Of a DNA stretch of 64,000 nucleotides, positions 1-64,000 are shown one piece after another. Position 1 is the first letter of the stretch, and each line of letters starts with the position of its first letter. Source of the stretch: Argopecten irradians. Lineage: Eukaryota; Mollusca; Bivalvia; Pectinida; Pectinidae. The notes beneath the pieces are model-generated. The model was not told the origin of the DNA. It ran no database searches and worked only from the letters and a program-made list of their open reading frames with translations. Made by a program: the position numbers and the translations under genes. The stretch spans positions 47,295,086-47,359,085 of the forward strand of contig NC_091135.1 in assembly GCF_041381155.1 (NCBI RefSeq). The letters run 5' to 3'.

Positions 1-1706
1 ATCTCCGTCGCTAGCATTCAATGAAGACCCAGGCATTTCAAAACGAGATTGGTAATGACCAGGACCTGTTGTATCCTCTGTAGCATATTCCCCAGGGACA
101 ATCTGTCTTGACAATAAATTTTCAAGACGATCGTCAAAGCTGGATGCTGAATCTGGATACTTTTGTTTTGAGGATCTTTCAGCAATGTTGGTCGGAGAAC
201 TGAGACTGCCCTTGTCGATATATGACTGTACGGTGTTTCTAAAACCTGGACTGGTCTTTCTAAAACTTGTTTGATTCTTGTCTATAAGGGACTGTGCAGT
301 GCTTCGAAAATTAGGACTGCCCTTTCGAGCGCTAGAACCGCCTTTGCCTGTCAAAGACTTTACGGTGTTCCGAAAGCTCGGACTGCTCGTCTTGTCCTTA
401 AAAGATTCCCCATTTCCTCCGTTCAATGTACGCTCATCGGTTCCCGGCTGTCCAGTTGATACATAAGGTCGAGATGGAGACCTGTTTCGTGGTACGTGGG
501 ACTTGTTTCTTGATGTGCTATGCGGGACGGGACTATGAGAACTATTGCGTCCCTGTGAGGGCGAATCCGGTATAAGAAAAACTGATGGGACATCGTCCAT
601 GTATTTTCTCGGGGAATAAGGTCTAGACCCTTGGAGCTGTGACGATCCCGGAATTTTCAAATTTTGTTCGCCCCGTTGCTCAATGGTTTGGTGTTGTGCC
701 GACATATTTGTCTCTAGAGGGTTATTAGATATATCTTTATTGCCATGATCAGTCAAGTCCGATACATTATTACTAGGCTGATTTGGAATTAAGAGCTGAG
801 GTTGACCATGGGTGCTTTGGGCGTTTTGTGGAATCAACACGGATGCTTGCTGATTTGGTGGTATCGATGGAGTTTGTTTTTTACTCTGCTGTATTGGACC
901 CGGTGATATTGGTCTAAAAGGACTGATAGCCGGCGATAACTTGGTATCATTATTGTTCAACATGTCTTTTGTGAGAAAATCTGGAATCAAAAGAAACACT
1001 TATAAAATTAAAATGATTGAAAAATTGGTCCGGACTGGTTATCAACAGCGATTAAACTACTAATAACATGTATATTGACGTGATTTTCATTGATTAGTTT
1101 GAAGCAAGGCAAAATGAATTGATTATAACAACGAGCCCGAAATATGTCACAATATTGGTAATGTCTTCTGTAATTCAGTTATATCAGTGTCTGCATTATT
1201 TAAGCTTTCGCTTTTGGCATTCTTAAGATTTCGAAGGTTGCTGGTCCAAACCTTATTCTAATGGCTATATCTCCGCTATTCTTATATATTAGTAATTAAA
1301 ATGAAACACCGTAATTTATTATCGATGATTTCTTTTTTGGTCAAAAATCGATTAGATATTCGATATACGCCATTTGCATTAGGGACAGTTACTTACTCTT
1401 TGCTTGGCCGGCAATCTGCTCGTCGCTCCAAACTAGTAGACTGGCCAATACATGAGCCGTCCTTAAGGAAGCGTTCTCCCTCATGGATACCAAACATTGT
1501 CGGAGATGACGGTTTTCCTCTTGTAGTCGTGAATTCTCTGCTCGGATTACTTCTATTCCCGGCTCCTTGACCAGACTGACACTCTCCGACCGGAAAGCTT
1601 GTCCAGAAGTCGGCTGGAACCCTTGACCGGAAGAAGGTAACGTCTGACTTGCCAGATCGTTAGAGTTAAGCGTTTGGAACCTTTCATTCCATACAGACAT
1701 CTTCAT
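1..1706 (-). CDS. Coiled-coil, Ser/Pro-rich protein, 5' part (partial)
   Basis: Two exons read on the minus strand: 1706-1397 and 980-1, the second running off the window. The first ends at a GTAAGT donor and the second follows a TTCCAG acceptor. The phases agree: one base of a codon lies in exon 1 and two in exon 2. The start is the ATG at 1706 or the one at 1700; the frame is open upstream to 1766. The N-terminus has a short coiled-coil/leucine-zipper stretch (roughly residues 45-75, rich in Glu, Arg, Leu and Asn). Exon 2 is low-complexity Pro/Ser/Gln sequence. At 224-393 it has three copies of a 22-residue repeat with an exact 66-bp period, each built on an FR(N/S)T(V/A)(Q/K)S core. I do not recognise the protein. 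The coiled coil followed by a disordered Ser/Pro region recalls speriolin-like centrosomal proteins, but this is weak. That the exons code is well supported by the long open frame and matching splice phases. Confidence 0.7.
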
Positions 1707-4700
1707 CTGTTGGCATGATGGCTTCGCCGCACTCAACTCTAAACCACGACACAACAACGTATCCACGGAAAAGCCATGACGTCATAGTCACAACAATTAG
1801 AACTAAATCTAACTGTGACGTCATAATTGAACTTTGGCTAAAGCAATTTACCTCCTTTTGTACGCCATTTTTAGTGTAAACATTCACCTTATTAATACCG
1901 AATCAACAGATGATTCTAAGTAGGTGAATTTTCACTGCAAAGCTCACTCCATTGCGGGAAACACTTAGTTTTTCAGAAATGCGCATATAATATAATTTCT
2001 AAGCATTGGCGGCGGTAACTTTTGACTTTTATTCGGATCGAACATAATGATAGAGTTAACTTATAAATCTTTTAAGTCGGTTTTTTTTCAGCGTTATAAG
2101 GACAGTGACAAACATTAACAACATTGTCTATTGAAACTCACTTGGTTCTGTGGTCTCCATGTGGATTCATTTTCATTTCCAGTATCTATGCTTCGTATAT
2201 GCGTATTGTTATTGTCCTCTATAGTCAGAGGACAGTTTGTTAAGGCAGACATAGAAAGTATACTTTATAAGGAAGGAGGGGAAATCCAACAAGTACAATT
2301 ATAACGCCTTAAACCTTGGCGGGGAATTCGGAGATAACAATAACGTTAACAATGAATAAAGAACAAATGGTATTAGTAGCAGCAAACGAACATGGTGACA
2401 ATACCGGCTCGGCGACACGACAGTGATTCCGATGAGACTCCGTTAGACGAGTCGACAAGCCTAAGTCTCTCTACGATCTGGTGAGCTAAACCCACTGGGT
2501 ATCTTTCTCTTGCGAAGCAAAATGCTATAACAAAGCTTGGAAGCATTATCGCATTGTGGGTAATTACAATAGGGTATCAATGAATGCTTAGGACATGCGT
2601 ACTACAGTATTAATCTCTAAACAAAGTAACACGTGCTTACAATACACCACGGATTATAAAAACAGAGTTTAGGTGTTTAAAGAGACTCCGCAAATCGATT
2701 TTGGTCTCAGTTTTGAGTTGGACTCTATATGAACTAAACAGAGAGGGTAAGTATTTCTTACACAAGTTCCATGCTTGTATAAGTTCATTTATTACAATGG
2801 TTACGCTGATGTTATGCTCAAAGTGACTCGGACATTAAGCCGAGGTTATAATAGCAAAATTAACGGTTGAAATGAATGAAGTACATACAAAATATATAAA
2901 TATTAGGGATATTTATTTGTAAAGATCTAAATTTGTTGTGATTTGGGGTATGGATAAAGAAGCTTTATTAAGCATATCATATTGTATATGGCGAACAAAC
3001 AACAATAGCTCAGAAGAACTCGTATTTCAACAAACAATAAAATGACATACATCACAGCAGGCATGTATTAAGGAGTTATCAACATAAAATAAGTATCACA
3101 ATCCCGTATAATTTCAGATTTAGCATGTACTATTAAAAGATGTATTGCTTCACAAGATAAATTATTAAAATCAATTAAATCTTTAAACAGACAATAAAAA
3201 GCAATTCAAGCTACATAAAAGCATAACGTAGCAAGATTCATTTAAGGAAGGTCTAAACTTGGTGTGGTTTCAAACTTAATTGTACTTGCAGTTTGGAATG
3301 TTTTGGCGATGATCTGTTTTCGCGGATACCAATCGTCCGTCATTTTACCCCGAATGTTAATCACAAGCCAAAGTCATTTGGTTTACATAAGTATGTAGTT
3401 TTCTGTGTGGATTCTCTCATCTATTATCTCAACGCTGCTATTTTAACAATTAGACAAAGTATTATTGTCCTCGTTATAAGATAAAAGGGAGTTGTAATGA
3501 TATTTAAAATAGACTGCATACAATAGGTATCCTTATCATGTAACATCCTCTATTCGTCTACTATTTATATGATTAATTTATGTACAGAATGTGCATGGAT
3601 TGAATTGGAGATATGATACATGTATAGTGTAGAGATGGTAATAATCCAGTGTCATCCAGCCAATATAAACAATGTTACTTTGAACAAGAAAACAGTCTCA
3701 TACACAACTACTGCCCACCTGCATCGTCAATACCTATATCCGGTGTACAAGACACGTTGCAAACGAGCCAAAAGACATGTTTCAGTATGCGTACTTGAAC
3801 CTATTTCTTGTGTCTTTAGAACATGTAAGTTCCAGGCGTTTTAGACGCCAATTATGTAAGGGAGGAAAGATAACCGTGAAGAAACGTGACGAAATCTATA
3901 TTGTACACGTATGTGAAAAGTCATATTCCTACTTTGTCTACGTATAAATATTTGAATACAGTGCAATGTATGTGTGACAATAATGAACTATGCTTATCTC
4001 ATCTAAACCGAAGCCAAATACATTACAATTTTACCTCGTGCATTGCAAATATAATTGCATCGCGTTTTCGTCATAGTAAAATGTTTGTTGTTGCTTCTAA
4101 GTTTTAAAACTATCCAGGTGCTTTCCTTTGGTTTGGGTTGAGCATTGAATCCTATGAAAATTGGTTTGGGTTGAGCATTGAATTCTATGAAAATTCTTTG
4201 ATTTCTGTCCTCTTGCTGGAGCTATACTATTGCAAACTTACCATCCAGCATGACGAGACTGAAACTATAGACATACATTACATTCATTTAGGCAGTCCTA
4301 GAACTCAAACACTAACGTCAACAAAACCACGAAAAGCAATTGATAACAGTCAAACTACTGGTAGGTTCTATTTTCCTGGTTATAAGATAATATGGAGTTG
4401 TATTGATATTTAAAATAGACTGAATACAATATGTATATATATGATCTAACATGTGAAAAACACGACAAAAGCAAAATGTCACCGGTGGGACGGATGTTGT
4501 ATTATTTGTCAAATATGTTTATAAATTTTGTCTGTCTATGTGCGGTACTATGTAAATGGACGAGCCATTGTTATTAGCGATACTAATGGTAATTTTGTGG
4601 TTTGACATCAAACATAGTGACAACTGACAAAGTTAGTCGGGCTTTTGATCATACGTGGCCTGTCTCCGTGTTAGTGATGTAGTTAATGTAGTTATGGGGT

Positions 4701-5515
4701 AAACACAAACAATGATAAGGTTGTGATCACAGCCCCGAATCATTGTATATATAGTTTCATATGCATATCATGAGCTATCCTGGCCACTGTTAGAAATATT
4801 GGTTACCATCATTTGTAGGAATGTTAAAAGATATGTATATAATATATTTTAATAAATTTATTTTCGTTGTTCATGGTAATAGTTAAATTAATTGTTCTCT
4901 GTGTATGGTTGCATGTGCATGTTTGTATATAAATTATAGCTAGTTTGTGTTGGTAGAGTTAGTTGTTGGGTGCCATAGACACTAAACCCAGTAATCCTTT
5001 GTGGAGTGATCTGACTTCGTTGTACCGTCATATAGGCGGGTGCTCCGAAAAATAAACGGAGGAATTTACGTTGTTACAAACATACATATATGGCAACTAA
5101 GAAAACAACAATTTTTTTTGTATTAAGATAAACAGCCATGTCCCTGTACACCAACAAGGTAAATTTTTACTTTTTAAACATTTGAATATTTGATGCCATT
5201 TTGAATAATTCAGAGATTTTAGCTATTAGCCTTTCTAAGTCTTAGCCTTATTGAGACAGCTTGAATTTACCGCAAATTTCTAAAATACCAATGTAATGAT
5301 ACTACCGTTATCGCAATGGGCATAAAGATGTCAAACGGCCATAAGATATGAGCAAGCTGCCTTGACGATAACGGGTTGGGCAGCAGAAACATCTACAAAA
5401 AATCAAGACTGGTACCGGGAGAACACATTAATCTTAAGGAAAACATCCTACCAATAAACTGAACATTGGTAAGGATATTGCTTTAAAATTAATTGCAAAG
5501 GGTAGTGGCCTTTCC
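1707..5515. other. AT-rich intergenic stretch
   Basis: No coding exon is supported; open frames are short and lack splice context. The stretch holds a direct 33-bp tandem duplication at about 4131-4196. It also holds two diverged copies of a segment near 3474-3530 and 4378-4435 sharing a GATATTTAAAATAGACTG core. The promoter of the leftward gene should lie just above 1706, but I see no clear TATA box. Confidence 0.5.
4131..4196. repeat. 33-bp direct tandem duplication
   Basis: Two copies of a 33-bp unit starting GTTTGGGTTGAGCATTGAAT lie head to tail and differ at one or two bases. This is a simple local duplication. Confidence 0.8.
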
Positions 5516-5925
5516 TTAAAGGCCCACTACCTTTCCGAAAAGGCTTTTAATTTTTAAAATGGGAATGTAAAACAAGATCAATATTTTTGTAGAGTCTTAA
5601 AAATGATTGACTTACCGTTAATACTACATTTATCACCACCTTCTGAACGATTTGATTAAAATAGATAAAATGTTTATTTTCATAACGCAGGTCGTATAAT
5701 GTTTCCCGCCGTCGTCCTAAATACCGCGCGGTAGTTGACTATCACTGCACCAGACGGCAAAACAGCGAATTGACTCTCCACTGTTTTCATATATTACGCA
5801 GGAAATCTTGCATATGTTTGGTGTCGTAACCTTATTTTAGGTCATCGGTATGCATTTTCTGATGTTATTAATGTTTTTTAAGAAACCTTTATATTTTGCT
5901 TAGGAAAGGTAATAGGCCTTTAAAG
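5516..5925 (+). mobile_element. MITE, copy A (about 410 bp)
   Basis: The segment starts CTTAAAGGCCCACTACCTTT and ends with the inverted form, AAAGGTAATAGGCCTTTAAAG, giving imperfect terminal inverted repeats of about 22 bp. The interior has no coding potential. A second copy lies 217 bp away in the opposite orientation. A lone, near-matching end (AAAGGGTAGTGGCCTTT) sits just to the left at about 5499. It is a non-autonomous DNA transposon of a family I cannot assign. Confidence 0.7.
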
Positions 5926-6141
5926 GAAATAACATATCAATGTTCACGTAGACGTGTTCTTTTTTCTGCAAAAAATACATATGTGCATCTAACATATGTG
6001 CTCATATAATTAGGGGGGGGGGGGTGGGTATCGGTGGCAGTGTGAAGAAGATGTTCTGATATTCAAGTAGTCCTCTTTAAGATGAGAAACCCACGTAGGG
6101 CTGTGGAAAGGTACTAACTATAGGTCGAAGACCCTGTTTTT

Positions 6142-6475
6142 CTAAAGGCCCGCTACCTTTCTGGAGTAAAAAGCAAAAGAAAATATGAATCGATGGCCTA
6201 AGATGAGGTCACAACACCAAACATATGCAAGATTTCCTGTGCGATATATGATAACAGTGGAGAGTCAATTCGCTGTTTTGCCTTTTGGTGCAGTGATAGT
6301 CTAACTACTGCACGGTTTTTAGGACGACGGCGGGACATAAGACGACCCGCATTAACATTTTATTTAATTGAATTATATATTGTTCAAAAGGCGATGATGA
6401 GTGTGGTTTTAACGGTAAATTATTAACTTTTGCGGCTCTATAAAATTATAGATCTACATTTTGTATGTCTTTAGC
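6142..6475 (-). mobile_element. MITE, copy B (inverted relative to copy A)
   Basis: This is a diverged inverted copy of the element at 5516-5925. It begins CTAAAGGCCCGCTACCTTT, and its core (TGGAGAGTCAATTCGCTGTT) matches the reverse complement of copy A over most of its length. The end near 6475 has diverged. With copy A it makes a roughly 1-kb inverted pair that could form a large hairpin. Confidence 0.65.
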
Positions 6476-8379
6476 CCGAGGAGGAACTGGGGAAGCTGAA
6501 GAAGCTAGATTTAACTAGGGAAACTATTAATCTTTAGCCACAGCTATGTTACAAAAATATCAAGTACAAACTTAATGTTGTTTGTGGTCCTCCTGTTATA
6601 TTGATATAACCATAGTTTAATGTTACGTATCCTGTCGAACCTCCAGAACCATGTTAACGACGAAGGCAATAGGTAACTCGGCACCATAGGACACCATGTA
6701 CAAATGTTCTGCCAGTGTGGGTTTGTGTGTGAAGGTAGGTGTGTGGCACGACTGTGTAGTACTGTACCTTATCACTTCCAGGCGGGTAAATAAAACATAA
6801 AATACACCAATCAAATAATTAAACGATATGGGAACTTGGGGCTGAGATACAATTCATGATTAAAAATGTAATACTATGGAAAACTCGTAGAATTTGCTCT
6901 CGGTTCTTAGCGAATGTGTCTGGTTAAACTAAGATGCGCGAGCTACTCATGTAATAGGTTAATGTGCATGTGTGAACTACTTCAACTGTGTACACAGGCG
7001 GCGAAAGAAGAAGTTACTGCCACATCCTGGAGAGGTTTTGACAGAATCGGTACTAGGGTAAGTATATATCTAAAGTCGTGTTATGAATTAAGACTCTACT
7101 ATGATATATTACTTTGTCTATCTTTCCCTTTCCAAGTCTTCTAGATGATACTAAAATAGTATAACTTATATTTCGGACTACATGATCATACTACAGAGAT
7201 TATTTGTTTCTGGAAGTACTCAAACCGTCCGAATTAAGTTGTTATCTTACCCATCCAGAGTTTACCACTCATGTCATAAAACGTAAAACGATATTGGCAC
7301 CATCTATTTGTTGGTTTTTATTTTTCGGGATGGTTTTTCTTTCCTAAATTGACATTTAGATTGTATTTCTACATCATCAGTTAAGACCTATTCATACAAC
7401 TGAACCTAAAATAAGCACAGCTCTAACAAAGAATGGAATGTAACGAGAAAGTGTTTTTGCTTTTTTCGTTTTCGATGGTCTGCGAGGAAGGGGGTATTAA
7501 ATAAGACCTTCTGAATACGTCGTGAGTTCTTTGTTCGTGTGATAGTTGTATATATGGTTTGAAAGACTGTGTGATAGTTTTAGTTATATTAAGATATATT
7601 CATTTGGTAGTGTAATTCAATCTCACTGTAGTGGACTGCCGAATTCCGATGTTTCATTGTTTTATACAAGCGCCAGACGACCTGTCATTCCTTCCTCACA
7701 TGCCTAGCCAACACAGGATCAATTCAGTATGTAGGAGAAGAGTTGATGTAAGCTTATATTTGCTCTCTGTTCGTTTTATACGTGTTATGGTTTGATGATG
7801 GAGTGTACAAGTGTAGTGGCAATGATTTAAAGTACAATCATATTTAATCAACTCAATGGGACCGTGGTAGCTCTTGGAATAATCTTAGTATCATAGTTAA
7901 GTTAACACAAATAAACCGCAGCCTCCCAAAACATACATACATTGAACATTCACCGCATCAACTCATGGGAGACTGTCTGTAATTGGCCATGGCTGTTAAT
8001 ATAATGTTTTACCTAACAACCCAAACCAAACACACAAATATAGCGAAAGATTTGAACCAAGAAAATACTTCGAATTAAACAATGCAATATTTCTCGAGAT
8101 ATATGAGTTCGAGTTAATAAACTCAAATGCATCATGCTATAATAAGCGTTGTAATCTGTAGCAACCGGCGTTCAATGGAATATCTTACGACCCATCGGTT
8201 CAAAACAAGCAGGCGTGTACATAGAAACATAGAAATATACAGCACACAATACACAAACCATGTAACATCAACATCACTTTCTATCACTCACATGTTACTA
8301 TCACTCACATACTACTATCACTCACATGCTATGACAGCTATGTACACGTTAATGCTCATTTCCATGTATCTAAGTAGAT
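6476..8379. other. Intergenic stretch without recognised genes
   Basis: AT-rich sequence. I see no splice-flanked coding exon and no terminal-repeat structure. Short open frames exist on both strands but look random in composition. Confidence 0.4.
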
Positions 8380-10030
8380 GTTTATGGCTCTATATATTTA
8401 CTTACTTTATTCCGTTTCCGAGTTACTTCCCCTGCCGGTAGGTATCCTTTGTGGATGGACAGATAACTCTGTAATATGCAAATAAAAAATACTCATTGCT
8501 ATTAGATATTCCGATTTCTCCTTATTGATAAGCTTTACAATTTTTGGTGTAATTCGACAACTGTTTTTTATCTACGTGTTACCTGTCGTCGAGGTCTAAC
8601 TTGAAGGCCTGAGGCCTCTCTGACCCATCACTTGGTATGTCCTTTCCGGTAGTGGCAGCTGAGTTAGGATGTAGCAACTTGGGGCGAACTTTTCTTCATT
8701 TCCTTTCCAGGCTATGTTTAGTCGGGATTTAAATTGGTTTAATGTCTCTGTTTGGATTATATTCAGTCTGAATTTTTGTTTTGATAGTTTTTTGCTGTGA
8801 CCTCTTGTTTTGTTTGTGTTAATACTGAATTATTTATTCTTTTCTTTATCAATATTAGCCAGTATTTTAAACACTTTAATGACGTCCGCCCTCTGTCTTC
8901 TTTCTGTAGTGATGGTAAGCCGAAGTCAATCAGTCATGCTGTATCATTTTTGCTTCTGGTGGATTTGATTAACCTGGTTGCTCGTCTTCGCACGTTTTCT
9001 GTGGCAACTGTGTCCTCTATGTTGGTCGCTGACCATGCCACAGAGGCGTACTACAGGTGCGGTCTGACTAATGTCTTGTACAAATGGTTGAAGGAATCTT
9101 TATTGATGTATTTGAAAGTTCTTTTTCATCGCTCCCAGTATTATGTTGGCTTTCTTTACTGATGCCTCAATGTTGCTGCTGAAATTTAGTTGATTATCTA
9201 TCGTTACACCTTGATCTTTTTCTTCGAGTTCTGTTCAAATTGGAGTTTGTGTCATATCATATTGGGGGATGACTGTAGGTCTACCCAGATAAAGGTGTTT
9301 ACATTTGTCTTTATTGAAGTTTAATTGTCAGTCCTCAGACCATTTCATAAGGCTTTCTAAATCATCCTGCATGGCTCTCCTATCCGTGTCGTTATTCACA
9401 ATAGAATATAACTAAGTATCATCTGCAAAGAGTTTCACTGCGTTTTTTGACAACGTCTGAGAGATCATTGATGAAAATCAATAATGATATTGGTCACACT
9501 TCGTTGAGGGATTCCACTAGACTGGCCACCAGTCCCTAGAATATTGAAAAAATCACTAAAATTTGGCTTAATTATTTTTGTCTCTACTACATGCCTGATT
9601 CTAAGTTTTAAACTAGGGGGAGATAATCTAGTAAAGAACTCTGCTGGATATTGGGTAAGTCTTATCAGCAACTTAGGGACTGGTGGCCAGTCTAGGATTC
9701 CACTGGTACTGTTGGCCAGTCTAGGATTCCACTGGTGATGTCTAACCAGTCTGATGATTCACCTTTAAGAACGACTCTTTGTTTACGATTTGTTAGAAAG
9801 TCGTTAATCTAGCTTAGTATGGTTCCCTTTATCCCGTAGCCTGAAAGTTTGGCGAGTAGTCTTTGGTGCGGTACACTGTCGAAGTCTTTTTAAAAGTTCA
9901 AATATATTATATCAATGTTGTTTTTTTCATCCAGTTCTTTTGTCCAATTTTCAATGACGTCGATTAACTGTGTGACACAGGAATGACCGCTTCTAAAGCC
10001 ATGTTGGTGTTGGGTAAATAAGTTGTTTGA
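8380..10030 (-). mobile_element. Decayed CR1/Jockey-type LINE, reverse transcriptase and 3' part
   Basis: On the minus strand the degraded frames give, in order, remnants of standard non-LTR reverse transcriptase motifs. These are a QHGFR..SC.TQL motif (about 10015-9960), an FD.VPH..LL.KL..YGI block (about 9890-9820), a WI.DFL..R.Q block (about 9810-9770), an ADDTKLY-like active-site region (about 9430-9400) and the C-terminal LINE tail down to about 8590. It is heavily decayed: many stops and frame changes, no endonuclease domain seen, and a MITE inserted in the middle (9519-9694). The order of motifs suits the CR1/Jockey group. It is not functional. Confidence 0.7.
9519..9694. mobile_element. 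Small MITE inside the LINE fossil
   Basis: A 176-bp segment with near-perfect 20-bp terminal inverted repeats (AGACTGGCCACCAGTCCCTA and its complement). It is flanked on both sides by GGATTCCACT, a likely 10-bp target duplication taken from the LINE. The right flank (GGCCAGTCTAGGATTCCACTG) was then duplicated once more, ending near 9735. The insertion is younger than the LINE. Confidence 0.65.
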
Positions 10031-10739
10031 TTGTTGTAATGTAGTGTTAAACTTGTAAAGGCTATGGTTATAGTTTTAGTTCAGAAAAGTGTAATTTTTT
10101 AAATGTGGAATCTAATTTTACAAATATTGTCGTGTTGATAGTCTTTGTAAAGATGAATTACATTTGCAGCTGTCACCGTTCAATTGCTTTTATTGTAATT
10201 ATGAAAATACCTAATGTTTTTGTTGTTGTGGCAAGCATGTTCTAATATAAGTAGGATATTAAAATATGAGATCCTGTACTTTAACTTATTGTTACCAATA
10301 GTATTTGGTCACGTCATATTCTTTTTAATATATTTCATACATTTTTTAAAAATGTTTCAACGAAGTTTTGTTACACTACATGCAATCGTCTGTTGCATTG
10401 ACAAAACGAAATAGTTGAACATATCAGAAAAAGAACATGTAGTTTTCTACAAACAGTTGCAATTTCAAGGTAATCTGGTTATAGAAAAAAAAAATTAAAA
10501 TACGTGAAATATATATCAAACATATTAACCGATTTTCTTTAGCACTAAACTGTGATTATTCATTTGATAAAGATATGGATGAGCTTCCGCTAGCTCTAAA
10601 TTCAGTCATTCTTTGATTTGTTAATTTGTATTGAGGGAAATACCTTGTAATATTTGCTCATGATAAAATAACGTAGAGGTACTTGGTTCTGTAGAGACAG
10701 GTCAACTGAGATCCATAATAACGGATTTATTTAGATCGG
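10031..10739. other. AT-rich stretch, nothing recognised
   Basis: No exon, repeat or hairpin of note. It lies between the LINE fossil and the Penelope-like fossil. Confidence 0.4.
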
Positions 10740-12150
10740 CAAAACTACCGCTGAGCAACATTACAAAATAGAACGAGATGCACTACAAAAGTTAAACGAG
10801 GACAAGTCTAGCTATTATGATTCTACCAGCTGGCAATGGCAAGGGCACAGTCATTATCTATAAACACCGATGGCTATAGGGTCAAGGTCACAGCAATGTT
10901 GACAGGACAACAATGATATCAGAAAATACGAACAGCTGCATACCAACCCTACACAAAAGTTTACAAGGCTCATCGTAACCATTTTTACATAATTGAATCA
11001 TATTAAGAAGAAGATTACTAGCTCATTACAGGCACTGTAAAGCAGAACACATCCCTAGAATGTACTTTACACACAAAATCCACAAACAGGGAAACACACT
11101 GAAACGTATTATAGACTACACTAGCTCCATTGCTTACACTTTCCCTGGTCATTAGTAGACATTATCGAGAGTTTGTAGGTAAATCAGAACACCATGCGTT
11201 AAAATAAAATCATCTGGTAGAAATTGTGTATTCCATTTAGAATTAGGAAGAATACATTTCACACATTTTACAAAATACCCATCAATGATAAAATCAGGAA
11301 ATTCAATACCGCCTAAAATTAAACAGATATTGCGGAAGAATACTAACCATCACATGCAAGACATCGTGAAATTGCAATAGCGTTTGTGCTTACAACGTCA
11401 TGTTTTAGTCTCTTGGCCAACATTTACCAGCAACGTTTCGGCACTACCATGGGGATTCCAGTGTCACCTCTTGTGGCAATCTGCTCATGGAGCACCTGGA
11501 ACAAGGAGCAATAACCACAACATTCATAGACTGCATACCAAGCTGATAAAAAGGAGTAACAAAAACAGCTGACTGTTCACATCAACACCTAGTGAAAGTT
11601 GTGAATATAAACAAAAAAATCCAAAAGGAAATCAACAAAAGGCAACGCCAAGTTGTCATCCCGTATATCAAATGCATATCTGAAGTTATCCATAGAATAT
11701 ACCGAGGCAATGGCATACCACCACATACGACAATCCGTGGCATCCTAGTTCACCATAAGGATACATCACCTACATAAAATGTAGCAGAGTGTCCACAAGT
11801 TCGGATAAAAAAACTATGAAGCATCTTATGTAGGACAGATGGGAAGATTTGGAGTTTGTCTGAAGAAATACCGAAAGAATGTGGAATCCTTAAGTCTAGA
11901 AAGAAATTTACCCGATCTGAAAGAAAAACAGGCGAAGCTCAAATCAACAAATCAGCTGATATAGCCCATGCCACACAGTAGAACTATGTGATCGAAACCT
12001 CAAACACATTAGACAGGAAAAATAATCTCTTGAAGCGACAGATAGCAGTGGGCTTGTGTTGCGAAATAGATTCATTTCCCAATTAGCAGAAATTAACATC
12101 GATCTTCGACTTTTACTTTTGAAGGTAGACAACTCGTACACCTTTTACAC
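10740..12150 (+). mobile_element. Penelope-like retroelement fossil
   Basis: Degraded plus-strand frames show the order expected of a Penelope-like element. A reverse transcriptase segment has a THKIHKQGNTLKRIIDY block near 11070-11140, matching the 'PKIHKPG.PLRPIV' region of the family. A TMGIPVSPLVA block lies near 11445-11490. A VVIPYIKCISEVIHRI block lies near 11650-11700. A GIY-YIG endonuclease-like YVGQMGRFGV stretch lies near 11830-11860. The copy is clearly broken and old, with many interruptions, and its ends are not defined. Confidence 0.65.
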
Positions 12151-12173
12151 TTTGGGTACTATGCTGCCTGGCC

Positions 12174-12501
12174 ATTTGTCTGATAAGGGTGACAGTGCAC
12201 ACATCGTACTAGTCATTTGTCTGATGAAGGTGACAATGTACACATCGTACTAGTCATTTGTCTGATGAAGGTGACAGTGTACACATTGTACTTGTCATCT
12301 GTCTGATGAAGGTGAGAGTGTATACATCGTACTAGTCATCTGTCTCATGAAGGTTACAGTGTATACAATGAACTAGTCATCCGTCTGATGGAGGTGACAA
12401 TGTACACATCGTACTAGTTATCTCTCTGATTATGATGACAATGTTCACATCGTACTAGTCATTTATCTGATGAAGGTGACAGTGTTCACATCGCACTAGT
12501 C
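12174..12501. repeat. 41-bp minisatellite, 8 copies
   Basis: Eight head-to-tail copies of a 41-bp unit built on CATTTGTCTGATGAAGGTGA and ending CGTACTAGT. Copies differ by a few substitutions and show no length change. It lies directly between the Penelope-like fossil and the foldback-type element. Confidence 0.9.
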
Positions 12502-12541
12502 ATCGAAACGTCCTATGAAATTCGATGTTCATGTTACATTA

Positions 12542-12547
12542 CATAAC
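12542..12547. repeat. Target site duplication CATAAC, left copy
   Basis: CATAAC directly precedes the left inverted repeat of the element at 12548-14329. The same six bases directly follow its right end at 14330-14335. Confidence 0.75.
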
Positions 12548-12587
12548 TACGGCGGCGTATTAGGGCCACTATATAATTTAATTTATC

Positions 12588-13103
12588 TTGTACGTACAAG
12601 TTAGTATCTTGTACGTACAAGTTAGTATCTTGTACGTACAAGTTAGTATCTTGTACGTACAAGTTAGTATATTGTACGTACAAGTTAGTATCTTGTACGT
12701 ACAACTTAGTATCTTGTACGTACAAGATAGTATATTGTACGTACAAGTTAGTATCTTGTACGTACAACTTAGTATCTTGTACGTACAAGATAGTATCTTG
12801 TACGTACAACTTAGTATCTTGTACGTACAACTTAGTATCTTGTACGTACAAGTTAGTATCTTGTACGTACAAGATAGTATCTTGTACGTACAACTTAGTA
12901 TCTTGTACGTACAACTTAGTATCTTGTACGAACAAGTTAGTATCTTGTACGTACAAGTTAGTATCTTGTACGTACAACTTAGTATCTTGTACGTACAAGT
13001 TAGTATCTTGTACGTACAACTTAGTATCTTGTACGTACAACTTAGTATCTTGTACGTACAAGATAGTATCTTGTACGTACAAGTTACTATCTTGTACGTA
13101 CAA
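12588..13103. repeat. 21-bp palindromic satellite, left array (25 copies)
   Basis: TTGTACGTACAA, a perfect 12-bp palindrome, recurs every 21 bp from 12588 to 13092. It is joined by 9-bp linkers of three types: GTTAGTATC, CTTAGTATC and GATAGTATC. One copy has a single change (near 12922). Because 21 is a multiple of 3, all frames stay open and give spurious repeat proteins on both strands. Confidence 0.95.
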
Positions 13104-13939
13104 GATAGTATAATGTTGAAACTCTCGGTATTAAAGGCTGTGGCTGATTTACTGTCACCATGGTATCGCATGAAGCTATACGTATATTACGTACCCTTTG
13201 TATAAGCCAAAGGGAAAAAAGAATACCTTGCGACATGTTGTGGAGTTGTAATGCTGTGATAAGTTTCCGAACATATAGATGTAAATGTTTATAACAGAGT
13301 ATTAACTATGATCATCATTTTGACAATAATTGATGTGTGTATATATGTCTAATAAACACAAAAACATATATGAAATAATTTGTTTTGCTTTTGTTGTCTG
13401 TGCAATCAGTAAATCATTCGAATTAGGGCATAATGCCTAAAATTGTTTTCGGAGGCACTTAATTATTTTCAATACTACTATTCTGAAGTAAAATAAATGC
13501 TCAAACTTTTCCAATAATGGCACAAGTGTGAAGTATTTAACTTTTATTACTGAAGAAAATTATGAATTTGTTTGCTCCTCTTTTTAATAGATAAAACTTA
13601 TCATTCATCGGAGATGTATCATATCCATTTTATCACTAAATGTATCTTGTTATAAAACAAGCGACTATACAGTTTCCTCGGAAGGAACTATACAGTGTCA
13701 GTTTCAAAATAATGCAAGTGACTATACAGTTTCAACTCATAATCCGGCAATTTCATATTACGATTGTGAAAAAGATATTGTCCTCATTAATATATATCTA
13801 TATTTTTAATATTGTCAAATAAGTTTATAAACCTGTGATCGTACTTGAAGCAATGCAAATTAGACCGACTATCTTTAATTACGAAAAATATCAGGCGGGT
13901 GACTCAATTCTGCGGTGATGAACAGCAGTTCAACTCAAC

Positions 13940-14289
13940 TTGTATGTACAAAATACTAAGTTGTACGTACAAGATACTATCTTGTACGTACAAGATACTA
14001 TAAGTTGTACGTACAAGATAGTAACTTGTACGTACAAGATAGTAACTTGTACGTACAAGATACTATCTTGTACGTACAAGATACTAAGTTGTACGTACAA
14101 GATACTATGTTGTACGTACAAGATACTATCTTGTACGTACAAGATACTATCTTGTACGTACAAGATACTAAGTTGTACGTACAAGATACTAACTTGTACG
14201 TACAAGATACTAAGTTGTACGTACAAGATACTATCTTGTACGTACAAGATACTAACTTGTACGTACAAGATACTAACTTGTACGTACAA
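13940..14289. repeat. 21-bp palindromic satellite, right array (17 copies)
   Basis: The same palindrome and linkers as the left array, with linkers in the inverted orientation (GATACTAAC, GATACTAAG, GATACTATC). The first copy has one change (TTGTATGTACAA) and one linker is 2 bp longer. Confidence 0.95.
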
Positions 14290-14427
14290 GATAAATTAAA
14301 TTATATAGTGGCCCTAATACGCCGCCGTACATAACCACTTTTTAATAGATAGAATTAATCTTTGAACATTACATTACAGTAACTAATAAGACAAACAATT
14401 GAAAAGCTATCTTTGTTTTACAGAGAC

Positions 14428-17400
14428 ATGACCTCTGACACTGAAAAACCTCCGCCAGAGGTCATTCCCCTACAGTGTGATGACGGGAACAGCCACAAGG
14501 ACAGTGGCAGCAAGCGGGAAGTGTGGGCGAGAAAAACCGAATACATGTTGTCACTGATTGGCTACTCTGTGGGACTCGGAGTTCTCTGGAGGTTTCCTTA
14601 CTTATGCATGAGAAATGGAGGAGGTGAGTTAGCTTAAAAAAACGCACTATTTGTCTAAAAGAACAAGACAATTCCTGAAATACTAAAATTGGAATTTTAA
14701 AGAGGACGATGTACATTTAATTTAAAAACATGTGGATATAATGTGATAATACACATTTTCTTTTAGAAAATTATGAAAGTTTGAGTTAACGTAAGTTACA
14801 CAATGTCACATAGTCGTAGCAGGTTCAAGAAAGGAAAACGTCGTTTAAATAGCTCAGTTCTAATATTTTCAGCAATTATGTCGTGTTTCCTCTTTAACTG
14901 ACACAAACGTCGTTATATATAAGATAATTATGTATTTTTACAGGTGCATTTTTGATACCATTTTTCTTCTTTGTGGCCGTGTGTGGATTTCCCCTGTACT
15001 TTATGGAGCTGTGCCTGGGGCAATTCTCCGGTAAAAGTCCCCTGGTAGTCTGGTGCATCTGTCCTCTGTTTAAAGGTAGGCGGGCTGTTTGTGTAACTGA
15101 ATAATTATGACACTAAAATAGTGAGCCAAGGACATATGGCGTCATTTAATATTAAAAGACGACGTATCCTTTTTGTCCTACCAGCTTCAATTTCTAGGTT
15201 GTGATTGCTGATCCTAAGTTTTGCCACCAATTGTCGATATTCAAAATTTTGAGATAAAAGTAATATTCCTCTTTATAGTTTTGTTTAAGTTTACTATATA
15301 GAAAAAAAACCCACTTATTACTACAATCTATAAGCTGCATTTTGCTTGAGAAAATAATGTCAAATTTACAATGCATAGTTTTTTTTAAATGACCTTGTTA
15401 CTTTCTCTTTTAATGTCAAATGTGATGTTATTTTCGTTGATAATTTTTGATACGTATGAAATACATGAATATGATCCACTTTCATGAATGTTTTCATTGA
15501 CTTTCAAAATTTTACAAGATTATTCATGTTATCTGGTGATATTCTAGCCAAGTAACACAATGCTTGAGTATTAATGAAGCAGTCTAGTGTACACTGCCCT
15601 TATTCAACCCTGGAAACATCATTTACTGCACACTTTCCAACCCCAAGGGCCAATTTGCTAAAAAAACATATTTGTTCAAATGGCGTATTATCTATTATTT
15701 AAAATTCGTCAAATGTTGAATTATTCACCCGAATTTTTTTACTTGCATTCGCAATTTTACTGTAAAAATCAGCATACCATATTTCAGAATTATATGAATT
15801 ATATAAGATTGGTCTATACCATATTTCAGAATTTTATGAATTATATAAGATTGGTCTGACTAAAGAGTTATGCAACTTTTTCCAGAGCTATAAGAGCATA
15901 TCAGCTACTGTATTTTATTTAAATATTGCCTAATTGAGAACAAAACTTTCCACTTTTTACACTCAGTTACATGGATGTATGTATTTTGCAGTTTTAGAAT
16001 AATGTATTATATACACGTGTATTTACATATTTAATGTTTAATATTAAATGTAATTATTTGTATTGTGTGACAGGTTTAGGTGTGTGTATGGTGATCCTGT
16101 CCTTCATTGTGACGTGGTACTATAACCTAGTCGTGGCCTGGGTATTGTGTTACCTGTACTACTCATTCTATCCGACCCAGCCCTGGGCTTCCTGTGATAA
16201 TGAATGGAACTCTCCCAACTGTGTGGTCTTACGCTCCAACTCGCCAAGATCACTGACCAATCAAAGCATGTATAACAACTCAGCTACCAATGAAACAAGA
16301 GTCCTGAATCTGACCAATGAAATAGAATTCCTCAATGTTACCAATATATCCAATACGATACCAGAAAAATCTCAAGTCTCCCCAACAGCGGCTACAGAGT
16401 TCTGGAGGTAAGTATTCTCGGTAGTCCTTCATGTCATGAAGGTACATACATTAAAAGACTTTCTCAAAACATTTGGAGAATTGCTTTGAATTAAAATGGT
16501 TTTTTTATTTCTTGAGTTAGTTTTTTAATTAACCAGAGACACTTTGGTATTATTTATAAAAGTTATCGTTTTTGTCAATAACATTGCAATCATGAGTATT
16601 TTTTCTATCATTCAGACATGCTCCTGTTTATAGGATAATTGTTGCTATTGTTTTCATTTTTCATGTTTACAGGCACGCTATTCTGGGAATTTCTCCCGGA
16701 ATCGACCAGATCGGTGGACCACAATGGCACCTAGTACTGACCATCTTCTTGGCGGCAGCAATTACCTTCATGTGTCTAGTGAGAGGGGTGCGTTCGGCTG
16801 GAAAGGTATGTCAACAAGTCATCTAATCGTGTTTAAGCTCGAATGTAAACATTTTACTTTATACATTGTTTGTGGTTTGACTCCAAAATAGTTCTAGCAT
16901 ATGCTGCAATAATTAATAGCAATTTATGGTTTGGCGGTCTCTGTTTCGTTTAACAAATCGCATCTAGAGAAATTGAGGGTTTCGGCTGTGGATATCTACT
17001 GCTTAGTAATGCTTATTAGTACGCTTGTAAGATAATGTTTTAGTGATCTAATGAGTTTATTGCCCACCAGGTGGCGTACATTACGGCGGTTCTACCATAC
17101 GTCCTTCTTACAGTGTTACTGACACGAAGTTTAACATTAGAGGGATCCCTTGCCGGTATAATCTACTTCATAAAGCCAGACTTCTCCAAACTTCTCAACT
17201 TCCAGGTAAGCTTCATTTCACGGTGATTCAATACATGATGAAAATCAATATAAATGTAACATTTTAACACTGTCAATATTTTATCAACACAACAAAAGTA
17301 CTTTTCTTTCAAAATCTTAAATCAAATAGGTTGAAAATTAATGAAAGAAATTTTTATTCTATGTTTAAATCCGCGAATGTTAATCTTCGTTAATTTGTTT

Positions 17401-20400
17401 TGAAATGAAAATAGCAAAATTTAGTTGCTGCGAAAGAAAATTGCGATTAACTGTAATGGCGAGACAATATTTGGATTGCTGATGATGCGCTTTACGAAAA
17501 CAGGAAAGCTAATTTGTTTAATTCACTGGTTTCATTAAACATTTGCATTTATCTATCTATCGATATCATGATTTTGTTGTCTTTTCATTACGGTAGGTTT
17601 GGTTTGAGGCAGCGCTGCAAGTGTTTTTCTCACTAGGTTCAGCGTGGGGCGGAGTTATAACCATGGCCAGTTACAACAAGTTCACCAATAAATGTTTAAA
17701 GTAAGGTCACCTCTTCCACCTTAATACAAGTAAAACAACATGTTCAGCTATTTTTTTTCAACAAATTTTATTGCAAATAATATGCAATTGGATTCGGCAA
17801 CAGGCAAAGCCTATATTAGCCATCTCCAAACAAATCCGGTATAGTACAATTATCAACAAAATAGTATAACATTTAACATTACATTATGAATGAATATTAT
17901 TATTAGTGTATCTCCCCAACCTATCATAGTAGAAAAATCTAAATAAATCTTTTAGTTTCAGATATATATTCTGATATGCATTGCAATAAATATGTATTTT
18001 TTTCTTCATCACAATTGTCACAGCCATGCAGTAAAGTTTTTGTGTTAAAATGCGAGTGGGGAATATTAGAATTATGTATTTTGGTTCTGAGTGATGATCT
18101 TTGTTCATTAAATAAAGGACATATGAAAAGATAGTGTTCGGCTGTTTCATCACCAAGGCCACAAGAACAAATTGGAGAATCTCTCAAATGATCGCGAAAT
18201 AGGTCAGAATTTAGATTGCTAGAGGAATTTCTGAGCTGGCACAGAGTAATATTCATAATTCGAGAACCTTTGTTTATAAAGGTATTTGTTATATCATGTT
18301 CCATTTCATTAATATTAAAAAGGAGTGTTTTAAATGGTGCAACAGTATTAACATTCGATAAGTCAAAGTTTAAAGCGAAAGAATTAAATTCTCTAAAGGT
18401 ACTTGTAAAAACTAGTATAGTAACTTGCAGCTCTGAACATAGGAATATTAAAATATCTTGTCATCCTAAGTGGATATCTCTCATTTTCAGGCTGATATAA
18501 AAATGGTTGTACAATTTCAATCAAATGCTGTGGAGCAAAGCCACGTAGTATCTTAAACATTAGAATAAGTTTGTGCTTTTGACGCCGATCAGAGAGAGAT
18601 TCCCAAGCTAGTTCTTTATAAAGTATATCATGAGAGGTACCTCTGCGCAATCCCGTTATAACTGTTCAGCTATTGAATATATCTTTATTGCAGATTTTTT
18701 CTTGTGTTTATTGTTGAGGAATACCTCTGTTGACTATGTGTGTTTATGTTAAATAAGTGTTTTTGTTGTTGTTGTCCATTAGCTTTGGACCCCGCTACAA
18801 ATAGCATCTAGTTAATGCTCGTTATCGTGTATTTACGCTATTTTTGTGTTGTTTCATAGGTCATGAACACCTCTGGCAATCATTAAAATGTTTTTGAGTA
18901 AAGTGAATTAGATTGTTGAATATAAACGTGATGGTGATTTTTTTCTGTTGTAACACGATGAATATGTCTCGTTGTTACAGTGACGCAGGATTTGTTGCCA
19001 TTATGGACACGTTCAGTAATTTCTTCTGTGGATTTGTAGTGTTCAGTATCCTCGGATTTCTTGCCCACGAGTCTGGTTCCACAATAGAGGAGGTGGCAGA
19101 ATCAGGTGAGTTGTCTGTACACACGCGCGTTTTGTTTGTGACCTAGATTTTATGACCGACGCCTTGATACCCCACTAAAACACTATTGCCTCCTCAGGAC
19201 CCGGCCTTGTATTCCAAGTATATCCTGAGGCTATATCGCGCCTGCCCCTTCCCAACCTGTGGGCAGTGCTCTTCTTTGTCATGCTTATCGCTGTGGGTCT
19301 CGACAGTCAGGTATTTCCAATGATTTTCAATGAAAAACAAATGTTTAATAAACAAAATAGCAATGCAGTAACGATTTCAGTAATTAGATATAAATAAATC
19401 TGCGTTTTTTAAATGAATAATGATCGAAGGTATGGTATATTCCAAAGAAAAAACAAATGAAAAATAAAAATAAAATGTAAAAAGTATAAAGTTAATTTAA
19501 TGAGGATATCGAATATTCACTTTATCATTTCGACAGTATAAATTTTATCCGGTAATATGTGATAGTGACTTTATTAGTATGTATTATGGTGTTGTGTGTT
19601 TGGTAGTAACTGTATGTTTATATGTACCCCTGCAGTTCGCTCAGCTGGAGACGGTTTTGGGTGGTTTAAGAGATTTGTATCCAGATACTCTAGGAAAGAG
19701 GAGGAACATGCTATTGTTTACTGCATTCATCGCATTTTTCCTACTTAGCCTTGTGTTTGCAACACCAGTAAGTAAAGGTTTACCATTCAAGAATGGTTTA
19801 ACAATTGACCTGGTCTATTATCATCTCTCAACATTGATACCTATTCTTATCCTTTATTTAGGCTGTCGTCGTTGTCATAATTATATGAGGTTCACGTCAA
19901 ATAAGGGTTCATGTTCACAGATGCCCTTTGTGCTAGCCAATAATATCAACTTGTAATATAACATTGCCCAAACGTGACGTTCCACAGGGAGATGTTCTAA
20001 GACCTTCACTCTTCTCTTTCTTTTTAAAATCATCCTTACCATAATTGCAATACATAACGTCGACACTTAAACCTTATTCTTCATTAGTTTGCGCTCTGTA
20101 CGTCCTGTTAATCTACCATTTACTATTATATTTATGACACACGATTTGTTTTCGATAATTAATTGGTATAACGTTGTAGGCAGGGATGTACATATTTGTG
20201 TTAGTGGACTGGTATGCTACAGCCTACTGTTTTTTCCTGATCGCCATGTGTGAGTGCCTCGTAGTCGGCTGGTTTTACGGTAAGTCTTTACCATTATTGT
20301 CTCTGTTACTTTGAGAAAAGACGCGGAAGTAAATAGAGGAATTTAACTTACTCAACTAAAATGTCATGCTTATCCCGTTATACCGTCGGGAAGTGGTTGC

Positions 20401-21643
20401 TGTTTGATATAATAATAAGGTTTATTTTGCAGGAGCCGAGCGGTTTAGTCATGACATCGAAATAATGACGGGTAGGCCTGTACATCCCGTCATCCGGGTA
20501 TCCTGGTGTGTTATCTCCCCCTTGGCTCTGTTTGTAAGTTTAAGTGACAACACATCAACCTGACAGCTCCATCACTCATTATAATACACTGTTGTGTTAA
20601 CATGAATCATTTTCAGTAAGCGAATACGTTGATCGAAAATAATGTGTAGACCTAGGATATATACAATGTAATACTAGTACAGCACGTAGGGAATTTTTCA
20701 TCACGCTAGATGTTAAAATAACAGAGCGCGCTAAAATGAGGAGTTTCCATTTAAATTGGTATTTGTTATTTTTGACTTTATTTCAATTTAACACCCTAGG
20801 TTTCACCTAGTTTCTGAACACATCATTTACAGTTTACTTTGGCTTATAAGTGAATGTATGTGTGCTATTTCTTCAGAGTCAACTTCTTCCTTATCCTGGT
20901 TTGTAGATTGCGTTACTCGGGACAATCCTGGCCTTCAAACCACCCGTTCACAATGGATACGTGTTTCCACCCTATGCCAGAGCTCTTGGAGTTGTCATAG
21001 GTCTGTTTTCTGTTGTCCCTCTCCCCATCATGGCTTTATATGGCTTATACAGAGCTAAAGGATCACTAACACAGGTAGGTGTACATTACAGGCCAAGGTC
21101 AACCTACAATTCAAGGTTAATTTACATTCGTAATAGTACGATCAACCAAGATAATATGTGGTACGTTTTCACGGTGATGTAATTTCGCGGTGTACAATGA
21201 TATGATTTGCATGCAGCGATGATTTTTGAAGTTTCTTATCATTCGCGAAATACGTGAAATAAATAAGCTGATAGTAATTATTCTGTAATTATCTACGATT
21301 TATAGAATCTTACATGGACCTATTTAATTGGCTATAGCTGTTATTTGCACCAGGCTATTTTTTTTCTTATCAGATAGATTCTAATGTTGTGTATGTATAT
21401 ATTCTAATATATGGCATTTTAAGACATTCCAAATGTAAAAAATACTTATTTGATACCCAATAATAATTTAGATCGTCCTATGTCGTCTGTCATTATCGGT
21501 TACAGAGACTGAGGGTACTGTTGAGTCCAAACGACGAGTGGGGACCGAACAAAAAGAACAACCAATTCTTTTACAAGTCTTATCGTAATGAAGGGAGTTT
21601 AGTGACCCGTTTGAGGACTAATTTTCTCGGGAGGAGTCGGTGA
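14428..21643 (+). CDS. SLC6-family Na+-dependent (amino acid-type) transporter
   Basis: Thirteen coding exons join in frame into 636 residues: 14428-14623, 14944-15075, 16074-16407, 16673-16805, 17071-17205, 17597-17700, 18981-19105, 19198-19310, 19636-19767, 20180-20279, 20433-20533, 20907-21074, 21506-21643. All have GT-AG borders and phases agree throughout. SLC6 hallmarks are [15 protein letters not shown] in TM1 (residues 54-68), MELCLGQ in TM2, a WYYN motif in TM3 (124-127) and a PWASC..C disulfide loop (C150, C159). These are followed by at least five N-glycosylation sequons, [12 protein letters not shown] in TM6 (318-329), SYNKF, and GLDSQF in TM8. Gly at residue 49, where monoamine carriers have Asp, suggests amino-acid-like substrates. 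Unusual residues: Val52 and Asp354 sit where family members have the two Asn ligands of Na1, and Phe72 and Asn358 sit at chloride-site positions. Exon 10 has a tandem acceptor (TAGGCAG); only the first AG keeps the frame. The start codon lies 4 bp after an AG that could be a splice acceptor, so a 5' non-coding exon is possible. Confidence 0.95.
15775..15858. repeat. Direct duplication of about 43 bp in SLC6 intron 2
   Basis: ACCATATTTCAGAATT followed by an AT-rich stretch and AAGATTGGTCT is repeated once head to tail, with one or two differences. Confidence 0.8.
17753..18662 (-). mobile_element. 5'-truncated LINE inserted in SLC6 intron 6
   Basis: A 910-bp insertion flanked by a perfect 12-bp target duplication, TGTTCAGCTATT (17741-17752 and 18663-18674). 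On the minus strand it starts inside the C-terminal part of a LINE ORF (fragments at 18650-18393 and 18304-17939) and ends in a short A-run at 17758-17752. The C-terminal part keeps a Cys/His pattern (CSCG...[10 protein letters not shown]) as found at the end of many CR1/Jockey-type ORFs. The frame shifts between the two fragments. Its layout resembles the C-terminus of the LINE at 42.4-46.1 kb, but the sequences are diverged. This is a textbook target-primed insertion and, being in an intron, is spliced out. Confidence 0.88.
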
Positions 21644-22866
21644 AGACGACAGAAAAATCAAATTCTGTGTCGTGTGATGTGCGTCTCTTCTTTATGGACA
21701 TAACCAACACCATACAGAGCATTTACCAAAGTCATCTTGAGTCATCTCAAGGAAATGCCATTTTTTTGTTCATCCCACTTAGGTGTAGTAATATACCATT
21801 GAAATAAGACACTAAATGATAATCGCGAATTCCCCATTCATTGAAATTTGAACATGATGATGTCTCTTAATTTGTGGTATTAGTCCGCGATTACAATAAT
21901 GATCATGATTAAAAACAAAAACAAAGAAGCTTGTGGTGAATCTCGTCCATGACATTACAAATAAATATTAAACCCTATACCTTTACAAGTATTAGTACTA
22001 GTGTGAACTACAACAATGCGTACCTGAACACGTAAGATATTATATATCCATCAAAGAGGAAACAGTAGTTTAGTAATAGAGACAACTGCATTGTTTTGAC
22101 AACTGTCCTGGCGTTCGGTATTTGATTAATATTAAATGAGCACCAGGGCATTGACAACGTAACATTGTATTACACACTTTATCAAGGATTATTAAATTTT
22201 GGGTGTCCCAAACAGAAGTGTTCTAAAAATTTAATGCCGACGAATAAAGAAGGTATGTGAAATGATAATTTTACAAAATCAATGACACGACAATAAATCT
22301 CGTGTCTGTCACGACCAGATGCTGTACCTATCAAATTGATTGCAGGTCGAAAATATATAAAGTGTAATCTACCCATTTAAGATTAAACATAACTGAAAAT
22401 ACAGAGATAAAACATCGAAATCAAGATTCTTGGAAAATACCGTACGATGAGAAGAAGACCAGGGATTTCTAAGAGGAAACTTCTGCTTCGTATACGAAAC
22501 CCTGCATATGGATCAAGGTCAAATGCTGGTATATGTTGCTGCATCGTTTTACTTTAAACAATCAAGAGGAAAATAGAATATATTTGTGTTAACAATAACG
22601 TAACGCTTAATTTCAATAAATGGCCAACTATGTTCTAAAGGTTATTAAACTAATCAAGGGATTTCTTGTCAAACTAGCTTGAAAGGTATTTCTTTTCCCA
22701 TCTTGTCAATTAGAATTATAGATATCGTATGTCTTGCACCAAAAGCGAAATTAAAGCGTGTTTAATCGATTGCTTAACTAACTTTTGAATAACTTAATGT
22801 AAAAGACCTGACGTTTTTCAGTGCTAAAGGGTTTATTGACGGTACATATCCCGTCCGTGCATCTAA
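21644..22866. other. SLC6 3' flank
   Basis: No coding exon is recognised. A candidate polyadenylation signal AATAAA lies at about 21962, some 320 bp after the stop codon. The rest is AT-rich and unremarkable. Confidence 0.4.
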
Positions 22867-22986
22867 CTTGCGGATAGGTATCCATTGTGACGTCAATTTT
22901 TTGAACGAATTTCACGTCGTTTTCTCTGCTAAGTATGGTGTTACGCTCGCGATCACGTAACGTGACAATCAATACCTATCCGCAAG
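22867..22986. mobile_element. 120-bp hairpin MITE
   Basis: The ends are inverted copies: CTTGCGGATAGGTAT on the left and ATACCTATCCGCAAG on the right. A looser match continues inward (ATTGTGACG against CGTGACAAT). There is no coding content. It is followed by a (TA)n run near 23015-23035. Confidence 0.65.
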
Positions 22987-23656
22987 GAGAGATTACTCTA
23001 ATATGCAAATACAAATATATATATATATATATATATTTGATTTACCCGGATATTGTAAATGGATATAAAGGTATATGAAAATGGCTAGGCAACTCTATGT
23101 TACTTGTAGTTACCATAGTTGGGCAGATTTGTTGCTAGCTTCCTAAAATAATATTATTTGAAAGTCTCAAATTAATCATTGAGGACAGAGGCATTTTACT
23201 ACCAAATGTCACCCATCTCTAAAAAACCATTAACGCTCCTTTGTGAAAAATCGTAAAAAGTAAGTAATAAAGACATCATAAATGTAGATCAAATGATTGC
23301 AGGAATCCCTACCAACATCTTTAGTTTACAAAATTGAGGATTGTTTGTAAGAACTGCTTTTATGTCCTGGGAATTCATCTGTATTATCACAAAATGTTAA
23401 TATATCTATTACTCATTTTGCACCTTTCTTAATTTACTTTCCATTTTGTCACGGCATGCTTGTGACAAGGTATATGGTTGATTTGTAATAGGGCTTCTTT
23501 ATTCCTAATGCTGTGGAATTTTCGAACGTTGTTAAAACCTGACCAGATGAAAAGTTTTATTATGGAAAATTAATGATCTGGATTAAATATATGCATTTAT
23601 CACACTTTTGTCTTTGATATGAACGTTTTGCCCATGCGATACTGGTGCTGTCCGCG

Positions 23657-23790
23657 CCGTCATATCAACGCCCGGGCTGATATCACCTTATTACGTCATA
23701 ATTTGATATCAGCCCAGGCAGCCCGGGCTGATATCAGTTAATATCAGCCCGGGCTGATATCAGTTATCGGCCCGGGCTGATATCACGTCA
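23657..23790. repeat. Cluster of GCCCGGGCTGATATC palindromic repeats
   Basis: Five copies or part-copies of a palindromic unit centred on GCCCGGGC and bounded by GATATCA lie within 134 bp, locally GC-rich against an AT-rich background. It could be the remains of a hairpin element or a small satellite. Confidence 0.7.
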
Positions 23791-24442
23791 TCCGGGGTTT
23801 TCACTCCGGATTTTAGAGTTGCCGCTTCGATTCAGTTTCCTGCAGACGATAAGTTGGATATCGGATACAGTATTGAGAAAGATATCAGAAATCAGAAATA
23901 GTCTGTTTCATGACGATTTTACTGGAGATTTTTATCTTAACTAAGATACGGTCGAAATGAGTTTTGTCCACATTGCCGAAAACAAAGCATCGTAAATTAT
24001 ATTTATAACACAAAAAAACCGTATTTGGTATAAATAAAATCAACGACATGCGTTTGTCAACAAGAAGAGACGCAGGAATAAATTAGACGTTTAATAGTTT
24101 AATTTTCCCGTCGAATTCATAATTCTTGTCCGTTGTAAAACTGATCATTCTGAAATGGACCCGCTTTGCCGGAATTTGTTGAACATTATCTATTTTCAAG
24201 TGATAGTAAGCCTTCACTAGATATTTGTTAATTTTGCTTAAAATACATATTTCAACTCGTTCATTTAACCAGGAATTATGTATTTGTAAAACATATACAT
24301 GTAATGAAGTTTTCCACTGCTTCAACATTAAATTGGCCTTCATTATGTCCAGAAGAATATCGGTCATTGATCAATACGTTTTAATACATGTTTTAAAATT
24401 GTTAAAATATCTTTCCCTTTGTTTTCAAAATGTGTGATAAAA

Positions 24443-24586
24443 AGGTTATGATATGTCAATTTTGATATTGCACCCTTTTTCAACCCTTGACCTGGTATCA
24501 GCCCTTGGGCCTGCGGCCCTTGGGCTGCGATATGGCGGTCTCGGGCTAATAAAGGGTGCGATATCAAAATTGTCATATAATAACCT
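24443..24586. mobile_element. 144-bp hairpin MITE
   Basis: Inverted ends of about 35 bp: AGGTTATGATATGTCAATTT at the left, and its near-complement ending TATAATAACCT at the right, each followed inward by a GCACCCTTT block. The centre is GC-rich and itself partly palindromic (CCTTGGGCCTGCGGCCCTTG). Confidence 0.7.
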
Positions 24587-25231
24587 CTAAATATTTGTTC
24601 TTAAAGAATCTCCATAGTCATGCATCGATATAATGTGAAATAACTTCTTTTCCAAAGTTTAGACAGTGCACAATATAAGGCTACAAGGCGATAAACTGAT
24701 TTCAATGCTGAATCTTACAAGGACGAAAACGTTTATTCTTCGATCTGTGATTGACGGCATTTTTTCCCGAAGTTATACATTGTTGAAAAGTGAATATATT
24801 TATGTAAATTATGTTTCCAGCAGGTTTTCGTCAAACAATTGAATCGGCGAAGTTGCCATTTTCACAAATTATTTGGTACTGAAACAATTAATTTTCTTTC
24901 TCTTCTGTCAACCTAATCAAGCCAGTAGATAGGATATTAAGTATAGATTTTCCCGGTTACAAAACAACTTAACTAATGTTAGATTTAAAAAAAAAGTTTC
25001 CGTGTCCATATGAAATGTGTTTTGTTTGGTCAGAACCTGACCACTGTTTCATTAGATATATTGTTACGTTACCTGTATGTCTACGTCACGTAGCCCAGGT
25101 ACACACACGTTCTCGGGCTTAGGGACGGCCTCCCGAGAGCTATCTAGTCCGTACTGGTCACACATATAATAAATGACACGTAAAAATAGTACGGATGTTT
25201 AAAAAGTAATAACGCCTGAATATGCATCACT

Positions 25232-25245
25232 GTAAATATATAGTA
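25232..25245 (+). promoter_or_regulatory. Candidate TATA box
   Basis: AATATATAGTATAC lies about 50-60 bp before the start codon at 25294, leaving room for a start site near 25265 and a 5' leader of about 30 nt. This is position-based inference only. Confidence 0.35.
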
Positions 25246-25293
25246 TACAAGGGTGCACTACCTCAACTCCACTAGGACTCGAGGACGGGAACC

Positions 25294-28200
25294 ATGACAT
25301 CTACAGGACTACTTGTGGTGCTAGCAGCTCTGACATTGCTTCATATAAGTGAAGGTAATATGTTTTAAAATGGTAATTTTAGAATTAATTCAATTTTATA
25401 TGCGTAAATCGCTTCTTTTGTTTAAATTTTCAATTTCAATATCAAGTACCCTTTTTCTTCTGTTGTGTAAAAAAAAATTATTTGTTTTTCTTGGTTGCTG
25501 TAGAACCAAGCATAAATGAAACAACTGAACCTTATCAATACAATTAGTAGAAAACTGAACCACGAATGCATTTGATAAAGTTACTAGCCACAACAGAACG
25601 TATTTAAGGATATTAAATGTATTATAGTATACGAAATACCCATTTTTAATTGAAATATGAATGTAAAAAAAACACGTTTTGTTATTTACTAGTTTTGTTC
25701 AACTGATTTTTTGTTTTCTTATTTGTCTTTGAATTAAAAAAAGTTTTGAATGGATAAACGCAAATCAACTGTTTTACTCTTACTAATATAAATTATGAAC
25801 TTTCAAACGGTCACCATATTTGCTAAAAACATTCCAAGGCCCGGAATGAAGCCATAATTGATTTGCTAAGCGTGAAGAGATTGAGCGCGCATTGTAGAAG
25901 AGTAATAATTCTGATCAAGAGTTCACAACTGCCAGATTATCGGTGTGCGTATTTTATGGAAAATGCAGAGGTAGGTATCTTTCCATTTTCTTTACCACTT
26001 TAAATTTCAATCGTTAGTTACATTAAATATTAACTGACAATTCCTTACTGAGTATAACTTATTTAATCATTTTCAAGCATTACCTTACTGACATATAAAT
26101 TTGGCAGCACATATTGTTGATTATTTGCACTTGAATATTTTCTTTTCAGATTAAAAAAAATCAATTCTTATTTATTTTTGCTCAATATACTTTCATTTCT
26201 GTACTGTTTCTCTTTAATCTTAAATATCAATTTATTTTCAAACATTTCCTACCAACTACCAATAGTATGTATACTTTCCCAGTAATACTCCCACACAAAA
26301 TAAGATTAAAAAAAACTAAATTAATGTAGTTATTTACAGTTACATGTTTACGAACACTATCTTTTACAATACTGACTTATTAACTCGATTATTGTATCCT
26401 TATTAACATTTTCTCCAGAGATAATCCGTTTAAGTTACAATACTATCGTTATTTATTATCCGTTTTTAACTTTAACTAGTGCTTATTTAGAGGTGTAGAG
26501 CTAGCAATATAAAAGATACTAGACTCATGACATCAATGTTTACTGCCGCAGTCCCACACTTCGCATGCTCTCACTCTATCATGATATACCTGTATTCCGT
26601 TTAAAGTAACCAAGTATAATGGTATATTCATTAGACATATCCATTTCTACCATTATCTGTGCAGACATTTTATTCATCAACTACTTTTTCCAGTTCATTG
26701 ATAGTGTTTTTTACAGTATTATTCATACAGTATAGGACACAATTATACGTATTTACATCTACTAGCCATTCTTATATATAGCTTAAATCTATCACATTTT
26801 GGATTTTGTAAAGAGACAAACACTTGACAGATAAAAGGGGTTCGATCTCAAATACTTATTAAATGCCGCATTCTGATAAAGCATTATCAAATTAAATTCC
26901 AATGCCAAGGTTGAATTGTTTGGATGTAAGAATGGAGGAAGAAAACACAGGATAGAGGCTGTCACGGTGATGTAGAAATAACAACTGTTTTGAAAGTTGC
27001 CGATGTTTTCATATTTTGATAGTAGATACATATTTTCCGTCAATTGGATGCAAAGATGCCAGTCTGTGAAGCTGGGAGTTGTGTTTTGTTGACGTTATAT
27101 GGTAAGAATAATGAAAAAAAAAATGAAAAAAAAAATTGTGTATATATTCATTTGCAGTTTCAAAACTAGAACACATACACAATTTTGTTTCAATGAAAAT
27201 TCAGAATGCTTTCTTTCTTTTACCAGATAAGATTTCTGTTATTGAATGACAAAATCCATTAAAAATAAAAATCCAAAAAGGTAAAAAAACACTGAATAAA
27301 AATGACGTTATTTCAATTCTGTATAATGAATAAATATTCAGGCCCCCTAAAGGTCGTAGTAAACGAGTTTGATACTGTCTATAGCATATTTTCTATACTT
27401 TCATATCGACACACCTCATAGTCGATAAGAAAAAAAAACCGCTGCTTACATTTTCAATTGCTAAACCCCTGCTTTTGTCCTATTTACTTTTCTTTTATAC
27501 TTTTCTATATTTAAAATTTTTGTTCTTTAAATAATGTTACATGTAATAATAAAAAATAAATAAATAAATAAAAACTATGAGTTATGTCATGTCTGAATAA
27601 AGACTTTTAGTAAAGTTTTTGTCAAAATAAGCGCCATTTGTTATACGGGTTTAAGTGGAAAATTAAATTTTATTGCCTTACCCAAACGCTGCTATTCTCA
27701 ACAACTTTAATGTATACATAATTTGCACTTTTCTGATACTAAGTAACTATTTACATCGATCCAATCTGTCGAAAACAGATCATCATATTCGGATACTTTG
27801 ACAGAATATCATATCAATAGTAAAATCCTATACATAAAAAACTGGAAAAAAATGGAACTCAAACTTATGCTTGATATCGACATCAATTACGGAATATCGG
27901 CATAATAAATTTAGTAGGAGTGAAGTAGTACGATCAACTTGCAAAATGTAGATTTAAACAAAATAGAATACTCTTGAAGAAGTAACGAACTCTACAAGAG
28001 GAGAGTGAGGTTGGACAACTGAAAAAATAAAGGATATTCATGAATGCCTGTGTCATGAAAAAGAAAATAAGTTCAATTCGCCATTTGATTTTTCTATTAT
28101 ATTTGGGTAAACTATTTACTACCTTAATTATCTATAAAAGGAATGCCTAATGTCTAGTTATCAGAACAATCGTAGGACAAATACAAGATGACATTTGGTA

Positions 28201-31200
28201 TTAGTATATAGATAGATACCGCTGTGTGATTGGTGATTGGGACACCCCCTATAGATAGTGGAGTGGGGCAGCTCTCCGAATATATCAATACTCAAGTACA
28301 GAGTTTGTGACAAGCCGGCGTCTATTTAAATGAATGATGATCAGCCCGGTCGTCTCTGAAGTTTAAAATCTAATTAATCAAATAGTATATATCTATCTTT
28401 CCTTGATATCAAAGACAAACCAAATAGTTATTAATTGATTTCGCCTCACGAACTCTATGGGTATGACATAGAGATCTTCTGAAAGTGGATAGGTCTATAA
28501 ATATATTATATCATCTATGTAGGATCATCAACACAATAGGTGATAGATAGTAAGAATCAATACACTATTAAAGGTATTTATTACTAGGCACAAATATGGA
28601 ACTTCCTTTATTTTTTTATTACTATTCAAGGAAGAAAATGTCATATACGTGGTATAGATATCGAATATGAAATAAACATTGCTTTTTGTTTATTATGTTT
28701 AAAGTTGCACTAAAATCCAATCGTTGCGTAATAGACATGAAACTTTGCACATTAAAGCATTGCCTCTATCGACAATATGGAGTATCATTGGTCAAAACAA
28801 AACTGCATTTCTTGTGAATAGTAGGGCGAAAGCGTATTTATTTACGCACAATCAGGGGTAACGCCATGCTACCAAAATTGGGAATGGGGAGATATTTTGA
28901 CCAGAACTTTTATTTTGCAATAAAGACTAACAATAACTACAACAATATCCCTAATACTAGTTAAGATGCTAAAAAGTCCTGTGATAATTTAAATGCCGCT
29001 TTCGTCCCTGTTGCACAAAAATTGTGAAAATATGGAAATCGACGTCGTGCGGCAACTCAAAACCACTTCATGTTTTCATAATTTGTAAGCTGCTCTTATT
29101 TTCTTATAAATTGCACTTAGTACTACCGCGATATTAGAAACTATTGATATTCCTTAACCTTAGAATAACCAATGTTTATGTTAAGAGTAGAAACAAGAAA
29201 TTATGCAAATAATTTTGTTTGTGTGGGTACGGACGTTTCACATTAACTATATATATATTTGATATACATCGTTCTTATATAGTTTTTTTTCTTCAAAATT
29301 CACAATTTACTAAAGGAGATCTCACAACCTGTGTAAGAATATTATCGAAAAATACTAGAATCTTAATAATGTTTTAGTAATATACATATCAGTTATGGAC
29401 CTTTGTTGAGGGCGTAGCCCGAGGTCATTATTTAGAATTATACAATTGTACACCATATGAACCGAAACAAAAGTTCTTAGTTTTATATTAGAATTGTCAT
29501 CTCTTTAACAAATATAAAAAAAACCAACGCCATCCTGAAGAATGCAGCGTTAGAAATTCGCAAAGGAATATTGACTCGGTGTTTCTAAAAATGGAAACAC
29601 CGAGTCAATATGCTACATATTGAACGTCATGTGATCATGTATTAGCAAATGAAAATAGTGGAAAATCACAACAGATCTATTATATGTATGTATGTATTAT
29701 GGAGAATTCAATAGACTTATTACGATAAATCAGTTCAAAGTAAAAAGAAGAATACCTTATCAATACACAAGAAAGAAAGTTACCTCTAACATAAATGGGC
29801 GTCGTTATATAAGTACAGATATTGGCTGTCATGTAAATAAGATGCCCCGTCAGCTCCAGTAAAGACAGTGTTGTCAGCATGAACTGTATACTTGTAATCC
29901 TACCCATACCAGATACTGTCTGGGTATCCAGAGACAAGACTATCTATAAATAATACAGGTCAGATGTCGGATCAGACTTAAATTGGCTTTTTGGCAATGT
30001 TAAAACTAATCAGATGTCAAGAGAAATGAGATGTTAATCTGACAGTGATCCCCTATATGACCAGAGTTTAAGACGTGAGGCATGGATACGGCTCGATATT
30101 TGTCGATCAAAGTCGAAGTGAAACGCATGTTCACTATGAAGTGTATATGGGAGATTCCTTTGTTCAAATGTCAGTAAATTGGCGAAATTTGAAAGAATAC
30201 TAGAAAGATAATTTTAGATGTTGCCTTTCAGTAATAAAAATATTATCATATATGGTATGTAGAATACATGTAGCGTAAACACATAGAACTGTTCATGTTG
30301 TTTTTGTGGTAATTAATGCGGCTCGGACCTTATTTAGAACTTTGAGGGAGTAAACTTAGTGTATCAATATAGCGTATATTTAAAGATTATACTTTTCACT
30401 ATTTAGATAAAATGTATTAAACTTATTTTTTCTACATCATAATCCAGTGAAAACGAAGGAATTCTTTAGACTTGACCATAATATAATGTTAATGTTGTTG
30501 CTGCAGATTAAAGTGAACAGTCGGGCAAGGATGGCTAAAGTCGGTAAAAATGGTGTGAATGTATCCAGTATAATTTCTTATGAAATGGAAAAACAAAATC
30601 TCTCGTCAAAATCTGTCTGCGTACGAAGAAATTAATTTAAAGTATGGAAATTCTAAAACGTCCTCCCGGCTCACTATGTCCGTAGTTACATTTCCACTCA
30701 GCCTCGCTTTCAATGCTTTCAACTTTTCTTTACTTTAATGGTCAGAACTGGGAAACTAAGGAGAACTTGACCGTCGTATTAATATGTGAGAACTTTTGGA
30801 AGGCCAATGAACGCATTTAGACTGGTTTTCTTTGCCCGACTATTCACTTTAAAAAAATTTATAAACGATAATTTGATATTTTAAACATATGAACCAAATC
30901 GCAGTTTAAGTTCACTCATCGTCTGATATCGAGAGATACTTCATCTACAGCGCACTCAGAATCACATGTAAATCATTCAGTCATCTATAAATAGAAATCC
31001 ATGTTCCATGAGTAATGGTCACATGCTCCAATTTTCTGATATTAATCCATCTCATTTATCTCTATATTTCTTCAAAATAAAATTATCCCGTCATCATTTA
31101 TATAATATCTTTATTTGTATAATCCCATTGTGCACCTTGGTTAGACTTACCCATGAGAGAGCTGGTCAGGGTTACGGGCGTGGTGATATGGAGAAAGGAA

Positions 31201-34200
31201 TGAGCGGTCACATGGTTTGACCTTGCATTCCACCTGGGTCAAAACCTACCCTTAGTTTAGAACGTAACCGGTAACGTATGTCAGACAAGTACTTTTCTGA
31301 GGAATTATGTGGTGGAGCTATCTAAATCACATTCAAACAGCTATCTAGTGTAGGATAAAAAAGATTATTTTTGTCATCATAGATTAATAACCTGTCACCA
31401 GATGAATTGGTTGTATTGGTATTTCAGAGGAAACAAACCTTTCTTATCGCCTAGGTCAGGTGCATGTTTAGCTTTCTCGTAATTGCTTATATAAATTCGG
31501 AGAACAGTGGGTTTTTTTCTATAGATGAAACTCAATGATGCCTGGTTTTATAAATGTTTTTGTTGTTTAGTTAATGTTGAGTTTGGAGATTATATTTTTG
31601 TTAATATGTTAGTATTTTATTTATTTTATTTTATTACTTACATCTAAACACAAACGATGTGGAGAAGAATTTTTTTACCTACCGTTAAGGTTCACTTTAA
31701 GTAAAAAAAAACCTGTCGAAACATCATAATAGATGGTCCCGAAAGAACAATGTCCTGCCTGTGTTCAGAACACAGACGGAGTAGTACTACAACTCGACAA
31801 AATTATAACTATGATATTTACCATGGTACCAGCTTGCAGTGGAAACAATCTGAACTAATGAGATACCAAGGATCATACTATTGAGTTATTAGTAACACTT
31901 CTACATGTATTTCTGTTTTAGCCAGTCGATATGAATGGGACTATTTCTAGCGATCGATGCACATTTTCTCTCTTAGGGGTCTGCTCCGCTCAGTGAATAT
32001 TGCCAAATATTATGGAGAAGGATATTTTTGTTCAAACATATGTTAGTAAATTTTATGTCTCGATTTTCTGTTACCAGGGTTACCCTCTACTTGTGGACCA
32101 TGTTTCAAACAGCCATCCTATAAAGGTCCTACTACAGTACTGGAGGCCCAGACTTCCCAGTCTGTGGCACAGTTCGAGCACGAGCTCAGGGTCACACCCG
32201 TGAAGGTCGACGTACAGGTGACACCGGAAACAGGTCCCCGGTCTATATTTCCGGGTGTTGGCTCGGCACAGCGGGACGACGATGAATCAGACCCGTATGG
32301 AGGTGTAATTTACAAATACAATGATGAAGCGGTGACCCTTTATGTACCCAACAGGAACGATGGAAACTCAAACGGGACAGCCATTTATACTGGTGAGTTC
32401 AATTCTTGTCCAAAGTAAAATCAAGGATAAATATTTCATGGCGATATTTTGTTTTCATTTGTGCTGTTTTCACAAACAATATCAATAACTTTTCAATTCT
32501 TGCAGGTGGTTTCACTTGGTCCGGCCCCACTCATTTGAAAGCGAAGAGGGTCACAGTGCGAGTCCGTGCTTGGTCTCCAAAGGACTTTCCCTGTCCTGAC
32601 TTTTCCATATCCCGTACTGTACAGTCTGGTTCAGGTACAACATCAACAAATCGTCTCCGCACCATGGCGGAAGCGAAATAAAATACAAAACCATTCATCT
32701 TTAAGGCCTATTACTATTGTCTAAGTCTGTTGTCTCTTGTGTTTGTCATTGTATGTTAGGAAAGGGCTTTCATACGCTGCGAAAGGGTTTGCCCTATCCT
32801 TTTGTCTTAAATTTTGACAATAAAACATGTTTACACTAACACCTCTAATGAAACCATGCCATCAATGATTATTTTAATCACTTTCCAGGGACACAATCTT
32901 TCCTGGAGCTTGCCCATAGTCTGGGTGCCGTTCCGGAATATGTGACGGTTCAAATCAGGCATGGTAGTTCTAATTCGATCTCGGACGGAGTAGGTAGGTA
33001 ACACATATACAATATCTGAGGTGGTATCAGCGACTTTCTTCTTAAACGTTGATGATCTATATGTGGTTTGTTTTACTTAATTCAACGTCCCATTCGTATG
33101 GGCCAATTAAGGAGTAAATGTGTTTGAAGTATGCTAATGCGGTGATTGTTTGCGTACTACAGACTGATGTATATTCGTTTTATGTTGCCTTTTTGTAGCT
33201 GGCATTGCATTGCTCTTTAAACTTGCAGTCACATTGTGACATCGTACTGAAAACATGCAGCTATCAAAGGACACCAGTTTTCTCACTCGTTAGACAATTA
33301 ACTTTTAAGGAACAACCAACTTAATGAAAACAAAATACCTTAAAATGGCCCCTGTGTATACAAGATGGAGCCCAGGATAGAATTTTGACCCGGCAGCTGA
33401 TTGGCTGGCTAATTATGAATTTCAAAAGTAAAAATTCTTTCTGACAGGTAATCATTCCTAGATAACAATGATATGAATTTGGAAATTCATATTGAGATTT
33501 AGGTTCAAAATATCAATTTTGATAATGAATAGGTAAACACATTAGAATTTCATGAAAAATGCGCCTGATTTTAAAATGGCTACCCTGGTTGGAGTTTGAG
33601 CTGAAGGACCCAAACTTTTTTTCTATCTAGTGGTATATGAGAACCTAGACTTTAATTATAGAACACAATAGCTAACTAATATTCAGCTATTTTGATAATA
33701 CATTGTAAAACATTAACAAACTTTAACACTGTGGTTTATAAAAAAATATTTATTTGCTTGTTCTCTTTAAACGAAGTCAATATTTCCGATGGTTTCTTAC
33801 CATTTGACAGTAAAAGTGATAATTTATTACATAAGATATATAAAATGTTAATTAAAATATTCTTGATTTTTATATTGTTTTATTGATAATCAGTAACTCA
33901 GACAATAAATGTGTAACAGGAAATAAGTCATGTTTTTGTGGGTTCAGGGAGACGGTTTCACTTTGTAAGAATTACATTGATAAGTTGTGTGCTTTATCAC
34001 TACTTCGCACGTGCATATATTGTATTCTAGTGTATTTTATATCAATATAGATGATTTTTTACCAAAGGGATATTTATTTTTATAAAGGCTATGTGATGAC
34101 GTCACCAATGACATCAATAAATACGTCATGGGGCGGTGTATTGTATGGTTACAATGAGAGTCACATCCGGATATGGCTGCCCAGTACGGCTAATGGTATA

Positions 34201-36970
34201 AACTTTGCAAGTAAAACTATGTTACATTGTATGAGACAGTTAAAAAAAATCTTAACAGCATTAATTACCTGACGACCTAAAGCCAAGGTCAGCATTGTAA
34301 CAAATATAAAGTTCATCATCCCATTGGATTCTATGTAAACTTTGCATACGACGTAAACTTCCTTGCATTCCTAAATACCATTTTTTGCTTACCATGCCAT
34401 TTTTTTTATCAAATGAAGTCAGAGAACCTGATATTTAAAAGAAAATGTTTACCTTGATAAACTTGTCTGTTTTTCAAATGAGATTGTGATAATCACGATG
34501 TTGACATTTTAATCTATCAGGACATCTATACAGTTCTGCTGACGGTTGGGGCAGAACACAAGGCGAAACTCAGAATACTGGAACTCTTATAGTGAAGATG
34601 TGGAAATTCTTCAATGGCGAAGATTTCTTCAGCCAAACCAAAGTCATCAACAATAAAGCAGCATCTGTCGTTAAAGAGGTGGCATTCACGTCCTCGTCGT
34701 TCGACACAACCAACGATCTCCTCTCCGTTATGGTATGTGACAGGTATCGTCATCATCGTGTAAAGGACTCAGCCCGCTATAGTGTACCCGTCTATAATAT
34801 GGGACTAAATGTAATCAATTACTTTTTGTAAACTACTGATCTATTATGGCCTAGTTGAGAGGGCGTTATTGCCTCATAATTGTCGAGGAATCGAAAAGTG
34901 CTTTAGCCGAACACCTTTTTGAGGCATCGAAGGTTCTTAGTTGTTTTTGCTTTTAGGCCTAACGTTTCGTTTTCAATATTTACAGGTTAAAGCCACTGAT
35001 GGACCGAATGTCAACTATCTGTTCCCTGCCACTGGCGCTGTACAGAATGCTAAGACAACCGGAGCCTATGGCGGACTTGTCTACTCTTACTCCACTTCCG
35101 GTATAAAACTATGGCAGCCACCACGTTACAATGGTTACCTGATCTATGTTAACGACAACTGGGGTGGAGGAGCGTTCGGACAAAGTTCAAACTCGGCCCA
35201 GTTAGTGGTCCGGGCATGGAGCCCCTATAACACATGTAAGATATTATAGTATTTATAATAGTTTTATACTGTATTGTAGATTCGTGAAGCATTCACGGCG
35301 ACTGGTTGGCATCTGCTGTCATGTTATTTGTTTAATGTTCGTCCTTGTGAGGAAAGCTCAGAATTCTAAAAATCTAAAAAAAATGATCGTTTCGGAGAAA
35401 GGGATGTCTGGTGCGTCCTTCTTCATTTTAATGTTACCGGGCGGGAAGAACTAGAAATGATAAAAAAATACCAACAAAGACACACAACAGCAGTCTTTGA
35501 ATAAAAAAAGTCATCACACGTATGTACAACAACACTTAGGAAGCTATTCATTAATGACCTTAGCTATAAAAAAATCAGTCGAAATTTTGTTCAAATATGT
35601 ACAATATTGGATGAATATTCTCTTCTATTCTATAATTCTCTTATTCATTTAATCATGTATGCCAAAACTTAGATATTTTAATAAAATAGTTTTTGAATAA
35701 GCTTGATTTCGTTGCAATAACAATATATTTTGTTTCTAAAGGTCCAACAACAGTCGCTACTACGTCGACAAACGTTCCCACCTCTACGGCTAAGACAACG
35801 TCTGTGAATATCGTCTCAGTACTCTCTGGAAAACACATAGCACCGTCTGTTGTCGGACAGTCATTGGTAACGAATACAAGCGTTTTAATGAAAGGACACG
35901 ATTCTAGTACAAATACTATAACATCGACCGACACATTTCAGGGACGTAAGTTGAAAATAAGAATAATGTTTACTTTCTCTTAAAATTATTGATGAACTAT
36001 TGAGAGCATTTTGATTGATGTGCTTTTGTGTTACACTTCCTCGTCATTATGTATGCTTTGGAAATATTCAAAAAGACCCATTTATATTCGATACAGTCAA
36101 GTATCTGATGCACATAGTAGGTATATTACTTTCATTGAAAGTTACAGTTGTGAGATCGTACAATCACCGATGTGTGCACGCTTTTTTTGGTATATTTGGT
36201 ATATTGTGCGATTCTACAACTGTATATGGAATCTTCCTTTGATTCATGTGATTACCTTGTGAGTTGATTTGAATATAGACATTAAGGTTCACGTTATACT
36301 TGTATACATTTATTTATATGTCTTGCATTATGGGTCTTGTAAATGCAATTCATCCTTTCGGTCTATGTCATGCTTTAGATTTGGTCAGACTTTTCCTTCG
36401 TCATTATTTTGGTCCAGAGCATCATTCGATAATCTTTATCTTCGGAATGACTGATAAGCTATTTTGTTTATTGTAATTTAAATGTGAACGTTTTGATATT
36501 TCTACATCCATTTGTATACTGGTTCCCCTTCGGACCCCTTGAATAACTTAAAGCGAATCTTCATTCTTTTCTGTCCTGTTTCGCTTATTGAGTCACTAAA
36601 CATCCGTTCTTAGGAAAGGAAATGGTTATCCCGGCGATATATTTTCAATTATTCTAACAATTAACCATTGAGTGAACATCAGGAAATAATTACCATGACC
36701 TTGACCTACTGACCTTTGTGCATGTTTCCAGTATCGTTAGACCTGCCATGGTGGGTCGTTGGTGTAGCTGGTGGAGTCACGTTACTTCTCCTGATCGGAA
36801 GTATCAGTGGGGTCGTATTAGGTATACAGAAGGTCAAGGCCACAGGAAAAGTGGAGACCAGAGAGCCACGTTTTAGCGACAGGAGCACAATGGAGACCAA
36901 GAACAGAGGATCGCACTTTCACGAGAAAAGCAATGACAGAACAAATGCCAAGGTCAGCATGATATTTTAA
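25294..36970 (+). CDS. Predicted type I membrane protein with three novel extracellular repeats
   Basis: Nine exons join in one frame into 545 residues: 25294-25354, 32078-32392, 32506-32634, 32889-32993, 34088-34210, 34521-34732, 34986-35235, 35742-35945, 36732-36970. Most junctions are phase 1. Residues 1-20 are a hydrophobic signal peptide. Residues about 22-398 hold three diverged copies of a roughly 120-residue repeat. Each has a (Y/W)GG(V/L)(I/L/V)Y.Y core, then (V/I).(L/I)(Y/W).P and a C-terminal (V/I)(R/K)(A/M)W motif; copies 1 and 3 end in RAWSP. About 399-466 are a Ser/Thr-rich, probably O-glycosylated stalk. About 473-497 are one transmembrane helix (WWVVGVAGGVTLLLLIGSIS). About 500-545 are a basic cytoplasmic tail. 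I do not recognise the repeat family. The signal exon is joined across a 6.7-kb intron only by phase and good fit, which is the weakest link. A second possible ending splices 36952 to 37495 (ten residues, then stop); AATAAA at 37728 would serve it. Confidence 0.8.
25355..32077 (+). other. Large first intron of the repeat-receptor gene
   Basis: A 6.7-kb intron, strongly AT-rich with homopolymer runs (for example 27110-27140). No exon with good splice sites was seen inside. It contains a short perfect hairpin at 29568-29611. Confidence 0.5.
29568..29611. repeat. Perfect 18-bp stem-loop in intron
   Basis: ATATTGACTCGGTGTTTC is followed by an 8-base loop and then its exact reverse complement. 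Stems this perfect are rare by chance in the surrounding AT-rich intron. No flanking target duplication is evident. Confidence 0.8.
33060..33210. repeat. Possible dispersed mollusc repeat fragment in intron 4
   Basis: The segment with TTCAACGTCCCATTCG and GGGCCAATTAAGGAG looks like a decayed copy of a dispersed repeat I have seen in bivalve sequence, with an 'AACGTCC...ATTTAAGGA' core. This is recognition from memory only. Confidence 0.3.
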
Positions 36971-37087
36971 AGATATTGAATCTAAGACATATAAATATTG
37001 AACGTATATCGGGTGGGTATAGTTGAAGAGCGAAAACCCTTTACGAGATTATATAGGGATTTAGAGGACACTTGTCCTAATACTTGG

Positions 37088-37192
37088 GTTTGCCATCAAT
37101 CTGATTAAAACCAGCTCTTAATACGCTTACGCTATTACGCTTCATAGCGTAAGCGTATTGAAGAGCTGGTTTTAATCAGATTGGTTTGCCAT
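37088..37192. mobile_element. 87-bp hairpin element with 9-bp target duplication
   Basis: Bases 37097-37183 form an almost perfect foldback of about 38 bp per arm (outer end CAATCTGATTAAAACCAGCT) with a loop of a few bases. GTTTGCCAT flanks it on both sides (37088-37096 and 37184-37192), a clean 9-bp target duplication. It is far too small to code for anything and must have been moved in trans. It lies between the two possible last exons of the repeat-receptor gene. Confidence 0.85.
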
Positions 37193-37727
37193 GGGTACAC
37201 GTTGATGTATTATAGTTCCCGACTAAGTCTGCCAAAAAAATTAACAAAACAAATACAAAGGTTAAACTTGTTAATAAACCCGATTCATTTATCATATAGC
37301 AGTTTTGTCATAAAATAACTTTCGTTCCTGTACAATTATATGTATTATACAAATTCCATTTCTACAGTATTTTTCAACGTTTGTTCTCAATATAAAAATA
37401 ACGACGTACATGTTGTGTGTGATGAAGAAATAATCTTATAATTAATTCAGGAATTCCGTTAAGTTGATACTGTTACCTTTACAGAACCCTATGAGGAAGC
37501 ACAGACAAGCGTGGTAGACGCAAGAGACTTATCTCCCTTGAATAGAACAGGTGCTCCTAGGAACACCTGGTGTTCCACTAGTTGCTTGGTGAAATCCTCT
37601 ACTTTCCTGCTGGTCCGACGTCCAGCCACGAGTGTTGTAGCCGATCGATGTTGTGTACAGTATTAATGATAGTCCGGTGTTTAATCGTTGATTTTCATTT
37701 CTTTGTCCTGTTAACTGTTCTTTACTT

Positions 37728-37733
37728 AATAAA
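37728..37733 (+). terminator. Candidate polyadenylation signal
   Basis: AATAAA follows the possible alternative terminal exon (37495 onward) of the repeat-receptor gene by about 200 bp. Confidence 0.4.
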
Positions 37734-38551
37734 CAAGTGAGAATATAGATTTCTTACGCTAATGAAATATAACCAAATTGAAAACTTTTAAGTATATAGA
37801 GGTTTTTTTCTTTCTTTCTTTGACGTATTTGCATTCATTCGATTAATTCATTCTAACACATAATCGTCAGCGTTCCGTTTCAGAAAGGACGTCATTTTGC
37901 GGCAAAAATAACTGCCTTATCTGGTGTCATTGGTGACAAACGTCACAAACGTTAGCGAAACAGTGCAGAGAAAACGGTCGAATAAACATAGGCAAAGACA
38001 CGAACAATGGCCGCGTGTAATACTACACGTTTGTTAGAAAGTTTGCAAAATCAATTTTGTAGTCTTAAATCTAAACATGGAAAGATAAGCAAAATATTGA
38101 TATTACTATATTGCCTTCTAAAACGTCACTTAATATACCTGTCGGTTGGTTAGGTATTATGGTCTACTGGTTTTGCGTATTTCTTGAAAGTGAATATAAC
38201 AATATTGAAAACAAGAGGCCCATGGGCCTTAACGGTCATCTGACTCATGGCACAAAACAACAAAGTCACAGTATAAAGTATTGGTTAACGATTAATATAA
38301 ACAATACAAGGAACTCCTTAGTTGAATATATGCAAGTTTCTGAAAAAGGTAAATGTCATTTGTTGAACAAACTTGGTAGCCCTTCATCCAAATATGGTCG
38401 AAACCCATTCAAGGATTAATATAAGGAGTCAGATTTTAAAGCCATTTCAGCAAAGGTCCCATTTTGGACCTCGGTCATACTATCCCCATGGGTCTTACCT
38501 CGGTCCTTTATAAAATATGATTGTCCTTACCTAAAGTTCCCCCTTCTGAAT

Positions 38552-39123
38552 CAATTAAAACCACTATAGACCAATTTTCATTGAGATCGGAGACTGAAAC
38601 CTTAAAACAGGAAGTGGGCCAGCGGCCATCTTGGAATACCAAAATCTTTACGAAAATGTTTGCATGTTGTTCGGCATCAATTAAAACCCCTATAGACCAA
38701 TTTTCATTGAGATCGGAGACTGAAACCTTAAAACAGGAAGTGGGCTAGCGACCATCTTGGAATACCAAAATCTTTACGAAAATGTTTGCATGTTGTTCAG
38801 CATCAATTAAAACCCCTATAGACCATATTTTCATTGAGATCGGAGACTGAAACCTTAAAACAGGAAGTGGGCAAGCGGCCATCTTGGAATACCAAAATCT
38901 TTACGAAAATGTTTGCATGTTGTTCGGCATCAATTAAAACCCCTATAGACCAATTTTCATTGAGATCGGAGACTGAAACCTTAAAACAGGAAGTGGGCCA
39001 GCGGCCATCTTGGAATACCAAAATCTTTACGAAAATGTTTGCATGTTGTTCGGCATCAATTAAAACCCCTATAGACCAATTTTTATTGAGATCGGAGACT
39101 GAAACCTTAAAACAGGAAGTGAG
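38552..39123. repeat. 126-bp tandem array, about 4.5 copies
   Basis: Unit starts recur at 38552, 38678, 38804, 38931 and 39057, spaced 126-127 bp. Copies are nearly identical, so expansion was recent or copies are being homogenised. Each unit contains GAGATCGGAGACTGAAACCT. Confidence 0.92.
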
Positions 39124-39127
39124 CCAG

Positions 39128-40775
39128 CTAAAATTAAGAAAATTTGCCCTTTTGGGGCCCCACCCCTCAGTTCCTAGGGTTCAGACCAGACTCATTTATA
39201 TAAAATATAATTGTGTTTCCCCAATGATGCTTCACACCAAATATGGATAAAATTCATCCAAGGATGGAGGAGGAGTAGGACTTTAAAGCTAAAATTAAGA
39301 AAATTTCCCCATTTGGGGCCCCACCCCTCAGCCCCTAGGGGTCGGACCAGGCTCATTTGTAATATGATTGTCCTTCCCCAATGATGTTTCACAACAAATA
39401 TGGATGAAATCCATCCAAGGATGAAGGAGGAGAAGGATTTTAAAGCTAAAATTAAGAAAATTTCCCCATTTGGGGCCCCACCCCTCAGCCCCTAGGGGTT
39501 GGACCACGCTCATTTACATCAAATATGATTATCCTTCCCCAATAATGTTTTACACTAAATATAGATGAAATCCATCCAAGGATGAAGGAGGAGTAGGATT
39601 TTAAAGCTAAAATTAAGAAAATTTGCCCTTTGGGGGCCCCCACCCCTCAGCCCCTAGGGGTTGGACCACGCTCATTTATATAAAATATGATTGTCCGTCC
39701 CAAATAATGTTTCACACCAAATATGGATGAAATCCATCCAAGGATGAAGGAGAAGTAGGATTTTAAAGCTAAAATTAAGAAAATTTGCCTTTTTGGGGCC
39801 CTACCTCTCAGCCCCTAGGGGTCGGACCAGGCTCATTTATATAAAAATATGTCCAATTGTCAATATGATGAAATCCCCCAATGAGTGTTTCTAAATTAGA
39901 AACACCAAATATGGGATATAAAAATCCATCCATAGGATGAAGTCCAAGATGAGGAGGAGTAGGTTTTTAAAGCTAAAATTAAGAAAATTTGCCCCTTTGA
40001 GGCCCCACCATTCAGCCCCTAGGGGTCGGACCAAGCTCATTTATATAAAATATGATTGTCCTTCATCAATAATGTTTCACACCAAATATGGATGAAATCC
40101 ATCCAAGGATGAAGGAGGAGTAGGATTTTAAAGCTAAAATAAGAAAATTTGCCCTTTTGGGGCCCCACCCCTCAGCCCCTAGGGGTCGGACCAGGCTCAT
40201 TTATATAAAATATGATTGTCCTTCCTCAATGATGTTTCAAACCAAATATGGATGAAATCCATCCAAGGATGAAGGAGGAGTAGGATTTTAAAGCTAAAAT
40301 TAAGAAAATTTGCCCTTTTGTGGCCCCGCCCCTCTGACCCTAGGGGTCGGACCAGGTTCATTTATATAAAATATGATTGTCCTTCCCTAATGAAGTTTCA
40401 CACCAAATATGGATGAAATCCATCCAAGGATGAAGGAGGAGTAGGATTTTAAAGCTAAAATTAAGAAAATTTGCCCTTTTGAGGCCCTGCCCCTCTGACC
40501 CTAGGGGTCGGACCAAGCTCATTTTATAAAATATGATTGTCCTTCCCCAATGAAGTTTCACACCAAATATGGATGAAATCCATCCAAGGATGAAGGAGGA
40601 GTAGGATTTTAAAGCTTAAAATAAGAAAATTTGCCCTTTTGGTGCCCCACCCCTCAGCCCCTAGGGGTCGGACCAGGCTCATTTATATAAAATATGATTG
40701 TCCTTCCCTAATGATGCTTCAAACCAAATATGGATGAAATCCATCAAAGGATGAAGGAGGAGAAGGCTTTTGTAT
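39128..40775. repeat. 160-bp tandem array, about 10 copies
   Basis: Units begin CTAAAATTAAGAAAATTT and recur at 39128, 39289, 39446, 39607, 39769, 39973, 40133, 40293, 40455 and 40615. Spacing is 157-162 bp, except one of 204 bp that holds an inserted stretch near 39880-39960. Each unit contains CCCCTAGGGGTCGGACCA. Confidence 0.92.
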
Positions 40776-40784
40776 AAATAGTCT

Positions 40785-40860
40785 TACGCACGACGCACGG
40801 CGCACGGCGCACGGCGGACGGCGCACGGCGGACGGCGGACGGCGCACGACGACGGACGAA
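40785..40860. repeat. GC-rich microsatellite
   Basis: Short repeats of GCACGGC and GGACGGC type, in sharp contrast with the AT-rich surroundings. It is part of the right end of the pearl-like element. Confidence 0.85.
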
Positions 40861-40905
40861 ACACGATGACAATAGGTCATCCTGACCTTCGGTCAGATGA
40901 CCTAA

Positions 40906-41636
40906 AAAGAGATCATACTGAAAGAAGAAGCAAACAAATATATTAGTTTCAATATCAATTTCATTTCTGTCTCTATACACATATATTTCATTGTAAATTG
41001 TTAGAATATTGTACCCATTTACACATGAAAAATATGACTTAATACACATGGAATAGGGCTTAATATCATTGCACTTTATAGTTCATCATGATAACATCTA
41101 CACCAATGGTAACAATCCACTTACACATTTAACAATAATTTACACACAACCCATATAATTTGTGGTGTGATTGTACCAGGAGATCAGGATAATTCGGCAG
41201 GTAGTACACCATATGTCGTTCAACAAACGTGACGTCATTTTAGGATAATTATGAAGTGTGACACACAGCTTGTGTCTCTTTAATGTGACGTCATTTGTGA
41301 CAACTATGACTTGTAGTCTCGTGACGTGATGTCATTATGTAACAATCATAATGTGTGTAGGGTATAGGTCTACCAATTGTATTGCCTTTACTGCATCCAG
41401 ATAACGCAACACAATAGATATGATAAAAACAATTAACTCATCACTTGGTCTGAATATATATATCTATCACAGTCTGCTTAAAGTTAATTTGTTAACACCG
41501 TCACATCGAATCAGTGGCAGCAAATACTGACAAGTATGTGCAATATGGAGAGTGTGGATATTTTGACGCCTCCTTTAAGAGAAAATTTATATCTTCCGTA
41601 CTAACAAAAATAGCCCTCTTGCACATTATTTCTTCC
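40906..41636. other. 3' flank of the isomerase-like gene
   Basis: This lies downstream of the minus-strand isomerase stop codon at 41637. I see no other gene. It should include the 3' untranslated region and polyadenylation site. Confidence 0.4.
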
Positions 41637-44600
41637 TCACAATTTGGCCTCTGGTAGGAAAGGCTTGTCCCCCGACGGTCTCACATACAAATCCTGTTTC
41701 ATCACTTGTAACATGTCTCGATCTATACCGTTTGGTCCCAGCGCCTCTAGTGCCAGCTGTTTAGCTTTAGGTATCAAGTCTGGTAACTCTGCCATGGCAT
41801 CCACCAGAAAGAGTTCTTTAGCCTGGTCCGCGGTAACTCTTTTGCCGAATAACACAGCCTCTCTTATAGATTTCATAGCGAGAACCTTTTTACTGAAAAT
41901 GAGGAGAAAACAGTCGATGTATACGAATTCATAATACTTTCCTTAATTCCTTATTGATCCACATTTAGAGATGTGTTTTTAAGTTTAAACATATTTTATT
42001 GACATAAAATGACAAAAGGATAAGTCATTAAGTTTTACCAACTTATATGCGACTTCTCCTGAAATATAGAAAATATAAACATACATAAATGAATAGTCAC
42101 GTGATTACATGGAACAAAATAGTATGAATTCACATAAAACACCAAGAACATTAAACTAGTAAGAGAGAGGGAGAAAGATAGAGATTAGTCCCTACTATTA
42201 GTATTCGTGTGATACCATTATAATATATAAAACAAGCGATGAAAAATGGGAAAAAAAATCTTGACAACTTGTAATGATATAGGAAATAAGTAAGAGAGCG
42301 AAAAGAGAGAGGGGGGGGAGAGAGAGAGTGTGAAAGAGAGAGAGATAGAAAGAGAGAAAAAGATAGATGAAGAGAGAGAGAGTCGATCAATCAAATCTAC
42401 CCGTTCTTACCAGGAATTGCTGTACAGCTTTTGCAATTTTCATGTTATTAATGATTGAAATGTTAAGATCACCTTTGCATAGAATATCAATGTTAATGGC
42501 GCCTTCGTACCACGATAAATCAGTGTTGAGAAGTGCTCGATGATTGGCATACAAAGGGCAAACAATAAAGAAGTGATAGCTGTCCTCACAGGGATGTCCA
42601 CACTGACAATATGCAGAATCGGTAAGATTTGCTCTAAAAAGGTCATATTTTAGGGAACTTGCTCGGTTTCTTAGACGACAATGGAGGATATTAAGTTTTC
42701 TTGGTCCATATGTTGCAAAAGGAAAATTAAAGTTTGAATTTGTTTTCAGGGATTTCATCATATTGAGTTTAAAAGAATTTATGGAAGGAGAATTTCTAAT
42801 GTTATGGTCTAAAACATTCCAAAGATGTATAGTAGAGGGAAAAATGAACTTTGAGATAATTGTAACCGATAGTAGTGTTCTCTTATTTGATATGCATTTC
42901 GTAAGTTATAAGGGGTTAAATTACCAACATCATCAGGCAATATATCTATGAGGAAACTTGGTGCCATACCATGGACTATTGAATATAACATCGAAAGTTT
43001 ACGAGCTTCACGTCTCTTAGAAAGTGGCAGCCAACCCGTTTCGCGGTATAAAAACTCAGTTTTAGTAAAAACTGGAAGCCCTGTAACAATCCTTGCCGCT
43101 TCTAACTGAATATTTTCAAGTTTTAAAGAATTATTTACTCCGCAGTTGTCCCATACTTCACACGCATACTCAAGCAAAGGTCTTATATAAGTGAGATACA
43201 GTTTTTCCAAGTTATTTCTTTTTAGAATTAGTTTAAGTTTGCGTAGGGTTGCTATGTATTTAGTTACTTTACTTGTGATATATTATATATGGATATTCTA
43301 CTTACAGTCGTTAGTTATAATAACACCGAGGTGTTTGTGATTATTAGTAAAATGAATGGGAGTGTCATCAAAAGTAAGGGACGGGTTATACGGTAACTGA
43401 CGATTAGATATGACTAGAGCCTCTGTTTTAATGGGATTGAATTTCATCAACCAATCTTTCGACCAAATTTCTAGTTTCCTTAAGTCCGATTGTGCTTCGT
43501 TCTCGATTAGAAGTAAGTTCGAGGATGAGTAAGAGAGTGATGTATCATCTGCAAAAAGCCTAGTTAGAGAAGCAAGATTACAACAGATATCATTTATGTA
43601 TATCAGGAAAAACAAGGGTCCAAGTACAGAACCTTGAGGAACACCAGCAAGTATTGTTTTAAAAGAAGATAATGATTGTTTTACAAAAACCGCTTGTTTT
43701 CTGTTACTCAAGTAGTTACTTATCCATCGAAGAAGTTGACCTGATATACCGTAATTGTTCAGCTTATGTATGAGACCCTTATGCCATACCCTGTCGAAAG
43801 CCTTCGAAAAATCACAAAATATTAAAATGGAATGTTCATACTTTTCTAAGGAGGTAATTATTGAGTGGTAGATTTCAATAAGCTGATGTGAGGTAGAATG
43901 CATGGATAAAAATCCTGCCTGGTATTTATAGATTAAGTCATTATCAATCATGAAATTATAGATGTATTTATATACTACACGCTCAAATAATTTACCTATA
44001 CAGCTTAGAAGAGATATTGGTCTGTAATTAGACACAATGCTGGGGTCATTAGATTTAAAAATAGGCATAACATGAGCAATTTTCCATGCGTCAGGATATA
44101 CACCAGACGAAAGGGAAAAATTAAATATCATAGACAGAGGCACACAAACTTCATTTGAGGCCAACTTCAACATTTTATGACTTATACCGTCAGGGCCTGA
44201 CGCTTTTTTAACATTTAATATATCTAAGATGTCTAAGATTTCACTGGGAGCAATATTTATTTCGGATAAAACAGAGCCAGTACGACTATCAAATAATGGT
44301 AAATCTTTATCTAATTCATTTGCCGGTAAGTTGGAAACAGAGCTAAAATAATTATTTAAAAGTTCACATTTACTGTCGTTATCATATATCATTTCGTTAG
44401 TGGTACAGTCCAATAACGGGGATATCTCTGTGTTCTTCTGTCCTTTAAGTATATTTCTAAGAAGTTTCCAATATATCTTGGGATTGTTATTGTTATTATC
44501 TATCACTGTATCGATATTATCGTAGAAAATTTCTTTTGCCCTTTTTATCATGTTATTCACTTTATTTCTCATATGCTTATAATTACTCCTATTTCGATCT

Positions 44601-47600
44601 GTCCTATGGTTAAAAAATATTTTTTTAAGTCTATCTCTTTTTCTCATATAGAGTCTGAGGAGGCTATTCATCCACGGTTTGTCTGTATCTCTGACCAGAA
44701 TTTCTCTGCAAAGAATACATTTACTTATAGCATCAAGAAATGTTTCAGTAAAAAAACTACACATTTGATTAACATTTGGCATATTGTTCAAAATATCAAA
44801 CCACGGGATACTGCTTAATATGGTCTTTAGTTCCTCAACATTAGCATGCTCGTACTGCCACACCTTTCTTTTATAAAAGTGGTTAACTTTTACTGGAATT
44901 TTAATTATTACAATTGCTGCATCATGGTCACTAACTGCTCGCTCAATATTAATAACATCAGAAAAAAATGACATCAACCAAATCACTAACTATAAACGGA
45001 TCAAGAAGTGTGGAAGAAGTAGCAGACTGCCTGGTAGACTCGGTAATTACATTTAATAAATTATAATTTGTCAGAATATAACCTAAATCACCTCTGACAT
45101 TTACAGAAAAATCAACATTTAAATCGCCTGTGATAATTACATATGAAGTTTCTTCAAATGCAGCATCAATCGAATATCGCAGATGCTGCCACAGGTCAGT
45201 ACTATCATTACTAGGGGGTCTGTATAAGTTGCAAATTAGATAGAGAATATTTTTGCATTTTAACTGTAACCATATTAATTCAGTGTTATCAGATTCAAGG
45301 TCGAGTCTTCGCTTGGCGAAAAGGGATTCCGAGATATACATAGCGACACCGCCACCAAACATATTTCTATCCTTTCGAAAAGGTTCAGAGAAACCATCTA
45401 TTCGGATGTCAGAATTTGGAATAGAGTCATCAAGGTGTGTTTCCGTAACACATAAAATATCAATATCGTCTACCAATGAATTCAAATAATTCACTTTATT
45501 CCGCAGACTGCGGATATTCAAATTTAGGATACTCAGAGCACTAGCAGATAAACTGCTATCAGAGTCAGGACCTGGATTTGGATGAATATCCCCAGCTATT
45601 AGTAAAATAATTGCTAACGAATTATATGGATTAAGAATGAAGTGGGACAACTGCAGAAGCAAAACATATATTAAATGGACACAAATGAGTTTGGAAAGAA
45701 ACATTTTGAAAATATTCGGAAGATTTTTCTTAAAAACAAAGGTGATTGATATGCAAGATATTTTACAATAGAAACATCCGATGGCAGCCCTCCATGCACA
45801 TACATCGTTACCTGTCATGGGGGTTGAAAAATAAAGACGGTTAATGTGAATAGGAGGTCTACCAGCGGTAATATGATTGCGCATCTTGTAAGGTGGGTTG
45901 AATCGTAAAGACAGAAGAGAAAAGGAAGTAAAGTGAAACGAAAGGGAAACATTTGAAAAACAAGGCAGAGTACATAGCACGGACAGGTTACAAGAAGTAG
46001 AAGAAATGGAACTCTTCAGTGGTGAAACATGGATAATCTCTGATTGGATAGAAGCAAGGTGTGGTGGGTAAATATATAAATTATATGGACATATATTTGA
46101 ATCCTTCATTCATGTTATAAACACAGATACATGCATATATGATATAATATAAATAAATATATAACTATATTGAGTTGAAATTCACATACATGGACTAAGC
46201 ATAGATACATGTATATAAGGTCGTGCGGTACAGTGGTACGATATATTTGGTTTACTTATAGATCAATAAAATAGAAAAGGATGATATAGATATAAAGCTA
46301 AGTTGAGTTGGAATCCAACTTCGTGTAGTGAACATAGATTCATGTATATATGCAGAGTACAGGTACGATTTATTCAGCTGACTTATTCATTTATGATTAT
46401 AAAATATATACAAGTGAATATTATATTGTAATTCATCTACATATATACATGTACACCGTAATTGAACATACGGTACAGTGGTATGGTATATTCAGTTTAG
46501 AGATGTGTCATGTCCAAAGTAAACTTCCTGCGCAGTCACTTAGCTTAAAATTGATATGATGGGCAGTCTACATTCTACCACGTGCACTAGCCCTTCACCT
46601 CCTGAGTTCAATGTAAAAGAGTGAGTTGCAAGGCACCGGTTATAGATTTTTTTTTGATACACTGCCCTTTTCCTCCAATATAAGAATTTGTCACGCCCAA
46701 AATGACCCCAGAGAGTTGTTTGTAGGCGTAAACATAAACAAACGAAACTGACTTTATATCTGGAGATACTCAGGTATAATTAGTATGACATTGGATATGA
46801 ACATAGATGGAATAAACTCTGACACCTTGGTGAATATTGAATGACGATATTTGGTAATTTAAGATACCGGGTATGTATGGAAAATACCAAACTATAATGA
46901 AAACTCTTGCAAAATTCTGCACGAGATTTATTATTTGAAGGCACAGAAGATTTCGTAATAGTTTAGTATTTTCCACACACAGACTATCTTAAATTTCCAA
47001 TTTACCTAGTCTCTTATCAATTCAAGTGGCTTTATTACACTCAAACAGACACATGTAACCAATAAACTAATAAAATACAATAAGAAAATATAATACAATG
47101 TTGTAACTTTGTACATATATACATCATCCCACAATCATATTGATTACTGATATAACAAACATATAATCAATTCTTACATAGAAAAAAACACTTATAATCA
47201 AAACGAGACCGCGAGACAAGTGGTCTAAGCAAAGCTATAGTCCAGTAAAAATACGAAAAATAGAGGCCAAACCTCCAAATAATTGCAACAGAATTTGTTT
47301 TCTGGTTTTTGGGTTGGAGAATCTTGGTATTTTACCATGAAAAAAGTCGCAAAAAATCATATGTTCGGAAAGTCTTTTTTTTAACACCCAAAATATAAGA
47401 AAATATAAAGAAATCACACTTTTTACCACTTTAAAAGTACAATATCTGCTATTTTTACAATATTTGAAATATGAAATCGGGTATATAGTAAGACAAACTT
47501 TAGGTTAATACAAATAAGTTGAAATGATACAATAATTTCAGTCAATCCAAGAAATAAAGAAGGATGAAAACGGCTCAAAACCTTTTAAATTTAGCTAGCA

Positions 47601-50600
47601 TTACCATTTTTGTTCTTTTTAGATGCAAACATTTATAATATAATACCCTGAACAATATAAGTTGATATTCTATGTCTTAAAGAATTACTTTTTCTTTGAT
47701 ATTAATGCATGATCGATAAGTGTTTTTATACTTAAATTTTTCGCAAAACACCTATTAGGGTAGCTAATATTTCGGAAAATAAAAAACCAAATGCTTCCAA
47801 ATATGTTATATCCTTTTTTGTGTTTTTGTACTTGTTATTTTGATCATTTGTTGTAAAAACGGTATACATATGGACATCTTATTTGGTACTCAAAACTTCC
47901 TATCACGTTAATTTGGCTGAATACCAAAATATGTCTAAGTCCATAAATCTGCAATACAAAAATCTTAATTTTTCGAATATGCTTTATTCGTTTGTCATAA
48001 AATTTTGCCAGTAAATAAATCAGAACTGTGATGATTTTCAGCTATAAAATTGAAAATGAGCTCTTCTTTATTTCCTTTATCTCATTGAAAATTGTGTAAC
48101 CCCCATCCGGTTCCATTATGGAAAAATAAAAAATTGACCTATTCAAATATTTGATCAAAAAGAAACTTCAATCTCACTTTATGAAAAACGCTCCATTATG
48201 GTGGTAATATCTGCCAAAGGATTTTTCAATCTGATAAGTCACAAAATAGAAATTCACATTTTTGATATTTCAACCTAAGGACTGAAATATAAAGAAGTTT
48301 ACTCAAATTGGCACTAAATGAGAATTTGATCGACCTCACGTTCTTTTATATTTGTGGATATTTTGATATAGTTGTCTCTTTTAGGTGAGAATAGCCTACA
48401 TAGAATCTGAATTAAAAACTATCTAAACACTTGAGACGGTACTTACTGAATAATTCTTGAATAAAAGACACATTATTCAATTTGGACTTAAAAAAATCAT
48501 TGGAAAAGGCCAAAAGACTAACTTTGAGCAACCATGTTATCTCACATAGGTAGTGAAAGTAAAATGTTTTTACTTTTAAATCCTTTAATCAACAAGTTTT
48601 ATTTTAAAAGATTCCACCAAAATAAGTATCAATGGTATTGTTGATAATATATCTGCCAAAGGATTTTTCAATCTGATAAGTCACAAAATAGAAATTCACA
48701 TTTTTGATATTTCAACCTAAGGACTGAAATATAAAGAAGTTTACTCAAATTGGCACTAAATGAGAATTTGATCGACCTCACGTTCTTTTATATTTGTGGA
48801 TATTTTGATATAGTTGTCTCTTTTAGGTGAGAATAGCCTACATAGAATCTGAATTAAAAACTATCTAAACACTTGAGACGGTACTTACTGAATAATTCTT
48901 GAATAAAAGACACATTATTCAATTTGGACTTAAAAAAATCATTGGAAAAGGCCAAAAGACTAACTTTGAGCAACCATGTTATCTCAGGTAGTGAAAGTAA
49001 AATGTTTTACTTTTAAATCCTTTAATCAACAAGTTTTATTTTAAAAGATTCCACCAAAATAAGTATCAATGGTATTGTTGATAATAACAAATTTTTATCC
49101 TAACATTCCAACAAAAGCATATTTGGCTGTTACAAGGACATAATTATGCAATTTTCTTGTTGTCACACTTTTCCCCTGTGTTGATTTCAATTTATGGTTT
49201 TGGCATTCTGTGCTATCCTTATAACGTTCTTGCCATTACAGTAGATTTTCTAGTATCTCGTGATAAACCATGTAAGTTTATATTTGGCTTCAAAGTTCGC
49301 AAATTATGCAAATATCCCTATTTTTTTCTGATTTTTGGGGATCAAGAAAAAAAAACATTTTCCCAAACTTTTATATGTGGCTACTTTTTCCTTGTATAAA
49401 ACAAAGTCAGATCTGTATGAAAAACACACAGAAAAAATTCTGTTGCAATTATTTTTGGGTAACACCCTATCTTTACTGGACTACTAGCATTTAAAAGAAA
49501 TACGAAACTATCTAAAATTGAATTTACGACTAATGAAAATAAAACATATCGTCATTCAATATTCTCCAAGGTATCAGAGTTTACTTAACGCGTTTAATAT
49601 TTTGACGTAATTATACCAAAAGTATATTCACCTGAGTAGGTCCAGGAGCATATCCCCTAAACGTAACTTGAGGTGAGTCTCGTTCCACGAAATCCAGCCC
49701 CGGTCCGCCCTCATCACTCTGTAGTCATGTGACATCGCCAGGAAGGCACCGCCCGCGAAAGCATGACCTGTTACCATGGTAACAGAGGTAGTATTATTGG
49801 TTATTGGGAACAATGGATTTCGTTTTACAGTTACAGTGTGATTTATATAGTACCGACGGAGTAAAACTAAGGGAAGTAACTCTGATATATATTTGAGGAA
49901 GACCTCCATTGTATGGTGACACACGATCAATGCACTATATTTACGTGTTTTGGCATAATAAACAACCAACTGATTATTGTGACACCATGACTACCAGGCG
50001 GGAAATGTCTTCAACCAAAACAAAATTGTGTTATTTTTTTATAATTATCATTATGTACAACGGAAGCCTGTTAGGGTCACATTGAAAAAAAATATTATGT
50101 CGTTATAACGACTTAGTATGTCGTAATAAGTATGTCGTAATAACGACTAAGTTATGTCGTAATAACGACATAGTATTTCGTAATTACGACTTAGTTATGT
50201 CGTAATATACGACATAAGGTATCACGTAAGAACTGACATAGTTCGTGGTTAAGACAGATAGGTATGTCGTAATATATCGACCTCACGCTATAGATAGTAT
50301 CTCGTAATAACGGCTTAGTACATTTGTATGTCGTAATAACGACTTAGTTATGTCGTAATATCACATAGTATTTCGTTATAACGACTAAGCTATGTCGTAA
50401 TAACGGCTTAGTATGTCGTAATGACGACTTAGATATGTCGTTTAAACGACTTACCTATATCGTAATAACGACTTAGCTATTAGTATTTCGTAATAACGAC
50501 TGAGTACATTTGTATGTTGTAATAACGACTTAGCTATGTCGTTATTACGAGATACTATGTCGTTATCACGATATAGCTAAGTCGTTATTACGACGTAGTT

Positions 50601-52237
50601 AAGTTGTTATTACGAGATACTAAGTCGTTATCACGAGATACCATGTCGTTATTACGACATACTAAGTCGTAATTACTACATAGTTAAGTCGTTATTACGA
50701 GATACTAAGTCGTTATCACGACATAGCTAAGTCGTTATTACGACATAACTAAGTCGTTATTACGACATAGTTAACTACGAGATACTAAGTCGTTATTATA
50801 CAATTATCGACCTATTTTCGGGTGGATACTGTGAGTTATCAATCCGAGTAAGTTATATATCCCGAGGCCGGAGGCCAGTAATCTTGCGTGCTTTTCGCCG
50901 CCCATTTCGGGGTTGATATCGCAGTTGATGAATACTTCTGAGAAGCGTATCGGCCAATCAAAAGACAGCAAAAACACCAGTCCTATAACAATATACAATT
51001 ATCGACCTTTTTTAGGTGGATACGGTGAATTATCAACCCAAGTAAGTGATATATCCCGAGGCCAGAGGTTCAATAAAGACTTTACTACAATAAACAGGAT
51101 GATACCTGCAAATGTTCTCTTCACAAAAGTAGTTTATCCATTACACGTAGTATATGGTATTATGGTAATTATCCAAATGCTTTCTAGCTACTGTTTTCAG
51201 ATTGGTAGAATCGGAATATTTCATCGCTGCATCAACTGCCCGTCTGGGCATTTATGAACGTATTTCCATAAATTGAAGTTCGCAGTTGATCACCGTTGAT
51301 CGCAGTAAACTTGCTGCCTTCCGCTTATATCTGTTTCCGACTATAATAATGACGTCACATAGATTATCCCGATGACATTGAATAGGGAAACTTCCGTTAC
51401 GCTATAATATGGGTACGAATCGACGTCAAAAGTGATTATGACGTCACATTTAAAGGGAGTTTCCCTCGATTTATTTTTGACACAGGTTTACTGGACTCGC
51501 TAGAGGTATCTGGACTGAGTCCAGTAACCTGAATGCGTGCTTTTTCGTGTCGCCGATTTCTTTTCGGGGTTAATTTATCGCAGTTGATGAATACTTTCTG
51601 AGAAACGTATGGGCCAATCAAAATACAGCAAAAACACCAGCCATATAATAATATGTCGTTATTTTATTAACGACATAACTAGTCGTTATTAAGGACATAA
51701 ACTAAGTCGTTATTGCGACATACTAAGTCGTCGTTATAACGACAAAATATTTTTCTTTAATGTGACCCTTGACAGGCTTTCGTAATTTTCTCTTAAAACG
51801 TGCAACACATATCTTTATTTTTTATTTTTTTTTTTTTATTGTTTTTGAAATTTTTTGATTTTTTTTTTGCTCCAAGTTTCTAATTTTTATGAATAGAAAC
51901 TTTAACATTTGATTCATAAAACTCCTAAAATTGAAATATTGACGTTAAATTCCTTATTAGATATTTGATGTGGTAATTTTGATAAATTGGGTTTGGACTC
52001 GGTACCTGTGTTAATGACTACCCCACCCCTCACCCTCTATTCTCTATGCTTACCGTTGATAGCCGCGATCGTTGGGAGGGGGTAATGCATCACCCTCCAC
52101 ATGATATTTTCGAGTGCCTTCTGGAAACTTGAGGATTGTTTCGCCATCCTGTAGAGGCATCCACTCTAGATCGATGCCATTTTACTGTAAAAACTTCCCT
52201 CTCTGTCGTTATCATCATGGCCTTACAGTCTTTATTT
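41637..52237 (-). CDS. Enoyl-CoA delta-isomerase-like (crotonase fold), 3' exons; frame disturbed
   Basis: Three minus-strand exons are clear: 52237-52054, 49767-49632 and 41892-41637. The phases join exactly (1 then 2). The product belongs to the crotonase superfamily and is closest to peroxisomal delta3,delta2-enoyl-CoA isomerases, which shift double bonds during beta-oxidation of unsaturated fatty acids. Visible signs are an ALENIMWRVMHYPLPTIAAI block, the oxyanion-hole stretch GHAFAGGAFLAM, and SHDYRVMRADRGWISWNETH, whose Glu aligns with the catalytic position. The C-terminus is AKL, a peroxisomal PTS1 signal. Exon 52237-52054 does not stay in one frame. It reads KAMMITTEREVF in one frame, NGIDLEWMPLQDGETILKF in the next, and FQKALENIMWRV in the third; the changes fall at short T and A runs. 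The gene is either a decayed copy or the sequence has indel errors here. The N-terminal exons are not recognised and may lie beyond the right edge. Its introns carry four or more mobile elements. Confidence 0.8.
42140..42385. repeat. Purine-rich (GA)n microsatellite at LINE 3' end
   Basis: Long AGAG/GGGAG runs directly after the 3' end of the minus-strand LINE ORF (on that strand, CTCTCT). Such tails are often LINE 3' simple repeats. Confidence 0.8.
42387..42761 (-). pseudogene. LINE C-terminal Cys/His domain
   Basis: A 124-residue open segment with LHCRLRNRASSLKYDLFRAN followed by CQCGHPCEDSYHFFIVCPLY. This is a zinc-binding-type pattern seen at the end of many CR1/Jockey ORFs. It is shifted by frame from the segment at 43210-42809. 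A related but diverged version occurs in the SLC6 intron insertion. Confidence 0.75.
42809..44986 (-). pseudogene. LINE reverse transcriptase ORF
   Basis: Open from 44986 to 43298 (562 residues), then continuing in the same frame past two stops from 43210 to 42809. RT landmarks are KKASGPDGISHKMLK, SNYRPISLLSC, QAGF, FCDFSKAFDRVWHKGL, GVPQGSVLGPLFFLIYIND and the active-site FADDTSLSY. LEYACEVWDNC lies in the following 'thumb' region. It provides reverse transcription for target-primed insertion. The FADD in place of the more usual YADD is found in this LINE group. Confidence 0.88.
44958..46109 (-). pseudogene. LINE endonuclease ORF with 2A-like motif
   Basis: 383 residues. Residues about 140-172 are strongly hydrophobic, followed by GDIHPNPGP (173-181, near 45593-45567), a 2A-like ribosome-skipping motif with His-Pro where classical 2A has Glu-x. 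Then comes an exonuclease/endonuclease/phosphatase fold: LNLNIRSLRNK, CVTETHLDDSI, GGGVAMYI, NLYRPPSN, and ITGDLNVDF with the catalytic Asp and Asn. The N-terminal methionine is uncertain, and the first 100 residues look low in coding quality. The reading frame passes to the RT frame through a shift near 44970. Confidence 0.8.
46131..46510 (-). repeat. Degenerate tandem units upstream of the LINE
   Basis: Three or four diverged copies of a roughly 120-130-bp unit containing CATAGATACATGTATATA and GGTACAGTGGTACGATATAT. It lies at the 5' side of the minus-strand LINE, where some LINEs carry repeated promoter monomers. Whether it belongs to the element is inference. Confidence 0.4.
47238..49487. 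mobile_element. 2.25-kb non-coding element with inverted ends
   Basis: The left end reads TAGTCCAGTAAAAATACG and later AAATAATTGCAACAGAATTT. The right end, inverted, reads TAGTCCAGTAAAGATAGG and AAATAATTGCAACAGAATTT. Thus about 60 bp at each end are inverted copies with some indels. CTA flanks both sides and could be a 3-bp target duplication. The interior is AT-rich, has no transposase, and contains a 442-bp tandem duplication. It is probably a non-autonomous DNA transposon in an intron of the isomerase-like gene. Confidence 0.6.
48211..49085. repeat. Recent 442-bp tandem duplication
   Basis: CTGCCAAAGGATTTTTCAAT starts one copy at 48211 and the next at 48653. The copies (48211-48652 and 48653-about 49085) differ only in a few small indels, such as CTCACATAGG against CTCAGG and one T in a T-run. 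Confidence 0.92.
50064..51779. mobile_element. Foldback-type element 2 with palindromic repeat arrays
   Basis: The left end AAGCCTGTTAGGGTCACATT is matched at the right by the inverted AATGTGACCCTTGACAGGCTT, followed inward on both sides by an A-rich stretch and GTCGTTATAACGAC. A left array (about 50096-50800) has some 30 copies of a GTCGTAATAACGAC-type palindrome with about 21-22-bp spacing. A short right array (51650-51745) has the same palindromes. The middle (about 50800-51650) has two diverged direct copies of a segment containing CGCAGTTGATGAATACTT and GCCAATCAAAA. There is no coding gene. The architecture matches element 1, but the sequences are unrelated. A target duplication was not clear. 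Confidence 0.8.
50096..50800. repeat. GTCGTWATWACGAC palindrome array
   Basis: Runs of 14-bp palindromes (GTCGTAATAACGAC, GTCGTTATTACGAC and variants such as TTCGTAATTACGA and CTCGTAATAACG) joined by 7-8-bp linkers such as TTAGTTAT and ATAGTAT. Copies are less uniform than in element 1. The orientation of the linkers changes near 50530, so the array is itself a large inverted repeat. Confidence 0.88.
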
Positions 52238-52414
52238 CTGTAAAAAAAAACACATTATCACATCTGAACCCGTTATGTAGAAATTGAATGCGACAGATAC
52301 AAAAAAAAAAAAAAAAACAACTCCAGATCCAGAGACACGTTACCACAATACCAACAAGACAACAGTAACAATCTGATTAAAATACAGATCCTTATAATCA
52401 CTACGTTGGATAAG

Positions 52415-52716
52415 AGGATCTGGAACATCCCATTAGGGGGTCACGTCAAGATGACTTTTGAAATGGCCAATCAAAGTGCCACTGCCAAGAATCTTGACTG
52501 GGGACGAAAAAGTTTGAGAAAAGCTGTCCAAATTATTTTCGTGTATGTAACCATCTCGCCTGAAGTGCACAACAAAGCTAATTGTATATATATACTGGGG
52601 CGAAAAGACGTTTTCAAATGATGTTGTTAGGTGTTGGAAACTGCATTTGCTCTGATGTACACGTGGTATAAAGGTCATCTTGACGTGACCCCTTATGGGA
52701 TATTGTCAGATCCTTA
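52415..52716. mobile_element. 302-bp MITE
   Basis: Inverted ends of about 40 bp. The left has AGGATCTGGAACATCCCAT followed by GGGGGTCACGTCAAGATGAC. The right has GTCATCTTGACGTGACCCCT followed by ATGGGATATTGTCAGATCCT. The interior has no believable coding capacity. Confidence 0.75.
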
Positions 52717-54732
52717 TTGAACGGAAGTGGGATCGTGGTAGCCAAATAAGATAAAACCCTTGATAAGTTTTTTATCATTCTCATCTAACATGTGTCCAAA
52801 TTTTTCCTCGTGATCATGTGACTAATTTTAAAGATATTTATCGAAATTTATATAATATAAACCCTAGAACCAGAGGCGCTCCAACTCCCTGTCATCAACT
52901 AAATATAAGCAAAACGATTTTAAATACTAATACATATAGATCCAAATTATATTACATATTAACTGAATTAACATTCTTTATATTTTACATGGAGACTAGA
53001 ATAGGTCCGAAAACATTGTATATACACAGGACTAGTACTGTAACTAAAATTCATATGCCCCTAAAATTCCAATACATGCCTAAACAAAATTGTAGAAATT
53101 ACCATTTTTTTCAAATAAAAAAACTAAAGGGATTAAATGCAATCTAATTAACAAAAACAAAATAATATTCCGCTCTTCCGCTGTCTTTTTTAAAAAACTA
53201 TTTTTTTTTTTCCTTCCGCTCTTTTTTCTCACTTTTGTTTTTTTTTTTTACAATACGATGCTTTTACTGGTGCAATTTGAAGAGCAAGGTAATGGAGGCG
53301 GAATTGCTTGACTAATTAATTAGATTGGGAATAATGGAAATTCGGGGGGCCCGCTGGGCCTTTTCTGTTTCAAACCTCTGTTTTTTAAGTTACTCCTTCA
53401 TGTGGTTGTATTTGTTATTTTGACGGTTCGTGAAAATTGCATGTTCTGATTTCAGTATATATAGACGATTAAGTGCATGTACATGTAACTGTACATGTGT
53501 ATGTACCAGTTTATTAACATTGACCACAATTATAGTTCACATGTGTATCATATACTGATACTTCGCTATGTTCACGCAACTTTAATATTGGTGTCTGTGT
53601 GGTCTGTTTCCCAACAAATTAAAACGTGTAGGTGTGGTATTTTAGTTTGTGACCGTTTTCAAGTGTGAACCTGTGGCACAGAAAACGATCAGAAATATCA
53701 AAAATGTCACACATGTCCGGTCTACTCTATATATACCTTGCTAATAATGTACATCGTAAAAATAAAAAATAGTTAGTAATCCTAAACCACCTCTCTCACA
53801 CTCAAACGTCCTCTTTCCATCGACTTCCTAGTATATTTAATTAAAGTGACATAATCACATTAACATTACGTATGAGTACACGTACATGTCCATATTTCAA
53901 GGGTAAGAAACACTCATCAAGTTTTGGGCACGTATTGCTATGTAAAGAACGTAGTGGAGTTAAGACAGCTGTGGTTTCCGAGGGTGATAACAGAATATTT
54001 TGCAATATTGTTAAAACATGTATCCAGTGTCCCAAGACCAAAAGCATGCATATATCATGTGACTGTATTTTAACATATATCCGCACCATGATAGATCTAT
54101 GCTAGAACAACCAATTTATGTCACACACCAATGCATGTCAAAATATGACAACGAATGCTTAATTGCACTAGTGATACACGGGCAAAGTCACTAGTCGTTC
54201 CAGTTATAAAGAAAAAAAACTGAAGTTTAATAACAAAACGCGTTCGGATACGTCTGTATAAGGAAGAATATTATTTGATAAACAGTTGATGATTTTTCGG
54301 GGAAACTCTTGGTTCGATTTCTTCTTGTGTGTTGTCATGAACAACCGATTAAACATTGACAGTATCTGACTACCGATAAACCAAATATACAAAGATACAT
54401 ATACTTTTTCAGTTTTAAGAATACTTTAACGTTATTCAACGAATTCTCACATTGACTTAAACTCAGTGTTTTTGTGACCTCTTGAACTCTGAAGAAATTA
54501 GTACACCAAAATCTACATGTAACTGCCAATGTTAATATAGAGAATTATCATACATTGGGTTTAATAGCCAGACATAGGTACTGTACATGTGTACAGTGAC
54601 AATATAAATATCGGTTATTAACGGGCACGAAATTCAATCTGACGTAATTTCAAAAACGATGAAGAGACATCAAGAAACCAAGACGTTACGCCCACAAGAG
54701 TCTGATAATTAGATAAAGTTTGTATCAATGTA
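52717..54732. other. Stretch without recognised genes
   Basis: AT-rich sequence with poly(T) runs near 53190-53250. It may be intron of the isomerase-like gene if the missing N-terminal exons lie to the right. Confidence 0.4.
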
Positions 54733-55009
54733 CACCTAACACAGTGCCTATGGACCATTTTATACGATTTTAAACAGAAAAAGCATCGCTCTTTCCAACG
54801 GTAGTAATCTGTTTCTTAAGACTTCATAGAAAAATGATTTTTTGGCCGCTAAAGCACAGGCGTGGTAGATTTTTTTAAATATTTTTTTGTGTATCGGGGA
54901 GCTTTCCACCTTTCGCAATATATACGTACTTTGTAGAATGTGAGTAAAACGATTTTTATCTAGGCCCTTAAAACGTGTAAACATGGTCTATGGGCTCTTT
55001 GATTGGTCC
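54733..55009. mobile_element. MITE family G, copy 1
   Basis: About 277 bp. The left end TGCCTATGGACCATTTTATA and the right end CATGGTCTATGGGCTCTTTG are inverted relatives, with ACG.TTTTAA further in on both sides. It shares interior sequence, inverted, with the copy at 57661-57910 (GGGAGCTTTCCACC, CGCTCTTTCCAA). Confidence 0.7.
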
Positions 55010-55510
55010 ATATTAAAATGAACTGTAGCTTATTCTCAGATCCTTGTGGTTACGCTAGGATTCGAGGACGGTGGGAACAAGATGTCCGACTCTATTGCAT
55101 ATTTACAACAAATTTTGCCATTAAAATTCTCCCAAAATAGTTTTTGTAGGTATGCGATAAAATGTTTCATAAATTCCAAAGTTTTCAAAAGTAAAAACTC
55201 CTTAATCCCACATCAAAGGATTGGAGAGACCTATAGGCATTGTAATGATGGGCATTAAAAACGGTATATACGAAATCATGTATCTTATCAGTATTGCAGG
55301 TACACACATTCTTACTCGTATAATGAAAAAGTGCCTAATTAGTAAAAGTATTTTATATGCATTAGTCAGTGTGAACCGAGATGGACAGCGGCAAAAACTA
55401 TCATTTGGAAGTGAACTGCGAACAATGTATAATGTCACAGCTAGGGATCTGATAATTATTTTTACAGTTTATAATATTATGTGTACACACATTATTTAAT
55501 GTAATGACGT

Positions 55511-55702
55511 GGACCCACAAGAGTACCCATAGACCATTTTAGACGTTTTAGAGATACTTAGATAAAAAAAACCCGGTAAAACATCCATATTTTACACTTT
55601 AGTACTACGCGGGTTTAATGTAGAATAAGGATTTTTACAAATTTTTTATCCTTGGTCACTAAAAACGTCTATAATATGGTCCAATGGGCTCTCTGGTGGG
55701 TC
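55511..55702. mobile_element. MITE family G, copy 2
   Basis: A 192-bp element: left end GGACCCACAAGAGTACCCAT, right end ATGGGCTCTCTGGTGGGTC, both followed inward by GACCAT and ACGTTTT (inverted repeats of about 40 bp). The short interior differs from copies 1 and 3. Confidence 0.75.
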
Positions 55703-57660
55703 TGATCATCTTTATAAACTGCTAACTAATGACTTGATACGTTACGGTAAGATTCTGATTACGCATGGAGACGCCATCATATAAATCATACCAAACCGTT
55801 GCAATCTCAAAACTCCAAACCGTACACTTTTTCGCATATCATCGATCAAAACCGTTGCGCAAAGACTGACACAACGATGTAAACAATGGTCAAACACTCT
55901 TTATTCTTCATCAAATTTAGCAAAGTGCAAATTTGATACATATGAACCTAATAATTTGTTTCTCAGTCATATTTTGTGAATATCTTGAATAATAAGCAAG
56001 TGCTAGGAACTCGCATTAAGCTGTATGTAAGTGTCACAATTGTATGATAAATAGGAGTACTTTGCGTGAAATCACGATCTTAATACAAGGTAGGATATCT
56101 AATTAACACTTGAGCTGAATATCGGTCTGTAACACCATGCACAATGTCTTTAAACTCTACAAGTTGGAACCTACCTACTCGGTACTCGTATATCGAAGCG
56201 ATACCGGAAACGGATCATAACATCGTTGCCGTACTAGTTGCACTATGTACAGTGATACTAATTGAGACACTATATTATATACAGGCTTTTTGAAACTCTT
56301 TTGAAACTTATTTTTCCAATAGAATTTGAGAACTGGGGTGACACTCGTGATGGGTCTTTTATATAACTAACCGATATAAAAATAGCTATATGTTCACTCG
56401 TGTAATAATTATATATCGCCACATGCTAATGATGACGCAATCTGGTCGGTCGTGTACAGGTACATAAGAAACGACACTTGTGACAATGTCATAGACAGCT
56501 AGTCAACTTCTACTTCTTCAGGTTTGATACAATGCCGATGTTTTCTGACAACGATTCTTTTATGTCAATAACCAAGCTGTCAGCTTCTGTGTATGAGGGA
56601 TCTGCAAGCATCTGGTATATGTTTTAAACTACAATTTAAGAAATTAAGGTATGTACTGTATATGTCTAAAAATACCTTACGACAAAAAACAATAGTATCA
56701 AAATGACACATTTTATTGTAGATATAATTTAGTCAACCAACGTTTTACGGTGTCGTCTCCAGTTTATGTCTATAAATCTACTTTCACTATAATATTTTGT
56801 GACGTAACGTGTTGTTGGTTCTCAGTCCATATATATATCTGAGATTGCGCACACACATAAGTGTAGATAATAGGTGTGCCTATATTTAGAAAACGGAAAC
56901 GAAAATAAACTTTCTTAAATGATAATAAAACAGCAATTTAAGACGAATTTATTTAGTAACCTAAAATATGACATGGTTTAATCATTTCCTGTGATAAAAT
57001 CAATTATCGTCTGCATTATGTAATTATTTCATATACACACTATAATTACACCCATGCACAATATCAGATATTTTGACTCCCTCAAAAATAATTATATAAA
57101 CTATCGTAACAGTAATTATCATGGGACAATGTTTACATTTCCAAATAGGTCAGCCTGACGTACACACGTAAACAAAAGGCTCTTATTTTTTTAATGAATT
57201 CTGTAATTTTACACAGCCCTTAGTTTTTAGTAAACTTATCATTACTTTCTAAAATATAGAAATACAAGTATATGAATATATATTAAATATTCATTCCCAT
57301 AACATGGGTCGCCTTACCTTTCGAAATTAATCTACATTGTCATTGGTTACATGTACACAATTTGATAGCGAAACTTCATCGCACACTATCGTTATAGTTA
57401 TGATATATAAACTTTTAAATGTTGTTTCGGAAATTGACTCGCTTACTTTAGATTTCACCGTCTAAAACAGAAGCCAAGCGTTATGAAACTTACTATATAT
57501 CATAAAACTTACACTTTTTCTCAATCACAAAATTTCAAAGTACCAACATGCAATCAAAATTATGTATAAAAAAACAGCAAAACTAATCTTTCATGTCTCA
57601 CCCAAAATGCATAAATTACCGCCCATGGATCCGAGAATTAGTTACAAATTACATAATAAT
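55703..57660. other. Stretch without recognised genes
   Basis: AT-rich sequence. A small minus-strand open frame at about 56615-56512 (33 codons ending in TAG) has no convincing splice acceptor. Nothing else stands out. Confidence 0.35.
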
Positions 57661-57910
57661 GGACCAACCAGAGTGTCCGAAGACCATTTTCAGATGTTTT
57701 AGAGGTGACGATAAAAAAACGGTAAAAATCACCACTCTAAATATTCTACATGGTACTATATACGAGAAGGGTGGAAAGCTCACAGCTCAACATTTCTAAC
57801 CTGCCTACTTTTAGCGTCTATAAAAACACATTTTAGCACATCTTCATAAAAACGGCTTCTACCATTGGAAAGAGCGATAATTTTCCTTTCAAAATCATCC
57901 TACACATCTA
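57661..57910. mobile_element. MITE family G, copy 3
   Basis: Starts GGACCAACCAGAGTGTCCGA with AGACCATTTT after it, as in copies 1 and 2. The interior is a diverged inverse of copy 1 (GTGGAAAGCTC, TTGGAAAGAGCG). The far end has decayed, so its boundary is approximate. Confidence 0.6.
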
Positions 57911-58570
57911 TACAAAGTCAGTCACTAAGACGATTTAAGCCCCAATTGCACACACATAATCCTAGATTTTGAAAAAAAGGCCTTATTAAAATTCATAGTG
58001 TCTGTTCCCGATAAATACATGAGCGAGGCCTCTAGATCTGCTGCAATCTCATTGGCCGGCTATTAAAAGTCTCTCTTCTCTAGACGCACAAGGGATAGTT
58101 ATCAGAAGAGCTTTTTTTATAATTTTTTTATTTTTGAAATCATTTTCATTTTTACAGACAATACAGACAAAGACAATTAATTTAACATCATAAATACAAA
58201 AACAAAAGTATTTCATTGGTATCAATTTTACATGACATTTACATTTATACTTTTACACACACAAACACACACCCTCACACATATATCAAATAGTTTATTT
58301 AAATTATTATGTACGGTACATTCAAAGGTTTCCATACACCCACATTCGTTCAGACATATATGACATTTATAAGAGGTTAAGAAAGATAGGTTAGAGAGGA
58401 AAAAGTTGTATAGGAGGATAGAGTCGAGATGTGGAAATATGTATTTTTCATCTAATGGTAGAGAATTGGTTGTAAAAGTAATACCGGTAAGTTGTCAGGA
58501 TTTAAAATTAATTATCCTTGGTTCTTAATTTTTTTTCGTAAAAAGAGTTCATATATCAAATTGTATAAAC

Positions 58571-58939
58571 TTACTTGTGTCCACTTACTCCAACTTTTAT
58601 AAATTTTGCTTTCAAAAAATCATTTTGACCATTTGATATGTGTCTGTGAATATTATAATATTCTTTTATATTTTTTGCCAATGTGTTTATATTTAAGGTT
58701 TTATGAAAACATCTTGTTCTGTAAATGTATTGTTTAATGATTAAAAGTATAACATTATCAACTGGTGCATTAAGGTTGTTAGTTGTAAGACCAAGAAGAA
58801 AAGATTGTTTGTTAATTGAAAAAGGAATATAAAGAGCATCTAAAAGAGTTTCAAAGTTTTGCAATAGATTTTGTACTTCTCGACATTCCCACATTAAATG
58901 AATTATTGTTTCTCTCTCTGAATTACAGAAAGTACACAT
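58571..58939 (-). pseudogene. L1/Tx1 LINE C-terminal Cys/His region
   Basis: 122 residues beginning CTFCNSERETIIHLMWEC, the C..C...H...C motif found at the C-terminus of L1/Tx1 ORF2 proteins. The frame is offset from the preceding segment at 59885-59277. Confidence 0.75.
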
Positions 58940-59276
58940 AGGGCTAGCTACTATACTATACTTAAATAATTTTGAATTAGTGGTCAGAATATAATGAGAA
59001 ATACGAAACTGAAGCCATTGTAGTTTAGTGTGTTTTTTGTTACTTTAAAAGGAATGTTATAAATATGCTTCCACTTTTCTTCATCTAATAAAAATTCTTC
59101 TTGCCATTTCAGCTTACCTGTAGGTTCAGTTTCTGACTTATTAAGAATAGCATATAGAAATTTTGAATTTTTTATATTTGAAAAGAAAATCTGTATATTT
59201 AGGGGAACATATGGACGTATAAGTGGTAATAGGTTTTGCGGCTGAGGGTTAGGCAGACGTTTACGAACAGCAGATA

Positions 59277-60729
59277 TTAGTCCTTGAAATTGAAGGAGTT
59301 GGTGTGTAAATTATCATATTTTTGTAAAAATTCTTCAAAAGAGTAAATATTTATGTTTATTTGATCTTTCAGAAGATCAGCAATTGTGTGAACTTCTAAT
59401 CTATACCAAGCCCTGTAGAAAACGGGTTTACCACCAACAGTTATATTTTTGTTATGCCAGATACTTTCTGTTAAAAAGGATTTATTTTGTAAATCTTCAA
59501 CTTCTTTGGAACTGTTCACTTTATACCAGGCTTTAAAAGTATCTTTCCAAAAATCATTTGTACAAAGGTTAATACATCTTAAAATATATTCACCACCAAC
59601 ATTTAATAGTAAATCAAAATCAATGTCTTCCTTTAAAATAGATTTCCATTTCCCTTCGCAGGTGTATAATCTCCTGATCCAACCTAATTTAAGGGAATTA
59701 ATAAAAGCATTTAAATTCACCATTTTCAAGCCACCATTAAAATATTCTTGAACGATATTAGCTCTTTTAACTTTGTCTGTTTTACCATCCCATAAAAATT
59801 CAAATAAAATTGTATTTATTTCTTTTATAACCTTTTCACTTGGGTTGGGAAGAGATATGAATAAGTGGTTAAATTGAGAAATCATTAGTGATTTTATGAT
59901 ATGAACTTTACCAATAGGAGTCAGTTTCCTTTTTTTCCAGGTGCTAATCAGACTTTTCAGTTTAACAATTTTTTGTCAAAATTTAGTTTTGGTATATTAT
60001 CCAGATTTATATCAAAGTCAATACCAAGTAGCGTAAATTTAGTTTTTCTCCAATTAAAATTGAATTCCGGAAGCATCCTTTCGTTACTGTATTTCATACT
60101 ACCAATCCAAATTATTTCAGTTTTGTCTACATTCATTTTTAGACCAGATATTTTTTGGAAAGAAGTTAGTTCTGTTAGAGTCTCACGAAGTGATTTCTCA
60201 GACCCATCTAATGTGAGAAAGGTATCATCAGCATATTGTGATGTGAGAATATCAAAGTTCTCTGTTATGATTCCATTTATATTCAAATTTTTTCTTAGTC
60301 GAATTGATAATACTTCTGCAGAAAGAATAAAAATATAGGGAGCTATTGGGTCACCTTGACGACAAGATCGTTTTATATCGAAAAATTGAGAAAGATTTCC
60401 ACCTTGATTAATTGCAGATGTAACATTGTTATGTAGAGTATTAAACCATCTTAAAATATCACTACCAAAGCCAAAAAAACTTAGAACTTTCCGAATGCAA
60501 TTCCAAGACACGGAGTCGAATGCTTTTTCAAAATCGATCATTAGAATCATACCAGGAATATATCATTATCTTCAGTGAATTTCATAATATCATACAGTAG
60601 ACGTGTATTTTCACCAATATATCTCCCAGATAAAAACCCAGTTTGATCGTGACTTATAAGTTTATCTAAAACACTTTCCATTCTGTAAGAGATCACCCCA
60701 GAGGCAATTTTATATGTGATATTCAGCAA
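59277..60729 (-). pseudogene. L1/Tx1 LINE reverse transcriptase and thumb segments
   Basis: Three open segments in successive frames. 60729-60547 has ITYKIASGVISYRM and HDQTGFLSGRYI. 60550-59957 has MIDFEKAFDSVSW, CRQGDPIAPYIFILSAE and the catalytic QYADDT. 59885-59277 has FLWDGKTDKVKRANIVQEY and GGLKMVNLNAF. Order and motifs are those of an L1-type RT. Frame breaks near 60545 and 59965 fall beside short homopolymers. Confidence 0.85.
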
Positions 60730-60947
60730 AGAGATTGGACGCCAATTTTTTCAAAAAATGTCTTGGTTTATCACCTTTTGGTATGCATGTAATATTTCCT
60801 TGCCGCTGGGTTACTGATAATTCTTCCTTTGAAAAACCAAAATTTAAAGATCGAACTACAAATTTACCAATTTTGTTCCAAATTTTTTTTAAAAAACTCT
60901 ACTGTGAAACCATCTGATCCTGGACTTTTGTTATTCTTCATGTTTTT

Positions 60948-61460
60948 TTAAAAATAGCTTGCTTCTCTGAGAGTGATCTCTCCTTCTAGAGACTGTGACT
61001 CTGACTCTGTAAGTTTTGGTAGATCAGGGAAATTTAGGTAATTATCTAGATCAACATTATTTATATGTTTGTTCTCTTTATAGAGATTTTCATAAAACTG
61101 TTTGGTATTTTCCAAGATGTCTACTTGTTTATCTATTACTGTTCCATCTTCTTTTTGTATTTTGGGAATTATTTTAGAAACAAAGTTTCTATTTTCTAAG
61201 TTTAAAAAGTATCTGGTAGGTTTTTCTCCCTCTTCCTCCCACTTAACTTTATATCTTATCACACTACCTTTTAATTCATATGACCGAATAGCTTCTAATT
61301 CTTTCTTTATTTCTTCTATTTCTAAAATATTAGCATCTTCACTGTTTTCTAAATCTTGTATGGTCTGTATCAGTTTATTTTCTTTTAAATTTCTTTTGGT
61401 TTTTTTATGGGAAGAGAAGGAGATAGTTTTGCCTCTAATGTTCATTAACAGAGTTTCCAA
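60948..61460 (-). pseudogene. L1/Tx1 LINE linker region
   Basis: 170 residues between endonuclease and RT, Lys/Glu-rich and partly coiled coil, with KVKWEEEGEKPTRYFLNLE, a block conserved in L1/Tx1 elements. Sequence between 60947 and 60730 continues the RT (KNNKSPGSDGFTVEFFKK) through further frame changes. Confidence 0.8.
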
Positions 61461-61501
61461 GAATAATTGTTCATCTATATTAAACTGTAAAATTGAATAT
61501 T

Positions 61502-62542
61502 CTATGTCATCAATAGCATTTTGATTGTAATAACCTTATTAATCAATTGAACATATTCTGTATCATAAAGAAGAGAGTTATTGAACTTCCAAAGACCCCT
61601 TCCTCTTTTAAATTCATTAAATTTCAATACTAACTTTACAATACAGTGATCTGATCTGTAACTAGGTTCTACAGAAGAGGAGGTGACAAAAGATAACAAA
61701 CCTTCACTTACCAAAAAATAACCAAATCTTGATTGTTTCAGAGGGTTTAATTTTCTCCATGTATATCTTTTTTGGTTTGGATGGTATTCCCTGAAAATAT
61801 CTATCAGATTGTCTTCATCAATTATATTTAATACCTTATCTCGAACTTGTGGATTGTTCACAGTTTTATATGTCTTATCGTAATCAAGGTGAGGATTGAG
61901 AACCAGATTAAAATCTCCACAAATAATAGACATTATATTTCCAAATTCATCAAGTGTTTCTGATATAGTGTTATAGAAATAAGGTTCATCTTTATTTGGT
62001 CCATATACTGTTATCAGAGTCATACTTACAGAGTCAATTTCTATCTCTAACGCTAAAAAGTTTCCAGTATGATCCTTCTTAATTTTCTTAAACTTAAATT
62101 CAAAATTGTTGTTAAAAAGAATGGCGACACCTCTGGCATTGGATTTGTAAGAATTGAAAAAACATTCATAACCCCATTCAGACCTTATCTGATTTTCTAA
62201 ATCTACAGTAAAATGTGTGTCTTGGATACAAAAGATATTGTGATTTTTACTTTTAAGGTATGAAAATATGTCTTTTCTTTTCGTAAAGTCACCTAGGCCC
62301 TGACAGTTTACAGATAATATAGTGATATTACTAATCCGTAAATCTGAAAATGTATTCCACATCTCAAGGGTAAAGGTAAGAAGTTGAGGAAGAGAAAAAG
62401 AGAAAAAGAGACAGAAAGATTCTGGATGACAGATCATGAACAAAAAATATAGACAGACATGATTAGAACATATATAGAGAGTAACAATGAAAACATTCAC
62501 ATTAAAAACGAACATTAGAACTGACATACCAGTGTTGCACAT
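61502..62542 (-). pseudogene. L1/Tx1 LINE endonuclease
   Basis: 346 residues; the true start is probably the Met near 62365 (MWNTFSDLRISNITILSVNC), with non-coding sequence before it. Apurinic endonuclease landmarks are LSVNCQGLGD, CIQDTHFT (Glu to Asp in the usual QETH motif), TVYGPNKDEP, CGDFNLVLNP and SDHCIV near the C-terminus. It would nick the target DNA for reverse transcription. Confidence 0.82.
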
Positions 62543-62560
62543 GGTGTTCCATTGTTTCAG

Positions 62561-64000
62561 TCATTCACATGATTTAGACTCAAGTCATTGTAATGAATGA
62601 TACGTTGAAGGATATTTAATTATCCATGATAGGCGTATTATTTCCATTTATAAGTGCTAATGTCAATGTATATTAATTTAATAAGGTGATGCATAAGATT
62701 TTGAAAATTTTGAAAGAAGAGGGAGAGAGGTAAGAAAAATAAATAATATAAAAAAAAATGGAAAGTAAATAGGATCATAAATCATACACATTTCATAAGT
62801 CATGTACATTGTATATCATGACTTAAGTTAAGGGGAGATAATAAGAGCAGTGCATGGGAGAATTATGATTACCTGTATAAAGTTAAAGTATTAATGAATA
62901 TATATGTAAGCAAATTTCCTTTTTGATAGTTATCACTTTTATCTTCTTAAAAAAAAGGGGGGGGGGGGATTGGTGGTACTGATTAAGTATGATAGCATTT
63001 ATTAAAAAAAAAAAAAAAATCAAGAAAATTTTTTTTTTCAAGATCAACAGAATATCGTACATCCCTCAAACATATCATTACTTATTTAATACCTTTACAT
63101 TCATGGTTTTATCTATGGGTAATAAATAATACAAATGAATTGTTTGGTGTTTTGATAAGGACATATAAATATGTAATATAACTTATATAAGTGTATTGTT
63201 TTCAATAGTAGTAATATATAAAGAAGAAATGGACATAAGCAGTTGATTATCAGTTTTACACATCTGTAAATTGATCACATATTTCATTTAATAGATAAAA
63301 ATATATAAGTATATACATGTATAGACACTAAATATCTTATACACAAGTATACTTTCATTTGAACACCATGGAGACCAGAGGTAAACAAATATTAATTTGG
63401 ATGACCACATAATTAATAGATTATATTTACACCAGGTAGTCAAGCAAGAAAAGATATATAAGCATTAAACCATATGATATCACAGTTATATGCACATGTC
63501 AAACAGGGCTTTCATTGCAAAAAGAAGAAGAAAAAATGTCCAAAACACAGCAATAAATGGAAAATCATTCCATAAATAAGATCAGTTAACTGTATATGTG
63601 TACTGGTATTACATGTGTATACATATTAATGGAATAGACATTGTAGAAAATGACTTTTGTGTAGCATGCACTTCTTTCTAGAAAGGGAGGCAACTCTATT
63701 GGGAAAGCTTACACTATTTCTATCTTCATGGTATGTTGATATATTATGATATTGGTATTCCTACATATTCATTAGTAGGTACATATATATAGTGCATTGA
63801 TCACTCAGTCTTTATATATTTACTTCAAATAAACATTTTTATATACATATTTTACTACAAAAAAAGTGCAGAAACCAGGTTTGTAAGAAACTGCATTTAA
63901 GAAGCTATGTGTTACATGTTGTTACATGTATGTACTAAAAACTATGGTATAAAAACTAACGTGCATTATTTTACCTCTATGTTGGTACATAGACAGAATC
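62561..64000. other. Right-edge stretch without recognised genes
   Basis: AT-rich with G and A homopolymers near 62960-63020. It lies upstream of the L1/Tx1 LINE and could be its 5' untranslated region or host intron. No ORF1-like frame or host exon was found. Confidence 0.35.

Follow-up and report, generated by a model that had tools for sequence, protein, structure and literature searches.

Genomic context

The principal feature of this locus is a repeat-rich element of 1782 bp (element 1), which lies upstream of a gene of the SLC6 type, with 98 bp between the element and the candidate start codon at position 14428. Within the stretch of DNA analysed (64,000 nt; hereafter the window), this gene is recognised by matches to Pfam SNF in three ORFs, two of them passing the cut-off and one falling short of it, and a likely splice acceptor, located by eye, directly precedes the codon at 14428. 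On the opposite side, eight copies of a 41 bp tandem repeat (12173–12504) end 43 bp before the element. A second, decayed element of 1726 bp (element 2; 50059–51784) is found 36 kb from the first. The window also contains adjacent tandem arrays of 126 and 161 bp units at 38550–40771, perhaps, as a guess, of Helentron type, and the remnants of two LINE-type retrotransposons, with ORFs at 43298–46109 and 59277–62560; within these, reverse transcriptase domains fall at 43298–44986 and 59960–60562, and an endonuclease domain at 61505–62560. The components of elements 1 and 2 are compiled in Table 1.

Table 1. Window coordinates of the components of elements 1 and 2
Feature	Positions	Strand	
Left TSD, CATAAC	12542–12547	.	
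Element 1, left terminal segment TACGGCGGCGTATTAGGGCCAC and AT-rich spacer, 40 bp	12548–12587	+	
Element 1, left array, 25 × 21 bp units, core TTGTACGTACAA and polar linker, mostly [GC][TA]TAGTATC	12588–13112	+	
Element 1, middle domain	13113–13939	.	
Element 1, right array, 17 inverted units	13940–14289	-	
Element 1, right terminal segment, same sequence as left	14290–14329	-	
Right TSD, CATAAC	14330–14335	.	
Element 2, left terminal segment AACGGAAGCCTGTTAGGGTCAC and AT-rich spacer	50059–50099	+	
Element 2, left array, core TCGT....ACGA and linker CTTAGTAT and variants	50100–50540	+	
Element 2, right array, inner part, inverted	50541–50795	-	
Element 2, non-array segment within right arm, internal duplications	50796–51656	.	
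Element 2, right array, outer units	51657–51742	-	
Element 2, right terminal segment TACGAAAGCCTGTCAAGGGTCAC	51743–51784	-	

Structure and variation of element 1

A preliminary description of this DNA had placed a foldback-type mobile element at 12548–14329, and these limits are borne out by a search with the end 21-mer, which, with up to three mismatches allowed, matches the window only at 12548 (+) and 14329 (-), and gives no match in 100 shuffles. The same description gave the inverted ends as exact over 53 bp; their exact identity stands, but the length does not, as the identical run continues for 95 bp, with the outermost 40 bp preceding the first core at either end. The CATAAC duplication that it reported is present at both flanks and forms a 6 bp target-site duplication (TSD). 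From base composition, the chance of such a 6 bp match is 0.0004, a frequency also seen among flank 6-mer pairs near the element when the arrays are left out (119 of 278,880 match), whilst a looser sample that includes array sequence gives 0.004 (224 of 51,686).

Inside these ends are arrays of units built on TTGTACGTACAA, with 25 units in the left arm and 17 inverted units in the right, just as had been counted beforehand. The exact 12-mer core is retained in 40 of the 42 units, against an expectation of 0.01. Spacing between units within an arm is 21 bp, or approximately two turns of B-DNA, in 39 of 40 intervals and 23 bp in the other, and the two arms can pair over 325 nt with 96 % complementarity. 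It had further been suggested that the arrays vary only in the linker, and this is very nearly so, the exception being a core substitution in one unit of each arm; the innermost right unit has the changed core TTGTACATACAA. When the last unit of each arm and the unit before the 23 bp interval are dropped (leaving 39 of 42), off-consensus positions number 1 of 468 in the core and 30 of 351 in the linker. The corresponding Fisher value of 8e-11 is inflated by the kinship of the units, because these are duplicates of one another; counted by site, four of nine linker positions are variable against none of 12 in the core (p = 0.02).

Linker variants are confined to four positions, namely 13 (G/C), 14 (T/A), 17 (G/C) and 21 (C/A/T). 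Beyond the first two linkers their order differs between the arms, and therefore the arrays have changed separately whilst the ends stayed identical. At positions 13, 14 and 17 of the units in both arrays, the variants are complement swaps only, which short inversions or copying within hairpins could cause.

Comparison of the middle domain with the rest of the window gave no long match and just two weak ones, 20 and 29 bp in length. It contains nine stop-to-stop ORFs of at least 35 aa, and a transposase domain is absent from the four that were scanned. One of these four has a weak, sub-cut-off match to HEAT_ULK4, which was considered as a coding remnant and taken as chance. Rfam returned no families at gathering thresholds, and ARAGORN, run with the bacterial code, returned no tRNAs.

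With its long inverted arms, internal tandem repeats and non-coding middle, element 1 has the architecture of a foldback element, and it is very probably mobile. The earlier view of it as a foldback-type mobile element is well founded, with support from its ends, from the duplication and from the decayed relative of like plan in the window. Could it instead be no transposon but part of the SLC6 gene of the host, as a regulatory or hairpin-RNA element? Its proximity to the candidate start codon, and the folding to be expected of an RNA copied from its inverted arms, would suit such a role; however, exact inverted ends set within a 6 bp direct duplication, together with a relative of similar plan 36 kb away, make this proposal barely credible.

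Superfamily placement

Although the preliminary description could assign no family, its foldback designation is retained here and can be narrowed. In the excerpts of the literature used, TA..TA termini are given as invariable for complete IS3EU families and a 6 bp TSD as usual, whilst GingerRoot elements have 6 bp TSDs and termini that are mostly TA..TA (PMC10045372); fungal IS3EU families are described with a 6 bp TSD, terminal inverted repeats (TIRs) of >30 bp and ends of the form TAYGG..CCRTA (PMC12730594). Element 1 shares all of these features, having a 6 bp TSD, TACGG..CCGTA termini and a 95 bp TIR, of which 40 bp lie outside the arrays, the TAYGG rule being one that is drawn from fungal families. 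In two respects it differs from IS3EU: no transposase was found in its scanned ORFs, and its arms hold long palindromic arrays, a feature that goes unmentioned for IS3EU in the excerpts of PMC10045372, PMC12730594, PMC8268682 and PMC10853768. Literature term searches, with Repbase entries outside their scope, likewise found no IS3EU foldback with palindromic arrays. A transposase is absent from all the ORFs scanned (four in the middle of element 1, two in element 2 and 14 others in the window), and the superfamily therefore rests on five terminal bases and one TSD. On the strength of these ends and this TSD, element 1 probably belongs to IS3EU/GingerRoot, as a provisional placement.

Helitrons and Helentrons are not known to have TIRs or a TSD, and the presence of both in element 1 does not fit that identity. 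Polinton termini begin with AG, as opposed to the TA of element 1, and no Polinton gene occurs among the 20 selected window ORFs that were scanned. Whilst the 6 bp TSD is one that Polintons share (excerpts of PMC10045372), derivation from this or another element with a TSD of that length is thus a remote prospect. With regard to the Mutator superfamily (MULE/Phantom), the arms with their internal tandem repeats and the non-coding middle are what one would look for in a Mutator foldback, and most foldbacks seem to be Mutator (excerpts of PMC4079207). The closest comparison is with Tetris and DAIBAM, suggested Mutator elements, which similarly comprise a terminal flanking domain, a tandem-repeat domain and a non-coding middle; however, these elements have units of ~220 bp and a TSD of 8–10 bp (excerpts of PMC4079207), in contrast to the 6 bp of element 1, the TA..TA termini of which fit IS3EU. 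A Mutator origin is consequently held to be highly improbable.

A diverged relative in the same window

The left end of element 2, AACGGAAGCCTGTTAGGGTCAC, and its right end, TACGAAAGCCTGTCAAGGGTCAC, form an imperfect inverted repeat. Aligned without gaps, the left end agrees with that of element 1 at 16 of 22 positions, making it the best other match in the window, whilst the right end agrees at 14 of 22 with one base skipped. This similarity emerged from comparison anchored at the ends, and local alignment of the same ends without an anchor did not recover it; as a control for the choice of anchoring, an anchored scan was made of 127,956 window positions, in which only the two ends of element 1 exceed 16/22 and the next best are four positions at 14. 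Three exact copies of TTAGGGYCAC were found, at both ends of element 1 and at the left end of element 2; taken by itself, with one mismatch allowed, this motif shows no enrichment in the window (4 found versus 4.66 expected).

Similarity between the two elements extends to their arrays. Units of element 2 are mostly 21–22 bp, with some shorter or longer, and carry the linker CTTAGTAT[G/C] or variants of it. The linker consensus is common to both elements at eight of nine bases, or at all nine when the TATC variant is used, and the consensus units as a whole agree in register at 15 of 21 bases (p ~0.002 against nulls of shuffled units and of random units with palindromic cores). Polarity of the linker is opposed between the arms of each element, with no exception among the patterns counted: in element 1 the left arm has 24 forward and no reverse linkers and the right arm none forward and 14 reverse, and in element 2 the corresponding counts are 6/0 and 0/6. 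The first core is also found at a similar distance from the end, at 40 bp in element 1 and 41–42 bp in element 2.

In other respects the second element differs from the first. Its arm lengths differ from those of element 1, there is no TSD in register (ATGTAC on one side and ATTTTC on the other), and its termini, AACGG on the left and TACGA on the right, conform only in part to the TA..TA and TAYGG rules. The segment at 50796–51656, inside its right arm, contains two duplicated blocks of 81 % and 88 % identity and is perhaps a nested repeat. A scan for palindrome richness in 500 bp bins flagged element 1 and an array at 23 kb, and missed element 2, the dyads of which are imperfect. The array at 23 kb (23640–23800) is a third, short one, built on another palindrome, TGATATCAGCCCGGGCTGATATCA, with approximately five whole or partial units and no TTAGGGYCAC end nearby.

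Paired changes in the core

For comparison between the elements, the core was treated as six base pairs, and 39 units of element 1 were set against 27 of element 2, the latter set leaving out the outermost right unit (TCGTTATAACGA) and including two degenerate units. At pairs 1, 3 and 4 the commonest pair is the same in both elements. Pair 2 is T–A in 39/39 units of element 1 and C–G in 24/27 of element 2, whilst pair 6 is C–G in 39/39 and A–T in 24/27, respectively. By contrast, pair 5, which is A–T in 38 of the 39 units of element 1, is mostly A–A in element 2 (16/27), where only four of the 27 cores are perfect 12 bp palindromes, and this tells against a paired pattern. The outermost unit at either end of element 2 is the perfect palindrome TCGTTATAACGA, in which pair 5 is also altered on both sides. 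Pairs 2 and 6 have changed on both sides with pairing kept, a pattern that, with two elements compared, is suggestive and not proof. Together with the IS3EU-type signature, this relative with a changed dyad is what the present analysis adds to the preliminary description.

These observations bear on the view that element 1 is a transposon with passive arrays, in which slippage during replication, unequal exchange and inter-arm copying multiplied a short palindromic segment of the end, the palindromes being by-products of hairpin-prone DNA. Such a process would account for the repeats and for the strong single-strand folding of the units (z = -6.2 and -3.5, compared with +0.7 for one middle-domain control), and it sits well with excerpted reports that satellites can be seeded by foldback repeats, as for Tetris (PMC4079207), and that in the oyster many satellites have links to mobile elements (PMC8268682). 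Neutral amplification does not, however, explain why a near-invariant core adjoins a variable linker, nor why two core pairs are altered on both sides between the elements with pairing kept; moreover, a general palindrome-perfecting process should repair the linker too, and yet most units, in either element, keep an asymmetric linker. Passive arrays are accordingly regarded as possible, if doubtful.

Proposed role of the arrays

The preferred reading takes element 1 to be a cut-and-paste transposon of IS3EU/GingerRoot type, foldback-shaped and non-autonomous, with arms that are arrays of binding sites for a dimeric protein; for this joint statement we estimate a probability of about 0.5. Considered separately, a binding-site role for the arrays, already raised for a dimeric protein in the preliminary description, is a prediction that is plausible and somewhat favoured by indirect support from the pattern of the repeats. 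Under the preferred reading, element 1 would be moved by an integrase-like DDE transposase acting in trans, with the outer ~22 bp (TACGG...TTAGGGYCAC) serving as the end for cleavage and strand transfer and the cut falling at TACGG. The 21 bp units would then each offer a site to a DNA-binding domain acting as a dimer, the simplest candidate being the domain of the transposase itself, and a spacing of about two helical turns would align these sites along the same side of the helix. Inverted between the arms, the arrays could load many transposase molecules per arm, raise their local density and so aid synapsis of the ends. The nearest precedent that has been tested is Galileo, the THAP domain of which binds its own TIR, and in the long TIRs further sites were identified within the tandem repeats; for Foldback and Phantom elements, a binding-site role of such repeats was stated in 2013 to be untested (excerpts of PMC3688188).

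A further, conjectural and on balance unlikely, extension of this mechanism would have the core act as a swappable address, in that the cutting ends and the linker in its 21 bp frame are conserved whilst the palindromic core differs between lineages by symmetrical changes that track the dimeric DNA-binding domain of the transposase. If this were true, the arrays of a non-autonomous lineage would display dozens of operator copies for a hijacked transposase, and the lineage could escape or switch its driver by conversion of the arrays to a new core. As element 1 offers short and exact dyads set in helical phase, and the dyad differs in element 2, one binding assay would answer the question of binding for the family. 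Were the preferred reading correct, foldback architecture would extend to IS3EU, and would be one source of dispersed palindromic satellites.

Searches beyond the window

Pattern scans of viral contigs and prokaryote genomes revealed no relatives, as expected for an animal element, the host being, by its gene content, probably an animal. The end 18-mer occurs in two viral contigs and one bacterial contig, in each case without the spaced linker array, and these matches were taken as chance because approximately that many are expected, by estimate, for an 18-mer. A spaced-linker pattern returned 58 viral stretches; in the ~105 bases of each that were inspected by eye, these consist of coding-like DNA or of other repeats, AT-rich or short in period, and none has the cores of elements 1 and 2. 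A pattern combining TIR and core returned five stretches, read as unrelated coding-like DNA. Three further patterns gave no matches. Text searches of the literature with the core, end and unit strings recovered unrelated papers only.

Comparison with other systems

Transposons with TIRs of the Sleeping Beauty and Bari type have few transposase sites per end, as against the 17–25 units in each arm of element 1. They are nevertheless alike in having repeated transposase sites within a bipartite TIR (excerpts of PMC3688188). Galileo, a Drosophila element of the P superfamily, resembles element 1 in its long, foldback-like TIRs and in a terminal segment of ~40 bp that is conserved between Galileo families; its TSD is, however, 7 or 8 bp, its tandem repeats are ~140 bp and present as a single copy in D. 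willistoni (excerpts of PMC4168063), and its sites are those of a THAP domain, in contrast to the arrays of 21 bp dyads in element 1. Amongst bivalves, the pearl/CvA elements of Helentron type are likewise small mobile elements with satellite-like arrays (excerpts of PMC11136912 and PMC5139131), but these have Helitron-type ends and a central array, whereas element 1 is bounded by TIRs and a TSD and has an inverted pair of arrays.

With regard to satellites, the excerpts of PMC8268682 assign CgiSat35 and CgiSat47 of the Pacific oyster to IS3EU, and describe the oyster satellite CgiSat43 as dispersed over all 10 chromosomes, with a 21 bp monomer of 66.7 % AT and without a Repbase match. In a comparison by length and composition only, where agreement may be coincidence, the consensus units of elements 1 and 2 are 21 bp and 66.7 % AT, as is the case for CgiSat43.
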